Shown here: piece after piece, positions 1 to 62,885 of the stretch
Layout: every line of letters begins with the position of its first letter
How positions within the stretch are numbered: the stretch's first letter is position 1
Assembly: GCA_025352825.1 (NCBI GenBank)
Contig: JANXSG010000063.1
Location: 1-62,885 of the forward strand
Source of the DNA: Chthonomonadaceae bacterium
Lineage (GTDB): Bacteria > Armatimonadota > Chthonomonadetes > Chthonomonadales > Chthonomonadaceae
DNA length: 62,885 bases
Direction: 5' to 3'
Notes under the pieces: model-generated
What the model saw: only the letters and a program-made list of their open reading frames with translations
Databases searched by the model: none
What the model was told of the DNA's origin: nothing
Position numbers and translations under genes: made by a program

Positions 1-3
1 GCG

Positions 4-125
4 CTGGAATTGCAAAGCCCATCTCCGGTCGCTTAGGCTCCCTGCATGGGCTGATGTTTCGAACAGAATCCCCGCCCGCAGGGCGGTTGGCCGCAGGCCT
101 TCCAGACGGGTACTTTAGTGCCCAG
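4..125. repeat. left arm of inverted repeat flanking the SDR gene
   Basis: Bases 4-80 match the reverse complement of 962-1039 with only about six differences. A weaker match continues inward: a GGGTACTTTAGTGCCC-like block near 109-124 pairs with a similar block near 930-950. The arm ends just before the SDR stop codon. It may extend left of the window. Confidence 0.8.
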
Positions 126-130
126 TTTTT

Positions 131-889
131 CTAGCCTCGCATGTCGATGCCGCCGTCGACTGTCAGTGTAACTCCCGTAATGAAACTTGCGACGTCGCTT
201 AGCAGGAAACAGGTTGGGCCGGCAACCTCGTCTGGAAGACAGATATGCCCAAGTGGGAATGACTTTGCGACCTCTTCTCGCCCAGCGGCATCCAGACTGG
301 GGGCCGCCATATCCGTATCCGTCCAGGAGGGGGCGATACAGTTTACGCGTATTCCTGAGGGTGCCAATTCCATCGCCATGGAACGCATGAACATGATCTG
401 GCCGCCTTTGGAAGTGGCATAAGCCGAGTAGACCGAGGAGCCGCGCTGACCAGCCGTGGACGTATAGATAACGATACTTCCGCCTTTGCCGCCAGACCGC
501 ATACTCTTGACCCCGGCGCGAACACTTAGGAATGTCCCGCGCAGGTTGATATCGAGCGTGCGATCCCAGAACTCTGCAGACATCGTTTCGATTGGCTCCG
601 GTTCAAATATCCCGGCAGAGACCACCATCCCCTGAAGTTGTCCGAACTCCTTCTCGGCTTCTGAGACAGCCCGATCCATCTCGCCATCGACGGAGACATC
701 TGCTTTGATCGCGAATGCCTTTCCACCAGTCTGCTTGATGTCATCGACAACCCTATTTGCCGATGTTGAATCACTGAGATAGTTTATAGAGATAACCGCA
801 CCAGCCGCCGCCGCCATTTTTGCAGAAGCAGCACCGATTCCTCGTCCGCCCCCCGCGATAAAAATATGTCTTCCTGTTAGATCGATCAT
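131..889 (-). CDS. SDR family NAD(P)-dependent oxidoreductase
   Basis: This is a classical short-chain dehydrogenase/reductase of 252 residues, a normal length for the family. The nucleotide-binding motif AGGGRGIG is at about residues 12-19. The catalytic serine is about S144 in YTSTAG, and the YxxxK pair is Y157/K161 in YATSK. The usual NNAG stretch reads VSAG. The C-terminus ends with the common TVDGG signature. ATG at 889 is chosen because the upstream in-frame TTG (922) only adds residues ahead of the first beta strand; an AGGA lies about 12 bases before the ATG. Such enzymes reduce ketones or oxidise sugars and polyols; the substrate cannot be told. It lies alone between long inverted repeats, separated by 244 bp from the sugar genes upstream, so it may be a separately acquired cassette. 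Confidence 0.9.
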   Translation of the reverse strand: MIDLTGRHIFIAGGGRGIGAASAKMAAAAGAVISINYLSDSTSANRVVDDIKQTGGKAFAIKADVSVDGEMDRAVSEAEKEFGQLQGMVVSAGIFEPEPIETMSAEFWDRTLDINLRGTFLSVRAGVKSMRSGGKGGSIVIYTSTAGQRGSSVYSAYATSKGGQIMFMRSMAMELAPSGIRVNCIAPSWTDTDMAAPSLDAAGREEVAKSFPLGHICLPDEVAGPTCFLLSDVASFITGVTLTVDGGIDMRG

Positions 890-961
890 TTTGTAATATG
901 TCCTGTTTGTTAGTAATATCAACTCAAGTTACCAGGCACTGAAGTACCCGCCTACAACACC

Positions 962-1039
962 TGCGGGCGGGAATTCTGTTCTAAACATCAGCCCATGCAG
1001 GGAGCGTCTAGCGACTGGAGATGGGCTTTGCAATTCCAG
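962..1039. repeat. right arm of inverted repeat flanking the SDR gene
   Basis: Near-perfect reverse complement of bases 4-80. It contains CAGCCCATGCAGGGAG and starts with a short GC-rich TGCGGGCGGG run. It sits in the gap upstream of the SDR start codon. Confidence 0.85.
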
Positions 1040-1084
1040 ACCTGTACATTAGTGCAGGGCATCAGAAAATGTTACCAATCTTGC

Positions 1085-1129
1085 TCCCCCTCTCCCGAAG
1101 CTTCGGGAGAGAGGGTCGGGGGGTGAGGG
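1085..1129. repeat. CCCTCTCCC/GGGAGAGGG palindromic dispersed repeat
   Basis: A perfect 20-bp palindrome (TCTCCCGAAGCTTCGGGAGA, 1091-1110) is followed by GGTCGGGGGGTGAGGG. The same unit recurs near 54575 and 54692, and related units occur at several other gaps. It sits just past the stop codon of the TIM-barrel gene, where it could also act as a transcription terminator or mRNA-stabilising hairpin. Confidence 0.8.
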
Positions 1130-1133
1130 CGGG

Positions 1134-2018
1134 TTAGGTAGGATTCGGCACATACGCCCCGCCTCGGCACTGCTTCAAGTAGTTCAGACCGAAAACCTGG
1201 CCGGTCATCTCCAGTTCGTCCCGGTAGACGGGATCATGCCAGCCTTCGATGTCGATAGAGCCCTGGAAATTGTTCTGGCGCAGGATGGTGATGATATCCG
1301 TCCAGTTAGTGTCTCCGAAACCAGGAGTACGATGGTAGACATACTGTTGGCCGCCACGAATGCCCAACTCCTTCACTACGTCCCAGTTCACAGTGGCATC
1401 TTTCCCATGAACATGAAAGACTTTCGATACCCATTTTCGAAGCTGCGGAATGGGATCGATAAGAGAGTTCATTTGGTGACAGGGTTCCCATTCAAGCCCA
1501 AGTGCAGCGCTCGGCACCTCGTGGAACATCATCTCCCAGGCTCGCGGCGCGTGCGCAATATTCCACTTGGGCCGATTCCAGTCGCCTCCCATATCGCAGT
1601 TTTCAAACCCGATCCGCACTCCTTCACCCTCGGCCATATTCGCCAGATGTCCGAAAACTTCTTTAAATTTCGTCATGCTTTCCGGCACCGGTCGATCCTC
1701 CAGCGCGCCCGCAAACCCGCAGACCATGCTGCAGTTGAACAGCCGCGCACTTCGGATACAGGTCTCCCAGTCTTTTGCAGTCTGTTCATTCTGGAGCGGG
1801 TTGCCGAACATTCCCAGGCTGCTTATGATAGCCTTGCCATCGATAGCTGCTAGTACCGATTTGCCTGTCTGCGCCAGATCGATATCGCCGAGCTTCTCCC
1901 AAGCCGTAAGCTGAAATGACTCAAAGCCATGCGGAAGAATCTGTTTGATATAGTCTGCTCCGTTACCCAGGCCTGCCAGTGTCCCGATACGAATATCCTG
2001 ATGATTGATGCGACTCAT
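1134..2018 (-). CDS. sugar phosphate isomerase/epimerase (xylose isomerase-like TIM barrel)
   Basis: A 294-residue protein of the AP-endonuclease-2/xylose-isomerase-like TIM-barrel family. Candidate divalent-metal ligands are spaced along the barrel as in this family: the glutamate of GFENCDMGG, the region LGLEWEPCHQMN, the histidines of VFHVHGKD, and the glutamate of SIDIEGWHD. ATG at 2018 is preferred over the TTG at 2033 because AAAGGA stands 7 bases upstream of it. It lies 21 bp downstream of the GH116 gene on the same strand, so the two are probably co-transcribed, suggesting that it rearranges or epimerises a sugar released by that glycosidase. The exact substrate is unknown; proteins of this family are often annotated only as sugar phosphate isomerase/epimerase. 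Confidence 0.85.
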   Translation of the reverse strand: MSRINHQDIRIGTLAGLGNGADYIKQILPHGFESFQLTAWEKLGDIDLAQTGKSVLAAIDGKAIISSLGMFGNPLQNEQTAKDWETCIRSARLFNCSMVCGFAGALEDRPVPESMTKFKEVFGHLANMAEGEGVRIGFENCDMGGDWNRPKWNIAHAPRAWEMMFHEVPSAALGLEWEPCHQMNSLIDPIPQLRKWVSKVFHVHGKDATVNWDVVKELGIRGGQQYVYHRTPGFGDTNWTDIITILRQNNFQGSIDIEGWHDPVYRDELEMTGQVFGLNYLKQCRGGAYVPNPT

Positions 2019-2039
2019 TAAGTTTCCTTTCAAAAGCTG

Positions 2040-4358
2040 CTAAGCTGTTTTGGTTTTACTGTTTTCCCACGCATCTAGAAGAGCCCAACCGGCCATAGCG
2101 CGCGCATAGTAACTGCCGCACTCCGGTTCATTGAATGGATTTCGGTTGGCGCCTGTATGTCTATCGCGAGCAGTTTTCACCACTTTCACACCCTCTTCCT
2201 GAAAGCCGTAATCTAAGAGCAAGGCCGCAAACTGATACTCCAAACCTGTCATGCACTCACTCCAATACGGCAACGGATAGTCCGGCCGCTCGACCCCGTT
2301 AAACGTACAGATCAGGGTGCCGCCTTCATCTGCTGTAGCGTAGGTTCGCAGGTTGTTATAGTGATCTCGTAAACTGGGTCGATAGTTATTGTCGAAGATC
2401 GCTTTCAGTGTGGTTCGAATATGCCCCTCATCCAATAGATTTCCCAATGAGCATCGATTTGCCTTATACTGCCCTACCAGTTGATCTACCAGGCATCCCT
2501 GTTCGGTCTGGAAACGCGGGCGCTCCCGCTTATACTCTTCATCGAGAACTGTGAACTCCGCCACTTTGGGGCTTGGTTTTATATATTTCTGGATATAGTA
2601 TTTGCCGTTATAGAGATTGTTATCGACCCAGGCGCTTCCCTCTTTCCAGAGAGTTTCACACTCCCTTGCAAACCCAGCATCTCCCACCGCATCAGCCATA
2701 TGTGAGATAGAGTTGAGCGCAGCAAGATACCAGACCGTACACATCGGGTTCGGACCGAAGAACTCCACATCATAAGTATTGTGCTGGGCGCCTTCCATCA
2801 CACCATCTTTATCGGCATCCCATCCATTTGGAACCCATGCAAACTTTATCATCGATTTTACAGTGGGATATACCCGCTCCAGCCAGGCAAGGCCGACGTC
2901 TTCTTTCCCTGGAGCGGGATGATTATGAAGGTCTTGCAAATACTGTTCATAGACACGCACAATCAGCCCCATCTGGCCATCTGCTGCTGCTCCGTGCCAG
3001 GTAGCTTTATTGAGAGGAAGCGTGAGCCGGAATTTCTGTGCCCCAGCAGGTGTAGTTCCATGATCGATATGGCTGTTGAGCATACTGCGATGCAAATCTG
3101 GAAATAGATTTACAGTTGACTCTTCATAGTTCCATACGTGCGTACACGAACCGTGGCAGCATCCTGAGTTGGAGTTGCATCCTTCGAATCCATAGAATAC
3201 GCCGTCGGACAATCGAAAGCTAGTATGTGTACGCAGTCCGGTAAGATTATAAATCGCGGCCTCTTTAAGCGACTGTGGAGCGTCACCTTCAACCACACTT
3301 CGGACAAATTCGGCTGTCTGGCCATATAATTGTTCAAGTCGAGGAATTATCTGTTCGGCAGCCTGAGTTGAGTTTGTGAATTGTGTGGCGTAGTAGTTAG
3401 TATAAAGTCCTTGTGAACTATCTCCCGCGAACTGCCAGCTATTCTCAGCAATATATCGATATGGAAAATGCCAGGTCACCAGGAACTGGAACTTCCGTTC
3501 TTCGGCAGGCTGCAAATACCCCATGGCGGTAATCGAACTATCCCACGTACGATCCGTGCTTGGCGGACATGCTTTATCAGGCTCATCGTCCGGAATATAT
3601 CCCTTCTCTAAAAGCTCATCGATGATTCCCAGCGCCTCGCCGCCCCAGGGAAGATGTCGAAACGGCCACCGCCGCGCAATACGAACGTCATCTGCGTCAG
3701 AGAGAATTGTCATAGTTCCATTCTGAGGCGTCTTATCCGAACGATTTTTAGAGAACTGTATCCCTTTCCATGCACCCGCCGACGCCTTCTCGGTGATGTT
3801 ATCTTTCAAGTCTGAAACTATGCCATCCGTCCCAATGAAATTCGTGAGGAGCATGGTAACCGATGCTTCGAGGGGTTGATCCGTAAGATTCTTGATTGTA
3901 ACTGATAGAAGCCCCATCGGCAGGGAAGAGTCATCGGTGGCATGTGGAATGAGCGGATTGAAACCCTCTATCTGGACAGAGACCGGTGTATCATCATCAG
4001 ATAAGAGGCACCTGCCATACGGATAAGCGGCCTCAAAGGAAACATTTCTGAACCTTGGTACGCCAGCAAGAATGGTTGGCGAACCGGAGTCGTCTCCAAG
4101 TAAACGGTCTATACTTCCCTCTAATACTCGCAGCAGGACACGATCTTTACCATTTTCGATTGATTTTGTGCGAAGTGCTAGGTTGGCGTATCTTGGCCGC
4201 CAATGGCGGTGAGGGCGGCTCATAAGCTGCCAGTCTATTAGTTCACCTATGCCACTTAGAGCAAAAAAGCCGGTACCGATACCACCTACGGGCATGGCAA
4301 TCTCTTTCAAATGGTTGGAATCATAGTGGGATAAAACCGGCCAAGTCGTGCTGCTCAT
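2040..4358 (-). CDS. GH116 family beta-glucosidase / glucosylceramidase-like glycosidase
   Basis: A 772-residue protein with the two-domain architecture of family GH116 (GBA2-like): an N-terminal beta-sandwich (about 1-330) and a C-terminal (alpha/alpha)6 catalytic domain. The probable nucleophile is E412 in HVWNYEE and the probable acid/base is D530 in HNTYDVEFFGPN, which matches the TYD motif of human GBA2 and bacterial members (family knowledge). No signal peptide is visible: the N-terminus begins MSSTTWPVLSHYDS, so the enzyme is probably cytoplasmic, acting on imported glycosides or on glucosides and xylosides of internal glycolipids. The ATG is preceded by AGGAG at 6 bases. It is the first gene of a two-gene unit with the sugar isomerase-like gene. 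Confidence 0.88.
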   Translation of the reverse strand: MSSTTWPVLSHYDSNHLKEIAMPVGGIGTGFFALSGIGELIDWQLMSRPHRHWRPRYANLALRTKSIENGKDRVLLRVLEGSIDRLLGDDSGSPTILAGVPRFRNVSFEAAYPYGRCLLSDDDTPVSVQIEGFNPLIPHATDDSSLPMGLLSVTIKNLTDQPLEASVTMLLTNFIGTDGIVSDLKDNITEKASAGAWKGIQFSKNRSDKTPQNGTMTILSDADDVRIARRWPFRHLPWGGEALGIIDELLEKGYIPDDEPDKACPPSTDRTWDSSITAMGYLQPAEERKFQFLVTWHFPYRYIAENSWQFAGDSSQGLYTNYYATQFTNSTQAAEQIIPRLEQLYGQTAEFVRSVVEGDAPQSLKEAAIYNLTGLRTHTSFRLSDGVFYGFEGCNSNSGCCHGSCTHVWNYEESTVNLFPDLHRSMLNSHIDHGTTPAGAQKFRLTLPLNKATWHGAAADGQMGLIVRVYEQYLQDLHNHPAPGKEDVGLAWLERVYPTVKSMIKFAWVPNGWDADKDGVMEGAQHNTYDVEFFGPNPMCTVWYLAALNSISHMADAVGDAGFARECETLWKEGSAWVDNNLYNGKYYIQKYIKPSPKVAEFTVLDEEYKRERPRFQTEQGCLVDQLVGQYKANRCSLGNLLDEGHIRTTLKAIFDNNYRPSLRDHYNNLRTYATADEGGTLICTFNGVERPDYPLPYWSECMTGLEYQFAALLLDYGFQEEGVKVVKTARDRHTGANRNPFNEPECGSYYARAMAGWALLDAWENSKTKTA

Positions 4359-4401
4359 AAAGTACTCCTGTGTAAGATATATATTAATTAGGCTCCAGAG
4401 A

Positions 4402-4423
4402 GAACTGTTCTCAATGACAGTTC
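4402..4423 (-). terminator. weak hairpin after the phosphatase gene
   Basis: GAACTGT and ACAGTTC form a 7-bp stem around an 8-base loop immediately downstream of the LMW phosphatase stop codon (read on the minus strand). No clear T run follows, so termination is only possible, not shown. Confidence 0.3.
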
Positions 4424-4428
4424 AGACA

Positions 4429-4890
4429 TCAGAGTTGATGCTCATGTCGAATGGCTGCCAGCAGTCCTTCTGAGCCTTGAGAAACCAGTCCGAATACTCC
4501 TTCAAAACCTCCGGTGTAATATGGATCAGGAACTTCGATAACATCGGATTCCACTGCAAACTCCATCATGCGACGAACTATTGCTTTTCCTTTGGTTGTG
4601 GAAGCAACATCATCGTAGTTAGCTTCGTCCATCGTAAGTATATAGTCAAAATATTCAAAGTCGGAATCTGTGATCTGGCGGGCTAAATGCTGATACTCTA
4701 TTCCATACTTGTTTAGAATAGCGCGGGTGCGTGTGTGAGGGGGCTCCGCAGAATGCCAGGCTCCCGTTCCAGCAGAATCCGTTTCAATATGTTCCTCTAA
4801 ACCAGCTGTTTTCACAATGTGTAGAAATACTGCTTCTGCCATAGGTGATCTGCAGATATTTCCCAAACATACGAATAATACACGTATCAT
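4429..4890 (-). CDS. low molecular weight protein-tyrosine phosphatase
   Basis: A 153-residue protein of the usual LMW-PTP length. The phosphate-binding loop CLGNICRS (C8, R14) opens the protein directly after the first beta strand, and the general acid D122 is in the DPYYTGG loop. These are the hallmarks of cysteine-dependent phosphotyrosine phosphatases, which in bacteria often dephosphorylate tyrosine kinases that control polysaccharide export. There is no adjacent BY-kinase, so the partner is unknown; the Ser/Thr kinase at 5138 is divergently oriented 247 bp away. ATG at 4890 is the only sensible start because the catalytic loop begins at residue 8. Confidence 0.93.
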   Translation of the reverse strand: MIRVLFVCLGNICRSPMAEAVFLHIVKTAGLEEHIETDSAGTGAWHSAEPPHTRTRAILNKYGIEYQHLARQITDSDFEYFDYILTMDEANYDDVASTTKGKAIVRRMMEFAVESDVIEVPDPYYTGGFEGVFGLVSQGSEGLLAAIRHEHQL

Positions 4891-5137
4891 AAAAGACTTG
4901 AACTAGCAAAATGGATGCATATAAATACGATATCGCATCCCCCAATACCTGCAAGTATTACTGATAGAAGTGCATCGAATCAATAATCCCATCTTTTCAT
5001 ACTGCAAGGGAACAGAAGAATTTCCAAAAACTAAAGAGGGAACAAGGGCAAAAACACAGAATTGGTGAGGACTAATGTTAATCTGCCGTACAATATAGTA
5101 TGCCTAGCTTTTTTGATCGCCATAGTGGAATTTCTGA

Positions 5138-6964
5138 TTGAACAATTTACTGCGTGGAAAATATCAAATTGTACGAGAAATTGCCCGGAGCAACGACATT
5201 GTATTCGAAGCTCTGGATGTCTCTCTTGGGCGTAAAATTGCGCTTAAAGAGCTTAATATTGCCCCGAGTATGACTGGTCAGGCACGTCGTGAGCGCATCG
5301 AACGATTCAATCGTGAAGCTCGGGCAGCCGGAAGACTGAGTCACCCCAATATTGTCTCCATCACCGATTTCGGTGAGGAAAACGGGCGTCATTTCATCGC
5401 GATGGAGTATCTGGATGGGCAAAACCTCCGTGATAGAATGACCGGCGGTGGCGCTGTCCCTCTTAAAGAAGCCATTGAAATTACATGTCAGGTGCTAGAT
5501 GCCCTCGCGTATGCCCACACGAAAAATGTCATCCACAGGGACATAAAACCAGATAACATTCAGATTCTTCCCGGAGGCAGTATCAAGATCACAGATTTTG
5601 GTATCGCCCGTCTCACAGAAGAGCCTGCACTCACCAGCAACGGACAGGTATTCGGCACACCTAGCTATATGTCGCCGGAGCAGATTGAAGGGCGGAATAT
5701 CGACTTTCGTTCGGATATTTTCTCGATGGGAATTGTTCTTTACGAGATGCTTACTGGACAAAAGCCTTTCCAAGGGGATAGCGTTATAAGTATCACTTAT
5801 GCTGTCGTGAATGCAGATCCTCCTGCCATGCCTGGTGTCCCGACAGGCATTGAACAGGTGATACGGCGAGCACTGGCTAAAAACCCTGCTCACAGGCAAA
5901 CCAATGCAGAGCAAATGAAGCAGGACCTACGCAATGCCGAACAGACACCTGCTCTCTTCTTTGCGGCGAACAGTCCTCAACAGGGCGGGTACACGCCTGC
6001 TAGAAGTTCTGCTCCTTCAATTCCAGGTTATGCAGGCTACGGAGGATACACGCCGCCTGTCACTCCGCCGATGCCTGCAGCGAATCCAGGGCTTCCCTGG
6101 ACATTCAACGGTTCGAGCGCAGCGTCACCGCAGATTCAGCCACAAATATCTACACAACAATCTATGCCGTCTGCTCAACAAGGTCTACAGGCAGCTCCAT
6201 TACTTCCTGTAAAGCCTGTTGAACCTCTGTTTGTGCTTTCACCCGGTGGCCGAACATTTCTGCTCTCAATTATTGCTGCGGCTCTTCTTGGAGGTGGAAT
6301 TGCGGGAGGAATAGTAGTTTTCATGCATAGCTACGACCAGTTCAAGGTGAACGCCGGATCGCAGCAGATTATCGGGCTGATAAATCAGGGAGTGGCAGCC
6401 TACAATGCCCGAAATTATAAAGAGGCAACCGGACTTTTTGAGAAGGCGAAAACATCGAATCCTTCTGCATCGGAACTGAGTAAGATTAATTTCAACCTTT
6501 CTGCCTCACTTATGCAGCAAGCGCGTGAGGCAGAATCAAGCGGCAGCCTCAGCAAAGCGAAGTCACTGTACGATAAGTTAATTTTACTGACCCCTGAGAG
6601 TAAATCAGCCCATATCGGACTATCCAATGTACTGTTAAAGCTTGGTCAGAGCGACGCCGCCGCACGGGAACGCAATGCCGCAGATGCGAGCCTGGATGAG
6701 AACGCTGCTCCACCCACCCTGCAGCCAAACACATCTTCAATATCAGACAACTCAAATCCCGGGCCATCTTTAGAGGATCGCAAACAAGAAGCAAGCCAGA
6801 TAATTAATGATGGCCAGGCACTATGGAAACAGGGAGAGAAAGAGGCTGCAAAAGATAAGTGGCGAAAAGTAATCGAGTTAGCCCCAGGTACTCCCGAACG
6901 TGATATCGCGAAGAATTTGTTAGACCAGTCGGAAACTAATTCCGGCTCCTCAGACCAACAATAG
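5138..6964 (+). CDS. membrane-anchored Ser/Thr protein kinase with TPR-like C-terminal region
   Basis: A 608-residue Hanks-type kinase. The domain at about 9-270 has the ATP-binding lysine K37 (ALKEL), the catalytic loop HRDIKPDN (H133, D135, N140), the DFG motif (D153) and the SPEQ activation-segment end. The glycine-rich loop is degenerate: the segment after strand 1 reads EIARSNDIVFEA, without the GxGxxG glycines. A Pro/Gln-rich linker (about 275-365) leads to one transmembrane segment (about 372-394). The outer part (about 395-608) carries helical TPR-like repeats (NARNYKEATGLFEKA, WKQGEKEAAKDKWRK). The start is TTG at 5138, since no in-frame ATG precedes the kinase fold. It ends 10 bp from the convergent histidine kinase gene. 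Target proteins are unknown. Confidence 0.9.
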   Translation: MNNLLRGKYQIVREIARSNDIVFEALDVSLGRKIALKELNIAPSMTGQARRERIERFNREARAAGRLSHPNIVSITDFGEENGRHFIAMEYLDGQNLRDRMTGGGAVPLKEAIEITCQVLDALAYAHTKNVIHRDIKPDNIQILPGGSIKITDFGIARLTEEPALTSNGQVFGTPSYMSPEQIEGRNIDFRSDIFSMGIVLYEMLTGQKPFQGDSVISITYAVVNADPPAMPGVPTGIEQVIRRALAKNPAHRQTNAEQMKQDLRNAEQTPALFFAANSPQQGGYTPARSSAPSIPGYAGYGGYTPPVTPPMPAANPGLPWTFNGSSAASPQIQPQISTQQSMPSAQQGLQAAPLLPVKPVEPLFVLSPGGRTFLLSIIAAALLGGGIAGGIVVFMHSYDQFKVNAGSQQIIGLINQGVAAYNARNYKEATGLFEKAKTSNPSASELSKINFNLSASLMQQAREAESSGSLSKAKSLYDKLILLTPESKSAHIGLSNVLLKLGQSDAAARERNAADASLDENAAPPTLQPNTSSISDNSNPGPSLEDRKQEASQIINDGQALWKQGEKEAAKDKWRKVIELAPGTPERDIAKNLLDQSETNSGSSDQQ

Positions 6965-6974
6965 ATCCAATAGT

Positions 6975-8270
6975 TCATTTTACGAACTTTACCATGCAAA
7001 CGATTTTATTTTCATGCTGTTCCAAACTTATACCCCAGTTGTTAGCCGAAGCTATTGCTCTGCAAATTGCAAGCCCCAGGCCATTCCCTCCTGTCTCTGA
7101 ATTCCGTGATTCGTCTGGCCGATAGAACGCCTCAAAAAGCTGCACTGTGTCGAGATATATATTTTCCGAAATAGTATTGGATATTGTGAATTGTGAAGAT
7201 TGCAGATTAATCCACACTACCCCATTCTCTGGAGTGTATTTCACCGCATTTTCGACTAAATTCCCAATGAACATATCAGCGTGACTGTGTACCGTCGTGA
7301 TTTCCGTATTTTCCAACTCCATGTGCAGAAGCAGATTTCGATTCGCAATTATGTTTTCATAATGGCGGATGACATGTTGACAAATATCACTTATTTCCAC
7401 AATCTCTTTCTGTGAGGAAGCCTCCTGGAACTCTAAGCGATTCAAAATCAGCAGATCACGAACAAGGGTAACAAGGCGCTGAGTCTGAATGCTTGCCTCG
7501 CGTATAGTTTCGGATTTCTCTTCGAATGTGCGTGGTTTGCTCGCAGAGAGCTCCAGGTGCCCAGATAGCGCCTGAAGCGGATTTCTTAGTTCATGAGAAG
7601 CGGCGGAGTAGAACCTGGCTTTTGCTTCGGTAGTTTGCGCCAGGCGCGAAAGTAGACTGTTAAGTGTTGCAACTAGTTCTACAATTTCAGAATCTTGTGA
7701 AGGGGGTGAGAGGGAAATTCGCAGTTTGTCCGCAGCAGCAGTTTGTGCCTGTATGCTTAGCCGACTTAAAGGTGAGAGAGTTCGGCCAACCAGTATCCAT
7801 GCTCCCAAGGCAGTCAGCACGATAACAGCCAAACCAAATGTCGTAAACACTATAGACTGATGATCAAGAATATTTTGCGTCTTATCCCAAGGCAATCCTA
7901 TGACCACTCTATTCAACCCGAAGGGAACTGTTTGAATACGCCAGAATCTAGAGTTTGGATTTGGCCAGTTCGGCACACGTTTCTGAGATTTCGCAACTAT
8001 TGTACCGGAAGGATCTACGAGTGTTAAAACCAGTCCATCCCCTAATAGATCCCTCTCTTCTTCCAAAAGTGCAGCAAAATCTTCTATATGTTCATTTCCA
8101 CTAATTTCGGTATTGATTCGCTTGGCAGCAGCGCTGAGGAAATTTTTGGCATTCGATTCTGCATCGTAATTTGCATAGAGAATAATACTTCCGCACGCAC
8201 AAACCATCACAAATGCAGTCACGGTAGAAAACTGCAATGTCATTCGGGCACGCATTGAGTTAAGTATCAT
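6975..8270 (-). CDS. two-component sensor histidine kinase
   Basis: A 431-residue membrane sensor. TM1 is near residues 13-32, followed by a periplasmic domain of about 105 residues, TM2 (FGLAVIVLTALGAWIL), a HAMP-like linker, HisKA with H226 in SHELRNP, and HATPase_c. The N box (NLVENAVKYTP) and the GGNGLGLAI box are intact. The G1 box is unusual: the position where D-x-G-x-G is expected reads ISNTISENIYLD, a glycine-free variant. The gene overlaps the upstream response regulator gene by 11 bp, so the pair is translationally coupled. With the PepSY protein encoded first, this looks like an envelope-sensing three-gene operon. Confidence 0.92.
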   Translation of the reverse strand: MILNSMRARMTLQFSTVTAFVMVCACGSIILYANYDAESNAKNFLSAAAKRINTEISGNEHIEDFAALLEEERDLLGDGLVLTLVDPSGTIVAKSQKRVPNWPNPNSRFWRIQTVPFGLNRVVIGLPWDKTQNILDHQSIVFTTFGLAVIVLTALGAWILVGRTLSPLSRLSIQAQTAAADKLRISLSPPSQDSEIVELVATLNSLLSRLAQTTEAKARFYSAASHELRNPLQALSGHLELSASKPRTFEEKSETIREASIQTQRLVTLVRDLLILNRLEFQEASSQKEIVEISDICQHVIRHYENIIANRNLLLHMELENTEITTVHSHADMFIGNLVENAVKYTPENGVVWINLQSSQFTISNTISENIYLDTVQLFEAFYRPDESRNSETGGNGLGLAICRAIASANNWGISLEQHENKIVCMVKFVK

Positions 8271-8937
8271 TTCCGTCGTCCATGCGGAATCCCACCCCCC
8301 GCACTGTGTGAATCAACAACGGCGAGCGGCCTTTATCAATTTTCGTTCTTAAATAACTTATGTACACATCGAGTACATTATCTTCACCGCCAAAATCGTA
8401 TTCCCAAACATGATCTAAAATCATAGATCTGGTGACTACTCTGCCAACATTTTTCATCAAATATTCGAGAAGATTGAACTCAGTGGCGGAAAGCAGAATG
8501 TTTTTCCCGCCTCGGGCAGCCTTACGCGAACCTAGATCAAGCGTAAGATCTGCTATCCGCAATACTGTAGCCGAAGCTCCTCCACGCCTGAGCAGTGCAC
8601 GCATCCGTGCCAGAAGCTCGCCCATTTGGAACGGCTTGACAATGTAGTCATCAGCTCCACTGTCCAGTCCGTTAATTTTATCTTCAAGCGTGTCTTTCGC
8701 CGTGATAAAGAGTATTGGAGTTTCAATTGCAGCGGCTCGAAGCCGACGGCAAACCATGAATCCATCGAGGCCGGGAAGCATCACATCCATCAGAATGAGA
8801 TCAAAATCGATCAGCCGGCCAAGATCGAACGCGCTGAGTCCATCGCGTGTTATCTGTGCGGTATACCCCGCTTCCTGCAGGGCCTGCTTGATAACACGGG
8901 CTACGCTCTCATCATCTTCAACAATTAATACTTTCAT
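8260..8937 (-). CDS. OmpR/PhoB-family response regulator
   Basis: A 225-residue regulator. The receiver domain has the acidic pair E7/D8/D9, the phospho-acceptor D51 (LILMDVMLPGLDG), a conserved threonine and the lysine of FITAKD. The C-terminal winged helix ends in the typical YISYLRTKID...IHTVRGVGFRM pattern of the OmpR group. It is the middle gene of a PepSY/regulator/kinase operon: 27 bp after the PepSY gene, overlapping the kinase gene. It presumably binds DNA upstream of this operon, within 9397-9709, but no obvious direct repeat could be assigned by eye. Confidence 0.95.
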   Translation of the reverse strand: MKVLIVEDDESVARVIKQALQEAGYTAQITRDGLSAFDLGRLIDFDLILMDVMLPGLDGFMVCRRLRAAAIETPILFITAKDTLEDKINGLDSGADDYIVKPFQMGELLARMRALLRRGGASATVLRIADLTLDLGSRKAARGGKNILLSATEFNLLEYLMKNVGRVVTRSMILDHVWEYDFGGEDNVLDVYISYLRTKIDKGRSPLLIHTVRGVGFRMDDGNDT

Positions 8938-8964
8938 CGATACACAAGCTTTCCCATTCGACCG

Positions 8965-9396
8965 CTACTCTTTCTCAGCTTTTTCTTCTCTTTCACCTTT
9001 TTCTGCTTTGACTGGTGTCGATTTGATCCCAATGGCTGAATTTAGAGCAGTTTCCATCTCTTTGGCTTCCCCAGCTGGTGTAACGGTTTCAACATCGCCA
9101 ATTTTTCCTGACATCGGATCAATTTCAACCTCTTTGATAACATTACCCTGAACTATCATTACACCATATACCCAGTGGCCTTCATCAAATTCAAAATTTG
9201 CTTGTATAGTCTTCCCCTTCACCTTGGCCTGCGCGATTTTTATCGCATCGACAGGCGAGATTTTGCATTGTGGTGCAGGCTGTACTGGAGCTCCAAATAG
9301 TGCCCCTGCGGTCTGCATAGATCCAAGCACTGCAAGTGTAGCCACGACACCAATGCCAAAGTAAAATGATACTCTTTTTAACCCAGATTTTTCCAT
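8965..9396 (-). CDS. PepSY domain-containing exported protein
   Basis: A 143-residue protein with a signal peptide or membrane anchor at about residues 9-33 (FYFGIGVVATLAVLGSM), then one PepSY domain (about 45-110): SPVDAIKIAQAKVKGK, followed by VYGVMIVQGNVIKEVEIDP and a SGKI turn. The C-terminus is a lysine/glutamate-rich tail. PepSY domains are thought to modulate peptidases or act as periplasmic sensors; pairing with an OmpR-type two-component system is a recurring arrangement. A strong AAGGAG is placed 9 bases before the ATG. It is the first gene of the operon, so it may sense or tune the signal read by the histidine kinase. Confidence 0.85.
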   Translation of the reverse strand: MEKSGLKRVSFYFGIGVVATLAVLGSMQTAGALFGAPVQPAPQCKISPVDAIKIAQAKVKGKTIQANFEFDEGHWVYGVMIVQGNVIKEVEIDPMSGKIGDVETVTPAGEAKEMETALNSAIGIKSTPVKAEKGEREEKAEKE

Positions 9397-9709
9397 GTCT
9401 GAAATCTCCTTAAAATAACAGCCTCAAAAGAAGAAGCTCACTTAGGATTATACACTTTCATCTTTAACTGTATCTGAGAATTTACTGTGAAAACACTCAG
9501 GAAGATAACCCCATTCAAAATCCACAGAATATTCAAACCATGCGCATATGCAGGATTAAACTCATGCGATATTTAATATCCCTGTAGATATTTAACTGGG
9601 GCAATTGAATTTTTTTTAAATATTTGACCAATCAACTTCAAAATCTATTCGAAAAGAGTTCTACTCTGTCCAGTTCTTTGCCAGGTCAATCTGTTTCGAA
9701 GAGAAATCT
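9397..9709. other. divergent intergenic region between the PepSY operon and the polysaccharide operon
   Basis: No gene is seen in these 313 bp. On the minus strand a TATAAT-like hexamer (complement of 9447-9452) lies about 50 bp upstream of the PepSY start. The right part is AT-rich with a run of T at about 9610-9618. Promoters for both directions are expected here but no convincing -35/-10 pair is assigned. Confidence 0.5.
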
Positions 9710-10909
9710 ATGACTCTGCTGACGATTCCTGATCTGAGTAAAATCCGTCGGGTACTAATCATCAGATTGAGTTCTATTGGTGATGTGGTTCATGCGCTCC
9801 CCGTAGCTGCGGCTTTAAAAAATACTTACCCCCATCTAGAACTGACCTGGATGGTAGAAGAAATGTCTGCAGATATCGTTATTGGAAACCCCAATCTTCA
9901 CGAAGTGATTGTTATTCCTCGCTCTAGATGGAAAGCCGGCAGGGGCAGCTCTTTTAAAATTTGGAAGGAGTATTGTCAATTTTTAATTGGACTCAGAAAA
10001 CATAAATTCGACATGTCATTAGATCTGCACGGCAGAGCGAAAAGTGGTCTGATCGCAGCAGCAGCAGGGGCTCCATATCGATTTGGCTGGAAGAGGCTTC
10101 GTGAAGGTTCGCAGTTGATTTCACATTCCATTGGCAAGGAATTTCCAGGGCAGCACCGTGTTCAGTGGTTCCTGAATGTGGTGCAAGCGCTGGGAGTGGA
10201 GGCGAGTGTTGTTGAATTTCCAATTTTCATACCTCAATCCGCAAGAAACGAAGTTCATCAACTACTCGAATTCCATGGAGTAAATGAAAAAGAGAGAATC
10301 GCCATTGTCAACCCAGCTGTTGGCGACGATAGGCGAAGATGGAGTGCAGAAAGTTTTGCTCAGCTTGTTTTGCGCATGGGAGATGAATTTGGCCTTACCT
10401 CAGTACTAATTGGCGCATCAAAAGATATTAAACTCTGCGAACGCATTCGGCATCGGGTACAATTTCTGCAACAGAATACTAATACTATAAATAGACATCA
10501 AAATTTATGCGTAAATGTGGCTGGGGAAACAAATTTAAAATCGCTGGCAGCACTCCTTGATCTGAGTATACTTCAGATAAGTGGAGACACAGGCTCTGCA
10601 CATATTGGCGCCGCTATCGCGAAACCGACGATTGCACTTTTCGGGCCGACTGACCCAGATCATGCAGGGCCGTGGAGTCAAGAAAGGCATACTATTTCAC
10701 GCTGGCCTCTATGCAAAAGCAGCTGTTCAAATAGTAAATGTAGTTATGCGAAGGATGCGCAGGGAGTGTCTTCGGTAGTCGGCAATGAAAGCAGTGATGG
10801 TAGCCGCGAAATATCATCCAATGCGCCCACTGCAAGCTGCATGCTTGATATATCAGTGGATGAAGTAATGGAATCAGTAAGATCGGTGATGAAAGATCAG
10901 TATGCCTGA
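9710..10909 (+). CDS. glycosyltransferase family 9 (heptosyltransferase-like)
   Basis: A 399-residue GT9 protein most like heptosyltransferase I. The N-terminal Rossmann domain opens with the motif IIRLSSIGDVVHALPV and continues to WMVEE. The donor-binding C-terminal domain has GDTGSAHIGAAIAKP followed by ALFGPTDP. These transferases add heptose from ADP-heptose to the LPS inner core at the cytoplasmic face of the membrane. The far C-terminus (about 335-385) has an unusual Ser/Cys-rich stretch. It is the first gene of a plus-strand run and overlaps the next GT9 gene by 8 bp. Whether the donor is truly heptose is an inference, because no heptose synthesis genes are in the window. Confidence 0.88.
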   Translation: MTLLTIPDLSKIRRVLIIRLSSIGDVVHALPVAAALKNTYPHLELTWMVEEMSADIVIGNPNLHEVIVIPRSRWKAGRGSSFKIWKEYCQFLIGLRKHKFDMSLDLHGRAKSGLIAAAAGAPYRFGWKRLREGSQLISHSIGKEFPGQHRVQWFLNVVQALGVEASVVEFPIFIPQSARNEVHQLLEFHGVNEKERIAIVNPAVGDDRRRWSAESFAQLVLRMGDEFGLTSVLIGASKDIKLCERIRHRVQFLQQNTNTINRHQNLCVNVAGETNLKSLAALLDLSILQISGDTGSAHIGAAIAKPTIALFGPTDPDHAGPWSQERHTISRWPLCKSSCSNSKCSYAKDAQGVSSVVGNESSDGSREISSNAPTASCMLDISVDEVMESVRSVMKDQYA

Positions 10910-12143
10910 CAAAAAAATACAGTCGAATCTGCACAAAAAAGGGACTGTTCGATCAGAAATATCCACTCTTGCTGTCTCTTTGATGGCTGTTCGAGCTAAT
11001 CAACAGCTAGGCGACGCGAAAAGGATAGTGCTGCTCACAAAGTGCCGCTATATGGGTGACACACTGGTTGCTACACCGTTCATAGTCCAGCTCCGTGCGC
11101 ATTTTCCGCAAGCGGAAATTACATTAATTACTGCACCAACAGTTGCGATCGCATTAGAAAATTCTCCAGATATTGATCATGTCATTCCTTTAGAGATGCG
11201 CGGAGTTGCTCGCTGGCGATACTGCCGAGAACTCTACGACTGCCTTCGCGAAGGCAGTTATGATGCTGCTTTTCTACTGGATCGTTCTTTACGCTGCGCG
11301 GTAATTGCTGCCATTGCTGGAATACCTGTTCGCGTGGGCTACTTGAACGAACATAGGAAACCATTTCTGACAGTGGCAATTCCCTACTCTTTTAATCGCC
11401 ACGAAGTAGACTGTCATCTGGATATGCTTCGTGCAGTGGGATTACAAGCAAAGGATTCTCTGCCCAAACTCTGGATAACTGAAGAAGAGAAAATAGCGGC
11501 TCGATTGGAAATGAATCTGGCGTTCCCCACGCCTCAAGGCAAAACTGGTTCAATTGTGGGCATTCAGCCAGGTGCAAATGATGCTGATATACGTGAATGG
11601 GGAGCAGATAGATATGCTCTTGTTGCCGATAAGCTCATCGCTGAGACGGGTTGCCGTATCGTGATCATGGGAGGTTCAGCAGAGATCGAGACTAGTTCTC
11701 GGATGCAGTCTGCAATGCGAAATCCTTCACTCAATTTGACTGGGAAACTGAAATTAAGAACAGCATTGGCTGCAATTGGACTCTGCGACTACTGGATTGG
11801 AAACGACACAGGACTGCTTCACGCTGCTGTGTCTCAGGGAGTGCCAAGTGTAGGGCTGTTCGGGCCAAACAAAGTGGTGCGATGGGGATACGATACGAAA
11901 ATTCATCGATCCATCGTTCACTTCCCGGAATCACCTGCTTTAGACGACTCTGCAGTGCGTGCTTGCCTTGATGCAATAACAGAGGAGCAGGTATTAGAAT
12001 CAGTGTTTGGGCTTATGGATCCTAATGCCTGCGCTATCGACATTCCTCATAATGCGCTGGAGGACACAACACCTGTTTCTCGATCCCCATATTTCAGATC
12101 AGAGCTCGCACCTGAGTTCTTCTCCTCCACCAGAAGAAGGTGA
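10902..12143 (+). CDS. glycosyltransferase family 9 (heptosyltransferase II-like)
   Basis: A second GT9 protein, 413 residues, diverged from its neighbour. It shows VLLTKCRYMGDTLVATPF in the first Rossmann domain (the GD pair is retained), a PGANDADIREW segment, and GNDTGLLHAAVSQGVPS then LFGPNK in the second domain. About 35 extra residues precede the fold, starting from ATG 10902, which overlaps the previous gene by 8 bp, so coupling is likely. The C-terminus ends in an Arg-rich tail whose codons contain the AGAAGG ribosome site for kdsA. Likely role: the next glycosyl transfer in LPS core assembly. Two GT9 genes side by side with kdsA fit a core-oligosaccharide operon. Confidence 0.86.
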   Translation: MPDKKIQSNLHKKGTVRSEISTLAVSLMAVRANQQLGDAKRIVLLTKCRYMGDTLVATPFIVQLRAHFPQAEITLITAPTVAIALENSPDIDHVIPLEMRGVARWRYCRELYDCLREGSYDAAFLLDRSLRCAVIAAIAGIPVRVGYLNEHRKPFLTVAIPYSFNRHEVDCHLDMLRAVGLQAKDSLPKLWITEEEKIAARLEMNLAFPTPQGKTGSIVGIQPGANDADIREWGADRYALVADKLIAETGCRIVIMGGSAEIETSSRMQSAMRNPSLNLTGKLKLRTALAAIGLCDYWIGNDTGLLHAAVSQGVPSVGLFGPNKVVRWGYDTKIHRSIVHFPESPALDDSAVRACLDAITEEQVLESVFGLMDPNACAIDIPHNALEDTTPVSRSPYFRSELAPEFFSSTRRR

Positions 12144-12146
12144 TTT

Positions 12147-13004
12147 GTGGAAGATAGCATGAAAATGCACACCGTTCTTGCGGGAGACGTGACGATTGGA
12201 ATTGAGTCAGGTAGATTAGCATTAATTGCTGGGCCTTGTGTGGCAGAAGGCCTGGATATCTGCAGGGAAATCGCAGAAGCAGTTCAGAAAACTACTTCAA
12301 AATTAAACCTTGGATATATTTTCAAAGCCAGTTTCGATAAAGCCAACCGGACTTCTGGAGTTTCGTTCCGTGGGAATGGAATAGATGCTGGCTTAGAGAT
12401 TCTACAGCATATCAGGTCTGAATATCGAGTTCCTGTGCTCACAGATGTGCATGAAACTTGGCAGTGTGCCATTGCAGCGGAAGTGTGCGACGTCCTGCAG
12501 ATACCGGCATTCTTGTGCAGACAGACCGACTTGCTGATCGCCGCCGCCGCCACGGGTAAAACGGTAAATGTCAAAAAAGGTCAGTTTTTGGCGCCGTGGG
12601 ATATGAAAAATGCAGTTCAAAAGCTGGAAGAAGCAGGCTGCTCGAATATTCTACTGACAGAGCGAGGCGTCTCCTTCGGATACAATACACTCGTAGTCGA
12701 CATGACCAGTCTGCCTCAACTGCGGGCTCTTGGCTATCCGGTAGTGTTTGATGGGTCGCATAGTGTTCAGCGGCCAGGAGCAGGGTCTGGTGGGACTAGC
12801 ACAGGGGGTCAGAGAGAATTTATTCCTCATCTTTCTCGCGCTGCCGCAGCGGTAGGAATTGATGCCCTCTTTCTAGAGGTGCATCCTCACCCTGAAAAAG
12901 GGCTTTCCGATTCGGCAACTATGCTGCCATTAGCGCAGCTGGAACCGCTATTAAGTCAGGTGATCGGGATTGATGCTGTCTGCCGTACTACAAGCGAAAA
13001 ATAG
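12147..13004 (+). CDS. kdsA: 3-deoxy-D-manno-octulosonate 8-phosphate (KDO8P) synthase
   Basis: A 285-residue enzyme condensing phosphoenolpyruvate with arabinose 5-phosphate in the KDO branch of LPS synthesis. Diagnostic motifs are [31 protein letters not shown] and [13 protein letters not shown]. The protein belongs to the metal-dependent class: all four ligands of the Aquifex-type enzyme are present, namely Cys in AGPCVAEG, His in GSHSVQ, Glu in [10 protein letters not shown] and Asp in LSDSAT. GTG at 12147 has AGAAGG 6 bases upstream, inside the end of the preceding gene; ATG at 12159 is an alternative that shortens the tail by four residues. It implies an outer membrane with KDO-containing lipopolysaccharide. 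Confidence 0.95.
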
Positions 13005-13095
13005 TTCTTTTGTATTCGGTGATTGCAAATAATATCCCGCGAAATGAAATTCTTCGACTTTTGGCAATTACCTCGAATGTTTAATAGTAATTTGA

Positions 13096-15195
<2,100 letters not shown>

Positions 15196-15199
<4 letters not shown>

Positions 15200-16383
15200 A
15201 TAAAATTCCCACTCTTGGCGTTGGCATGGCTGGATTTGGTTTTATCGGCAAAGTTCACAGCCATGCCCATCTTTCAGTCCCTTTATTGTACGATCCTCTG
15301 CCCTGCCGCACCAAATTGGTAGGAGTGTGTACTGCAACTGCAGCCAGTGGTGAAAAAGCTAAATCACAGGCAGGATTTGAATTCGATACACGCCAATTTG
15401 ATGATCTCTTGAGCAGAGATGATATCCACATTATCCATATCTGTACTCCAAATGATTGTCATTATGAGATGGTGCGGGATGCCTTACATGCAGGCAAGCA
15501 TATATACTGTGATAAACCCCTTGCGCTTAATACTCAGCAGGCACAATATTTGGCTGACCTTGCCGCTATGAGTATTGGCTGGCAGCAAATGACTTTCAAC
15601 TATAGATTTGTCCCGGCTGTCATGCGTGCACGTGAACTTACTCAGTCCGGGTACCTGGGGGAGCTATTTTCATTTCGAGCGGCCTATCTTCATGCAGGAT
15701 ATGTCGATCCTAACCGCCCATTTTCCTGGCGGACAGATTTCGCTCGGAGCGGTGGTGGTGCAATTGCCGATTTGGGGGCACATGTCATTGACTTGATTCG
15801 ATACACTATTGGGAACGGAGCTAATGTGACGCGTGCGGGTGAATTTAGCTCGCTAAGCGCGGTGCTTCAAACACTAATTACCCAGCGCAAAGATGCAAAA
15901 AGTGGATCAATGAGACCCGTTGATGTAGATGATATCGCATTCGCCACCTGCATAATGGAAGGCGGCGCTGCAGGAACATTGGAGGCTTCCAGGCTTGCGA
16001 CAGGAGTTCAGGATGAGCTTCGATTGGAACTTCATGGATCGAAAGGGGGACTGCGGTTTAACTTAATGGAGGCAAACTGGTTGGATGCCTACGACAATAC
16101 CCAGCCTGAAACTTCACTCGGTGGGAACCGAGGTTTCCGCAGGATTGAGTGTGTCACACGCTATCCTAAACCGTACGCACTAGGCGCTACCAAAAATACT
16201 ATTGGCTGGCTAAACTTTCATATCTCAAGTGTGTTCGATTTTCTCACCAATATTATCTCATATCAAGTGGGTAGAGATGGCTCTCCACTATCTCCTACTT
16301 TCCGAGATGGCCTGGCTGCCCAGAAAGTCATATCCGCCTGTCAAAATTCTTCACGGTTGGATGGAAAAATCGTAGAAGTTTGA
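15196..16383 (+). CDS. Gfo/Idh/MocA family oxidoreductase
   Basis: A 395-residue NAD(P)-dependent oxidoreductase. The N-terminal Rossmann fold begins VGMAGFGFIGKVHSHAH; the family motif reads CDKPLALN (EKP is usual; here D replaces E), preceded by HICTPNDCHYEMV. The C-terminal domain has the GAHVIDL motif with the expected catalytic histidine. ATG at 15196 overlaps the stop of the reductase gene as ATGA; the frame is open further upstream but those residues belong to the overlapping gene. Such proteins oxidise or epimerise sugars and inositols. Being last in the polysaccharide operon, it may modify a nucleotide sugar, though a catabolic role cannot be excluded. Confidence 0.87.
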
Positions 16384-16629
16384 TTTGAAGATAGCACCTG
16401 TTTATCTGGAATGTCCCCAAGAAATGTTGGAAAGGTCGTTCACAATGGGATCACTAACCCCAAAACTAATCATTGCAATCCGTTTGGGCTTCTAAAGTTC
16501 AGCACTCTGATAACCGAGAATCCACTCAGTTATTCCCTTAAGTTGGATATTAGACTAGAACACTCCAGTATGGTCTAGAAACTATCATATTAACGAGTTT
16601 TCATCAGTGGCGTCAACGAGGAGCACAGC

Positions 16630-17997
16630 ATGGCTGAGGTGTATCGCAAAAATGGTTCTCTGGAAATAAAGTTCAACGAGGACCGAACTCAAGTTATCGT
16701 CAACGTATATCCTGCTTCTGCAGGAGGCGAATCTATCACGACCTCAGAAATTTTAGATCGCCTTAAAAGCATGGGAGTCACTTATGGAATACGTGAACAG
16801 GCAATCCGAGATGCAATCCACGCCGCAGACGACTCAAATCAGGCTGTAACGGGAATAATTGTCGCGCAGGGTGGAATCCCAAAGGATGGCGAAGATGCGA
16901 AAATAAAGTACAATATCAGTCATGGCGTACTTTTAAAGCCGCTGCCAAAGCGTACAGATTCCAGTGGCCACACGGAATGGTTCGCCCTCGATCCTGCTAA
17001 AATGGTCAAAGCTGACGATGAACTTGCCAGCATCCTTCCTGCACAGCCTGGAACACCGGGAAAGACGCTCACATGGCCTATACAGGCTATTACTCCGAAA
17101 CCAGGGAAGCCTTCCGCATTGAATGCCGGCCAAAACGTGCGTATGTCCGACGATGGGCTGCACATCTATGCTGCTCAGGATGGATACGTCTGCCTGCATG
17201 GCGAACAGATCATCGTGCACGCGCTTCGAGTATTTCCAGGAAGTATCACTGGGCAGGCGCTAAATTCAGCGACTGGGCTGGTTGTGCGTGGAAATATTGA
17301 GAACTGCCAGGTTAATCTTGGCGGGTTCCTCGCTGTGAAGGGTTCGGTAAACGGCTGCAAAATTCGTTGTATGGGTGATATCTATCTTAACGATGCCGTG
17401 GAATGCGATATAGCCTGCGACGGAAATGTAATTGTCTATGGCAAGTTGATAAATTGTACTATTAACACCTGCAAAAAACTTCTCGGGTTTGATTCGTCCG
17501 TTATTGTAGGCGGACAAATATCAGCTTCAGAGGGGGTCGAAACAGCGATACTCGGCGCAGATGATTTTACAGCGACGAATGTGGTAGTTGGCATCAATAA
17601 TATGATCCAACTGAAAGGCAAGGAAATTGAGGAGGAGATGAACGCCTGCGAAATGAATATTACCCGTATCAGCTCAGCTTTAAAACCATTTACGACGCTT
17701 TCTGGACAGGAGGCGATTACGGAAGATAAACGACAGTTAGTGACCAAGCTGCAAAGTCAAAAACGCTCTCAAGATACCAGAATAAAAGAACTTCACAATG
17801 AAAAGAGAGGACTTGCAATTGCTGCAAAAGAGCATATTGTAAGCCATGTTACAGTTGCGAAAACCGTCTACCCTGGCGTGATGATCACTATCCGAAATGG
17901 CGCAGCTCAGATTGAAACAACCATGGAAATGGTCAAATTCATCGAGGGGCCTGGCGGTAAGTCTGTTGATATGGAGATGCTTCGTAAGGCTGCCTGA
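16630..17997 (+). CDS. FapA (DUF342) family polymer-forming protein
   Basis: A 455-residue DUF342/FapA-family protein. The N-terminal part (about 1-175) carries the alpha/beta region with GIREQAIRDAI and PAQPGTPGK, then a right-handed beta-helix-like core (about 190-320) made of repeats such as VVRGNIENCQVNLGG, VKGSVNGCKIRCMGDIYL and IACDGNVIVYGKLINC. A coiled coil (about 325-405) and a short beta tail follow. AGGAG is 7 bases before the ATG. The family is named after a Vibrio flagellar protein, but most members have unknown roles; no flagellar gene is nearby, so a general scaffold function is more likely. The next small gene starts 53 bp downstream. Confidence 0.85.
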   Translation: MAEVYRKNGSLEIKFNEDRTQVIVNVYPASAGGESITTSEILDRLKSMGVTYGIREQAIRDAIHAADDSNQAVTGIIVAQGGIPKDGEDAKIKYNISHGVLLKPLPKRTDSSGHTEWFALDPAKMVKADDELASILPAQPGTPGKTLTWPIQAITPKPGKPSALNAGQNVRMSDDGLHIYAAQDGYVCLHGEQIIVHALRVFPGSITGQALNSATGLVVRGNIENCQVNLGGFLAVKGSVNGCKIRCMGDIYLNDAVECDIACDGNVIVYGKLINCTINTCKKLLGFDSSVIVGGQISASEGVETAILGADDFTATNVVVGINNMIQLKGKEIEEEMNACEMNITRISSALKPFTTLSGQEAITEDKRQLVTKLQSQKRSQDTRIKELHNEKRGLAIAAKEHIVSHVTVAKTVYPGVMITIRNGAAQIETTMEMVKFIEGPGGKSVDMEMLRKAA

Positions 17998-18050
17998 TTT
18001 AAGAATGGATCAGATGACACTTAGCGTACGACAGGAATGGAGTCCAAAGG

Positions 18051-18386
18051 ATGGAGACACGATTCAAGCTAACTCGCCTAGTGCGAACGCAGACATCTGA
18101 GATATATCTAGTCTGGGAAGGTGAGAAACGAATCGGCCAGATTGATATACATTTTGCGCATGATACCATTCACGCCACTGTCATTTTTGAGGCGGACCTC
18201 TCTGTCGGAGATGAGGAAGAGCTTCTCGCGCAGATTGATGATGACATCGTATCTTCCTATCTTCCCCGGTTCGAACGTGAAGATTTTGTCGCCCATGTGT
18301 TTCGAGGCGAGGAGATTAGCCGATACACTGACTGTTCGGGTGCGATGGATGATATCGATGATGATGACGATGAGTCGGATGAGTAA
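18051..18386 (+). CDS. small acidic protein of unknown function
   Basis: A 111-residue hypothetical protein not recognised. It reads as a compact alpha/beta domain with alternating beta-like stretches (TSEIYLVWEGEKRIGQIDIHF, broken into VWEGEKRIGQIDI, and IHATVIFEADL), then an acidic patch SVGDEEELLAQIDDD, and ends in an Asp/Glu run. The first in-frame ATG after a stop (18015-18017) is at 18051; AAAGG touches the ATG, so spacing is poor, but an AGGA lies farther up. It sits between the FapA-family gene and the VanX-like gene, all on the plus strand. Strongly acidic tails occur in chaperone-like or nucleic-acid mimic proteins, but no function is claimed. Confidence 0.6.
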   Translation: METRFKLTRLVRTQTSEIYLVWEGEKRIGQIDIHFAHDTIHATVIFEADLSVGDEEELLAQIDDDIVSSYLPRFEREDFVAHVFRGEEISRYTDCSGAMDDIDDDDDESDE

Positions 18387-18442
18387 CGCTGCTTATCTTT
18401 TGATTACATTTCAAACTGCACCCTATCGTGCGACCCCACTTC

Positions 18443-19516
18443 ATGGCTAAATCTCCCCAACGTAATTTAAAATCAGGATTGAAGGGAGCGCCCGAACCGA
18501 TTGCGGCGCTAAACCGAATTCCGATTCTAGAAAAAAATATTGCTTGGGAATCCCGTGAACCTCTCATCGATATCCGTGATAAGTGCCCTAATCTTATTCT
18601 AGCCGAACATATCTGCCCCTATCTCCGAAGCAAAGTAGTCGATATGCTAAATAGAGCACAGAATTCGCTTCCAAGAGACTATAAATTAAAAGTGGGCACT
18701 GCTCTGCGCACACTTTCCATGCAGAGTAATGGCTGGGATAACTACTTCGCGCGCATGGAAAAGGAGAATCCTGAGTGGCCTTTATCTGCGCTGCGCCGCG
18801 CGACGAATCATTTTTTTGCTCCCTACGATCAGCCAGCCCCCCCAGGCCACTGCACTGGGGGAGCTGTGGATGTGTCACTCCTGGATCCCGAAGGCAATGT
18901 AATAGACCTCACTGCTCCTACCACCGGATGGGAAGCCGCTTATACCTGGTCGGATAAAATCAACGCAGAGGCAAAACACCATCGCATGATGATGGTGAAT
19001 GCAATGTTAGGGGCTGGATTTTCTAACTGCAGGGACGAGTATTGGCACTATTCGTATGGAGATTCCGCCTGGGCTGTGCGTGTTGGTGAAAAAAGCTGTC
19101 CGTACGGCTGGGCTCATCCTCCGGTTGAAATACATATTACCGAATCTCAGAATGCTGCCAAAATACATATTTCCAAATGTGAACACCGGTTTGATGGGAA
19201 AGTAATTTCTGGAATATCTGAAATCTCAATTCCGGATATCTTGTCTCCTTGGCGAGTAGAGATATGCTGGGCATCGGGAGTTCCCGTTACCCTTCAAATT
19301 CACATGAAAGACAAACTTCCTGGCGCAATCTGGTGGGGGGTCGAAAAAGATGAAGAAGAGAATCCCTTTCCCAAATTAGGATCAACCGATGCTGGTTCGG
19401 AATTAAACTTCTGGAGTCAACCGAGTGATGAAATTATTACTATTCGTGTTGTCCCCGCATCGGATCGTATCTTCTTCTCGAATGTGCAGATTCCTCCAGT
19501 TGAAAGCGCGAGTTAG
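18443..19516 (+). CDS. VanX/DdpX-like D-alanyl-D-alanine dipeptidase with C-terminal extension
   Basis: A 357-residue protein. Residues about 30-230 form a peptidase family M15D domain. The zinc-binding pattern of VanX is complete: H-x6-D in GHCTGGAVDVSL and E-x-x-H in EYWHYSYGD, preceded by GAGFSNCRDE. VanX-type enzymes cleave D-Ala-D-Ala and also serve in peptidoglycan recycling. The last ~120 residues are an extra beta-rich domain with no recognised motif (DRIFFSNVQIPP near the end). No signal peptide is visible, as expected for cytoplasmic VanX. ATG at 18443 is chosen over GTG at 18428; neither has a clear ribosome site. There is no vanH/vanA-like gene, so turnover rather than glycopeptide resistance is likely. 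Confidence 0.8.
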   Translation: MAKSPQRNLKSGLKGAPEPIAALNRIPILEKNIAWESREPLIDIRDKCPNLILAEHICPYLRSKVVDMLNRAQNSLPRDYKLKVGTALRTLSMQSNGWDNYFARMEKENPEWPLSALRRATNHFFAPYDQPAPPGHCTGGAVDVSLLDPEGNVIDLTAPTTGWEAAYTWSDKINAEAKHHRMMMVNAMLGAGFSNCRDEYWHYSYGDSAWAVRVGEKSCPYGWAHPPVEIHITESQNAAKIHISKCEHRFDGKVISGISEISIPDILSPWRVEICWASGVPVTLQIHMKDKLPGAIWWGVEKDEEENPFPKLGSTDAGSELNFWSQPSDEIITIRVVPASDRIFFSNVQIPPVESAS

Positions 19517-19536
19517 TTCACATCTGGGATAATCAA

Positions 19537-20205
19537 ATGCCCTACGAATTAAAACCCACTGCCTCACCATCTTATCAGTGTGCTGAGGAGCCGCCTTCCG
19601 TATATATTTACGATATTGAGACTTCTGGTTTGAATCAAAATATTGATCAGCCAATTGAAATCTGCATGATCAAATTGGAATCGGGAAAAGAAATTTCCCG
19701 CTACTGCACCCTTATTCAGTATGAGAGACCGCTTTCGTTGGAAATAGTCGCACTAACTTCTATCAATGACGAAATGCTGTTATCCGGAAAGACAAGGAAA
19801 ATAGTGGCGCAGGAACTTCACGACTTTCTCGGACTGTGCGAGAAAAGCCCAGATATCAGGATATGTGGGCACAACTTACTTCGCTTCGACAACTTTTTTT
19901 TACGCAGACTATTTAAGGAACAGCTCGGACTCGTTATTAACCTAGGGCCGTTCAGTTTCGATACGGCAGCTCAGTTCAAAGCTGAAAAGTTAAATATGCA
20001 TCGAAGTCCAGGTCAGAAAATCGAACGATTTCATTCAAAGGTACTCGATATTCATGCTCCAGGAGTGAAGTATAATCTGCTAGAAGCTGCAAAGTACTAC
20101 ACTATACCAATTCCAACAAAAGTACATCGTGCAGAAGCGGACACCGTGATGACACTCGGCATCTACCTTAAACAAAGATATCTCATAAGCTCATATTCAG
20201 AGTAA
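19537..20205 (+). CDS. DEDDh exonuclease domain protein
   Basis: A 222-residue exonuclease of the RNase T / DNA polymerase III epsilon group. Exo I is YDIETSGL (D and E ligands), Exo II includes ICGHNLLRFDNFFL, and Exo III is HRAEADT, the HxxxxD form of the DEDDh class. These hydrolyse 3' ends of DNA or RNA with two metal ions. The protein is a stand-alone exonuclease with no polymerase or helicase domain. It starts 20 bp after the VanX-like gene and ends 65 bp before a convergent membrane-protein gene. It could be a proofreading-like or oligoribonuclease-like enzyme; the sequence does not decide. Confidence 0.82.
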   Translation: MPYELKPTASPSYQCAEEPPSVYIYDIETSGLNQNIDQPIEICMIKLESGKEISRYCTLIQYERPLSLEIVALTSINDEMLLSGKTRKIVAQELHDFLGLCEKSPDIRICGHNLLRFDNFFLRRLFKEQLGLVINLGPFSFDTAAQFKAEKLNMHRSPGQKIERFHSKVLDIHAPGVKYNLLEAAKYYTIPIPTKVHRAEADTVMTLGIYLKQRYLISSYSE

Positions 20206-20270
20206 CAATCAATATATGCCCCCACAAAAGTGAGCCATCGTGAAAGCGGAGTATTTGAAATGCATATTGA

Positions 20271-22295
20271 TCAAAAAATAGCATATCCACTTGGCCCCAG
20301 GATAGCGTCAAGCAGTTTAAGTAGAACTCCCATAATTAAATCACTCAGTATAAGGCCAAGTGCAACTCCTCTGAGAATACGAAAACCGACTACACCACCG
20401 TAACGCAGTATGAGCGACTTCAATAGCCATCCCGCAAATATGGATATAAACATCTTGTTGGCGTATCCTAGCTGCAGAGTGCCGGTAAGTGCATATCCCA
20501 GAGGATGCAGAGGCCAGCCAACAAATCGCAATCTCAGGGAAGACAGAACGAGTGTGGCTGCAGCTCCTCCAAGAACTCCCAGTCCTGCTGACAGAGATGG
20601 CTTGATAGGGCTGAGCAGTCTTCCTGAAAGCTGATTAATTCCGGTGGTGGGAATTACGACAGCGCTCATCTGCAGCCCGTCGCTATTTGGTGCGAGGGTG
20701 AGAGCGCCATAGTGATAAAATATGGGCAAGGAGCTGCCAACACCCACCACCAAAGTGAGTACCACTGCTGCTAAGCTGAGAACGTAGAATGATTTTAACG
20801 AAAACCCGGTCGAATCCCGCAGTTTCCCCCCTTGAAAAACGGACGGAGCCAGAATCTGCCTGGCATCACGAAGATGCTGCACATGCATCGAAAGTCGAGT
20901 AAGTGCAATAGAAGAGAGGGCACTGCTTCCTGTAAGAGATAGTATAAGTTTGTCTGGAAGAATCGGCGCAAGCAGCCAGGAAATCCCACCTTCAGCCATA
21001 AGCCTGCTGAGGACGAGCGCCACTATCAAAAAGAAACCAAAGTATGCGATACTGAACCATACGGGAAATCCAATCCACCAGCACCACCCAATTACTCCCA
21101 CAATACCCAGAAAACATCCATAAAACATTGGGGTGCAGCTACGATATTCAAAATCATTTTGTAAGTTCTTCGGATTATGTTGGCTGACATTGATCGGTTG
21201 TTTCGAACTTGCAGACCGCAGAAAGCATAAACTTGTATAGGCTATGCCAGTAAGATGATGTCTTGCATTCCAAACGAGAATTGCCGCCAGAGCAATGAAT
21301 GCCCCTGCAGACTGCTCCTCCAGAAATGGGGCTTGGGCACTGACACTTCCTGAAGCGCCGTCATTCCATCCCGACAATGCAGACATCAGAGTTTCTATTT
21401 TATTCAGCGCGAGAAAAAACCACACACTTAAGGTGATATCTGTTGGTGAGAGCAGAGTAAACCCAATAAGAATAGGGTAGATATTGATATAGAGCGGATT
21501 CAAAACATTCCAGGGGGGAGATCGCAGCATATCGGATATATCGTTGTAAAACGGAATGCAGGGAACAACTGGAATATAGGCATGAGCAATTCCAAAACCG
21601 TGCAATAGAATGGGAAGCGACATGCCGAATATCGCCGATCGTTTGAATAGTCTGTCTTTTTCGTTAGAACCACCAGGGGACATCAGGTTAAGCGGAAGTG
21701 CAACCAGTGGGAATGCCAACCGTTCGTTTCGAACCCATACACGCTCAAAGAGTGCACACATACAGATATTCGCCAGTATAAATGGAACGAAGAATAGACT
21801 CCATGTTAGCAGCGGGAGAAACCACAGTTTCCACGGTACAGGAGCATTATATCCCTCGTAAAATTGCCTAACAGCAGTTTTATCAGTCACCGCAAGCCAG
21901 TCAGGGATATTTTGTGCAAGAGCGGATGCGGCTGCCGCACCTCGTGCATAGTATGCTGGACCAACCAGCGATGCTAAAAGTGGATGAACCATCCCGCGCC
22001 CAGCTACGGTATTGGAAATCAGCCACACTGCAAGAACAATCAGTCTTTCGGCATTTGTAAAAACACTTAATCCCCGTTTCCACCTGCCGTAGAATAGATC
22101 GATACCGACAAAAATTGCCCACTGCAGGCAGGCGGCTAACGGAGGAAATGGCCCGGCAGCCATTGTACCTCCCACTTTTAAATCACTCCACTGTACAAAA
22201 ATTGTTAAAGGTACGACGCCAAAAAGTGCAATCAGGATGACACGAAAATGGCGTGGGTTGTTGTCAGGTTTCTGTGTCTGAGAGTGAGTAGTCAT
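20271..22295 (-). CDS. large polytopic membrane protein (DUF6785/DUF6784-like)
   Basis: A 674-residue integral membrane protein with about 13-14 hydrophobic segments, for example VILIALFGVVPLTIFV, LVALPLNLMSP and FGFFLIVALVLSRLMAEGG. It resembles the uncharacterised DUF6785/DUF6784 proteins seen in Armatimonadota and Planctomycetota; this assignment is from memory of the family layout and is moderate. MAEGGISW and PLHPLGYALTGT are the most family-like motifs; both recall oligopeptide-transporter-like folds. ATG at 22295 (MTTHSQTQKPDNNPRHF) is preferred to the longer open frame from 22349. It is a single gene, convergent with the exonuclease gene. A transport role is inferred from topology only. 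Confidence 0.6.
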   Translation of the reverse strand: MTTHSQTQKPDNNPRHFRVILIALFGVVPLTIFVQWSDLKVGGTMAAGPFPPLAACLQWAIFVGIDLFYGRWKRGLSVFTNAERLIVLAVWLISNTVAGRGMVHPLLASLVGPAYYARGAAAASALAQNIPDWLAVTDKTAVRQFYEGYNAPVPWKLWFLPLLTWSLFFVPFILANICMCALFERVWVRNERLAFPLVALPLNLMSPGGSNEKDRLFKRSAIFGMSLPILLHGFGIAHAYIPVVPCIPFYNDISDMLRSPPWNVLNPLYINIYPILIGFTLLSPTDITLSVWFFLALNKIETLMSALSGWNDGASGSVSAQAPFLEEQSAGAFIALAAILVWNARHHLTGIAYTSLCFLRSASSKQPINVSQHNPKNLQNDFEYRSCTPMFYGCFLGIVGVIGWCWWIGFPVWFSIAYFGFFLIVALVLSRLMAEGGISWLLAPILPDKLILSLTGSSALSSIALTRLSMHVQHLRDARQILAPSVFQGGKLRDSTGFSLKSFYVLSLAAVVLTLVVGVGSSLPIFYHYGALTLAPNSDGLQMSAVVIPTTGINQLSGRLLSPIKPSLSAGLGVLGGAAATLVLSSLRLRFVGWPLHPLGYALTGTLQLGYANKMFISIFAGWLLKSLILRYGGVVGFRILRGVALGLILSDLIMGVLLKLLDAILGPSGYAIF

Positions 22296-22453
22296 GGAAT
22301 ACACATGTGATTTTTTAAGGAAATTGAAGTAACATGCTAACGGCAGCACTATACTAGCAGGAAAATTTATGCCTCTATACTAACATATAAATGATGGTTT
22401 ATTGGCATGAATACACGAACTGCACCCATTAGCATCGTATTTATATTCTGATC

Positions 22454-22483
22454 TTGACAGGATTCGTAGTGGCGTGCTAAAAT
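22454..22483 (+). promoter_or_regulatory. sigma70-type promoter of the peroxiredoxin gene
   Basis: TTGACA at 22454-22459 and TAAAAT at 22478-22483 are separated by 18 bp and stand about 110 bp upstream of the peroxiredoxin start codon. The -35 is a full consensus match and the -10 matches five of six. Confidence 0.55.
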
Positions 22484-22496
22484 TATGATATCATAA
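22483..22496. promoter_or_regulatory. palindrome over the start site, possible operator
   Basis: TTATGATATCATAA is a perfect 14-bp palindrome that begins at the last base of the -10 box and covers the expected transcription start. The location suits a repressor site, for instance of a Fur/PerR-type peroxide regulator, but no regulator gene is adjacent. Confidence 0.4.
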
Positions 22497-22595
22497 AGAT
22501 AGATTTAATCAGCTTTCGCAGATATATTCACACTATTTCAGTTTCAAAGTATTCAAAATAAGTGCATCCCGTTTCGTACATAAAGGAGCCGACTA

Positions 22596-23231
22596 ATGTC
22601 CGTTCAGCTAGGCGATACCGCCCCCGATTTTACACAAGATTCCACCGAAGGGCCTATTCACTTTCATGAATGGGCAGGAGATAGCTGGGTGGTACTGTTT
22701 TCTCACCCGAAGGACTATACTCCAGTATGTACAACGGAACTGGGAACGGTTGCGCGATTAAAGCCAGAGTTCGACAAGCGCAATGTAAAATGTATTGGCC
22801 TCAGTGTCGATCCGCTGAAGGATCACGAAGGCTGGTCGAAAGATATTGCAGAAACTCAGGGAGTCGCGCTCAACTTCCCTCTGTTAGCGGACGCCGATCG
22901 AAGAGTATCTACCCTCTATGAAATGATTCATCCCAATGCGGACAATACATTCACAGTGCGATCAGTCTTTATCATCGGCCCGGATAAGAAGCTAAAACTT
23001 TCGCTCACTTATCCTGCAAGTACCGGAAGAAACTTCCAGGAGATTCTCAGAGTCATCGACTCCCTTCAGTTGACTGCTAACTACAAAGTGGCCACACCAG
23101 CGGACTGGAAGCATGGGGAAGATGTGATCATAGTTCCGGCGGTCTCGAATGCAGATGCTGCAAATCTCTTCCCGAAGGGATTCAGAGAGATCAAGCCCTA
23201 CCTTCGAACTACGCCTCAGCCTAATCTATAA
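22596..23231 (+). CDS. peroxiredoxin, 1-Cys (Prx6) type
   Basis: A 211-residue thiol peroxidase that reduces hydrogen and organic peroxides in the cytoplasm. The peroxidatic cysteine is in DYTPVCTTELG, with the conserved threonine and proline around it; the region SVDPLKDHEGW is typical of the Prx6 group. The long C-terminal arm (PADWKHGEDVIIVPAVSNADA) is diagnostic for that group. A second resolving cysteine in the usual place is not obvious, consistent with the 1-Cys type. AAAGGAG is 8 bases before the ATG. A promoter, an operator-like palindrome and a strong terminator hairpin frame it as a single-gene unit, suggesting stress-controlled expression. Confidence 0.95.
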   Translation: MSVQLGDTAPDFTQDSTEGPIHFHEWAGDSWVVLFSHPKDYTPVCTTELGTVARLKPEFDKRNVKCIGLSVDPLKDHEGWSKDIAETQGVALNFPLLADADRRVSTLYEMIHPNADNTFTVRSVFIIGPDKKLKLSLTYPASTGRNFQEILRVIDSLQLTANYKVATPADWKHGEDVIIVPAVSNADAANLFPKGFREIKPYLRTTPQPNL

Positions 23232-23278
23232 ATAGCATTCATCTTTCACTCTGAGATGACTGGCAGCTATATTATCTG

Positions 23279-23313
23279 GAAGAGGATCTGCGCATAGTGT
23301 GCAGATCCTCTTC
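23279..23313 (+). terminator. terminator hairpin after peroxiredoxin
   Basis: GAAGAGGATCTGC (23279-23291) and GCAGATCCTCTTC (23301-23313) form a perfect 13-bp stem with a 9-base loop, 47 bp after the stop codon. A short AATTTGT follows rather than a long T run. Confidence 0.75.
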
Positions 23314-23357
23314 AATTTGTACTTAGTTCCATTTATCGCAATGTGGCTGGAAAAATA

Positions 23358-23387
23358 TTGGCATATTCAGATGATGTGTAGTAATCT
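23358..23387 (+). promoter_or_regulatory. possible promoter of the tandem DUF1501 genes
   Basis: TTGGCA (23358-23363) and TAATCT (23382-23387) are 18 bp apart, about 100 bp upstream of the first DUF1501 start codon. This is a by-eye match only. Confidence 0.35.
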
Positions 23388-23490
23388 AAGAAGGAATTTA
23401 TCTACTTTCGACCAATATATATCATAGGATCATGTAAAGTTTGCAACCAACCATTCAGATATGTGTCAGAACTACAAAGAGGAATCCAGC

Positions 23491-24816
23491 ATGCTGACGA
23501 TCCGTGGAAAATCTAGCAATAGTTTTTGTGATCAAGTTTCTCGTCGAGATTTTCTAAAAATCGGCGGGCTTGCCCTGGGCGGTCTGAGCCTTACGGATGT
23601 ACTGGCAGCAGAAGCTCAGGCAGGTATACGCTCCTCTCATAAAGCTATAATAATGGTTTACCTCCCTGGCGGCCCTTCACATCAAGACATGTTCGACCTC
23701 AAGATGGATGCTCCCGCCGAGATTCGCGGTGAGTTCAAACCAATTAAAACGAATGTCCCTGGAATTGAGATATGCGAGTTGATGCCCAGAATTGCCGGGA
23801 TGATGGATAAGTTTGCCATTATTCGTTCGCTGGTTGGCGCTCGCGATGAACACGCTTCGAATATGTGTATGAGCGGATACTCCTTATCCGAAGGAAGAAG
23901 TAACTTAACACCTGTTCTTGGTTCTGTTGTGTCAAAACTGCAAGGTCCGGTCGAGAAAACAGTTCCCGCATTCGTCGGTTTAGCACCGAAAACTCAGCAT
24001 ATGCCCTATTCTGACGCCGGTCCGGGATTTTTAGGGATGGCGTACGGATCGATCAATCCCAATGGGCCGATGATGCGGGATATGACCTTAAAGGATATCA
24101 CTCTGGACAGGCTGAGCAATCGCCGCCAGCTGCTATCCAGTTTGGATCGCTTCCGAAAAGGGGCTGATTCACTGAGCGGCATGGATGAGCTCAATCAACG
24201 CGCCTACAACCTGCTGACATCCACCAAACTTGTAAATGCACTCGACGTAACCAAAGAGGATCCTAAAGTTCGAACTCTCTATGGCAAAGGCATAGACCAC
24301 GCCATCGCAGATGCCGCTCCCATGATAAACGACCAGTTCCTTGCGGCTGTACGCCTTGTGGAAGCCGGTGCGCGCGTCGTAACTCTCTCTTACGGCTGCT
24401 GGGACTGGCACGGAAGCAATTTCGTAAATCTAAAAACCTATCTCCCCCTATACGATCTTGCTATAAGCGCGATGGTGCAGGACATCCATAACAGAGGGCT
24501 GGATAAGGATGTGTCTGTGGTTGTCTGGGGCGAGTTCGGCCGGTCGCCAAGAATTAATAAAGATGCAGGCCGCGATCACTGGCCTAGAGTCTCCTGTGCG
24601 CTGATGGCAGGCGGCGGAATGAGGACAGGGCAGGTAATTGGTACGACTAATCGATTTGCTGAGGAAGCTGATGACCGCCCTGTGGATTACAAGGATGTCT
24701 TCGCTACTCTCTATCACAATATCGGTATAGACACGAGTACTACGGCGGTCATTGACGAGCAGAATCGCCCTCACTATCTGCTTGCAGGCCACGAACCGAT
24801 CGCTGAACTGATCTAA
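23491..24816 (+). CDS. DUF1501 domain-containing exported protein (copy 1)
   Basis: A 441-residue DUF1501 protein (sulfatase/alkaline-phosphatase-like fold). A twin-arginine-type signal (SRRDFLKIGGLALGGLSL) near residue 18 predicts folded export by Tat. Family motifs are MVYLPGGPSHQDMFDLKMDA, EICELMPR, VVWGEFGRSPRINKDAGRDH and AGGGMRTGQVIG; the metal-ligand-like Asp/His residues of the last two blocks are retained. GAGGA lies 7 bases before ATG 23491. It is followed 24 bp later by a close paralogue, so the pair arose by tandem duplication. Elsewhere DUF1501 is paired with DUF1553, as in the minus-strand cluster here, but these two copies have no such partner. Its substrate is unknown; a role in handling secreted polymers is an inference. 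Confidence 0.92.
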   Translation: MLTIRGKSSNSFCDQVSRRDFLKIGGLALGGLSLTDVLAAEAQAGIRSSHKAIIMVYLPGGPSHQDMFDLKMDAPAEIRGEFKPIKTNVPGIEICELMPRIAGMMDKFAIIRSLVGARDEHASNMCMSGYSLSEGRSNLTPVLGSVVSKLQGPVEKTVPAFVGLAPKTQHMPYSDAGPGFLGMAYGSINPNGPMMRDMTLKDITLDRLSNRRQLLSSLDRFRKGADSLSGMDELNQRAYNLLTSTKLVNALDVTKEDPKVRTLYGKGIDHAIADAAPMINDQFLAAVRLVEAGARVVTLSYGCWDWHGSNFVNLKTYLPLYDLAISAMVQDIHNRGLDKDVSVVVWGEFGRSPRINKDAGRDHWPRVSCALMAGGGMRTGQVIGTTNRFAEEADDRPVDYKDVFATLYHNIGIDTSTTAVIDEQNRPHYLLAGHEPIAELI

Positions 24817-24840
24817 TATCCATATTAAAGGAAATGCGTC

Positions 24841-26166
24841 ATGCTGACGATCCGTGGGAGATCCGGAAATAGTTTTTGTGATCACGTTTCGCGCCGCGAG
24901 TTTCTAAAAATCGGCAGTCTTGCTCTGGGTGGTCTCAGTCTGACGGATGTACTGGCTGCGGAAGCGCAGGCGGGAATACGCTCCTCGCATAAAGCGATCA
25001 TCATGATCTACCTCCCGGGCGGCCCCGCACATCAGGATATGTTCGACCTCAAGATGGATGCTCCCGCCGAAATTCGGGGCGAATTCAAACCGATTAAAAC
25101 CAATGTCCCCGGTATTGAGATATGCGAACTGATGCCTCGCCTCGCGGGAATGATGGATAAATTCGCTCTCATTCGATCGTTAGTTGGAGCTCGCGATGAG
25201 CATGCCTCGAATATCTGCCTGAATGGATATACCGAATCGGCAACCAGGCAGAATTCCGCTCCGGTTCTTGGTTCAGTAGTAGCTAAACTCCAGGGGCCGT
25301 TCGATAGAACTGTCCCCGCTTTCGTGAGTCTGGCCCAGCGTACCCATCATATGCCCTACAATGATCCCGGTCCAGGCTTTTTGGGTATTCAATATGGCGC
25401 ACTCAATCCCAATGGCCCAATGATGAACGATATGACATTGAAGGACATCACTCTGGACAGGCTGAGTAATCGCCGCCAGCTGCTTTCCAGCCTGGATCGT
25501 TTCCGAAAAGGCGCTGATTCCCTGAGTGGAATGGATACTCTCAATCAGCGTGCCTACGATCTTCTCACTTCCGCCAAGCTCGTGCACGCACTCGATGTGA
25601 CTAAAGAAGACCCGAAAGTTCGCGCGTCGTATGGCAAAGGCACCGACAAACCCGTAGGTGATGCTTCCCCTATGATCAATGATCAGTTCCTTGCGGCAGT
25701 TCGCCTGGTGGAAGCAGGAGCCAGGGTTGTAACGGTATCCTATGGATTCTGGGACTGGCATGGGGCGAACTTCGCGAATCTAAAATCTTATCTGCCTATG
25801 TTCGATCAGGCGCTCAGCGCCATGGTTCAAGATATACATAACAGAGGATTAGACAAGGATGTCTCCGTGGTGGTCTGGGGTGAATTTGGGCGCTCCCCAC
25901 GCATCAATAAAGATGCGGGTCGTGATCACTGGCCGCGTGTCTCCTGTGCGCTGCTTGCAGGCGGTGGAATGCGAACCGGACAGGTGATAGGTTCCACCAA
26001 TCGCTTTGGTGAAGAGCCAGATGAGCGACCGGTGGACTATAAAGACGTCTTTGCGACTCTCTATCACAACATTGGTATCGACACAAATTCCACGGCTGTC
26101 ATCGACGAACAGAATCGTCCTCACTTCCTGCTCGACGGACATGAGCCGATATCGGAACTTATTTAA
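24841..26166 (+). CDS. DUF1501 domain-containing exported protein (copy 2)
   Basis: A 441-residue tandem paralogue of the upstream gene. The first bases after the ATG and most of the protein are nearly the same (twin-arginine SRREFLKIGSLALGG, the block ITLDRLSNRRQLLSSL is identical), while the region around residues 125-165 differs (ESATRQNSAPVL, QRTHHMPYNDPG). AAAGGA precedes the ATG by 8 bases. It is likely co-transcribed with copy 1 and possibly with the esterase-like gene 90 bp downstream, whose gap holds a fragment of the dispersed CTC-type repeat. The divergence limited to one surface loop region suggests different targets for the two copies. Confidence 0.92.
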   Translation: MLTIRGRSGNSFCDHVSRREFLKIGSLALGGLSLTDVLAAEAQAGIRSSHKAIIMIYLPGGPAHQDMFDLKMDAPAEIRGEFKPIKTNVPGIEICELMPRLAGMMDKFALIRSLVGARDEHASNICLNGYTESATRQNSAPVLGSVVAKLQGPFDRTVPAFVSLAQRTHHMPYNDPGPGFLGIQYGALNPNGPMMNDMTLKDITLDRLSNRRQLLSSLDRFRKGADSLSGMDTLNQRAYDLLTSAKLVHALDVTKEDPKVRASYGKGTDKPVGDASPMINDQFLAAVRLVEAGARVVTVSYGFWDWHGANFANLKSYLPMFDQALSAMVQDIHNRGLDKDVSVVVWGEFGRSPRINKDAGRDHWPRVSCALLAGGGMRTGQVIGSTNRFGEEPDERPVDYKDVFATLYHNIGIDTNSTAVIDEQNRPHFLLDGHEPISELI

Positions 26167-26175
26167 TACTCATTT

Positions 26176-26219
26176 CCTAAGACCTCTCCAGTTTTTAGGA
26201 GAGACACACAGGGTGAGGG
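26176..26219. repeat. degenerate CTC-type dispersed repeat
   Basis: CCTAAGACCTCTCC, a short A/T spacer, GGAGAG and GGGTGAGGGC form an imperfect hairpin like the other repeats. It fills most of the gap before the esterase-like gene. Confidence 0.5.
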
Positions 26220-26256
26220 CTATCCACAACATTCTCTGCAAACGAGAGGAATTCTC

Positions 26257-28581
26257 TTGCTAACTTCAAGACTTTTGCTGCTTGCGTCACTCATCCTTCC
26301 CCTCTTTTTTTGCATTACCTCGCACGGACAGCAGATGCCGAATACTCAGCCATTAACAAACCAAGGAGACATTCCGGCCCAGATGGTGGCTGGAATTGAT
26401 AAATATCTTCTGCGGGAGCTGGCATCTTCCATCAAAAACAGAACCTCTTTATGGAATCGGGATATTACATCAACCAGGGCCTATCTCCAGTCCATTGAAC
26501 CCAATCGACAGCATTTCCGCAAGCTGCTTGGGATAACAGAGAGCAGACCATCTCCGAATATGCAGCTTAATGCAGCGTTTCCATCTGGCAAGGGAGAACC
26601 AGGCGTAGTAGGAAATGGAAATGGATATCACATATATTCGGTGCGCTGGAGTGTCCTGCCCGGCGTCGACGGTGAGGGGCTGCTTCTCGTCCCTGCCAAA
26701 AAAACGACGGCCAATATTATTGCCATTCCAGATTGTGACTGGACTCCTGAGATGCTGTGCGGCCTGTCGGCAGGGGTTCCTGAAGGAGCGCAGTTCGCCC
26801 GCAGGCTGGCTGAGAACGGCTGCACGGTGATAATTCCTCTTCTGATAAATCGAGAAAATACGTACTCGGGAATTCCAGGTATTGGAACCACAAACGAACC
26901 CCACCGTGAATTTTTATGGCGCGCCGCATACGAAATGGGACGCGGTATTATCGGCTACGAGGTTCAAAAAACACTATCGGCTGTCGATTGGTTTACAGCT
27001 CAGAATAAGAGTCCACGAACTAAGAAGCCACTTCCACTTGGTATTATAGGTTATGGAGAGGGCGGCCTAGTCGCTATGTACTCAGCCGCAGTGGATACCA
27101 GAATAGACGCGACTGTGGTCAGCGGATACTTCCAGCCTCGCGAACAGTGTTGGAATGAACCAATCTATCGCAACTTGTTTGGACTTCTTGCGGAATTCGG
27201 AGACGCCGAGATTGCAAGTCTCATTACTCCACGCGATCTCATAATAGAAGCATCTCGCCATCCTGAAATATCCGGACCGCCAAAAAAAGGAGGTAATCAG
27301 GCTGCGCCAGGAAGTATAACCACTCCACCAGTGGAAGATGTCAAATTTGAGTTTACAAGAGCTCAAGCGCTCACACATGGAGTACCATCGTCCCATCCTA
27401 TCAAACTAACGATAAGTGGTGACGGCGCCGGAGAGTCAGTCTCGGATTCTACACTCTCTGAACTCCTTAAAACTCTCGGATCGAAAGCAAAACTGCTTCC
27501 ATCTGGGAGTCCGCCTGTTAAAGCAGTCCAGCTTGACAACCCGGAAATCCGTTTGAAACGGCAGTTCGACCAGATAGCAGAACATACTCAGGTACTCATG
27601 AGGGATTCGCCATCAAAACGAAAGGATTTCTGGTCAAAAGCAGATTACTCAAGCCCGGATAAATTTGAATCTTCGCTGCCAGGATATAAAGACTATTTCT
27701 GGAAGGAGGTGGTAGGCTATCTGCCAAAACCTACCCTTCCTCCCAATGTGCATACTCGCAAAGTGTACGATACTCCTAAATTCGACGGATACGAAGTGAC
27801 CATAGATCTATATCAGGATGTGTTTTCTTACGGAATTATTCTTATTCCAAAAGGAATCAAACCCGGCGAGCATAGAGCTGTGGTGGTCTGCCAACATGGG
27901 CTTGAAGGCAGAGTCCAGGATGTGGCCGATCCCACTGTCGATAGTATGTACTATCATCGTTTCGCCTGCCAGCTGGCAGAGCAGGGCTACATTACATTCG
28001 CTCCACAGAACCCCTATATTGGTGAAGATAAATTCCGGTTGGCGCTTCGAAAGGCTCAGCCGCTTAAACTAACTCTGTTCTCATTCATAGTGCGCCAGCA
28101 TGAACGAATTCTTGAATGGCTCAGCGAACTCCCATATGTCGATTCGAAACGTATCGCATTTTACGGCCTGAGCTATGGAGGCAAAACCGCGATGCGTGTT
28201 CCATCTCTACTGCCAGGCTACTGCCTCTCGATCTGTTCCGGCGACTACAATGAGTGGATATGGAAGTGTGCTTCCATGCATAGCAGCTACAGTTATCTTC
28301 TTCTGGGTGAGCCGGATATGCCTGAATTCGATCTCGCGAATACGTTTAACTATGCGGAGATGAGCAGGCTGATCTTCCCACGCCCGTTCATGGTGGAACG
28401 CGGCCATGACGACGGTGTCGCCCCGGATGAGTGGGTAGCATACGAGTATGCAAAAACTCGGCACTTCTACGATAAGATGGGCTTAGGGGATCGAACCGAG
28501 ATAGAGTTCTTCAACGGCCCGCATACGATTCACGGAGTAGGAACATTTGCTTTCCTTCATAAGCATTTAAGAAATCCTTGA
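26257..28581 (+). CDS. exported two-domain alpha/beta hydrolase (acetyl xylan esterase/dienelactone hydrolase-like)
   Basis: A 774-residue secreted protein with a clear signal peptide (LTSRLLLLASLILPLFFCITSHG). Two alpha/beta-hydrolase-like halves are seen. The first (about 100-300) has the elbow sequence GIIGYGEGGLVAM, where the nucleophile serine position is glutamate, so this half is probably inactive. The second (about 500-774) has the intact elbow AFYGLSYGGKTAM, RHGHDDGVAPDEW-like acid region (RGHDDGVAPDEW) and a late His in NGPHTIHGVG. TTG at 26257 is the start: AGAGG stands about 7 bases before it and the signal peptide begins at once. It may deacetylate polysaccharides outside the cell. 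Similar two-half proteins are often annotated only as hypothetical. Confidence 0.72.
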   Translation: MLTSRLLLLASLILPLFFCITSHGQQMPNTQPLTNQGDIPAQMVAGIDKYLLRELASSIKNRTSLWNRDITSTRAYLQSIEPNRQHFRKLLGITESRPSPNMQLNAAFPSGKGEPGVVGNGNGYHIYSVRWSVLPGVDGEGLLLVPAKKTTANIIAIPDCDWTPEMLCGLSAGVPEGAQFARRLAENGCTVIIPLLINRENTYSGIPGIGTTNEPHREFLWRAAYEMGRGIIGYEVQKTLSAVDWFTAQNKSPRTKKPLPLGIIGYGEGGLVAMYSAAVDTRIDATVVSGYFQPREQCWNEPIYRNLFGLLAEFGDAEIASLITPRDLIIEASRHPEISGPPKKGGNQAAPGSITTPPVEDVKFEFTRAQALTHGVPSSHPIKLTISGDGAGESVSDSTLSELLKTLGSKAKLLPSGSPPVKAVQLDNPEIRLKRQFDQIAEHTQVLMRDSPSKRKDFWSKADYSSPDKFESSLPGYKDYFWKEVVGYLPKPTLPPNVHTRKVYDTPKFDGYEVTIDLYQDVFSYGIILIPKGIKPGEHRAVVVCQHGLEGRVQDVADPTVDSMYYHRFACQLAEQGYITFAPQNPYIGEDKFRLALRKAQPLKLTLFSFIVRQHERILEWLSELPYVDSKRIAFYGLSYGGKTAMRVPSLLPGYCLSICSGDYNEWIWKCASMHSSYSYLLLGEPDMPEFDLANTFNYAEMSRLIFPRPFMVERGHDDGVAPDEWVAYEYAKTRHFYDKMGLGDRTEIEFFNGPHTIHGVGTFAFLHKHLRNP

Positions 28582-28586
28582 TTTGG

Positions 28587-28644
28587 CCTAACCCCCCCAA
28601 ACCCCTTCCCTCCGAGGTACGAGGGAATAAGGGAAAGGGGTTAG
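28587..28644. repeat. CTAACCCC...GGGGTTAG inverted-repeat element
   Basis: CCTAACCCC near the left end pairs with GGGGTTAG at the right end, with CTTCCCT/AGGGAA inside. The loop GAGGTACGAGGGAATA recurs in the element at 41651-41824 (GAGGAACGAGGGAATA). It follows the esterase-like stop codon directly and touches the hairpin-ended element beginning at 28650. Confidence 0.8.
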
Positions 28645-28649
28645 TACGT

Positions 28650-28935
28650 TAGAAGTTATATTGCGTTCAAAATGAACGCAATATGTGTCTACGCCAGTGT
28701 TGAACGTGACGTGAAAGTAATCAAAATATTGTTTAAAAAGCGCAACTGCACCTCACCCCAACCCCTCTCCCAGACACTCGTTCCTCGTTGGGAGAGGGGC
28801 AAATTACCGATTGAGTCACCCCCTCTCCCTTGCGAGCAGTGCGAGCAATATGGGAGAGGGGGACGGGGGGGTGAGGTGGAAGCGGCGTTAATTTCATAGC
28901 AATTTTCCTTTTGGTTCTGGCTTCGCCAGCTTAGG
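28650..28935 (+). repeat. hairpin-ended mosaic element, copy A
   Basis: The left end is a 12-bp perfect hairpin (28658-28684, ATATTGCGTTCA / TGAACGCAATAT, loop AAA). The right 29 bp (28907-28935) contain the hairpin CTGGCTTCGCCAG and end in CTTAGG. Between them lie two CTC-type hairpins (CCCCTCTCCCA / TGGGAGAGGGG and CCCCCTCTCCC / GGGAGAGGGGG). The copy at 43480-43760 is about 90 percent identical over its whole length. No open reading frame of note is inside. This and the element before it fill the 400-bp gap between the esterase-like and fucosidase genes. Confidence 0.85.
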
Positions 28936-28987
28936 TAAAACGATAGAAAATATGGCTTTAGAATATGAGTGAATGGGAGATTATCAT

Positions 28988-30568
28988 TTGAAACAGACGT
29001 GCATTTTATCGATAGCAGTTTTTGTCTTTCTTAGTCCAATCTTATTGGTTAACGCCAATCCTCAATCTAGTAAACAGACTCAAAACGCTCAGGAACGTGA
29101 AAAATCGATACGTCTGCCTGCTTCGGATTCGCACTACCAGATCGTACAGAACTACGTCGAACAGAATCCGGAGCCGGATTATAAGCATGCCTCTTCAGCC
29201 GCATACGAAGCATTCCAGGATATGAAATTTGGAGTCCGGATTCACTGGGGACTATACTCTATCGAAGCACATCCGCGTGAGTCGTGGCCGTTCCTGACAA
29301 TGAACAACAACAAAAAGCAGGCTTATCAAGAACAGTATAAAACCTGGAATCCAACCGGTTTTGATGCTGAAGAGTGGATGAAATTTTTTGAACGTTCCGG
29401 CCTCAAATGTTTCGCTTTCACTTCGAAGCATCACGAAGGTTTCTCGATGTTCGATACCGCGACACGAGTTACTCAGAGAGTGAACTGGACTGCGCCGGGC
29501 GGCCCGGTTCTTGAAAACTGCAATATCGCTTATAGCATCATGGATACTCCGTTCAAGCGCGACGTGGTCGGCGAGCTTTGTACGGCGGCTCATAACCACG
29601 GCATCAAGATCGATCTCTACTTCTCACATCCGGACTGGTACGACGCCGATTTTCGCCCCTTCAACTATCATCCGCTCCAGACCCCCGGCAGCCGAGATCA
29701 TCCGTATGAGTACGGCGACACTTTCAAAGATACGCACAACAACCCAATGGTTTCCGATCCCACTCCCGAGGTGACTGAGCGGATGTTAGCAAGGCACCGC
29801 GCTCAGCTATCCGAACTGCTGACAAAGTATGGCAAGATCGACATGATCTGCCTGGATCAGTGGATGGGCCGCTCCGTATGGCCTCAGATGCGGGAGACTA
29901 TCAAAAGTCTGCGCAAAATTCAGCCTGACGTTATGTTCCGGTGCCGAGGTATCGGAAACTATGGCGACTACTACACTCCGGAGGGTTTTGTGCCCGGCGC
30001 AAAAGAGAATACCAAAATGCCGTGGATGTCGATCTATCCGATAGCGGGTTCGTTCTCTTATGTTTCCGATCCATCGAAGTATGAGGATGGCAAATGGCTG
30101 GTGAAAAATCTGGTGGATACAGTTGCTAAAGGCGGAAACTTCATGGTCGGAATCGGCCCGGATGGAAATGGCAAATTCCATCCAAAAGCGATAGAAGCGC
30201 TGGAGTATGCCGGTGACTGGCTCAAAGTGAACGGTGAGGCTATCTATTCTACTCGTGCGCGGGCAGGAGTTCTTTGGAAGGAAGGCAAGGACATTCGTTT
30301 CACGCGCACAAAGAATGGGAAAACAGTTTACGCTCTCGCGCTAAAGTGGCCTGGTGAACATCTCCACCTTCTTACGATCAACCCGGTAGTTGGATCAAAA
30401 ATCTCAATGGTTGGCTCTTCAAAACGACTGACATGGAGTGCGGTCCCTGGTGGTGGCGTCGATATCGATATACCTTCTTCACTCCAGAATGAGACCCTCA
30501 GACCATGTAAGAGCGCATGGGCATTTAAGATGGTGGTCGATCCAAAAACTGAAATCGCACAGAGATAA
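28988..30568 (+). CDS. exported alpha-L-fucosidase (GH29)
   Basis: A 526-residue GH29 protein. After a signal peptide (KQTCILSIAVFVFLSPILL, cleavage near NAN/A) comes the catalytic (beta/alpha)8 domain with FGVRIHWGLYS, TSKHHEGFSMFDT and DLYFSHPDWYD. The nucleophile aspartate is expected in KIDMICLDQW, and the region EGFVPGAKEN precedes the acid/base zone. A beta-rich C-terminal domain follows (about 420 onward). TTG at 28988 is chosen because GGGAGA is 7 bases upstream and the signal peptide starts with Lys; ATG at 28973 adds five residues. The MFS transporter gene follows by 6 bp, so the enzyme probably releases fucose (or a galactose analogue) for uptake. Confidence 0.9.
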   Translation: MKQTCILSIAVFVFLSPILLVNANPQSSKQTQNAQEREKSIRLPASDSHYQIVQNYVEQNPEPDYKHASSAAYEAFQDMKFGVRIHWGLYSIEAHPRESWPFLTMNNNKKQAYQEQYKTWNPTGFDAEEWMKFFERSGLKCFAFTSKHHEGFSMFDTATRVTQRVNWTAPGGPVLENCNIAYSIMDTPFKRDVVGELCTAAHNHGIKIDLYFSHPDWYDADFRPFNYHPLQTPGSRDHPYEYGDTFKDTHNNPMVSDPTPEVTERMLARHRAQLSELLTKYGKIDMICLDQWMGRSVWPQMRETIKSLRKIQPDVMFRCRGIGNYGDYYTPEGFVPGAKENTKMPWMSIYPIAGSFSYVSDPSKYEDGKWLVKNLVDTVAKGGNFMVGIGPDGNGKFHPKAIEALEYAGDWLKVNGEAIYSTRARAGVLWKEGKDIRFTRTKNGKTVYALALKWPGEHLHLLTINPVVGSKISMVGSSKRLTWSAVPGGGVDIDIPSSLQNETLRPCKSAWAFKMVVDPKTEIAQR

Positions 30569-30574
30569 CTGCTT

Positions 30575-31843
30575 ATGAAAGAGACCAATCTGATGGATGG
30601 AAAGGCGTTAGAAGAGGGAAAGCCTGTCCAACTCTCAGGTCGTCGGTGGGTGATGATCGGGTTTGTCTTTATGGCGACCGTCATCAACTATCTGGACAGG
30701 CAGACTCTTTCGGTACTTGCCCCCACCCTTTCACGTGAATTCAATATGAGTAACGCTGCCTATGGTCAGATTACGGCAGCGTTTATGCTCTCATACACCG
30801 TGATGAATGGTGTATCGGGGCCGTTGATCGACCGTCTGGGAACCAGAGTTGGTTATGCTCTGTGTATGTTCTGGTGGTCGACGGCAGCTATACTCCACTC
30901 CCTGGCAAGAAGCGCATTTGGCCTGGGAACCTGCCGGTTTCTTTTGGGTATGGGCGAGGCCGGTAACTGGCCTGCCGGAGTGAGAGTAGTCAGCGAGTGG
31001 TTCCCGCAGGAGGAGCGGGCGCTCGCCGGAGGTATATTCAACAGCGGTTCTGCCATCGGAGCTCTGTTTGCGCCGCCCCTAATCGCATTGCTGGTTCTTC
31101 GATCCAGCTGGCATAGCGCATTTATTCTCGTAGGTTGCATCGGCTATATCTGGCTGCTGTTCTGGTGGAAATCGTATCAGATCCCTGCCACTCTTGAGAG
31201 CGAGATAGTTGAACCCACGATCCCCGTTCGTGAACTTCTCAAGACTCGTTTTGTCCGCGCTTTCATGCTCTCGAAGATATTTATGGACCCTGTCTGGTAT
31301 TTCTACACCTTCTGGATAGCAAAATATCTCAGTTCCGTACATAACTTCGATATTAAAAAGATTGGCTTCACCGCTTGGATACCATTCCTTACCGCCGATA
31401 TTGGAAACATCGCTGGCGGATGGTTCACCGGTCAGATGATTAAGCGCGGTGTCCCCGTTCAGCACGCGCGCAAAATCGGAGTGAGTATCTTCGCGCTATT
31501 AATGACCTCCGTGATCCCGGCAGCATTCATCAGCAACGTCTGGATTGTGATTACCCTCTTTTCTATCGCGACATTCGGATACACAGGATACACCGCGAAC
31601 ACCCTGGCATTCCCCGCAGACGTCTTCCCGAAAAGCACTGTGGGGTCGATCTGGGGGCTGGCAAGTATGGGCGCGGGATTTGGCGGAATGGTGTTCGGAT
31701 GGCTGAGCGGATGGGCGGTCGACAACTACTCCTACCGTCCGGTTTTGATCGCTTACGGGGTGATGCCAGTGATTGCACTTTCAGTTGTTCTTTTCGGATT
31801 AGGTCGGCTGACCACTGAATCGGCAGAAAGAAAAATTGGTTGA
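30575..31843 (+). CDS. MFS transporter, anion:cation symporter (ExuT/hexuronate-like) family
   Basis: A 422-residue, 12-helix major facilitator. NYLDRQTLSVLAPTL in helix 1 and the loop 2-3 motif GPLIDRLGTRVGY (A-type motif) are clear, and FLLGMGEAGNWPAGVRVVSEWFP is the signature of the ACS family, which includes hexuronate and sugar-acid symporters. Its start is 6 bp after the fucosidase stop, so the two form an operon and the transporter likely takes up the released sugar or a sugar acid; L-fucose, galacturonate or a related anion are all possible. Its stop codon overlaps the possible TTG start of the downstream MgtE gene (TTGA). Confidence 0.9.
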   Translation: MKETNLMDGKALEEGKPVQLSGRRWVMIGFVFMATVINYLDRQTLSVLAPTLSREFNMSNAAYGQITAAFMLSYTVMNGVSGPLIDRLGTRVGYALCMFWWSTAAILHSLARSAFGLGTCRFLLGMGEAGNWPAGVRVVSEWFPQEERALAGGIFNSGSAIGALFAPPLIALLVLRSSWHSAFILVGCIGYIWLLFWWKSYQIPATLESEIVEPTIPVRELLKTRFVRAFMLSKIFMDPVWYFYTFWIAKYLSSVHNFDIKKIGFTAWIPFLTADIGNIAGGWFTGQMIKRGVPVQHARKIGVSIFALLMTSVIPAAFISNVWIVITLFSIATFGYTGYTANTLAFPADVFPKSTVGSIWGLASMGAGFGGMVFGWLSGWAVDNYSYRPVLIAYGVMPVIALSVVLFGLGRLTTESAERKIG

Positions 31844-33216
31844 GAGTTAAAAACGATTCGTTAGAATTCAGACTGAAAATGGCGCTTCAACAGCCCAATT
31901 GGGAAGAAGCGCTTAATACTATACTTCAAGGCAAACACCCCGCAGACATTGCTCTTTCCTTAGATCAGATGCTTCCAAAAGAGGCCCAGTTAGTTTTTTC
32001 AGCTCTCGACACAGAGAGAGCAGCTGAGGTTCTGGATGAACTGCCTCCCATTCTGTCTCGATTTCTTACGGATAATTCTCTTCCATCTCGCGTAGCAGAG
32101 ATGCTCGATCTGCTTCCGATGGATGATGCTGCAGAGATAATCTCTGAAGCTTCGCCGGCACAGCAAGGGAAACTGCTGGCGGAACTGGATTCGCGCTCGC
32201 CGGAAGACGCTGCGGACGTACGTGAGCTGCTCGCGTATGGAGAAGAGACAGCCGGCCGTCTTATGACGGATAAGTTCCTGCGTATCACAGCCCAATTGAC
32301 TGTGGACGAGGCATTTGCCGCAGTTCGACATGCCGATTCGGAAGTCGAGACACTCAACGACCTCTTTGTGGTCGAGAGTGCAAATGGTGAAGACGAACGG
32401 CTGATTGGCATTCTTTCTCTTCGAGATTTGGTCTGCGCAAAACCTTCTCAGACTATCAGCGAAGTGATGACAACAGATCTGGTGACAGTACGAGTAGATA
32501 CCGATCAACAGGATGCTGCTCGCATTCTTTCCAAATACGATTTTCTGGCGCTGCCTGTACTGGATATTCGCGGATATCTCGCCGGCATCATCACAGTAGA
32601 CGACATCATCGATGTTCTGATTGAAGAGTTCACAGAAGACTACCTGAAACTCGTTGGCACCGATGCGGAAGAGATGGCTCGCCGATCGCCACTTCAGGTT
32701 GCGAAACTCAGACTTCCATGGCTGATGGCTACCATGCTAATTGAGCTGATGGCAGGTGTTGTCATATCGCGTTTCGACTGGGTACTTCGAGAGGTAATTC
32801 TGCTTGCGTCGTTTATGCCGGTGATATCCGCTATCAGCGGTAATGTCGGGCTGCAGGCCGCCGCGATCATCATCCGGGGGTTGGATACCGGTCACGTTAG
32901 CCTGGACAACCTAGGTAAAGCAGTACGCAAAGAGGTACTGACAGCGCTCTTGATGGCATGTGCTTGTGGGCTGATTCTTGGAACAATAGGAGCAGTTTGG
33001 TCACGGCATATCCCGTTCGGGTTTGTCATCGGAGGCGCGATGACGGTCTCTATGCTTACCGCAAGCCTAATGGGAACCATCATTCCCATTATGTCGAAAC
33101 GACTCGGTTTCGATCCTGCAGCGACTGCCGGGCCGTTCGAAACTGCCTTCCAGGATGTGATCGGATTTGCGGTGTTTCTCTGGCTGGCTTCTTTGCTTTT
33201 ACCCTGGCTTAAATAA
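31840..33216 (+). CDS. mgtE: magnesium transporter MgtE
   Basis: A 458-residue MgtE protein. The N-terminal superhelical domain (about 15-145) shows ALDTERAAEVLDELP and LLPMDDAAEIISEASP, typical of MgtE repeats. Two CBS domains follow (about 146-265; VMTTDLVTVRVDTDQQDAARI, YLAGIITVDDIIDVL). Five transmembrane helices end the protein, with SGNVGLQAAAIIIRGLD near the pore. Start choice is uncertain: TTG at 31840 overlaps the MFS stop as TTGA, while ATG 31879 gives a shorter tail; neither has a strong ribosome site. The CBS and N domains normally close the channel when cytosolic magnesium is high. No M-box riboswitch is visible because the gene is embedded in an operon. Confidence 0.93.
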   Translation: MRVKNDSLEFRLKMALQQPNWEEALNTILQGKHPADIALSLDQMLPKEAQLVFSALDTERAAEVLDELPPILSRFLTDNSLPSRVAEMLDLLPMDDAAEIISEASPAQQGKLLAELDSRSPEDAADVRELLAYGEETAGRLMTDKFLRITAQLTVDEAFAAVRHADSEVETLNDLFVVESANGEDERLIGILSLRDLVCAKPSQTISEVMTTDLVTVRVDTDQQDAARILSKYDFLALPVLDIRGYLAGIITVDDIIDVLIEEFTEDYLKLVGTDAEEMARRSPLQVAKLRLPWLMATMLIELMAGVVISRFDWVLREVILLASFMPVISAISGNVGLQAAAIIIRGLDTGHVSLDNLGKAVRKEVLTALLMACACGLILGTIGAVWSRHIPFGFVIGGAMTVSMLTASLMGTIIPIMSKRLGFDPAATAGPFETAFQDVIGFAVFLWLASLLLPWLK

Positions 33217-33297
33217 CCATAGATATTCTTCGGGTAGAATAGTCTGGTCAATATACAAAAATTAGCTTATATATAAATCATCTCTGAGGTACCAAGT

Positions 33298-33894
33298 TTG
33301 AAGCTGAATAAAAGTGTGAAAGCAGTTATAGATAAGATATGGAAAATTAAAGAGGTTTCTTGGGCGAAATACAGTTTGCGAAAATGTAACTCGGTTGGTC
33401 CCTTAACACGGATGGTTGGGAAAATCAGCGTAAACAATCTCGGAATCATACGACTTGGTGAGAAGGTTAAAATTTGGGGCACTCTCATTCCAATCGAACT
33501 GGTTGCCCTGCCGAATGCCGAACTGATTATCGGAGATAACGTCTCGATCAACTTTGGCGTCTCAATATGCGCGCAAAAATCGGTGACGATCGGAAACAAC
33601 TGTGGAATAGGGAACTACTCTCTCATCATGGACACGGATTTCCATGAAATCGGTAACCACATGTCCACCAAAAGACCTTCTGCGGAACCCATCATAATTT
33701 GTGATGATGTATGGCTAGCTGCGAGAGTGATAGTAATGAAAGGAGTAACGATAGGGAAAGGCGCTGTAGTTTCCGCAGGTTCTGTAGTTGCAACCAACGT
33801 ACCTCCATATACTCTCGTGGGAGGAGTGCCAGCCCGCATCATAAAAAAGCTTCCCCACCCTGATGAGTTAAATCAGGAAGGGGAAGCAGTCTAA
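33298..33894 (+). CDS. hexapeptide-repeat (LbH) O-acetyltransferase
   Basis: A 198-residue left-handed beta-helix acyltransferase of the maltose/galactoside O-acetyltransferase or wall polysaccharide group. Repeats include [30 protein letters not shown] and [20 protein letters not shown]; the catalytic histidine is in DTDFHEIG, and GVPARIIKK closes the helix. TTG at 33298 has GAGGT about 8 bases before it. It probably O-acetylates a surface sugar. The gene follows mgtE by 81 bp and ends inside a terminator hairpin, so it is the last gene of the unit. Confidence 0.88.
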
Positions 33895-33916
33895 CTCAAT
33901 CTTTCTAGTTTTTTTT
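33849..33916 (+). terminator. rho-independent terminator overlapping the acyltransferase C-terminus
   Basis: GCTTCCCC (33849-33856) and GGGGAAGC (33880-33887) enclose a nested stem CCTGAT/ATCAGG (33859-33864, 33872-33877). The hairpin lies inside the last 15 codons of the acyltransferase gene; the stop codon and a run of nine T (about 33907-33916) follow. The convergent PPC-domain gene ends right at its edge. Confidence 0.75.
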
Positions 33917-35940
33917 TACTTCTTCGCTGGCTTCGAAACCTCAAGTTGTATAGGCGCAGAGCACTGTGGAGTAGGATGAAGCTCATCTACTCCTAGCTGA
34001 CCTACAATTAGGATGCTGGATTTACCAGCCACCTGCTTATCATCCGCCTTCAAAATTAGTTTAACTTCGGAAAGCTTTTCCGGAATATCTACTCCCGCTG
34101 CAGAAACTCCAGCAGGCAGTCCAAGAACTGAAATCGGAATTTTTGCGGTAAACCCCTCTTTCCGAACAACTTTCACTACAATATCTATCGATTTTCCCGG
34201 CATCAGTTTGATTGAATCAACTGGTGGAACAATGCTAAATTCGGGAGCAGCAGTCAGCGATATCACTGGCAGAATAGTTGGACTCGTTGAACGATTAAGC
34301 TTATCGCCATCTTTCGTAAACTGCTCGGATTGTGACTGTGCTTTATGCTGAACCATTTTTGAATCTATAAGTGCCACACCCGATATATTCAAATCAGCAG
34401 TCAGCATAGGTGCATCTTTTGCTGCGGTTAGAATGATGTTTAATTCTGAGGATCCTTTTGGAATCATAGACGGCCCCAGCAGACTCACACCTTTTGGAAG
34501 CGTCTTTAATTCCACTGCTATGTCGCCATCGTAGCCGTTCATACGAGAAACGTTCACCTTTAAAGGGATCGCGCCTCCCTGCCCTAGCGACGGATGATCG
34601 GGAGCGAATGAAAGACGAAAATCAGGTTTTGCCGGATGAATTGTGAACTCATAGATGTAGTCAGGCCCCTGCTTCTGAGTCATATCACGAATTTGAGCAA
34701 TGTAATCAGCAGATTGTGGTGCGATAAACTCCAGTCTAGAATCCTTACCGATTGCATCATCATTCGAAGCAAGCTCTTTACCAGTTAGGTCAGTGACAGT
34801 CAGATTAGAATCAAGATGAGATCCCAGCCTCTGAGCCAGCACTTCTAGAATGAATTTCTGATTTTTATCTGCCTTGAACCGGTAGTAGCTCATGTTTGGA
34901 GCAGTTACCCCCGCTTTAGCAATTATGCGGCCATAGACTGTCGCAGGAACTGGAATCTGCTGAGCAGTTTTTAGAGTGTCGTTAGAATCATTTTGCTTTA
35001 GTGAGGGAATATCCTCAACTGCAAGCAGAACGGAATTAGAGAATCCATTGGGCAAGGTAATAGGCATAAGTACCGGGTTGTCGAACTCCCCCATCGGCAG
35101 CTTGACTTTACCAGTCGTTACTCCTGCGAGATTGAAACCATTCAGATACAGGTCTACCACCGCACCGGCTGGACCACCCGCGGGAAGGCTGCTGGTGACG
35201 TAAGGAATCTCGCCCATAGTAAGCCGATAACTGTGGGCCGCACTCCCCTGATATCGCAGGTCGCGAAGGGAGAGATAGTAGTCGTCAGACTTTTGCGGTG
35301 TGAATGCGATCAGCGAATCCGAACCATTGAAATCGTCGCTAAACGCAAGTTCGCGGCCATCCTTATCCTGAACCGAGAGCACCGAATCCAGCGCCGATCC
35401 CTGCCGGGCAGCCATGACATCACAGATGATCTGGTGCCCTTTTTCCGCATGAAACTTGAACCAGTCGACGTCTTCCGCAGGATCGATTTTGCCCACAACC
35501 GTTGTTGGCAGCCTCACTTGCTGGGCCTCAGAGCGATTGTTGTTAGGCTCCTTCTCCTCAATTTCAGCCCACTGACCAACATCGAACATCGCGATATCCG
35601 AAGCTCCCATAGGCGTGATTACGCGCAGCTTGCGGAGTCCGGGTATAGCATCGGGAGAAATCGTAAAATGGACAATCAGTTTGCTGGAAGCATTTTTTGC
35701 CGGAGGCGGTTTTAGAGGGGTTGCATCGGTCTTCACACCTTCGCAGTCGATCACTAAGCGTGTTCCAAACCCAATGTTTATTCCTTCAATGGTGATATCG
35801 ACCGATTTTCCACGCTGCCCCCCGGAAGGATGCAGCGACTCGATACGAGGCAGCGCTGTCTGAGCGATCGATTTCCCATATCCGCCAAACACTAGAATGA
35901 CCGTCGTGATGACGGCCACTCTACACTGTTTCCAAATCAT
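33916..35940 (-). CDS. exported PPC-domain protein of the planctomycete type
   Basis: A 674-residue exported protein. After a signal peptide (MIWKQCRVAVITTVILVFGG) come an IPT-like or Ig-like domain (ESLHPSGGQRGKSVDITIEG), two pre-peptidase C-terminal (PPC) domains, each with an NNRSEAQQV/NDTLKTAQQIPVP turn followed by DVDWFKFHAEKGHQIICDV or YYRFKADKNQKFILEV, and C-terminal Ig-like repeats. GGGAGGA is 4-5 bases before ATG 35940. It is the last gene of the DUF1501/DUF1553/WD40 cluster on the minus strand. PPC domains are binding modules; the whole protein may bind polysaccharide or protein outside the cell. No catalytic domain is visible. Confidence 0.82.
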   Translation of the reverse strand: MIWKQCRVAVITTVILVFGGYGKSIAQTALPRIESLHPSGGQRGKSVDITIEGINIGFGTRLVIDCEGVKTDATPLKPPPAKNASSKLIVHFTISPDAIPGLRKLRVITPMGASDIAMFDVGQWAEIEEKEPNNNRSEAQQVRLPTTVVGKIDPAEDVDWFKFHAEKGHQIICDVMAARQGSALDSVLSVQDKDGRELAFSDDFNGSDSLIAFTPQKSDDYYLSLRDLRYQGSAAHSYRLTMGEIPYVTSSLPAGGPAGAVVDLYLNGFNLAGVTTGKVKLPMGEFDNPVLMPITLPNGFSNSVLLAVEDIPSLKQNDSNDTLKTAQQIPVPATVYGRIIAKAGVTAPNMSYYRFKADKNQKFILEVLAQRLGSHLDSNLTVTDLTGKELASNDDAIGKDSRLEFIAPQSADYIAQIRDMTQKQGPDYIYEFTIHPAKPDFRLSFAPDHPSLGQGGAIPLKVNVSRMNGYDGDIAVELKTLPKGVSLLGPSMIPKGSSELNIILTAAKDAPMLTADLNISGVALIDSKMVQHKAQSQSEQFTKDGDKLNRSTSPTILPVISLTAAPEFSIVPPVDSIKLMPGKSIDIVVKVVRKEGFTAKIPISVLGLPAGVSAAGVDIPEKLSEVKLILKADDKQVAGKSSILIVGQLGVDELHPTPQCSAPIQLEVSKPAKK

Positions 35941-35981
35941 AGTTCCTCCCAGCAATGGAGCCGTTATTTTGTAACCAAAAG

Positions 35982-37406
35982 CTATTGTGAAACAGTTAAA
36001 GCATGACTACGCAGGGTGGAAAGTTTCCCCATAAGTTTTGCGTTGGCTGTATTCCATAGGAGAACCTGCCCGTCCCAAGTACCCGCTGCAAGAAGTTTTC
36101 CATCTGGGCTGTACTTAATTGTATAAACCCAGTCCTTGGCATCCGAGAAAGATAGCGAGTTCCCACCACTCGAAACATTCCAAATCTTCACACTTTTGTC
36201 GGCAGATGCAGTAGCCGCTGTCTGGCCATCAGGCGAAAACGTTGCCGCAAGAATGCCGGCTTTATGCCCTGTCAGCGCTTTTAACTGGTTGCTGCTATCC
36301 GTTCCGAACGACCATATCTTCACAGACTTGTCCGCACTCGATGATATCAGTTTCTTCCCATCTAAACTGAACTCTGTATCGGTGACAATATCATCGTGTG
36401 CAGTAATCGAGTATATTCGCTTCCCCGTTGAAATATCCCATACTTTCATACTTTTATCCATTCCGGAAGAGGCCAAATACTTGCCATCCGGACTGAATAC
36501 CGCGCTCAATACGCCATCGGAATGATCTCTCAAGGTTGCGGAGAGTTTACCTGAAGGCAGCTGCCAGACTTTAATGCTCTTATCCCCGCTCCCGGAGACA
36601 ATCAGTTTTCCATCCGGGCTGAATGCGACAGCATTTACCACATCCGGGTGCGCTTCTACCACCTGGGATTCATGTCCGGCCGCCACATCCCACAATCGAA
36701 TCTCGCCGGATATGGTTGGAAGTCCGCCCCCTGCAGCCAGCCATTTACCATCTTTCGAAAATGAGAGTGAACGAACAGCATCCGTATGGCCATTCCATGT
36801 CTGGAGCAGTTTCTGTGAGGCTGTATCCCAAAACTGTACCTGCTGATACGACCCAACCGCAAGTGTTTTTCCATCAGCGCTGAAGGCAAGTGATGTAACA
36901 GGAGTGGGCACCAACACAAACGATCCTACCGCTGTATGGTGTGCTGCTGCAGGAACTATCGGCTCTCCAGGTTTACTTCCTAGCTTGGACTTCGACAGTC
37001 CACTTTCAGGAATAGCAGCGTCAGTCTTTGCGCCTGCGTCGATCCACTGTTTAATTCTATCGATATCAATCTGTTTTAACGAGCCGCCTGGGGGCATTTT
37101 CGGCTGCATCGTCCCCAACAGCAGCTTCACTAATCGGCTGTCAGCACCCTTCCCAATAGTAAGAGGCGATCCGCCCTTCCCACCTTTTATCAAAGATGCA
37201 TACGAGGCAAGCGAGAGACCCCCAGCCGGACTATTCATCCCATGACATCCCACACAGGCAGAACGAAATATCGGGAGTATATCTTTATGAAAGGAGATAG
37301 GAATAGGCTTTTGATCAGCTAGAACTGTACATGGCATAGCTAATCCCATGAGCAGAACAAGGAGCGAGGAGAGCAAAATCGTTGATGAAACTCTAGATAT
37401 GTTCAT
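35982..37406 (-). CDS. exported cytochrome c-like and WD40 beta-propeller fusion
   Basis: A 474-residue protein with a signal peptide (SSLLVLLMGLAMPCTVLA), a planctomycete-type cytochrome c-like domain containing one CVGCH haem motif and GGSLKQIDIDRIKQWIDAGAK, then WD40 repeats filling residues about 165-474 (for example VRSLSFSKDGKWLAAGG, VNAVAFSPDGKLIVSGSGDKSIKVW). About seven blades can be counted. The start codon directly abuts a repeat element whose end gives GTGAGGG as the ribosome site. Haem-propeller fusions occur near DUF1501/DUF1553 proteins in Planctomycetota and relatives; electron transfer and partner are unknown. Confidence 0.88.
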   Translation of the reverse strand: MNISRVSSTILLSSLLVLLMGLAMPCTVLADQKPIPISFHKDILPIFRSACVGCHGMNSPAGGLSLASYASLIKGGKGGSPLTIGKGADSRLVKLLLGTMQPKMPPGGSLKQIDIDRIKQWIDAGAKTDAAIPESGLSKSKLGSKPGEPIVPAAAHHTAVGSFVLVPTPVTSLAFSADGKTLAVGSYQQVQFWDTASQKLLQTWNGHTDAVRSLSFSKDGKWLAAGGGLPTISGEIRLWDVAAGHESQVVEAHPDVVNAVAFSPDGKLIVSGSGDKSIKVWQLPSGKLSATLRDHSDGVLSAVFSPDGKYLASSGMDKSMKVWDISTGKRIYSITAHDDIVTDTEFSLDGKKLISSSADKSVKIWSFGTDSSNQLKALTGHKAGILAATFSPDGQTAATASADKSVKIWNVSSGGNSLSFSDAKDWVYTIKYSPDGKLLAAGTWDGQVLLWNTANAKLMGKLSTLRSHALTVSQ

Positions 37407-37613
37407 TAGCCCTCACCCCCAATCCCTCTCCCAAAAACAGGAGAGGGGAGTAATTCCATCTCATTTCAAACTCTCGTCTCTCTCTTGGGCATGTGCTCAT
37501 CGCCGCTGAGATGAACAAATACAATTCCCTAAATGCGTGGTTCAGAGGAATATCTTCCTAGATTATTATCCCCCCTCTCCTGTTATTGGGAGAGGGGTTG
37601 GGGGTGATGGCTA
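37407..37613. repeat. 207-bp inverted-repeat (MITE-like) element
   Basis: The left arm (37407-37448) and right arm (37572-37613) are inverted repeats about 42 bp long, starting TAGCC(C)TCACCCCC and running through CCTCTCCCAA into an inner GGAGAGGGG. Only a few bases differ. It fills the gap exactly: its left edge touches the start codon of the cytochrome-WD40 gene and the right edge is the TAG stop of the DUF1553 gene. Confidence 0.85.
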
Positions 37614-40085
37614 GTGATTGAAGAGGAACTCTTTGCTGTTTAGAAGCGCCCACAGAAGATCCTCACCTGCGAGTTCCTTGTTCTTTGCAGAGGCTAGCAC
37701 CTGAGCGCTTCGCCGACTTTCCTCAGGCGATGGATAGCGTGAGAGCGCTCCTAGATAGAGTTCCTCAACCATCTTATTGTCGGGCACTTTAGTCTTGACC
37801 AGCCCGGCCACTCGTCCGGCAGGAGCCGATATTCGTGTATTGATACCCGAATCGTTCATAAGATGAAGAACCTGCCCGATATTCGGCGCATCCGTTCTCT
37901 CACAAGCGCAGGATGAAAGCCGCGCAGGACGCCCGAACAGATCCAGGAAATAGGAAGGCGCGCTGTTATCTGGCAGCTGTTCCGCACGCATTCCGGCAGG
38001 GAATCCAGCAAATTTCTCAGGCACTCCCGTCGCGGCAGTCAATGCATCCTGAAGCTGCTCCGCGCTCAATCGTTTGAACAAGAAATGAGAGTAGTATTTG
38101 CTGTCGCGTTCATTTCCATTCGACGATCTGGCTTCTCTCTGATAGGCATGTGAGAGCAGGATCGACCGCATCAGATATTTGAGATCGAAATGGTGCGCCG
38201 CAAGATCCTCTGCAAGGTAGTCGAATAGAGCAGAGTTGGATGGTGGGTTTGTCACTCTGAGATCGTCCACAGGTTCCACGAGACCGCGCCCCATAAAGTG
38301 TTTCCAAACCCGATTTACTACACTTTTCGCAAAGAATGGATTTTGCGGAGAGGTCAGCCACTGTGCGAGCACCACCCGCCGGTCTCCGTGATAATCTTTC
38401 GCCAGTGGCGCAGCATCCAGAGCAGCAGGTATCATCGCCAGCTGGGTTTTTGGATGCGTAACCTCACCTGAATTCGAAAGGTAGATAACACTCTCATTTT
38501 GCCTTTTGACCTGGACTCGCGCGAAGAAAGCAGCCATCTGATAGTACTGGTTCTGAGTCCACTTGTCGTAAGGGTGGTTGTGGCATTTCGCACACTGAAT
38601 TCGGACACCCATAAAAACCTGCGAAGTGGTTTCGGCGAGTTCCTGCGGAGAGGGTGCGGTGCGGTAGAAGTTCGCAGGTCCGTATTCGTAGACATCACCC
38701 TGGGCCAGAATTAGTTCTTGTGCAAACTTGTCCCAGGGCTTATTCTCATCTACGCTCTGGCGAATCCATTCGTTGAAGGTGTATACACCCTTTTCGGAAA
38801 GTTTCTGCCGCGAACTCTGGAGGATATCTCCCCACTTCATCGACCAGTTGTCGACAAACTCAGATCGAACCAATAAAGAATTGACCCATTTTTCTCGTTT
38901 CTTAGGGTCATGATCCGCTAGAAATGCCCGTGTTTCTGTCGGTGTGGGCAGCAGTCCGATAGTGTCGATAGAGGCGCGCCGCATGAAGTCGCTGTCACTG
39001 CTGGTTCCGGATGTCTGCAGTCCGAGTGCGTCGAGTTTCGCCTGAATTAATCGATCGATCGAGGATTGTGCTGTCTGCTCATATTTTTTGCCGGTAGAAA
39101 CCTTTGAAGCAGTCTTTGGTGGTCCATAAGGTGAGATAAGCCGGGCCGTAGAAACGACACTCTGATATCGAACTAAAACAGCGCCTTCACCCTGTCCCAC
39201 TACTTTCGCATCACCGTCGGCGCTTACTGTAGCTACCGACTCATCACTGGAAGAGAATAGAGTTTCCGAAGTGACATTGCGCTGTGAACCATCGCTATAA
39301 ACCGCTTTAACAGCAAATCTTTGAGCATTTCCGACTTTCAGGGATCGTACCGCAGGAGAAACCTCGAGGCGTACCACGTGCGGGTCATTCGATTTCGGGC
39401 CGGACAGACCACTCACAATCCAGTCTCGAAGAATACGATAAGAAGCGGAGTCTGTTTTGAAACGCATACCGCCGCGATGCACTACACCCATCGTAGGTTT
39501 GAGCAGGAATAGACTGTTATCAGGCTGAGCCCTCGCAATTCGCCGTGCTCCGCTGCTTCGAGTGATCGCGTCGTAATCCCAGTCCGGATCGTATCCGAGC
39601 AGCGACAGCTTGAAACCACCTTTTCCGGCAGCAGCTCCATGGCATGCCCCCTGATTACATCCAGCCTTGCTCAGAACGGGCATCACGTCGGTCAGGAACG
39701 AGGGGGAGTTCGCTTTCATCACACCGGAGACAGCAATAGGAACCTTCGAATCAAGCCCCTGATATTTAACTACCAGTTCGGTTTTGCCGTTCCCTATCGG
39801 GCGAACGATACCCTCGTCATCCACAACCGCGACTTTCGGGTTCAAAATGGACATCACGGAGGAAGCGCCTACCTCAACCGGACTTCCAGCTTTAGATTGT
39901 TGATCCACCAGAACGCGCGTTTCGGAATATGGCCCACGGAGAACAATCTTCTGTGGAATGACCTGGAGATGAGATGCTGAGGTTGGTTTTGCCTCTGCAG
40001 GCGAACTGCTTATTAGCAGAGACACAGCTGCCAGAATAACCGTGCAAACCCCGATATTCTGAGAAGGGATAGAAGATGGCATCAA
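37611..40085 (-). CDS. exported DUF1549/DUF1553 protein with haem-like motif and BIG2 domains
   Basis: An 824-residue exported protein. After a signal peptide (VCTVILAAVSLLISSSPAEA) is an Ig-like BIG2 domain, then a domain with the unusual CX4CH motif CNQGACHGAA typical of planctomycete PSCyt-like proteins. A second BIG2-like region follows (SDGSQRNVTSETLFSSSDES), then DUF1549 (MRRASIDTIGLLPTPTE, with CAKCHNHPYDKW) and DUF1553 (VNRVWKHFMGRGLVEPVDDLR). The start may be TTG 40085 or the adjoining ATG 40082; GGAG fits the TTG better. It lies 31 bp after the DUF1501 gene, the usual partner. The pair probably works at the cell surface, but its function is unknown. Confidence 0.9.
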   Translation of the reverse strand: MMPSSIPSQNIGVCTVILAAVSLLISSSPAEAKPTSASHLQVIPQKIVLRGPYSETRVLVDQQSKAGSPVEVGASSVMSILNPKVAVVDDEGIVRPIGNGKTELVVKYQGLDSKVPIAVSGVMKANSPSFLTDVMPVLSKAGCNQGACHGAAAGKGGFKLSLLGYDPDWDYDAITRSSGARRIARAQPDNSLFLLKPTMGVVHRGGMRFKTDSASYRILRDWIVSGLSGPKSNDPHVVRLEVSPAVRSLKVGNAQRFAVKAVYSDGSQRNVTSETLFSSSDESVATVSADGDAKVVGQGEGAVLVRYQSVVSTARLISPYGPPKTASKVSTGKKYEQTAQSSIDRLIQAKLDALGLQTSGTSSDSDFMRRASIDTIGLLPTPTETRAFLADHDPKKREKWVNSLLVRSEFVDNWSMKWGDILQSSRQKLSEKGVYTFNEWIRQSVDENKPWDKFAQELILAQGDVYEYGPANFYRTAPSPQELAETTSQVFMGVRIQCAKCHNHPYDKWTQNQYYQMAAFFARVQVKRQNESVIYLSNSGEVTHPKTQLAMIPAALDAAPLAKDYHGDRRVVLAQWLTSPQNPFFAKSVVNRVWKHFMGRGLVEPVDDLRVTNPPSNSALFDYLAEDLAAHHFDLKYLMRSILLSHAYQREARSSNGNERDSKYYSHFLFKRLSAEQLQDALTAATGVPEKFAGFPAGMRAEQLPDNSAPSYFLDLFGRPARLSSCACERTDAPNIGQVLHLMNDSGINTRISAPAGRVAGLVKTKVPDNKMVEELYLGALSRYPSPEESRRSAQVLASAKNKELAGEDLLWALLNSKEFLFNH

Positions 40086-40116
40086 ACGAGTGTCTCCGCT
40101 TTAGGTTTCAGACCGA

Positions 40117-41445
40117 CTAGATTAACTCAGGAATGGGATCGTGCCCGGGCAGTAGAAAGTGCGGGCGAACCTGTTCGTCCATTACCGGAGTGGAATTGAT
40201 ATCGATTCCCATATTGTGATACAGCGTTGCAAATACGTCCTTGTAATCGATGGGACGGTCATCCGGCTCTTCACCGAATCGGTTGGTCGACCCTATCACC
40301 TGACCAGTTCGCATTCCGCCGCCAGCCAGCAATGCACAGGAGACGCGCGGCCAATGGTCTCGGCCTGCTTCTTTGTTGATTCGCGGAGAACGACCAAACT
40401 CACCCCACACAACCACGGATACATCTTTATCCATGCCCCTATCGTGAATGTCCTGAACCAATGCACTCACAGCCTGGTCAAGTTTAGGCAGGTAGGCTTT
40501 ACACTGCTTGAAATTATCGTTATGGTAGTCCCAGCGGCCATAGCCGAGGGTCACGCATCTTGCTCCGGCTTCCACTAATCGCCGCGCTGCCAGGAACTGA
40601 TCGTTCCAGCATGGGCCGCCATCGTCGACATTTTTGTTGTCGCCTTTGCCATATCGCTCGCGTACCTTGGGGTCTTCTTTAGTTACGTCCAGAGCGTTTA
40701 CCAGCTTGGAGGATGTGAGCAAATCGAAGGCGCGCTGGTTGAGAGCGTCCATTCCTTTAAGCTCATCCACTCCCTTACGGAATCTATCCAGGCTGGAAAG
40801 CAACTGTCGTCGGTTAGAAAGACGGTCGAGAGTCACTCCATTTAGAGTCATATCGCTCATAAGCGGACCTTCCGGCTTGAGAGGATTGTACTCCATTCCC
40901 AGGAATCCAGGGTTGCCTGAGTCCGCCCACTCCATGTGTCCCATCTTTACTGAGAGGCCTACAAACGGAGGGACTGTTTTATCAACCGCGCCATAAAGTT
41001 TTGAAACCACTGAACCCAGGCAAGGCGCATGATTCTGACGTGTCTCTTGTGCTGAGTAACCACCCAGACAGATTGTGGCATCGTGCTCATCCCGAGCGCC
41101 TACCAGAGAACGAATAATGGTAAACTTGTCCATCATTTTGGCCACACGGGGCATCAGTTCACAAATCTCAATACCGGGTACATTGGTCTTGATCGGTTTG
41201 AACTCGCCGCGAATTTCGGAAGGAGCGTCCATCTTGAGGTCGAACATATCCTGATGTGGAGGTCCGCCAGGCAAAAAAACCATTATAATAGCTTTATGCG
41301 AGGAGCGGATTCCTGACTGAGCTTCCGCAGCAAGAATATCCGTAAGGCTCAGACCGCCAAGAGCCAGCCCACCAATCTGTAAAAATTCACGCCGCGAAAG
41401 ATGATCGCAATAGTGATTATTTGCTTTTCCGCGAATAGTCAGCAT
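40117..41445 (-). CDS. DUF1501 domain-containing exported protein (copy 3)
   Basis: A 442-residue DUF1501 protein related to the two tandem copies. The twin-arginine-like SRREFLQIGGLALGG signal and VVWGEFGRSPRINKEAGRDH, AGGGMRTGQVIGSTNRF are retained, while a block around WADSGNPGFLGMEYNP and CWNDQFLAARRLVEAGARC differs. AAGGGGAACG precedes ATG 41445. It is the first gene of a four-gene minus-strand cluster (DUF1501, DUF1553, cytochrome-WD40, PPC). This is the canonical DUF1501-DUF1553 pairing, unlike the isolated tandem copies. Confidence 0.93.
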   Translation of the reverse strand: MLTIRGKANNHYCDHLSRREFLQIGGLALGGLSLTDILAAEAQSGIRSSHKAIIMVFLPGGPPHQDMFDLKMDAPSEIRGEFKPIKTNVPGIEICELMPRVAKMMDKFTIIRSLVGARDEHDATICLGGYSAQETRQNHAPCLGSVVSKLYGAVDKTVPPFVGLSVKMGHMEWADSGNPGFLGMEYNPLKPEGPLMSDMTLNGVTLDRLSNRRQLLSSLDRFRKGVDELKGMDALNQRAFDLLTSSKLVNALDVTKEDPKVRERYGKGDNKNVDDGGPCWNDQFLAARRLVEAGARCVTLGYGRWDYHNDNFKQCKAYLPKLDQAVSALVQDIHDRGMDKDVSVVVWGEFGRSPRINKEAGRDHWPRVSCALLAGGGMRTGQVIGSTNRFGEEPDDRPIDYKDVFATLYHNMGIDINSTPVMDEQVRPHFLLPGHDPIPELI

Positions 41446-41650
41446 AATTCGTTCCCCTTCAACAGTACCTGATCTATCAGACAACTAAATGCACGCATAG
41501 TCGCATAAATATCTTCGCATAACCTGCATAATATATTATACTGCGTATATTAACGCATTGCATTGCCTAGCAACTACTATTTCTGCCTATATTTCAATGT
41601 TATTGCTGATAAAATACAAAAAGATTAAAATTGAGATATATCCATAACGT
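41446..41650. other. upstream region of the DUF1501 cluster
   Basis: A 205-bp AT-rich stretch without a gene. It should hold the promoter of the minus-strand cluster, but no clear -35/-10 pair was assigned. A repeated TATATTA/ATATTAACG run lies near 41530-41560. Confidence 0.4.
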
Positions 41651-41824
41651 TTTTTCCTAACTCCCCGACCCCCTTCCCTGCACGCAATGCAAATGAGTGA
41701 AACAAGAAAACGAATCGTCCGCTGCATTGCTAAGGAAGGAGGAGTCAGAAACGGCATCTTTACAACTCCCCTTCCCTCAGAGGAACGAGGGAATAAGGGA
41801 AGGGATCGGGGGTTAGGTAAAAAA
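41651..41824. repeat. 174-bp inverted-repeat (MITE-like) element
   Basis: Left arm 41651-41679 and right arm 41796-41824 are inverted repeats of about 29 bp (TTTTTCCTAAC and GTTAGGTAAAAA ends, few mismatches). Inside are GCAATGCA/TGCATTGC and a second CTTCCCT/AGGGAAG hairpin whose loop matches the element at 28587-28644. It fills part of the gap between the DUF1501 and GH4 genes; the remaining bases to 41977 are AT-rich and end with AAAGGA ahead of the GH4 start. Confidence 0.82.
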
Positions 41825-41977
41825 TGGCTAGTTAATATCTGACCGTCTATATAGGAGGAAAAATCCACGTTAACATTAAATGATACCAAACAATAAGCTG
41901 CGTATATCGTCAGACTTTGCAGAGCTAATTATCGATTATTCGTGACGATATGCAGCAATTTTTAAAGGAAACGTGTG

Positions 41978-43411
41978 ATGCCCAGGAAAATAGCGATGAT
42001 TGGGGCGGGAAGTGTTGTCTTTTGCAAGACTCTCATGAGTGATATCATGGCGACTCCCGCTCTTGCCGATAGTGAGTTTGCCCTCATGAGCCCGACAGAA
42101 TCCAAACTCAGAAATATGGAAGCCTTCGCCTGCCGGATGCTGAAAGATAATCGCCTGCCGGGGAGTGTTTGGGCTACCACGGATCGTCGCGAGGCGATTA
42201 AGGATGCAGATTTTGTGGTCGTGATGATCCAGGTGGGCGGTTTTCATGCTTATGGCGTCGATTACGAAATACCCATGAAGTACGGTATCGATCAGTGCAT
42301 AGGTGACACGCTTGGCCCCGGCGGAGTGTTTCGAGGGCAGCGCCACATTCCTGTGCTCGTGGATATCGCAAAAGATATGGAAGCTCTGGCAAAACCTGGA
42401 GCCATCATGCTGCAGTATGCCAACCCGATGGCCGCCAACTGCCTGGCGCTCGGGCGAGTATCTAATGTTCCTTTCATCGGCCTATGCCATGGAGTTCAAA
42501 CCACGCTCGATCTGATTTCTGGGTACTGCGATGTCCCAAAGGACGAAATCACCTACGTTTGCGGCGGCATCAACCATATGGATTGGTTCCTCCGACTCGA
42601 ACATAAGGGCCGCGATCTCTATCCTCAGCTGCGCGAGTGTTTTGAAAAACCCGAATATTATAAAAATGAAAAAGTGCGCGGCGAGGTATTTCGGCAGTTC
42701 GGATATTTCATGACCGAGTCGACCGGACATCTTTCGGAGTATGTGCCCTGGTTCCGCAAGAGTAAATCGGCCTTGGAACGCTACTGCGATGAACCCGCTT
42801 TCGGCGGCGAGTCTGGTGCTTACTACAAATGGGGAAAAGCGATGGCAGAGAAATATGCCGAAATAGACCCCCTGCAATTCGAATCGACGAAAATAGAGAG
42901 CCGAAGCGTGGAGTACTGTTCCTATATTCTGGAAGCGATCACGACAGGCATCCCATTCCGCCTGATGGGTAATGTTAGAAACGATGGTTACATCTCCAAT
43001 CTTCCCAAAGGATGCTGTGTGGAAGTGCCTACTTTCGCCGACGATACCGGGCTCCATCCCACAGTAATCGGTGACCTGCCACCTCAATGCGCCGCCGCAT
43101 GCATGACGAATATCAACGTCCAATCACTCTGTGCCGAAGCTGCGCTCAGCGGTGATCCAGAGCATCTCGTTCATGCCCTGGCTCTCGATCCTTTGACAGG
43201 CGCGGTTCTCACACTCCGAGAAATCCGTGAAATGACCACGGAAATGCTGGAAGAGCTTCGATCTTATCTGCCGCAGTTTGAAGGCAAATCGATTCGTCCT
43301 ACGCCTACCATCAGTATCCCGCCTGACTGCAAGGCTGTAGAGGTCCCACTCGATCCAGCTCTGGCAATTGGAAAACGTTTCGAAACTCTGATAGAGCAGA
43401 AGACTGCGTAA
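41978..43411 (+). CDS. glycoside hydrolase family 4 (alpha-galactosidase/alpha-glucosidase-like)
   Basis: A 477-residue GH4 enzyme, a family using NAD+ and Mn2+ with a redox mechanism. The NAD motif IGAGSVVF is at the N-terminus; the metal-binding motifs GLCHGVQ (Cys) and GGINHMDWFL (His) are intact. The motif QYANPMA marks the substrate loop. CHGVQ with INHMDW is closer to the alpha-galactosidase/alpha-glucosidase branch than to 6-phospho-glycosidases, but this is a motif judgement only. ATG 41978 has AAAGGA 8 bases upstream; a GTG one codon earlier is possible. The enzyme lacks a signal peptide and acts in the cytoplasm on imported oligosaccharides. Confidence 0.9.
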   Translation: MPRKIAMIGAGSVVFCKTLMSDIMATPALADSEFALMSPTESKLRNMEAFACRMLKDNRLPGSVWATTDRREAIKDADFVVVMIQVGGFHAYGVDYEIPMKYGIDQCIGDTLGPGGVFRGQRHIPVLVDIAKDMEALAKPGAIMLQYANPMAANCLALGRVSNVPFIGLCHGVQTTLDLISGYCDVPKDEITYVCGGINHMDWFLRLEHKGRDLYPQLRECFEKPEYYKNEKVRGEVFRQFGYFMTESTGHLSEYVPWFRKSKSALERYCDEPAFGGESGAYYKWGKAMAEKYAEIDPLQFESTKIESRSVEYCSYILEAITTGIPFRLMGNVRNDGYISNLPKGCCVEVPTFADDTGLHPTVIGDLPPQCAAACMTNINVQSLCAEAALSGDPEHLVHALALDPLTGAVLTLREIREMTTEMLEELRSYLPQFEGKSIRPTPTISIPPDCKAVEVPLDPALAIGKRFETLIEQKTA

Positions 43412-43479
43412 TGCCCTCACCCCTGACCCTTCTCCCACAAACAGGAGAGGCGGTCAGGAGCATAAGCGTTATACCTTTT

Positions 43480-43760
43480 GGAGTTATATTGCGTTCACAA
43501 TGAACGCAAGTCGCGTTTGCGCCAGTGGTGAAGGTGACGTGAAAGTAATCAAAATGTTGTTTAAAACGCGCAACTCCACCTCACCCCAACCCCTCTCCCG
43601 GACACTCGTTCCTCGTTGGGAGAGGGGCTAATTACCGATTGAGTCACCCCTCTCCCTTGCGAGCAGTGCGAGCAATATGGGAGAGGGGACGGGGCGTGAG
43701 GTGGAAGCGGCGTTAATTTCACAGCAACTTCCCTTTTGGTTCTGGCTTTGCCAGCTTAGG
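43480..43760 (+). repeat. hairpin-ended mosaic element, copy B
   Basis: Same ends as copy A: the left hairpin TTGCGTTCACAATGAACGCAA (9-bp stem) and the right 29 bp (43732-43760) with CTGGCTTTGCCAG and CTTAGG. Only the loop differs from copy A at the right end. The interior is collinear with copy A, including both CTC-type hairpins and ATTACCGATTGAGTCACC. The short GH4-distal stretch 43420-43460 also carries a CTC-like repeat. Confidence 0.87.
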
Positions 43761-43776
43761 ATAACAAACAATACCA

Positions 43777-43936
43777 TTAGCATTCCAGCCATAAATGGCA
43801 TGGGCTGGGATTTGTAATCCGGGTAAACACAGATGCTCGCATTTAAATCTTACGGAACTCAACATTTTTGATTTAGCAGCCCCGCTTACGGGGTTTTCCT
43901 CAGATCAGCCCGTGCCATTTATGGCCGGGATGCTAA
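43777..43936. repeat. 160-bp element with 31-bp inverted ends
   Basis: Left arm 43777-43807 (starts TTAGCATTCCAGCC) and right arm 43906-43936 (ends GGGATGCTAA) match in 28 of 31 positions. The interior has no gene but contains a short terminator-like hairpin, CCCCG-CTTA-CGGGG followed by TTTT (43880-43897). It begins 16 bp after copy B ends. From 43937 to 44011 nothing notable is seen. The core GCATGGGCTG is shared with the SDR-flanking repeat. Confidence 0.83.
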
Positions 43937-44011
43937 CAATCTGACAACTATATCCTCACCTTAACGCCTACGGAAGTCGGGGGTGAGAGCACGTTTCTAG
44001 TAACAAATTAT

Positions 44012-46294
44012 ATGATAACAAAAATAATTCAATCTCGTGTGATAGTCCTGGTCAGCCTGTTTGTGGCGTTTTTAGGATTAACCGCGCAAATTTCACTGGC
44101 ACATACTCCAGTTTCCAAAACGTCAGTCGCGCCGATATCGACTGAGTCCGATCTGTTCACGCGTGAAGTCAAACCGCTTCTCCAAAAATACTGTGTAGGG
44201 TGTCATGGTGTAGATATGCGACTCTCCGGACTGGATTTTCGGTCACGTGCGACAGCTTTACATGGCGGGAATAGAGGAGCGGCGCTAATTGCAGGTTCCG
44301 CAGAGAAAAGCCTTTTATATAAACTCATAACCGGACAGCGCGCACCGGCCATGCCCCCTAGCCATAAACTGACCGATAGTGAAATTCAATCGTTTAAACG
44401 CTGGATCGATTCGGGCGCTTCCTGGGGCGGGCAGGATGTTAAATCCGGCAGTAAGCAGATCTGGTGGTCGTTCAAACCGCCTGTTAAACCCAAAGTCCCT
44501 GTTTTCAAAGGAAATGCCTGGGTTCACAACCCGATCGATGCCTTCGTTCTCTCCAGTCTCAAATCTGCAAATATATCTCCCTCGCCGCCTACTTCCCGCA
44601 GAGCTCTGATCCGACGCGTCTATCTTGATCTGATTGGGCTGCCGCCCACCCCTGAACAAGTACATGCTTTTGAACAGGATCGCTCATCGAATTCATACGC
44701 TAAGGTAGTTGACCAGCTTCTAGATTCTCCGGCTTATGGAGAAAGATGGGGTCGTCACTGGCTCGATCTAGTCCGCTATGCCGACAGCGGTGGTTTTGAA
44801 GGCGATAAAGACCGTCCGCTCATCTGGAAATATCGCGATTACGTCATTGGTTCCTTCAATCGAGATCAGCCATACAATGAGTTTCTGAAACAGCAGATTG
44901 CAGGCGATGAGTTCGAGCCGGACAGCGGCGAGGCGCTCATCGCCACGGGTTATCTGGCATGCGGTCCGCTGGACGTAGTAGAGGCGAATGCACGTTCACG
45001 ATCGAACGAACTTGACGATCTCGTTTCGACAACCGGCTCAGTAGTCCTAGGCCTCACCATCGGATGCGCACGCTGCCATGATCACAAATACGACCCTATT
45101 AAACAGACCGACTACTATAGAATGTCGGCGATTTTCGCGCCAACAGAACGAAGAGAGAGCGACATTCCAGGTATTGCAGCACAATGCAAAATTAACCAGC
45201 AAAATTCATCAAAGCATGATAGCTTCGATCTGGCAGAACAGATCGAGACAATACAAATCCGTCGGGAATCACCAGCGCTTACCGTTTCCGATAAGAGTCG
45301 CAGCTTTCCTGTTTCGCACGTACTCGTGCGCGGAGATGCCTACCATCTAGGCGCAGAAGTTCAACCGGGTTTCATCTGTTCACTGCCCGGCGGAACTCGA
45401 ATCGTTTCTTCCAGCGAGGCCACACCTGCTACAACCGGTCGCAGAAAAGCGCTGGCAGAATGGCTGACATCCAATGAAAATCCCCTCACATCACGTGTCT
45501 GGATCAATCGGGTTTGGCGTCAGCATTTTGGAAGAGGACTGGTGAACACATCCAGTAATTTCGGTATCAGCGGTGAACTGCCTTCGCATCCCGAACTGCT
45601 GGATTGGCTTGCGACAGAGTTTCAAAACCAGGGCTGGCGTTTGAAACCACTGCATCGGTTGATGCTGCTTTCATCGACATATCAGCAGGAATCGAACATC
45701 AGAGATGCTGTGCAGAAGATTGATCCACAAAATAGACTCTATTGGCGAATGCCGGTTCGTCGCCTGGAGGCAGAGGCCATACGGGACAGTATTCTCACTG
45801 TCGCAGGAACCCTCAATGCCGAGATGGGAGGCCCGCCGGTCTATCCGCCCATCGATCCTTCTCTGCGTGCGGATACTTTCCAGGGCCCAAACTGGCATGA
45901 TGGAAACGACGACTCTTCGACCTGGCGAAGAAGTGTCTATGTTAAGGTTAAACGTTCCACGCTCCTTCCGGAATTGGAAGTCTTCGACTGCCCGGAGATC
46001 ACCAACAGTGTAGCCCAAAGAAATATAACAACCACACCGCTGCAGGCGCTGACTCTTCTGAACGATCCGATCATCATTCACCAGGCGAGACTTTTCGCCG
46101 AACGACTTCAGAAAGAGTGTGGGAATGATCGTCTAAAACAGATAGTCCTCACTTATCGACACTGTTTATGCCGACCTCCGTCAGCACGCGAAATATCTCT
46201 TTCCGAGACGTATATGCGTAGCCGCGGCGCTAACGCACTGCAGGATTTCTGCCACGCCATCTTCAATCTGAACGAGTTCGTCTATGTACCGTAG
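44012..46294 (+). CDS. exported cytochrome c-like DUF1549/DUF1553 protein
   Basis: A 760-residue protein with a signal peptide (VIVLVSLFVAFLGLTAQISLA), an N-terminal cytochrome-like domain with haem motif CVGCH in QKYCVGCHGVD, a DUF1549 domain (LIRRVYLDLIGLPPTPEQ; WGRHWLDLVRYADSGGFEGD; GCARCHDHKYDPI) and a DUF1553 domain (NRVWRQHFGRGLVNTSSNFG; YRHCLCRPPSAREI). The stretch between DUF1549 and DUF1553 is short, about 60 residues (about 385-450), compared with usual family members. ATG at 44012 is without a clear ribosome site. It has no DUF1501 neighbour, contrary to the usual arrangement; the region downstream is broken by an IS element. Confidence 0.87.
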   Translation: MITKIIQSRVIVLVSLFVAFLGLTAQISLAHTPVSKTSVAPISTESDLFTREVKPLLQKYCVGCHGVDMRLSGLDFRSRATALHGGNRGAALIAGSAEKSLLYKLITGQRAPAMPPSHKLTDSEIQSFKRWIDSGASWGGQDVKSGSKQIWWSFKPPVKPKVPVFKGNAWVHNPIDAFVLSSLKSANISPSPPTSRRALIRRVYLDLIGLPPTPEQVHAFEQDRSSNSYAKVVDQLLDSPAYGERWGRHWLDLVRYADSGGFEGDKDRPLIWKYRDYVIGSFNRDQPYNEFLKQQIAGDEFEPDSGEALIATGYLACGPLDVVEANARSRSNELDDLVSTTGSVVLGLTIGCARCHDHKYDPIKQTDYYRMSAIFAPTERRESDIPGIAAQCKINQQNSSKHDSFDLAEQIETIQIRRESPALTVSDKSRSFPVSHVLVRGDAYHLGAEVQPGFICSLPGGTRIVSSSEATPATTGRRKALAEWLTSNENPLTSRVWINRVWRQHFGRGLVNTSSNFGISGELPSHPELLDWLATEFQNQGWRLKPLHRLMLLSSTYQQESNIRDAVQKIDPQNRLYWRMPVRRLEAEAIRDSILTVAGTLNAEMGGPPVYPPIDPSLRADTFQGPNWHDGNDDSSTWRRSVYVKVKRSTLLPELEVFDCPEITNSVAQRNITTTPLQALTLLNDPIIIHQARLFAERLQKECGNDRLKQIVLTYRHCLCRPPSAREISLSETYMRSRGANALQDFCHAIFNLNEFVYVP

Positions 46295-46306
46295 TACAAG
46301 GAGATA

Positions 46307-46399
46307 ATGATGGATTTTCCACCAGTAATGAAAACGTTTGAAGAACAAATTGCTGAGATGGCTAAAGATCCTCAAATTCATAGAGAGTTAAAAGCGTGA
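46307..46399 (+). pseudogene. 30-residue fragment of an antitoxin-like small protein, cut by the IS end
   Basis: The frame begins with ATG ATG after AGGAG, and reads MDFPPVMKTFEEQIAEMAKD then PQIHRELKA. It resembles the N-terminus of small proteins of the FEEQI..MAxDPxIQxEL type seen in cyanobacteria and relatives, often near toxin genes (recalled, not searched). Its last two codons and stop (KA, TGA) come from the terminal repeat of the IS element, so the rest of the gene is missing. No partner toxin is next to it. Confidence 0.5.
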
Positions 46400-47831
46400 T
46401 GAACAATTACTAAATTCAGCGGAGACCGTGTCGCTTTGTACTGCGCCAAGAGCGATTGATCGGGCAGCCTGGGATTTCAGTATTGTTCGAGATTTCATTG
46501 AATAGCTATCTCGGTGCGTATAGTTGGCCTCTACAATCGAGATATAACTATAATTTATCGGCGTTACAGCGTATACTGCACTCGCTGTCCTCCGTTTTGG
46601 ACGGGTTTGCAGTAGCCTTTTCAAGTTTTGCACAGCTGCGGTCATCTTGATCTGCTGGTCTACCTTAACTAGCCCGCGCCCATGTGCCCGAGCAAGGCCG
46701 TGATTATGCTTTGCTTCAGCATACAGATGCTCCAGCCTGGTTCGCTGCCTGCTGAGCTATAGCGCCTCGACTGCCGTGCGGGCTTCACGGGTCTTTTTTC
46801 TGGCCTTTGGACGCACGGGACTCTGCCCGGCGCTGAAGCGCGCGGGTAATATTATATGTTCGACGTTTGTAGAGTTTTATGGGTTCGAGTGGTTCGTCGC
46901 CAAGTGGAACGAGCGGCTGCACACCGCGCTCCAGGATATCGGCAAGGAAGCCGCCGTCCCGGTAACCGAGGTCCATAGCAAGGCAATCGGGCTTTTTCGG
47001 AAGCCTGTCCAACAGACTGCAGGCGGCCTCCCGTTCGGCAGTGCCCGATGCCTGGGTAGCCATCGCGCCGTAGATGACGCCGCTTTGCATGTGTGCAAGG
47101 TAGTGGCCTAAATATCTGGGTTTAGCCTCGGAATTCGAGCTTTTTCTGTAGAGTCTGGCTTCCGGATCAGTGGTGGAGCGATGCGTTGCATTCGAGAATT
47201 TCTCGCCGTGCCACTCTGGGTCACCACTCTTGTGCTTGCCTTTTGGCTTACCGCCTGATAGGGTAGTCAGTTGTGGCGCTGGCTGCGCAGCGCTCTCCTC
47301 TGTGGCCGGTACTGCAGGAGAGGGATCCTCGTTTAGTGTGAGTACTGGCGGTATCTCTTCGAGGGAGACGGTGGCAGCGTTCGCGGTGATCTGTGTGCCG
47401 TCCACACCCATGCGATCTGGTTTACAGATATCGGCGGCTTCACAGGCGCGAACGGTTTCGTCTAGAAACTCCTGCCAGAATTCGGTTTCGGCCCATTTAG
47501 AGTTACGGAGCTTTACGAGGGTCGACTGATCGGGTACCGGGTCGTTGAAGGAGAGTCCGCAGAACCAGCGGAAGCCAGCATGCATGGTGATTTCGTCGCA
47601 GACTTGTCGTTCCGAGAAGCCGTAGAGATATTGGATCACCCATATTTTGACTACGACTTCGGGGTCGTAGGAGGAGCGGCCGAGTTTGGAGTATCGATCT
47701 GAGACCTTGTCGACTACGGATTGAAGATTGAGAACCTTCTTCAGCTTACGAAGCAGATGGTTATCCGGAACGAGGTCTTCCATAGTGACCATTTGGAACA
47801 TATCAGTGTGAGGCACTTGTTTAGAAAGCAT
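46388..47831 (-). pseudogene. IS1182/IS5-like transposase, broken
   Basis: The N-terminal part (47831 to 46785, 348 residues) starts MLSKQVPHTDMFQMV after GGAGG, has the DUF772 region (SYDPEVVVKIWVIQYLYGFS), DDE aspartates in MGVDGTQITANAA and CLAMDLGYRDGG, and ends at a TGA near AAAAAAGACCCGTGA. The C-terminal block with the catalytic-Glu helix (RTRLEHLYAEAKHNHGLARA, then MTAAVQNLKRLL) is in the next frame (+1), preceded by an in-frame TAG (about 46761). Two lesions therefore separate the catalytic residues, so the enzyme is likely inactive. The C-terminal frame stays open to the edge of the IS. Confidence 0.82.
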
Positions 47832-47950
47832 TCGATCCTCCGAGAAGAAGGGAAAAGTTACTCGCATGGGTATATTCGAGATCGAGGCACTAGATTCCTT
47901 TGGGGTTTAATAAAAGAAATTACAAAGCGGAGTTTTTCATCACGCTTTTA
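46389..47950. mobile_element. decayed IS element with 15-bp inverted ends
   Basis: TAAAAGCGTGATGAA at 46389-46403 is matched by its reverse complement at 47936-47950. These flank a broken IS1182/IS5-like transposase gene. The length is about 1.56 kb. Outside the ends only the dinucleotide TA is shared, so a target duplication longer than 2 bp is absent. The left end also forms the last codons of a truncated plus-strand small gene and the right end the last codons of a truncated prepilin-like gene. Confidence 0.8.
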
Positions 47951-48266
47951 GAACAGTACAGTTAACATCATAGGTTGCTTTGTAGGTCGTTACCGGGTTG
48001 ACACTCATGGTTTTATAGCCATTTACGCCGTTACATACATCACTGGCAGCCCACCAGTTCGAAGCAGCACCTGGGAAAGTTTCATCGTAGTCTTGAGCAT
48101 ACATAAATAGGCCAAGGCCAAGTTGTTTCAAATTGCTAAGGCATGTTGTTTTGCGAGCCTGCTCGCGAGCCTGAGCGAAGACCGGGAAAAGAATTGCTGC
48201 CAAAATTGCAATGATTGCGATGACCACGAGCAGCTCAATTAGGGTAAAACCAGATTTTCGTTGCAT
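47940..48266 (-). pseudogene. prepilin-type DUF1559 protein, C-terminus cut by the IS
   Basis: The 108-residue frame begins [13 protein letters not shown] with a type IV prepilin-like cleavage/methylation site, followed by a hydrophobic helix and [42 protein letters not shown]. This is the standard N-terminus of DUF1559 proteins, abundant in Armatimonadota and Planctomycetota, normally about 200 residues or more. Here the frame ends at residue 108 with VLKA, whose last codons and TGA lie in the IS terminal repeat. AAGGAGA is 7 bases before ATG 48266. The true C-terminal part is missing. Confidence 0.88.
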
Positions 48267-48411
48267 TACTTTCTCCTTATAATGAATTAGTACATATCTC
48301 CGAGATCGAAATTTGTGGGTAAGCATTACTGATTGAAGTACAGTACAATCGCTTAAATAAATATAACTCAGATTTCGGCACGGATGGTTATGCGCATAAG
48401 CACATGGTGAT

Positions 48412-48440
48412 AGTTTAACACACTAACGTACCCGTGTCAA
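48412..48440 (-). promoter_or_regulatory. promoter of the truncated prepilin-like gene
   Basis: On the minus strand TTGACA (complement of 48435-48440) and TAAACT (complement of 48412-48417) are 17 bp apart, about 145 bp upstream of the start codon. A full -35 match and a 4/6 -10 match. Confidence 0.45.
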
Positions 48441-48510
48441 TGGAAATTTTCTCGTAAAGACGACCTGCATAAATTTTCGAGTGATACTACTGTGTCTATA
48501 ATAGAAATGA

Positions 48511-49218
48511 TTAGGCGGCGCTCAGGGTATAGACGGAAATTTCTGCCGGGCACCGGTGTCGGAATTCCCACCTGGTAACCCCTATCCCGCGGTTCACATA
48601 CAGGCGTGCCTTACCACGACTGTACATCCCGGCGACGAATCGTGAGCGTAGATGGAGGTAGCAGATCAATTTAGGAGACAGCAGCGGCAGTGTTATCTGG
48701 CCGCCGTGAGTGTGCCCTGATAGGATAAACAGATCATGATCAGACACCTTATCAAGCAGAAGTGGACTATGTGAAAGCATTATGGCGGTTTTATCGGGGG
48801 GAAGGCCCTGCATTGTTAAGTCTATTTTGGGGCGTCCGTTGTAAAGATCATCGATGCCGGCGATCCATAATCCTTCGTCGGTACACATGTTTCGGTTGTT
48901 AAGTATCGTTACACCACATTCATCAAGCAGCCGTTTCACGCCTTCTATACCGCGCCGGTGATCGTGATTGCCGTAAGACCCATAAACTCCCATAGGCGCT
49001 TTCAACTGGGTTAGCACACTCGCAATTGGGTAGTTAGGGTCGGTGGATGGATCGTCTCGATAGTCGCCCGTGAGGAATATGATATCGGGACTTATGGCCT
49101 CCACCTGCCGAAGAACCTCCGCATACACACCATCCATTTTGCCAAAACCCGCGTGAAAATCGGAAAGGTGTACACAAACTGTGCCATTCAACTTCTCAGG
49201 CAGCCCATGCATAGGCAC
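48511..49218 (-). CDS. metallophosphoesterase (YkuE/YaeI-like)
   Basis: A 235-residue calcineurin-like phosphoesterase. All metal-binding motifs are present: LSDFHAG, FLTGDYRDD, GNHDHRR, LSHSP and SGHTHGG. It resembles YkuE/YaeI-type enzymes that cleave UDP-diacylglucosamine or cyclic nucleotides and usually carry an N-terminal membrane anchor, which is absent here. GTG at 49218 is used because conservation begins at about PMHGLPEKLNG, but the same frame stays open for about 26 more codons of plausible sequence (RLYELEITRYDV) with no ATG/GTG/TTG start, hinting at a lost N-terminus. Its neighbours are unrelated. Confidence 0.8.
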   Translation of the reverse strand: MPMHGLPEKLNGTVCVHLSDFHAGFGKMDGVYAEVLRQVEAISPDIIFLTGDYRDDPSTDPNYPIASVLTQLKAPMGVYGSYGNHDHRRGIEGVKRLLDECGVTILNNRNMCTDEGLWIAGIDDLYNGRPKIDLTMQGLPPDKTAIMLSHSPLLLDKVSDHDLFILSGHTHGGQITLPLLSPKLICYLHLRSRFVAGMYSRGKARLYVNRGIGVTRWEFRHRCPAEISVYTLSAA

Positions 49219-49384
49219 ATCATATCGTGTAATTTCCAGTTCATAGAGGCGCTTGCGTCCGGTGTCTATCTCAATCAGGGCAATGGGTCCATTCTAAAAA
49301 AATTAATAAAAAGATTCTACCACGAATATGCCTGAGCTTGAAAATAATGGGATATATGTGCTTATAGACTTTTGCAATTCTCTC

Positions 49385-50488
49385 CTATTCTTTATCTTTA
49401 CGGGCGTCTGCGATCTTGCTAAGTGCTGATGAGGCGGAGGTACGGACATCGATATCTTTATCTTTTAGGAGTTTGGTAATTGCCGGTACCGCAGGCTCAG
49501 CGGCGATACCCATCTTGCCTAACGCATCTGTCGCAGAAGATCGAACATCCTTTTCCTTATCGGAGAGGAGTTCTGTCAATTCTGGAATTACAGAGTTTGA
49601 AGCAACTCCCATCTCTCCGAGCGCATATGCAGCGCTGGAACGTACATCCTTATCTTTATCCTTGAGATATTTGACTATGGCAGGGACGGAAGTAACGGAA
49701 GTAGGTTTCATGCTGGTTAGAGCAGCAGATGCGGATATGCGGATATTTGGGTTTTTGTCTTTGAGCAGTTCGATAATGGCTGGTACGGCAGAAGCAGCAT
49801 TAGGCCCCATCTGCCCCAGAGCATACGATGCAGACTGGCGAACATCCTTATCCATGGATTTAAGATACACCAGCATAATAGGAACAGCAGCCGCGGCAGA
49901 AGTCCCCATCCTCCCAAGCACACCTGCCACAGACATTCGAACTACACCATCTTTGTCCTTTAGGAGTTCTGCTATTTCAGGAACTGCGGAAGAGCTAGCA
50001 GCGCCTAATCTTCCCAGGTTGGAAGCGGCAGACGAACGCACTAATACATCAGAATCCTTAAGGAGCAGGGTTATCGCTGGAACTGCTGGGACGGCGGCAG
50101 ATCCCATTTTCCCAAGCGCGAATAGGCCAGATGCGCGGACTAACTTCTCTGGATCCTTGAGCAGTTCCGTAAGCGCCGGTACTGCTGATACGGCATTTTT
50201 ACCCATCCTGCCTATAGCTAATGCAGCAGAAAGTCGAATATCACTGTCTTTGTCTTTCAGAAGCAGAATCACACCAGGAACTGCAGGGATAGCGGATGCA
50301 CCCATTCTCCCAAGAGCAGAAGCCGCAGAAAAACGAACAATTCTATTAGGGTCCTTGAGATCACTCAGAAGTTGAGGAATCTCTTTTGGGGCAGGCCCTT
50401 GTGCTTTCAAAGGACTCAAAAGCATGAACATCATCGCAAAGCAGCAGATTGACTGCAATAGCGCGAAACGAAATTTTCTCTGCGTCAT
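49385..50488 (-). CDS. exported HEAT-repeat protein with ten 33-residue repeats
   Basis: A 367-residue protein. A signal peptide (MTQRKFRFALLQSICCF, then MMFMLLSPLKAQ) precedes ten tandem repeats of exactly 33 residues, with the consensus VPAI-ELLKDKD-DVR-SAA-ALGKMG. The regular spacing and the Ala/Leu-rich helices mark a PBS-lyase HEAT solenoid. It has no catalytic motif and likely binds a protein or scaffolds a complex outside the cytoplasmic membrane. GGAGG is 6-7 bases before ATG 50488; the longer frame to 50536 has no added signal. The repeats make the opposite strand open over 319 codons, which is a shadow. Confidence 0.88.
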   Translation of the reverse strand: MTQRKFRFALLQSICCFAMMFMLLSPLKAQGPAPKEIPQLLSDLKDPNRIVRFSAASALGRMGASAIPAVPGVILLLKDKDSDIRLSAALAIGRMGKNAVSAVPALTELLKDPEKLVRASGLFALGKMGSAAVPAVPAITLLLKDSDVLVRSSAASNLGRLGAASSSAVPEIAELLKDKDGVVRMSVAGVLGRMGTSAAAAVPIMLVYLKSMDKDVRQSASYALGQMGPNAASAVPAIIELLKDKNPNIRISASAALTSMKPTSVTSVPAIVKYLKDKDKDVRSSAAYALGEMGVASNSVIPELTELLSDKEKDVRSSATDALGKMGIAAEPAVPAITKLLKDKDIDVRTSASSALSKIADARKDKE

Positions 50489-50563
50489 GATCACCCCTCC
50501 GGAATCCTCTTCAACATCTAAATCTATTCGAAACATACGACGAGATGATACCCTGCTTAGTTA

Positions 50564-50760
50564 CCTAAGCTGGCTAAGCCAGAAGCAAAAGGAGGATGCG
50601 ACGAAATAAATTTCTTCGCTTGTGGCGTTCCGCCGTTTGTGCTTCGCACATATTTTCTCGTTAACCCGTCCGAAGGTCGGACAGCCGCAGGCTACCAGCG
50701 AAGAAATTCATTTCGTCGCGAATACAACTTGCATTCATTTTGAACGCAAGTTAACTTCAA
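50564..50760 (-). repeat. hairpin-ended mosaic element, copy C (inverted, different interior)
   Basis: Read on the minus strand the left end is GAAGTTAACTTGCGTTCA, then a 12-bp hairpin with one G-T pair (AACTTGCGTTCA / TGAATGCAAGTT, loop AAA). The right end (50564-50592) matches copy A in 27 of 29 positions, with hairpin CTGGCTTAGCCAG. The interior is unrelated to A and B: it has inverted repeats GCGACGAAAT...ATTTCGTCGC, TGTGC-TTC-GCACA and GTCCGA-AGG-TCGGAC. It lies between the HEAT gene and the RND pump. Confidence 0.85.
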
Positions 50761-50906
50761 AGGTACTAACCTCACAATTAATGACTGGAGTACCAGTCTG
50801 TTAATATGCTGACTTATCCCATTACGTTGCTTATAAATTATTCTTCTAAATATGTGCGAGTTGGAACCACTGTAAAAGCTCAGACGTAATAAACCATGCT
50901 GACTGA

Positions 50907-50934
50907 TGATCACACTGTAATTTAGGTGTGATCA
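50907..50934. promoter_or_regulatory. inverted repeat upstream of the RND pump, possible operator
   Basis: TGATCACAC (50907-50915) and GTGTGATCA (50926-50934) form a perfect 9-bp inverted repeat with a 10-base spacer, 80 bp upstream of the pump start codon. The spacing suits a TetR-like operator; an attenuator hairpin is the alternative. No regulator gene is adjacent. Confidence 0.45.
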
Positions 50935-51013
50935 AACTCTGATGCAATAGTTAAAGTTTCAAGAGCGCAGCGCCGCGACCTCTTCCCCTAAACAAACGTA
51001 AGAAGGTAATTCT

Positions 51014-54000
51014 ATGTGGATTGTACAGCTTGCCCTGCGGCGCAAGTTCACATTTATTGTAGTATCGTTGTTCATTGCTTTACTCGGCATACTCACGATC
51101 TTACGCACCCCGACTGATGTGTTTCCGACTATCGATGTACCGGTTGTAAGCGTCATATGGCAGTTTGGCGGAATGCCCCCGAAAGAGATGGAAGGGCGTG
51201 TCATTACCGTCTGCGAACGCGCTATGACTACAACGGTAAACGATATCGAGCACATAGAATCGCAGATATACCCAGGCGTTGGAGTCATCAAGATATTCTT
51301 TCAGCCCGGTGCTAACGCGCAGGCAGGTGTGGCGCAGGTTACCGCCATTAATCAGACGCTGCTGCGCGCTTTCCCGCCCGGTGCGACGCCGCCGTTCATA
51401 ATTCAATACAGCGCATCTAGCGTTCCAGTTCTTCAGTTCGGACTCAGCAGCCCTACCCTCTCGCAGACAGAGCTTTTCGACTTCGGTATCAACTTCCTTA
51501 GAACCAGATTGGCAACTGTCCAGGGCGCCTCGGTTCCGCTTCCCTATGGCGGAGCGGGAAAGCAGATATCTGTCGATATGGATATCCCTGCTCTTCAGGC
51601 GAAGGGGCTTTCTCCAAGCGATGTCATCAATGCAGTCAGCGCGCAAAACCTGATTTCTCCCTCCGGTACGATGAAGATGGGGGAGAGAGAATATGTAATT
51701 CGCACCAATACGCAGCCGGATGCCATCGAAGATTTTAACGACATCCCGGTAAAGATCATTAATGGCGTCGTTATCAAAATGCGTGATGTCGCGTTTGTTC
51801 ATGAAGGGCACGGCATACAGTCTAACATCGTCACGCAAAATGGACGCCCTGGAGTGCTGCTTATTGCCCTCAAGAGTGGCGGCGCTTCTACTATCGAGGT
51901 GGTCAAACGCCTAAAAGAGACTCTGGAGAAACTAAAGTCCACTTTTCCACCAGGCGTGCATCTGGAAATGCTTTTCGACCAGTCTATATTCGTAGAGGCT
52001 TCAGTTCAGGGCGTCATCCGAGAAGGTATTATCGCCGCGTGTCTAACGGCGTTGATGATCCTCCTCTTTTTAGGCAGCTGGCGCAGTACACTCGTCGTAG
52101 CGACTTCGATTCCCCTTTCGATCTTAAGCTCGATTATTCTGCTCGGTGCGCTTGGTCAGACAATCAATATCATGACCCTCGGTGGCCTAGCACTTGCGGT
52201 CGGAATACTCGTAGATGACGCAACCGTTGAGATCGAAAACACGAACCGTAATCTCGCTATGGGAGGCAAGACTCTCACACGTGCCATTTTGGATGGAGCC
52301 CAGCAGATAGCAGGGCCGACTTTTGTAGCAACCACGGCCATTTGTATCGTCTTCGTTCCAGTTGTCTTCCTGACAGGCGCTGCCAGATCGCTATTCCAGC
52401 CGCTCGCTATGGCGGTGGTCTTCGCGATGATGAGCTCTTATTTTCTTTCACGCACACTTGTACCGGTTATGGTGCAGTTCTTCATGCGCAAAGATGCCGA
52501 GCGGATCATTGCTGAGCATGAAGAAGAGGATACCGAGTTCGGAGGGATTGAGGCAGAAACAGCAATAAGCCATGATGCAAGCCATGACGGAACAGGCGCG
52601 CATAATGGAACTCAGCCGCATGCTTCCAAACGGAAAAAACAGCTGCCGCCTCCGCGGGGTATCGATGGAATCATATGGGGCATCCATCATAGATTCAATC
52701 ATCAATTCAATAATTTCAGATCTCTCTATATTCGAGCTTTGCGCTGGTCGCTGGATCATCGAGGCATAACCGCTGCTCTATTTACAGTGTTCTTCCTGCT
52801 GTCGTTCTGCCTGATCCCTTTCATAGGTGAAGACTTTTTCCCGACGGTTGATGCGGGGCAGATTGCGCTCCATATACAGGGTGCACCTGGTACTCGGCTT
52901 GAGGAGACCGCGCATCTTTTTCATGAGGTTGAGAAAAAAGTACATACAGTCATCCCGGCAAACGAGATCAAAACCGTACTGTGCAATATCGGTCTGCCAC
53001 TCGGTGGAGTTAACTTAGCATTCTCGAACAGTCCGACCATTGGCGCACTTGATGGCGATATGCTTATCGATCTAAAGCCAAATCACGCGCCAACCGGTGA
53101 ATATAAAGTGAAACTGCGGAGCGTGCTCAACCACTCGTTCCCGAACGCTACATTCTTTTTCGAACCTGCAGATATCACAACACAGATATTGAACTTCGGA
53201 CTTCCCGCCCCAATCGATATCCAGATTGTGGGAAGAGACCCAGGTAACTATGCGTTTGCTAAAGAGATCGCCCAGCGAGTCAAATCTATCCCGGGCGCAG
53301 TCGATGTACACCTGCATCAAGTCACAACTGTTCCTCAGCTGGATATCAATATCGATAGACAGAGGGCACAGGTGTTTGGGTTGACGCAGAAGGATGTTGT
53401 CGGCAACCTGCTGACTTCATTGGTGGGTACCGGTCAGGTAACGCCTAGTTTCTTCCTTGATCCGAAGAATGGTGTTAGCTATTCGGTACAGGTGCAGACT
53501 CCTCAGCGAAACGTCAGCTCGATTCAAGACTTGCAGAGTACGCCGCTCATTCCAGGGGCGCAGGCTTCCGCATCCAGTCTTTCGAGTGCAGCGCCTACGC
53601 AGCTTCTTGGAAATGTGGCCAGTATCAGTAGGAACCAGGGACCCCAGATCATCAATCACTATAACGTTCAGCCAACTTTCGATGTCTATGTGAGCGCTGT
53701 GGGCCGTGATTTGGGAGGCGTATCCAGAGATATCAATAAGGTGCTTGATGCGATGAACAAGAAAATGCCGAAGAGCACTACAGTAGTAGTGCGCGGGCAG
53801 GTTCAGAGCATGAACTCTTCGTTCTTCGGTCTCGGAATGGGTATGATCTTCGCTGTAGTGCTTGTCTATCTATTGATGGTGGTCACATTCCAGTCCTGGC
53901 TGGATCCGTTCATTATTATCACGGCGCTTCCGGGAGCGATTTCCGGTATCGTATGGATGCTGTTCGTGACACAGACGACTTTCAATGTACCCTCTTTAAT

Positions 54001-54472
54001 GGGCGCGATTATGAGTATAGGAGTGGCTACTTCCAATAGTATCCTGCTCATAACTTTTGCCAATGAGAGAAGGGAAGCCGGAGACAGCGCTCTGCATTCT
54101 GCGATAGCGGCAGGTTATACTCGACTGCGCCCTGTACTGATGACTGCTTTAGCGCTGATACTCGGAATGCTCCCGATGGCGCTGGGACTTGGGGAGGGCG
54201 GCGAACAGAACGCTCCGCTGGGAAGAGCAGTGATCGGCGGCTCGACATTGGCGACATTCACCACACTCATCTTTGTTCCATTAATCTATAGCATTCTCCG
54301 CAGCAAGAAAACGGAGATCGACGAGGAGCAGGTCGAAATCGACCGTTATATCAAAGATCAGGAGACGCTTAGACAGAAACACCTTGATGATGCAGAAGCA
54401 GAATCTCTGCAGCAAGCTCAACTACGAGAGAGAGCGGAAAATGAAGAAGCTCTCACCTCTGACCCAGTTTAG
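51014..54472 (+). CDS. RND efflux transporter, permease subunit (HAE family)
   Basis: A 1152-residue AcrB-like inner-membrane pump with 12 TM helices. The TM4 proton-relay aspartates are in GILVDDATVEIEN (both Asp present). In TM10 the position of AcrB K940 reads ATSNSILLITF, so the lysine is replaced by serine. A cytoplasmic loop between TM6 and TM7 carries an acidic, His-rich insert of about 45 residues (EHEEEDTEFGG, then ISHDASHDGTGAHNGTQPHA). AAGAAGG is 7 bases before the ATG. The adaptor gene follows 336 bp downstream with a repeat element between. No TolC-like gene is in the window. Substrates are unknown; multidrug, metal or lipid export are possible. Confidence 0.93.
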   Translation: MWIVQLALRRKFTFIVVSLFIALLGILTILRTPTDVFPTIDVPVVSVIWQFGGMPPKEMEGRVITVCERAMTTTVNDIEHIESQIYPGVGVIKIFFQPGANAQAGVAQVTAINQTLLRAFPPGATPPFIIQYSASSVPVLQFGLSSPTLSQTELFDFGINFLRTRLATVQGASVPLPYGGAGKQISVDMDIPALQAKGLSPSDVINAVSAQNLISPSGTMKMGEREYVIRTNTQPDAIEDFNDIPVKIINGVVIKMRDVAFVHEGHGIQSNIVTQNGRPGVLLIALKSGGASTIEVVKRLKETLEKLKSTFPPGVHLEMLFDQSIFVEASVQGVIREGIIAACLTALMILLFLGSWRSTLVVATSIPLSILSSIILLGALGQTINIMTLGGLALAVGILVDDATVEIENTNRNLAMGGKTLTRAILDGAQQIAGPTFVATTAICIVFVPVVFLTGAARSLFQPLAMAVVFAMMSSYFLSRTLVPVMVQFFMRKDAERIIAEHEEEDTEFGGIEAETAISHDASHDGTGAHNGTQPHASKRKKQLPPPRGIDGIIWGIHHRFNHQFNNFRSLYIRALRWSLDHRGITAALFTVFFLLSFCLIPFIGEDFFPTVDAGQIALHIQGAPGTRLEETAHLFHEVEKKVHTVIPANEIKTVLCNIGLPLGGVNLAFSNSPTIGALDGDMLIDLKPNHAPTGEYKVKLRSVLNHSFPNATFFFEPADITTQILNFGLPAPIDIQIVGRDPGNYAFAKEIAQRVKSIPGAVDVHLHQVTTVPQLDINIDRQRAQVFGLTQKDVVGNLLTSLVGTGQVTPSFFLDPKNGVSYSVQVQTPQRNVSSIQDLQSTPLIPGAQASASSLSSAAPTQLLGNVASISRNQGPQIINHYNVQPTFDVYVSAVGRDLGGVSRDINKVLDAMNKKMPKSTTVVVRGQVQSMNSSFFGLGMGMIFAVVLVYLLMVVTFQSWLDPFIIITALPGAISGIVWMLFVTQTTFNVPSLMGAIMSIGVATSNSILLITFANERREAGDSALHSAIAAGYTRLRPVLMTALALILGMLPMALGLGEGGEQNAPLGRAVIGGSTLATFTTLIFVPLIYSILRSKKTEIDEEQVEIDRYIKDQETLRQKHLDDAEAESLQQAQLRERAENEEALTSDPV

Positions 54473-54479
54473 TGCCCTT

Positions 54480-54795
54480 AGAAGTTAATTTGCATTCAGG
54501 ATGCACTCAATCTGTATTCGCGAGTAATATCAAAATCGGTTGAATTCACAAGATTCTTCCCTCACCCCCCCTCTCCCGAAGCTTCGGGAGAGGGGGAGCT
54601 ATAAATAGTTGGTCTCCTATTTTATGCCGGGTGGGTGGTAATGTATTGGGATTTAGCTTAAAACTTGGCGGTATACAGGAAACCTCCTGCGATAGTCACC
54701 CCCTCTCCCGAAGCTTCGGGAGAGGGGGTCGGGGGGTGAGGGTTTGAAGATGCTCGGGAGATGAAAATCCCTGGCTCGACAGATAACAGTTTAGA
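54480..54795 (+). repeat. diverged hairpin-ended element, copy D
   Basis: The left end AGAAGTTAATTTGCATTC followed by CTGTATTCGCGAGTAATATC resembles copies A and C, but its stem is broken. Two CTC-type hairpins follow in the same order as in A and B (around 54575 and 54692, each with CCCTCTCCCGAAGCTTCGGG), then GGGGGGTGAGGG. The right end is only a weak CCCTGGCTCGACAG near 54770. The element fills the 336-bp gap between the pump and its adaptor and runs up to the adaptor start. Confidence 0.6.
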
Positions 54796-54808
54796 CAGGA
54801 ATATCAAA

Positions 54809-56659
54809 ATGGCAGATAAAAACCAATCATCAAACGGACACACCAATCCAGGTGGTCATGGAAATAGAGATAATTACAACTCCGGTGCAAATAACCGACA
54901 AGGCGGCAGCGGGAAAGCTACTGTAGCAGCAATCTTGACGATATTGTTGTTTGCCGGCCTGCTTGTTATCGGGCTGCTTCCACGGCTAAAGCAGCATCGT
55001 AAAATAGAGGCGCTGGCACAGGCTGAGAATAGTGATATACCCAAGATTATGGTTATCAAACCTCAGCAGTCACCAGATACTACTTTGACACTGCCGGGAA
55101 GCACGCAGGCGATTGCTGACGCACAGGTCGGAGCTCGCACCACTGGTTACGTAATAAAGAGGTATGTCGATATCGGGTCGCATGTGCACGCGGGGCAGGT
55201 TCTCGCTGAGATAGATTCACCGGATGTGGACCAGCAGTTGATCCAAGCCGCCGCCCAATCTGCACAATCGAGAGCGACTGTGGAGCAGTCTCGGGCTGAT
55301 GTCGCCGCGAAGAAAGCGACGGAAGCTCAGGTTCGTTCTAACGTTGGGCAGGCTCAGGCGAATGAAGAACAGACGAAAGCCCAGCTCGCAGACGCGCAGG
55401 CGCGCCTAACGCAGCTCCACTCTGCCGAGGTAGCAGCAGGATCACAGCGTGATCAAGCGATTCAAGCAGTGGCGAGCCGTAAAGCAGATGTACGGCAGGC
55501 GAACACTCAGCTAGCTCTTGCTAAAGTGACGTTCGAGCGATACCAGACGCTTGAGTCTAAAGGTTTTGTATCCACGCAGCAGTTGGATCAGGAACGAGCT
55601 GCTTATGAAAACGCTAAAGCGTTAGTGAGTTCTGCAGAGTCTCAGCAGACTGCCGCGGAGAAAGCAGTGGATGGTGCGGAGGCAAACATCCGAAGTGCAC
55701 AGTCCAATATCGCGTCCGGAGAGGCACAGGTAAACGCAGCCCAGAAAAGTATAAACGCCTCTGCTCAAGCTGTAGCGGCCGCTCAAGCTGTAGTCGAATC
55801 CGCTAAAGCAGGAGTTCGAGGCAGCCAGTCCATCATAATCGCGAACCAGTATGCTCAGAATGCAAATCAGGCGAATGAACGTCGATTCGGGATTCTGCGC
55901 TCCTTCGAAAAGGTTGTAGCGCCATTTGATGGCGTGATTACGGCAAGAAATATCGATGTTGGATCGCTTGTGAATTCTGGCAGCGGCGCGGCATCAGGTG
56001 GAAGTTCCGGAGGAAGTACAAGCTCGTCCAGTTCTGCGAATATCGGCAGCGCATCCACTGCTGCCTCTTCTTCCAATACAGCCAGCGCAGGAGGGTTGTT
56101 CGGAATCGCACGTACGGATATGCTGAGAATTTTGGTTCCTGTACCTCAGGTATACGCAATTGCAATGCGTCCCGGTTTAACCACACATATAACTATGCGT
56201 GAATTCCCTGGCCAGATATTTGAAGGCACAGTTGCACATGTTTCCGGAGCAATGGACAGCGTTTCGAGATCGCTGTTGACAGAAATTCATCTTCCCAACA
56301 AAGATGGAAAACTGCTGCCAGGAATGTTTGCTCAGATCGTTATAGATCTCCCAACATCCAGTGGCGGCCTCCGTGTTCCTGCGACAGCAGTTCTGTTCGA
56401 TTCACTGGGGACGCGCGTCGTAATCGTTAATGCAGATAATACTATTCACTTTATCCCGGTGAAACAAGGGCGAGATTTCAATACGGATGTCGAGATTGTG
56501 GATGGTATAAAGCCTGACACAACTATCGTTCTAAGCCCCTCGGATGATCTTGTTGAGGGGCAGAAGATTATTCCTGTTCTTGCGCCTCCACGTCCAGCGC
56601 CGGGTGCTGCTCCACCACCAGCTCCTGCAGGGCAGCAAGCAACACCAGCGAAGAGTTAA
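54809..56659 (+). CDS. RND efflux adaptor (membrane fusion protein) subunit
   Basis: A 616-residue HlyD/AcrA-like periplasmic adaptor. A membrane anchor (VAAILTILLFAGLLVIGLLP) is near residues 35-55. The lipoyl half-domains (TTGYVIKRYVDIGSHVHAGQ; later FDGVITARNIDVGSLVNSG) bracket a very long Gln/Ala-rich coiled-coil hairpin (about 130-370). A Ser/Gly/Ala-rich low-complexity insert (about 50 residues, NSGSGAASGGSSGGSTSS onward) splits the second lipoyl half from the beta-barrel. The C-terminus is Pro/Ala-rich. ATG 54809 has AGGA 8 bases before it and is preferred to ATG 54761, which lies in the repeat element. It pairs with the RND pump and ends at a strong bidirectional terminator. Confidence 0.88.
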   Translation: MADKNQSSNGHTNPGGHGNRDNYNSGANNRQGGSGKATVAAILTILLFAGLLVIGLLPRLKQHRKIEALAQAENSDIPKIMVIKPQQSPDTTLTLPGSTQAIADAQVGARTTGYVIKRYVDIGSHVHAGQVLAEIDSPDVDQQLIQAAAQSAQSRATVEQSRADVAAKKATEAQVRSNVGQAQANEEQTKAQLADAQARLTQLHSAEVAAGSQRDQAIQAVASRKADVRQANTQLALAKVTFERYQTLESKGFVSTQQLDQERAAYENAKALVSSAESQQTAAEKAVDGAEANIRSAQSNIASGEAQVNAAQKSINASAQAVAAAQAVVESAKAGVRGSQSIIIANQYAQNANQANERRFGILRSFEKVVAPFDGVITARNIDVGSLVNSGSGAASGGSSGGSTSSSSSANIGSASTAASSSNTASAGGLFGIARTDMLRILVPVPQVYAIAMRPGLTTHITMREFPGQIFEGTVAHVSGAMDSVSRSLLTEIHLPNKDGKLLPGMFAQIVIDLPTSSGGLRVPATAVLFDSLGTRVVIVNADNTIHFIPVKQGRDFNTDVEIVDGIKPDTTIVLSPSDDLVEGQKIIPVLAPPRPAPGAAPPPAPAGQQATPAKS

Positions 56660-56663
56660 TAAT

Positions 56664-56714
56664 TTAGTCCTCACTTCCTCACTAAAATTATTTTAGTGAG
56701 GAAGTGAGGACTAA
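56664..56714. terminator. bidirectional terminator, 24-bp perfect stem
   Basis: TTAGTCCTCACTTCCTCACT plus AAAA (56664-56687) and its exact complement (56691-56714) form a 24-bp stem with a 3-base loop TTA. The A/T-rich top of the stem gives a T run on either strand. It sits between the convergent adaptor and ATP-grasp genes. Confidence 0.9.
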
Positions 56715-56748
56715 TTACTGACGAACACCTTGGTATCTTGCCTGAAGG

Positions 56749-57987
56749 CTAACTGATACCTAGGGGATATGCTTTTTTGAGCATCATTTCCCTAAATTCT
56801 CGAAACACACGGTGCATATGGGGGCCTTTATAAGGAAATATTTCGGGCTGATCCATGTTGTGTACCACCAGCGCATTATCCGCTTCAAATATCAGCAGTT
56901 TTCCATCTTGAGTTTCACCGCAGTCTATTCCAAAATACTCCAGCTGAAGTACTTCCGCCATTTTTACAATAGTTTTTCCGTGCCGATATCCGAAATCTTC
57001 GTCAAAATTGTTCATAAACCGCTCTTCTTCAGCACGTTTCTGGGCGTTCTCCAGCATTCCTGCATTCACATAGTGGATCATCCAGTTATCTGAGATACCC
57101 ATATGGCTGGGATATGCTTTTCCTTCGATTACGGCTATTCGGTACTTACGAAACAGCCCATCCGGGCTGTGATAATCGATAAATCTGGAAATATAAAAGT
57201 CGCTTTCAATTCGAGTAACGAGATAATTATTCAGATCATCCGTATTATCTACCTTCGCAAGGCCATGGCCTGCATGCGAGTCGAATGGACGAATGATTAA
57301 GGGGAACCCACCATCCGATAACAACGATTGCAGGGATATAGAATCTACACACAATTTCTCCAGCGAATCTCTACCAGCACGAACAGTGGCAGGAATAACG
57401 ATGTTGGTTATAGGAGCAAGAATATTATACAGCTGCTCCCGCCCCACTTGTGGTATAAACTCTGGCAGATTGATGACGGGTTTTGGCCAATCCGAAACCA
57501 AACGCTCTAATTCCTTAAAAACTGCTCTGGATTCTTCACTCTCTGATGCGATTACAAAGGCAAGATCGTGTTCCGGTATGGGAGGCAAGGGCATTCCAGG
57601 AACTATATAGAGCACATACATCGTGATATCCGAGTCTTCAATCAAGAATTCGATGGGTGTATTCGCGCTGATGTTTCCTGCGGCGGCAAATGCGAGAAGT
57701 TTGATCTTAGGTGATGAGGTCTTAGCAGGCATTTGGTACAGCCTGCACAGAATAAGAGCATGCTCCTGAAGTACCATGCCTCGCTCTGCATTATCCAGCA
57801 TTTGGTCGATCAAGCACATATCCATCAGTGCAGCCGCGTCGGAGTTGTCTTTCGCATAACGTGCGGTCAAATACTGCCATATAGGCGCGAGATCGACACC
57901 ATCAAATCTCAATTTACCCAGTTTTGCAAGGCCCATTATCGGAGGGATGGAAGCATCCATCGTTTGATAATCTAGAGATTGTTCCAA
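56749..57987 (-). CDS. ATP-grasp ligase of the RimK/glutathione synthetase-like group
   Basis: A 412-residue protein. Residues about 1-100 form a helical leader, about 100-235 a pre-ATP-grasp domain (LLAFAAAGNISANTPIEFL; LYIVPGMPLPPIPEHDLAF), and about 235-400 an ATP-grasp domain with FPLIIRPFDSHAGHGL, RKYRIAVIEGKAYPSHM and the metal/ATP acid loop GKLLIFEADNALVVHNM. These enzymes ligate a carboxylate to an amine via an acyl phosphate. The start is TTG 57987; ATG 57960 would remove nine residues. It is the last gene of a three-gene operon, 23 bp after the fold-I PLP enzyme, so the natural guess is that it joins an amine made upstream to an acid. Similar stand-alone proteins are known in Proteobacteria but uncharacterised. 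Confidence 0.75.
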   Translation of the reverse strand: MEQSLDYQTMDASIPPIMGLAKLGKLRFDGVDLAPIWQYLTARYAKDNSDAAALMDMCLIDQMLDNAERGMVLQEHALILCRLYQMPAKTSSPKIKLLAFAAAGNISANTPIEFLIEDSDITMYVLYIVPGMPLPPIPEHDLAFVIASESEESRAVFKELERLVSDWPKPVINLPEFIPQVGREQLYNILAPITNIVIPATVRAGRDSLEKLCVDSISLQSLLSDGGFPLIIRPFDSHAGHGLAKVDNTDDLNNYLVTRIESDFYISRFIDYHSPDGLFRKYRIAVIEGKAYPSHMGISDNWMIHYVNAGMLENAQKRAEEERFMNNFDEDFGYRHGKTIVKMAEVLQLEYFGIDCGETQDGKLLIFEADNALVVHNMDQPEIFPYKGPHMHRVFREFREMMLKKAYPLGIS

Positions 57988-58010
57988 ATTGTTTCCGATC
58001 TTATGTGGGA

Positions 58011-59585
58011 TTAAGCAGCCTTCATATATACTGCTGGGAGATGGCGCGCTATAAGTTCGATTTTATCGAGTACAGCAGCTATCTCTTTTTTTTCGTGGTC
58101 GATATTGAGTGATCGAGAATCGGAATTGCGTGCCCAGATATTCGAGACCATACCTGCGCTGGCACATATTCGGAGTGCGCCGAAATCATTCTCGCCATCA
58201 GCCGAAACGTTCACCGGCTGTCCGAGATGACATATCTCAGCAGCAAGCATTCTCTCTTCATGGGAGAGTGCATGTGGCAGAGTGCTGATGTTATTCTGAT
58301 TTAGAGCCTTGTAGATACTGGTCGCATCTGTGAACGAGATGAAGTACTTCTGCTGTCGAATAAGGATGGGGAATATCGTTCGATTACACATCTCTTCGTC
58401 ATCGATCTCATCGATGGGCTGATCCAGCTCCGGAATGAGAAATATATGTGGAAACCGAACCTCGATCTGCTGATTCACCATCTCCTCAAACTTCTTCAGA
58501 GCTACTGTTCGGAACTCCAGCGGAATCGCATAATATGTTTTCATCTCGTGGAGTGCGGCGGCCCATCGAAAATACTGACCGTAATTTTCATTTGTGGGAA
58601 GATGAGATCGGATATTTGTCCAGCTTACGGGCCAGTCACACGCATTTGAGTAATCAGATAAACCTGTTGGAAAGTTTTCAATCTTGGATATGATGCCACT
58701 CATCACTTTCGGGACGAGAAGTGCGCCGCTGAATGGAGGACCTGCGAAGAACTTGGAGCCACTGATGAGAACGATATGCCCTTGATTCAGATGCCATCGA
58801 AGCCGTGACCGACTTAACCGCATCTGACAGGCATCGACAACAACATTCACCTCATCTCCGAATCGACTTTTAATCTCCTCCAAACACTTCACACTTGGAC
58901 ATCTCGCACCAAGTTTTGAACTGTCCATTGCTTGAAGCAGAACATGATGGCCTTTTCGCACAGAGCTTGTTACGGTATCTAAAATCACTTGATCGATATC
59001 TTCGAGAGATATCGGTGTCCCATGCTGAGTACGTAGAGCCACAGGAATGACGGTCACTCCTTCTTCAAGCCCGGCAATCGGATTGCCCTTAGAGACGAGA
59101 ACTCCCTTGGAAGTGATCGTACTGAAATGCTGTCCGGAGAGAGCGTTTGGGACGCCGCTGCCAGTTTCATCAGAAGCCAGCATGATGCAGTCGAGCGGCT
59201 TACCTACAGCAATTCCCTTGACGAGTGAGAGCGCTTGGAGCACTGAATCTGTACCGGAGGGAGAGAAGACTATCTCAGTACCACTTCCTTTCAGATCAAG
59301 TACGTTGAGGAGTTCGTGGCGGATGTTCCCGAACTGCACGTCTAGCTGCTTGCTGAATGGGTGACATGAGATCAGTCTATCTCCTTCGACTTCTAAACGA
59401 TGATATGCCTGTGTTGATATGGAACTTGCAGTAGAGGAGCCGAAACTATGGACGTGTGGTCGTGGCAGAGGGCTGCATCCGAAATTGTTCAGCCCAGTCT
59501 GGTTATCGACTATTATACGTGCATCTCCGCCACTGACAAGTATCTGCTCGATAGGCGCTTGAAGTATTTCGAGTGCTCCACTCAT
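58011..59585 (-). CDS. fold-type-I PLP-dependent enzyme (class V aminotransferase-like)
   Basis: A 524-residue protein. The PLP fold is visible from SPSGTDSVLQALSLVKG (phosphate-cup region) through VVVDACQMRLSRSRL (Asp that binds the pyridine N) to ISGSKFFAGPPFSGALLVP, where K in SGSKFF is the likely Schiff-base lysine. The N-terminal ~75 residues and the C-terminal ~180 residues are longer than in standard class V enzymes. The start overlaps the decarboxylase stop as ATGA, so it is translationally coupled to that gene. It could be a transaminase, a desulfurase-like lyase or an acyl-transferring enzyme; motifs do not decide. Confidence 0.75.
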   Translation of the reverse strand: MSGALEILQAPIEQILVSGGDARIIVDNQTGLNNFGCSPLPRPHVHSFGSSTASSISTQAYHRLEVEGDRLISCHPFSKQLDVQFGNIRHELLNVLDLKGSGTEIVFSPSGTDSVLQALSLVKGIAVGKPLDCIMLASDETGSGVPNALSGQHFSTITSKGVLVSKGNPIAGLEEGVTVIPVALRTQHGTPISLEDIDQVILDTVTSSVRKGHHVLLQAMDSSKLGARCPSVKCLEEIKSRFGDEVNVVVDACQMRLSRSRLRWHLNQGHIVLISGSKFFAGPPFSGALLVPKVMSGIISKIENFPTGLSDYSNACDWPVSWTNIRSHLPTNENYGQYFRWAAALHEMKTYYAIPLEFRTVALKKFEEMVNQQIEVRFPHIFLIPELDQPIDEIDDEEMCNRTIFPILIRQQKYFISFTDATSIYKALNQNNISTLPHALSHEERMLAAEICHLGQPVNVSADGENDFGALRICASAGMVSNIWARNSDSRSLNIDHEKKEIAAVLDKIELIARHLPAVYMKAA

Positions 59586-61033
59586 TTACAGCCTCGTGTT
59601 CGTCCCAAGCGGCAGACTTCATCCACCAGAAGATCTAGGTCAGCTGTCACAGTTCTGTGATTAGTTATAGCGACTCGGATAGCGGTTCGACCAGCGAGAG
59701 TGGTGGTGGAAGGAGCGGCAATTCCCTGCGTCTGGAGTTCAGTTACGATAGTTTTATTTAGCTCATTCAGTTCGTCCTCTGGAACGCCTGGTATAAAATA
59801 TCGGAAGCAGACGATGTTCATGGTGACTTCCGCAAGCAGCTGAAGATTGCTGCTGCACTTAACCAGTTCGCCAAGATAACTAGCCTGCCTGCAGTTTTGA
59901 GAGATGAGATCGGCAAATCTCTGAATGCCATATGCTTGAATTGTGAACCAGACTTTGAGGGCACGAAATCCTCTGGATAACTCTGGCCCGTATTCACAGA
60001 ACCATGGCTCTCCGCCGGCTAGTCCATCATTTAAACTTGTTAGATAATCCACTCTGCTGGAGAATGCTTTTCTATGCGCCGCTTCATTCTTTATCAACAC
60101 GCAGCCTGCATCGTAAGGTACGTGCATCCATTTATGAAAATCGAACGCAATAGAGTCTGCGCGTGCGATGGCAGCCAGCGATTCCTTATATTCTGGAGCT
60201 AACACAGCCAGCCCGCCGAAAGCGCCATCTACATGCATCCAGATATTTTGATCTCGGCAGATGTCAGCGATGCTACACAGATCATCGATGGCCCCTGTAT
60301 TCACAGTTCCAGCGGAGGCGACCACTGCGATCGGACGCAGACCACCTGCCCGATCAGCTGCAATACTCCGTTTCAATGCCTCGATATCCATACGATAATG
60401 TTCGTCTACAGGAAAGCGGCGTAGTGCATCTTGACCTAACCCTAGCAGATCGAAGGTTTTTGCAACGCTGCAATGAGCCTCACTGGATGTGTAGCCAACC
60501 AGCCTGGCAGGAAGTCCTTGTAGACCGAGTTTCTGAACATCGCCGCCCGCATGAGTATTACGAGCGACTGTAAGCGCAATCATGGTTCCCATGGAAGTGC
60601 CGGTAGTGACGACCCCACTGCTGTCTTCAGGAAATGAGAATATCTGTTTACACCAGTCCAGTACCTGCCGCTCAATATAGACGGCTGCATGATCTCGGCC
60701 ACCGACGTTGCTGTTCATAAACGCAGCGAGCATCTCCCCCATTACGCCTGCAATATTGCCGCTTCCATGCACCCAGCCAAAGAAGCGCGGATGAGTGTTC
60801 CCGTTACTATATGGCAGCATCGAATCTTGAAAATATGTAAAAAGGTCATTGAGAGAGTGCTCTTCTGTAGGGATATTTCCGTGTTGTCTCAGTGTCGATT
60901 CCGATGGAACTTGCCGCCATATGGGACGTTCGCGAACGTTTTTCATCATCCCAATACAATGATCGATAGCCTGATGAAAAACGTCGCTAACGTCGTCCCA
61001 GTTTTCCGGATCCAGTGTTGTTTCACTGATCAT
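59582..61033 (-). CDS. group II PLP-dependent decarboxylase (aromatic-L-amino-acid decarboxylase-like)
   Basis: A 483-residue protein of the pyridoxal-dependent decarboxylase family (AADC/glutamate decarboxylase-like). Motifs are HPRFFGWVHGSGNIAGVMGEM at about residues 85-105, the stacking His in SSEAHCSVAKTFDLLG, Asp of WMHVDGAFGGLA, and the PLP lysine in FDFHKWMHVPYDAGC. Such enzymes turn an amino acid into its amine, or in some members into an aldehyde. It is the first gene of the operon with another PLP enzyme and an ATP-grasp ligase. No strong ribosome site is seen before the ATG. The substrate is unknown; aromatic amino acids are a family guess. Confidence 0.86.
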   Translation of the reverse strand: MISETTLDPENWDDVSDVFHQAIDHCIGMMKNVRERPIWRQVPSESTLRQHGNIPTEEHSLNDLFTYFQDSMLPYSNGNTHPRFFGWVHGSGNIAGVMGEMLAAFMNSNVGGRDHAAVYIERQVLDWCKQIFSFPEDSSGVVTTGTSMGTMIALTVARNTHAGGDVQKLGLQGLPARLVGYTSSEAHCSVAKTFDLLGLGQDALRRFPVDEHYRMDIEALKRSIAADRAGGLRPIAVVASAGTVNTGAIDDLCSIADICRDQNIWMHVDGAFGGLAVLAPEYKESLAAIARADSIAFDFHKWMHVPYDAGCVLIKNEAAHRKAFSSRVDYLTSLNDGLAGGEPWFCEYGPELSRGFRALKVWFTIQAYGIQRFADLISQNCRQASYLGELVKCSSNLQLLAEVTMNIVCFRYFIPGVPEDELNELNKTIVTELQTQGIAAPSTTTLAGRTAIRVAITNHRTVTADLDLLVDEVCRLGRTRGCK

Positions 61034-61298
61034 AGCGGTTTGCCTATCGAGGTTAATTTGAGGAGCATTAAGAGGTGGTTGAAAAGAAGGTATCTCACAC
61101 CCGTAATTGTCGGGAACGGTGAGTCGCTTCTTTAGAGATTTTACGCGATCACTTTTAAGAACAAACAGACCTTGATATGCTATTCTATTAAATGAAGTAA
61201 ATATCGATTATCAATATCCCAGAATCATGGTATTAATCAATTCTGAGTAGATGATAATTCGTAGGTTTTACGACAGCTATCTAGTAGGGGTTTGATTT

Positions 61299-62519
61299 AT
61301 GAGCAAATTAGACGAATTAAACACAAATAATGAAGGTGTCCGAAAAGAGTCTCCAGTGTTTTTACATAGCCTGCATTTGCAAAATATTCTATCGTTTGGG
61401 TCAGAAATGGTATCCGTTGAATTAGGCCCGCTCAATATTTTCATTGGGCCGAATGGTTCGGGTAAATCGAATTTTATTGAAGCTATTAATTTACTGCGTG
61501 CTAGTCCGCGAAACCTTGAAGATTTCATTAGTAAAGGTTATGGTGTTCAAGAGTGGGTATGGAAGGGTAAGCATGCTGGCAACTCGCAATTATTGGCTGT
61601 AGTAGCAAGCAGTGCTAATGAAATTCAAATTACACATAATTTTGAATTCAATCTAAATTCAACAAACTTCGCTTTGAGCCGAGAAGTTATATATGGTGAT
61701 TACTACGTGAACAAGACCAAGTCACCAATTTTCTTTTTCCGTAACGAGTCGATGAATCTCATGCTCAGAAACAAGAACAATGAGCAAGTCCCGATTCACG
61801 ATGATAATTTTAGCCGGGGCGATTCCATTTTGGCTCAACGCAAAGACCCTGAACAGTATCCTGAAATCACATATTTATCTGATCAATATAGCAAAATACG
61901 TATATATAGTGATTGGGTTTTTGGAAAAAAAACTATTTTCCGTGGATCTCAACCAGCCGATATGCGCACTCTAACTCTGGAGGAAGATTTTTCAAATTTG
62001 GGTCTGTTTCTTAATCGCCTACGCAGACTTCCTAAAGCAAAACAAGATATCTTTTCTCGATTACAAGATCTTTACGCCGGAAGGCTAGATTTCGATGTAA
62101 GTGTGGAAGCATCTCGAATTCAGATTTTTTTTACCGAAGGAGAGTTCGTGATACCTGCAGGACGTCTTTCTGACGGGACGTTACGTTATTTGTGTCTTCT
62201 TGCAATCCTTTGTGACCCGACACCACCTCCACTTATTTGTATTGAAGAACCAGAGCTTGGTCTACACCCTGATATCATCGTTAAGATTGCAGATTTACTC
62301 GTGGAAGCTTCAAGCAGGACACAACTTATTGTAACAACTCATTCGGAGATACTTATTGATGCAATGACTGAACGCCCAGAAGTCGTTAAAATATTCGAGA
62401 AGAATAATGGTCGAACACAGATCAAAAGCCTATCGAAAGAAGACTTAAGCATCTGGCTCCAAAAATATCGTCTCGGGGAACTTTGGATGAGTGGACAATT
62501 GGGAGGCACTCGCTGGTGA
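61299..62519 (+). CDS. AAA-family ATPase (SMC/RecF/OLD-like) of a two-gene module
   Basis: A 406-residue ABC/AAA21-type ATPase. Walker A is GPNGSGKSNFIEAINLL, the signature-like loop is RLSDGTLRYLCLLAI, Walker B is LICIEEPELGLHPDI and the H-loop is VTTHSEILIDA. The central region (about 95-290) is a helical insert. No nuclease domain is included, so the effector is probably in trans. AGGGG is 8 bases before the ATG, and the reading is AT-richer than the neighbouring operons, suggesting acquisition. It overlaps the downstream DUF4276 gene by 4 bp (GTGA). Such ATPase/DUF4276 pairs occur in bacterial genomes and resemble OLD or PARIS-like defence modules. Confidence 0.85.
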   Translation: MSKLDELNTNNEGVRKESPVFLHSLHLQNILSFGSEMVSVELGPLNIFIGPNGSGKSNFIEAINLLRASPRNLEDFISKGYGVQEWVWKGKHAGNSQLLAVVASSANEIQITHNFEFNLNSTNFALSREVIYGDYYVNKTKSPIFFFRNESMNLMLRNKNNEQVPIHDDNFSRGDSILAQRKDPEQYPEITYLSDQYSKIRIYSDWVFGKKTIFRGSQPADMRTLTLEEDFSNLGLFLNRLRRLPKAKQDIFSRLQDLYAGRLDFDVSVEASRIQIFFTEGEFVIPAGRLSDGTLRYLCLLAILCDPTPPPLICIEEPELGLHPDIIVKIADLLVEASSRTQLIVTTHSEILIDAMTERPEVVKIFEKNNGRTQIKSLSKEDLSIWLQKYRLGELWMSGQLGGTRW

Positions 62520-62885
62520 CCGACGCAATGATTTACGTAGAAGGCGCAGGTGAAAGCAATCAATTACGTATACGCTGCCGTGAAGGGTTTACGAATCTAC
62601 TTAAAAACTGTGGATTTGAAGGACGACTTCCAAGAATTGTCGCCTGTGGTGGGCGTGATATTGCATTCGATAAATTTAAGACTGCTATCAAAGAAGGCAA
62701 CCGCGCATATGTTGCTCTCTTAGTGGATAGCGAAGACCCTGTTGCACATATCGAAAAACCATGGGAACATCTCAAAAAACGCGACAAGTGGATATGTCCA
62801 GCCGGGGCTATTGATGATCAGGTTTTTCTGATGACTACTTGTATGGAGACCTGGATTATCAGCGATAGGGATTCACTGCGCCGTC
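62516..62885 (+). CDS. DUF4276 family protein (TOPRIM-like), 3' end beyond the window
   Basis: A partial gene, 123 residues visible. It reads VTDAMIYVEGAGESNQLRI at the start, ARIVACGGRDIAFD-like (RIVACGGRDIAFDKF), then VALLVDSEDPVAHIEKP and FLMTTCMETWIISDRDSLRR, which are DUF4276 landmarks; the E in YVEG and the acidic DSED resemble a TOPRIM metal site. GTG 62516 overlaps the ATPase stop, with GGAGG about 10 bases upstream, so translation is coupled. It is probably the effector or nuclease of the pair. The last ~70-100 residues are cut off by the window. Confidence 0.8.
   Translation, partial: MTDAMIYVEGAGESNQLRIRCREGFTNLLKNCGFEGRLPRIVACGGRDIAFDKFKTAIKEGNRAYVALLVDSEDPVAHIEKPWEHLKKRDKWICPAGAIDDQVFLMTTCMETWIISDRDSLRR

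Follow-up and report, generated by a model that had tools for sequence, protein, structure and literature searches.

A three-gene operon in the genome of a Chthonomonadaceae bacterium (Armatimonadota) almost certainly encodes a real, undescribed biosynthetic pathway. The operon specifies a PLP-dependent decarboxylase (DC), another PLP enzyme whose family has no name (PLP2), and an ATP-grasp ligase with a TPR-like N-terminal part; we consider it very probable that all of them belong to a single pathway. The novel part of this trio is PLP2, which is absent from the family models of Pfam and NCBIfam. A sequence-only reading of the same DNA did not recognise the set as a described pathway, and that statement stands within the open-access literature that we searched: the trio is described there neither alone nor in connection with flagella (subscription papers and preprints lay outside the scope of the search), and it is not mentioned in papers on Bradyrhizobium flagella or on graspetides and R2K.

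Layout of the operon

The window, by which we mean the whole stretch of 62,885 nucleotides that was analysed, is contig 53 of a 4.87 Mb genome in 298 contigs. The trio consists of three co-directional open reading frames on its minus strand (Table 1), and the one-strand arrangement with a 4-bp overlap and a 23-bp gap, as read earlier, was confirmed by the coordinates. We regard these frames as genuine genes because each has many homologues and because the trio recurs in other genomes. The start codon of the ligase is uncertain, since its frame remains open upstream and the paralogous gene begins further upstream, overlapping PLP2. A promoter scan revealed nothing conspicuous (7 found versus 7.8 expected).

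Table 1. Features of the operon and its flanks in the window
Feature	Position	Strand	Details
DC, group-II (AADC-like) PLP decarboxylase	59582-61033	-	483 aa, ATG start
Overlap DC/PLP2	59582-59585		4 bp
PLP2, predicted fold-type-I, class-V-like PLP enzyme, unnamed family	58011-59585	-	524 aa, ATG start
Spacer PLP2/ligase	57988-58010		23 bp
TPR-like + ATP-grasp ligase	56749-57987	-	412 aa, TTG start
Near-perfect long inverted repeat, possible bidirectional terminator	about 56655-56722		RNA fold
RND efflux pump (ACR_tran) and HlyD-type adaptor	51014-56659	+	convergent with the operon
AAA ATPase, then partial partner gene	61299-62884	+	partner truncated at the contig end

The unit had been said to end at a strong terminator. 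A strong hairpin does lie there, between the convergent ligase and efflux adaptor genes, and is very stable (folding energy -44.7 kcal/mol, z -11.3); however, it is without a clear U-tract, and a terminator scan that requires a T-tract made no call at this site. The hairpin may serve as a terminator, possibly in both directions. RND genes also occur near PLP2 in four other loci (L069, L016, L018 and L010), and the pump beside the trio is a possible exporter of its product, or a coincidence. On the other flank, the best PADLOC matches of the AAA ATPase and its partner are HEC-01A (E 2.8e-152) and HEC-01B (E 8e-48), respectively, making this pair a candidate anti-phage system.

Three enzymes with invariant catalytic residues

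DC is AADC-like, in agreement with the sequence-only reading: it matches Pyridoxal_deC (PF00282) with an E-value of 1.3e-67 (228.6 bits against a curated cut-off of 27), and its K301, D269, H187, H300 and Y330 are invariant in all 33 homologues compared. By analogy with AADC, we take K301 to be the PLP lysine, H187 to stack on the ring, D269 to contact the pyridine nitrogen and Y330 to belong to the catalytic loop; in AADC-type enzymes the loop Tyr separates decarboxylases from aldehyde synthases. The nearest solved structure in a search of the PDB is 4obu, from R. gnavus; homology to this protein, to AADC and to RhbB extends over the full length, and the PLP Lys, the Asp and His at the PLP ring and the catalytic Tyr are all retained. 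DC differs from 4obu in carrying an invariant GGR[DN] motif where the latter has GGSK. This region presumably corresponds to the lining of the substrate pocket in AADC, and our best guess is that the invariant R113 within it reads the substrate. DC also misses every NCBIfam equivalog cut-off by far: it scores 205 bits against the 900 set for the L-2,4-diaminobutyrate decarboxylase RhbB (NF052646), and falls far under the cut-offs for PanP (aspartate 1-decarboxylase), MfnA, histidine decarboxylase and GAD.

PLP2 of the window matches zero Pfam families at E<10 and no NCBIfam model, and a PDB sequence search with the PLP2 profile gave chance matches only. It does not match Aminotran_5 (PF00266), which detects 2 of 55 relatives, at best with an E-value of 0.005. 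An AlphaFold2 model built from the 55-sequence alignment has a pLDDT of 94.2 and a pTM of 0.94; in Foldseek its nearest structures are EgtE carbon-sulfoxide lyases, NifS and SHMT (probability 1.00), and across fold-type-I enzymes the TM-score is 0.5-0.67, and up to 0.68 by target length, at 10-14% identity. On the strength of this model we are confident in the earlier assignment of PLP2 as a fold-type-I PLP enzyme, with which its invariant class-V residues agree: S110-G111-T112-D113, D251, Q254, R256, S277-K278 and R472 are identical in 55 of 55 sequences. By alignment to class-V motifs, S110-T112 would form the phosphate loop, D251 would be the Asp facing the pyridine nitrogen and Q254 the cofactor Gln, with K278 as the likely Schiff-base Lys and R472 as the likely carboxylate-binding Arg. 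PLP2 shares with EgtE and NifS both the fold and the positions of S-G-T-D, D, Q, K and the C-terminal R; it differs from them in its low identity (about 14%) and in two additional conserved N-terminal motifs that are specific to the PLP2 family, GGDxRI and FxSxTASxIS.

The window ligase alone has no Pfam match above threshold, and its profile matches TPR and RimK/Ddl structures in a search of PDB sequences. Its AlphaFold2 model (pLDDT 94.4) places TPR-like helices ahead of an ATP-grasp module, with LysX/ArgX and D-Ala-D-Ala ligases as the nearest folds in Foldseek; the call of a RimK-like ATP-grasp ligase is thereby borne out, with the TPR-like N-terminus added to it. The fold is shared with RimK, LysX/ArgX and D-Ala-D-Ala ligases, as are the metal-ligand-type residues D355 and E368, which are invariant among the homologues. 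What sets the ligase apart from these enzymes is the TPR-like region and an equally invariant R233, at a position which we take to be usually Lys in this fold. Against the NCBIfam equivalogs it scores 21 versus 300 bits for CofF and does not match RimK. The TPR part could mean that the ligase acts on a protein. The sequence-only reading had named AlphaFold models and active-site comparison as a check on its proposal; the models of PLP2 and the ligase proved confident, and at the sequence level the catalytic residues are invariant throughout the trio.

Two variants of the ligase deserve mention. In Rhizobium and Mesorhizobium (L008, 10167-11876) it is longer by about 150 residues at the C-terminus, and on visual inspection this extension looks like a papain/C39-like cysteine peptidase (DDDCLIC, GHAVFWDG, DP), without a Pfam call. 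On a Cupriavidus plasmid (L012, 9911-11157) two open frames that overlap, both annotated as hypothetical proteins, together make up the ligase relative.

Conservation, partner exchange and origin

The earliest relatives that we found were on Rhizobium plasmids, among them a ligase-PLP2-DC operon of R. tumorigenes. We then searched 84,980 genomes with an alignment of seven PLP2 sequences and obtained 175 relatives; among the best 80 that were kept, all three families are present at 60 loci, and the trio co-occurs in at least six bacterial phyla. Five gene orders are seen: DC-PLP2-ligase in the window; ligase-DC-PLP2 in two Alphaproteobacteria MAGs (L015, L024); ligase-PLP2-DC in Rhizobium, Mesorhizobium and Hyphomicrobium; PLP2-ligase-DC in Bradyrhizobium, Rhodopseudomonas and an Acidobacteriales; and DC-ligase-PLP2 in Geobacter, Methylobacter, Gallionellaceae, Riflebacteria and others. 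Every pair also occurs as a fused open frame: PLP2-ligase in L016, L018 and L020, DC-ligase in L058 and L089, and DC-PLP2 in L092. The loci are partly MAG contigs and lone fusions could be assembly errors; this is unlikely for the three related PLP2-ligase fusions.

We also drew 398 Pseudomonadota genomes evenly, one of whose PLP2 carriers is the centre genome, known beforehand. PLP2 is present in 25 of them (about 6%), and at 17 of these 25 both ligase and DC are immediately adjacent; one more (G520) has pieces of the trio at contig ends, and two (G336, G399) have DC alone alongside. At four of the remaining five, PLP2 adjoins an unrelated ATP-grasp protein (Ddl-type at L139, L140 and L141, ATPgrasp_ST at L138). 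A Methylacidiphilales locus likewise pairs PLP2 with a TupA-like ATP-grasp, and on a Paraburkholderia plasmid the TPR-ATP-grasp adjoins a different class-V PLP enzyme. That one partner can be swapped for a functional analogue argues strongly that PLP2 and an ATP-grasp enzyme act on the same material. The trees of DC and PLP2 agree in their main groups. Taken with the intact catalytic residues, these counts uphold the proposal of a conserved functional unit, whose genes prove to be frequent, not rare, neighbours in other genomes. The wide distribution, the exchange of the ligase for other ATP-grasps, the lack of a family model for PLP2, the second copy of the operon and the flagellar surroundings described below all go beyond what the sequence-only reading had noticed.

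PLP2 relatives are also found apart from the trio. On Sinorhizobium/Rhizobium plasmids they lie directly 3' of giant NRPS/PKS genes and are annotated as hypothetical (L009, 11953-13485; L014, 7956-9449). In genomes of the R. tropici type (L013, 6811-7686 and 7896-9506) PLP2 adjoins a GST gene, and a ligase relative is located elsewhere on the same plasmid. These loci, in which DC is missing, indicate that PLP2 chemistry does not always depend on DC.

On contig 270 of the source genome the whole operon is present a second time, in the same gene order; its DC, PLP2 and ligase are 77%, 57% and 73% identical, respectively, to those of the window, and apart from the two DCs the genome encodes no Pyridoxal_deC protein. 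In the DC tree as well as in the PLP2 tree the second copy is sister to the window copy, so that the unit was probably duplicated within the lineage and retained whole. The nearest relatives of the window trio come from L015 and L024 (the DC of L015 is 58% identical). A sample of 290 other Armatimonadota genomes yielded no PLP2, which points to acquisition from elsewhere.

Predicted chemistry and flagellar neighbourhoods

We propose, with about an even chance of being right, that the trio forms a biosynthetic module which is self-contained, works without an NRPS and has spread horizontally. DC, judged by its enzyme class, would decarboxylate an amino acid to an amine; PLP2, judged by its predicted fold and residues, might act on an amino acid to yield a modified one, or an acid; and the ligase, classed by fold and sequence, would activate a carboxylate with ATP and form an amide with a partner that we can suggest from genetics. 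With intact catalytic residues in each of the three enzymes, the joining of an amine and an acid by the ATP-grasp ligase is the simplest chemistry. Since PLP2 and ATP-grasp form the tightest genetic link, the PLP2 product is most likely a ligase substrate, with the DC amine as the other partner; we put this specific flux at somewhat less than even, and the DC product need not reach the ligase. We would expect a small amide (a pseudo-dipeptide) as the product, or else an amide group on a surface molecule; the former reading we place close to even, perhaps a shade below. A known parallel is fungal E-64, which, as outlined in PMC12568646, is made by an NRPS-independent ATP-grasp peptide pathway: both are small enzyme sets ending in ATP-grasp amide formation (predicted for the trio). 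They differ in that the E-64 pathway starts from epoxysuccinate made by an oxygenase (PMC12568646), and the set of DC, PLP2 and TPR-ATP-grasp is undescribed in the open-access literature that we searched. We also considered a graspetide RiPP system and rejected it: the trio is without a precursor gene, and its conserved partners are PLP enzymes.

The genes around the trio raise an alternative, namely that the module modifies a flagellar or other surface macromolecule: the PLP enzymes would supply an uncommon amino acid or an amine, which the TPR-ATP-grasp would couple through an amide bond to flagellin, to a glycan of the flagellum or to a nucleotide-sugar. In Bradyrhizobium, FlgE-FlgK-FlgL lie upstream of the trio and FlbT and flagellins downstream; in Methylobacter (L067) the neighbours are flagellin, FlaG and FliD; in a member of the Gallionellaceae (L058) the trio sits beside FliEFGHI; and in a betaproteobacterium (L066) FliA is near and flagellin about 2 kb downstream. 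Flagellar genes also adjoin the trio in one member each of the Rhodospirillales (L043) and Riflebacteria (L059), in Sideroxydans (L081) and in a small genome (G386, L126); a 'FliA' match at L065 is probably RpoS and was disregarded. No flagellar match was obtained in 471 kb of random other regions from seven of the genomes with flagellar neighbours. These lineages were partly picked after their loci had been viewed, and the fairer figure comes from the unbiased sample with lineages collapsed: PLP2 lies within 15 kb of flagellin in 3 cases versus 0.38 expected (P ~0.005), and the full trio in 2 versus 0.21 (P ~0.02). TPR-glycosyltransferases are close by in some loci, and the source genome has six flagellin matches. 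Against this, neither trio copy of the source genome has flagellar genes nearby, the Rhizobium, Mesorhizobium and Rhodopseudomonas loci have none, and two genomes with the trio (G559, G295) have no flagellin match. Mere presence of flagellin is not informative, at 33 of 36 PLP2 genomes versus 330 of 398 in the background. We regard a service to flagellar or surface biology in some lineages as suggestive; as the general function of the module, modification of such a macromolecule is unlikely. In many Bradyrhizobium flagellar clusters PLP2 adjoins a 280-aa protein (L023, 7098-7937) that has no Pfam match and looks glycosyltransferase-like by eye.

The structural neighbours of PLP2 allow a sulphur pathway to be envisaged, in which PLP2 works like a C-S lyase or desulphurase, its product is decarboxylated by DC and then capped by the ligase, and a thiol or other sulphur metabolite results. 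The proximity of EgtE and NifS and the GST gene of R. tropici speak for it; however, similarity at this level of TM-score and identity covers many reactions, SHMT and aminotransferases included, and the GST context belongs to a single clade in which the trio is not nearby, so that we consider a sulphur route very unlikely. Chance clustering of three functionally unrelated enzymes, for which it counts that AADC-like and ATP-grasp families are common and that some genomes have PLP2 without the other two, is extremely improbable given adjacency kept in several phyla through shuffled orders, fusions and a retained duplicate.

The broadest form of our proposal, a new pathway built on an unrecognised PLP family and spread horizontally across several phyla to supply an amide metabolite, or an amide-linked group for flagella or the surface, is as a whole rather improbable. 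PLP2 itself is present in about one in sixteen of the sampled Pseudomonadota, escapes every family library that we searched and nearly always adjoins a ligase. Conservation of the trio points to the probable partners of PLP2; it could give a function to a family annotated as 'hypothetical protein' and lead to a natural product, or a modification of the surface, that is new. Culturable Bradyrhizobium, in which the trio has flagellar neighbours, offers a way in by genetics.
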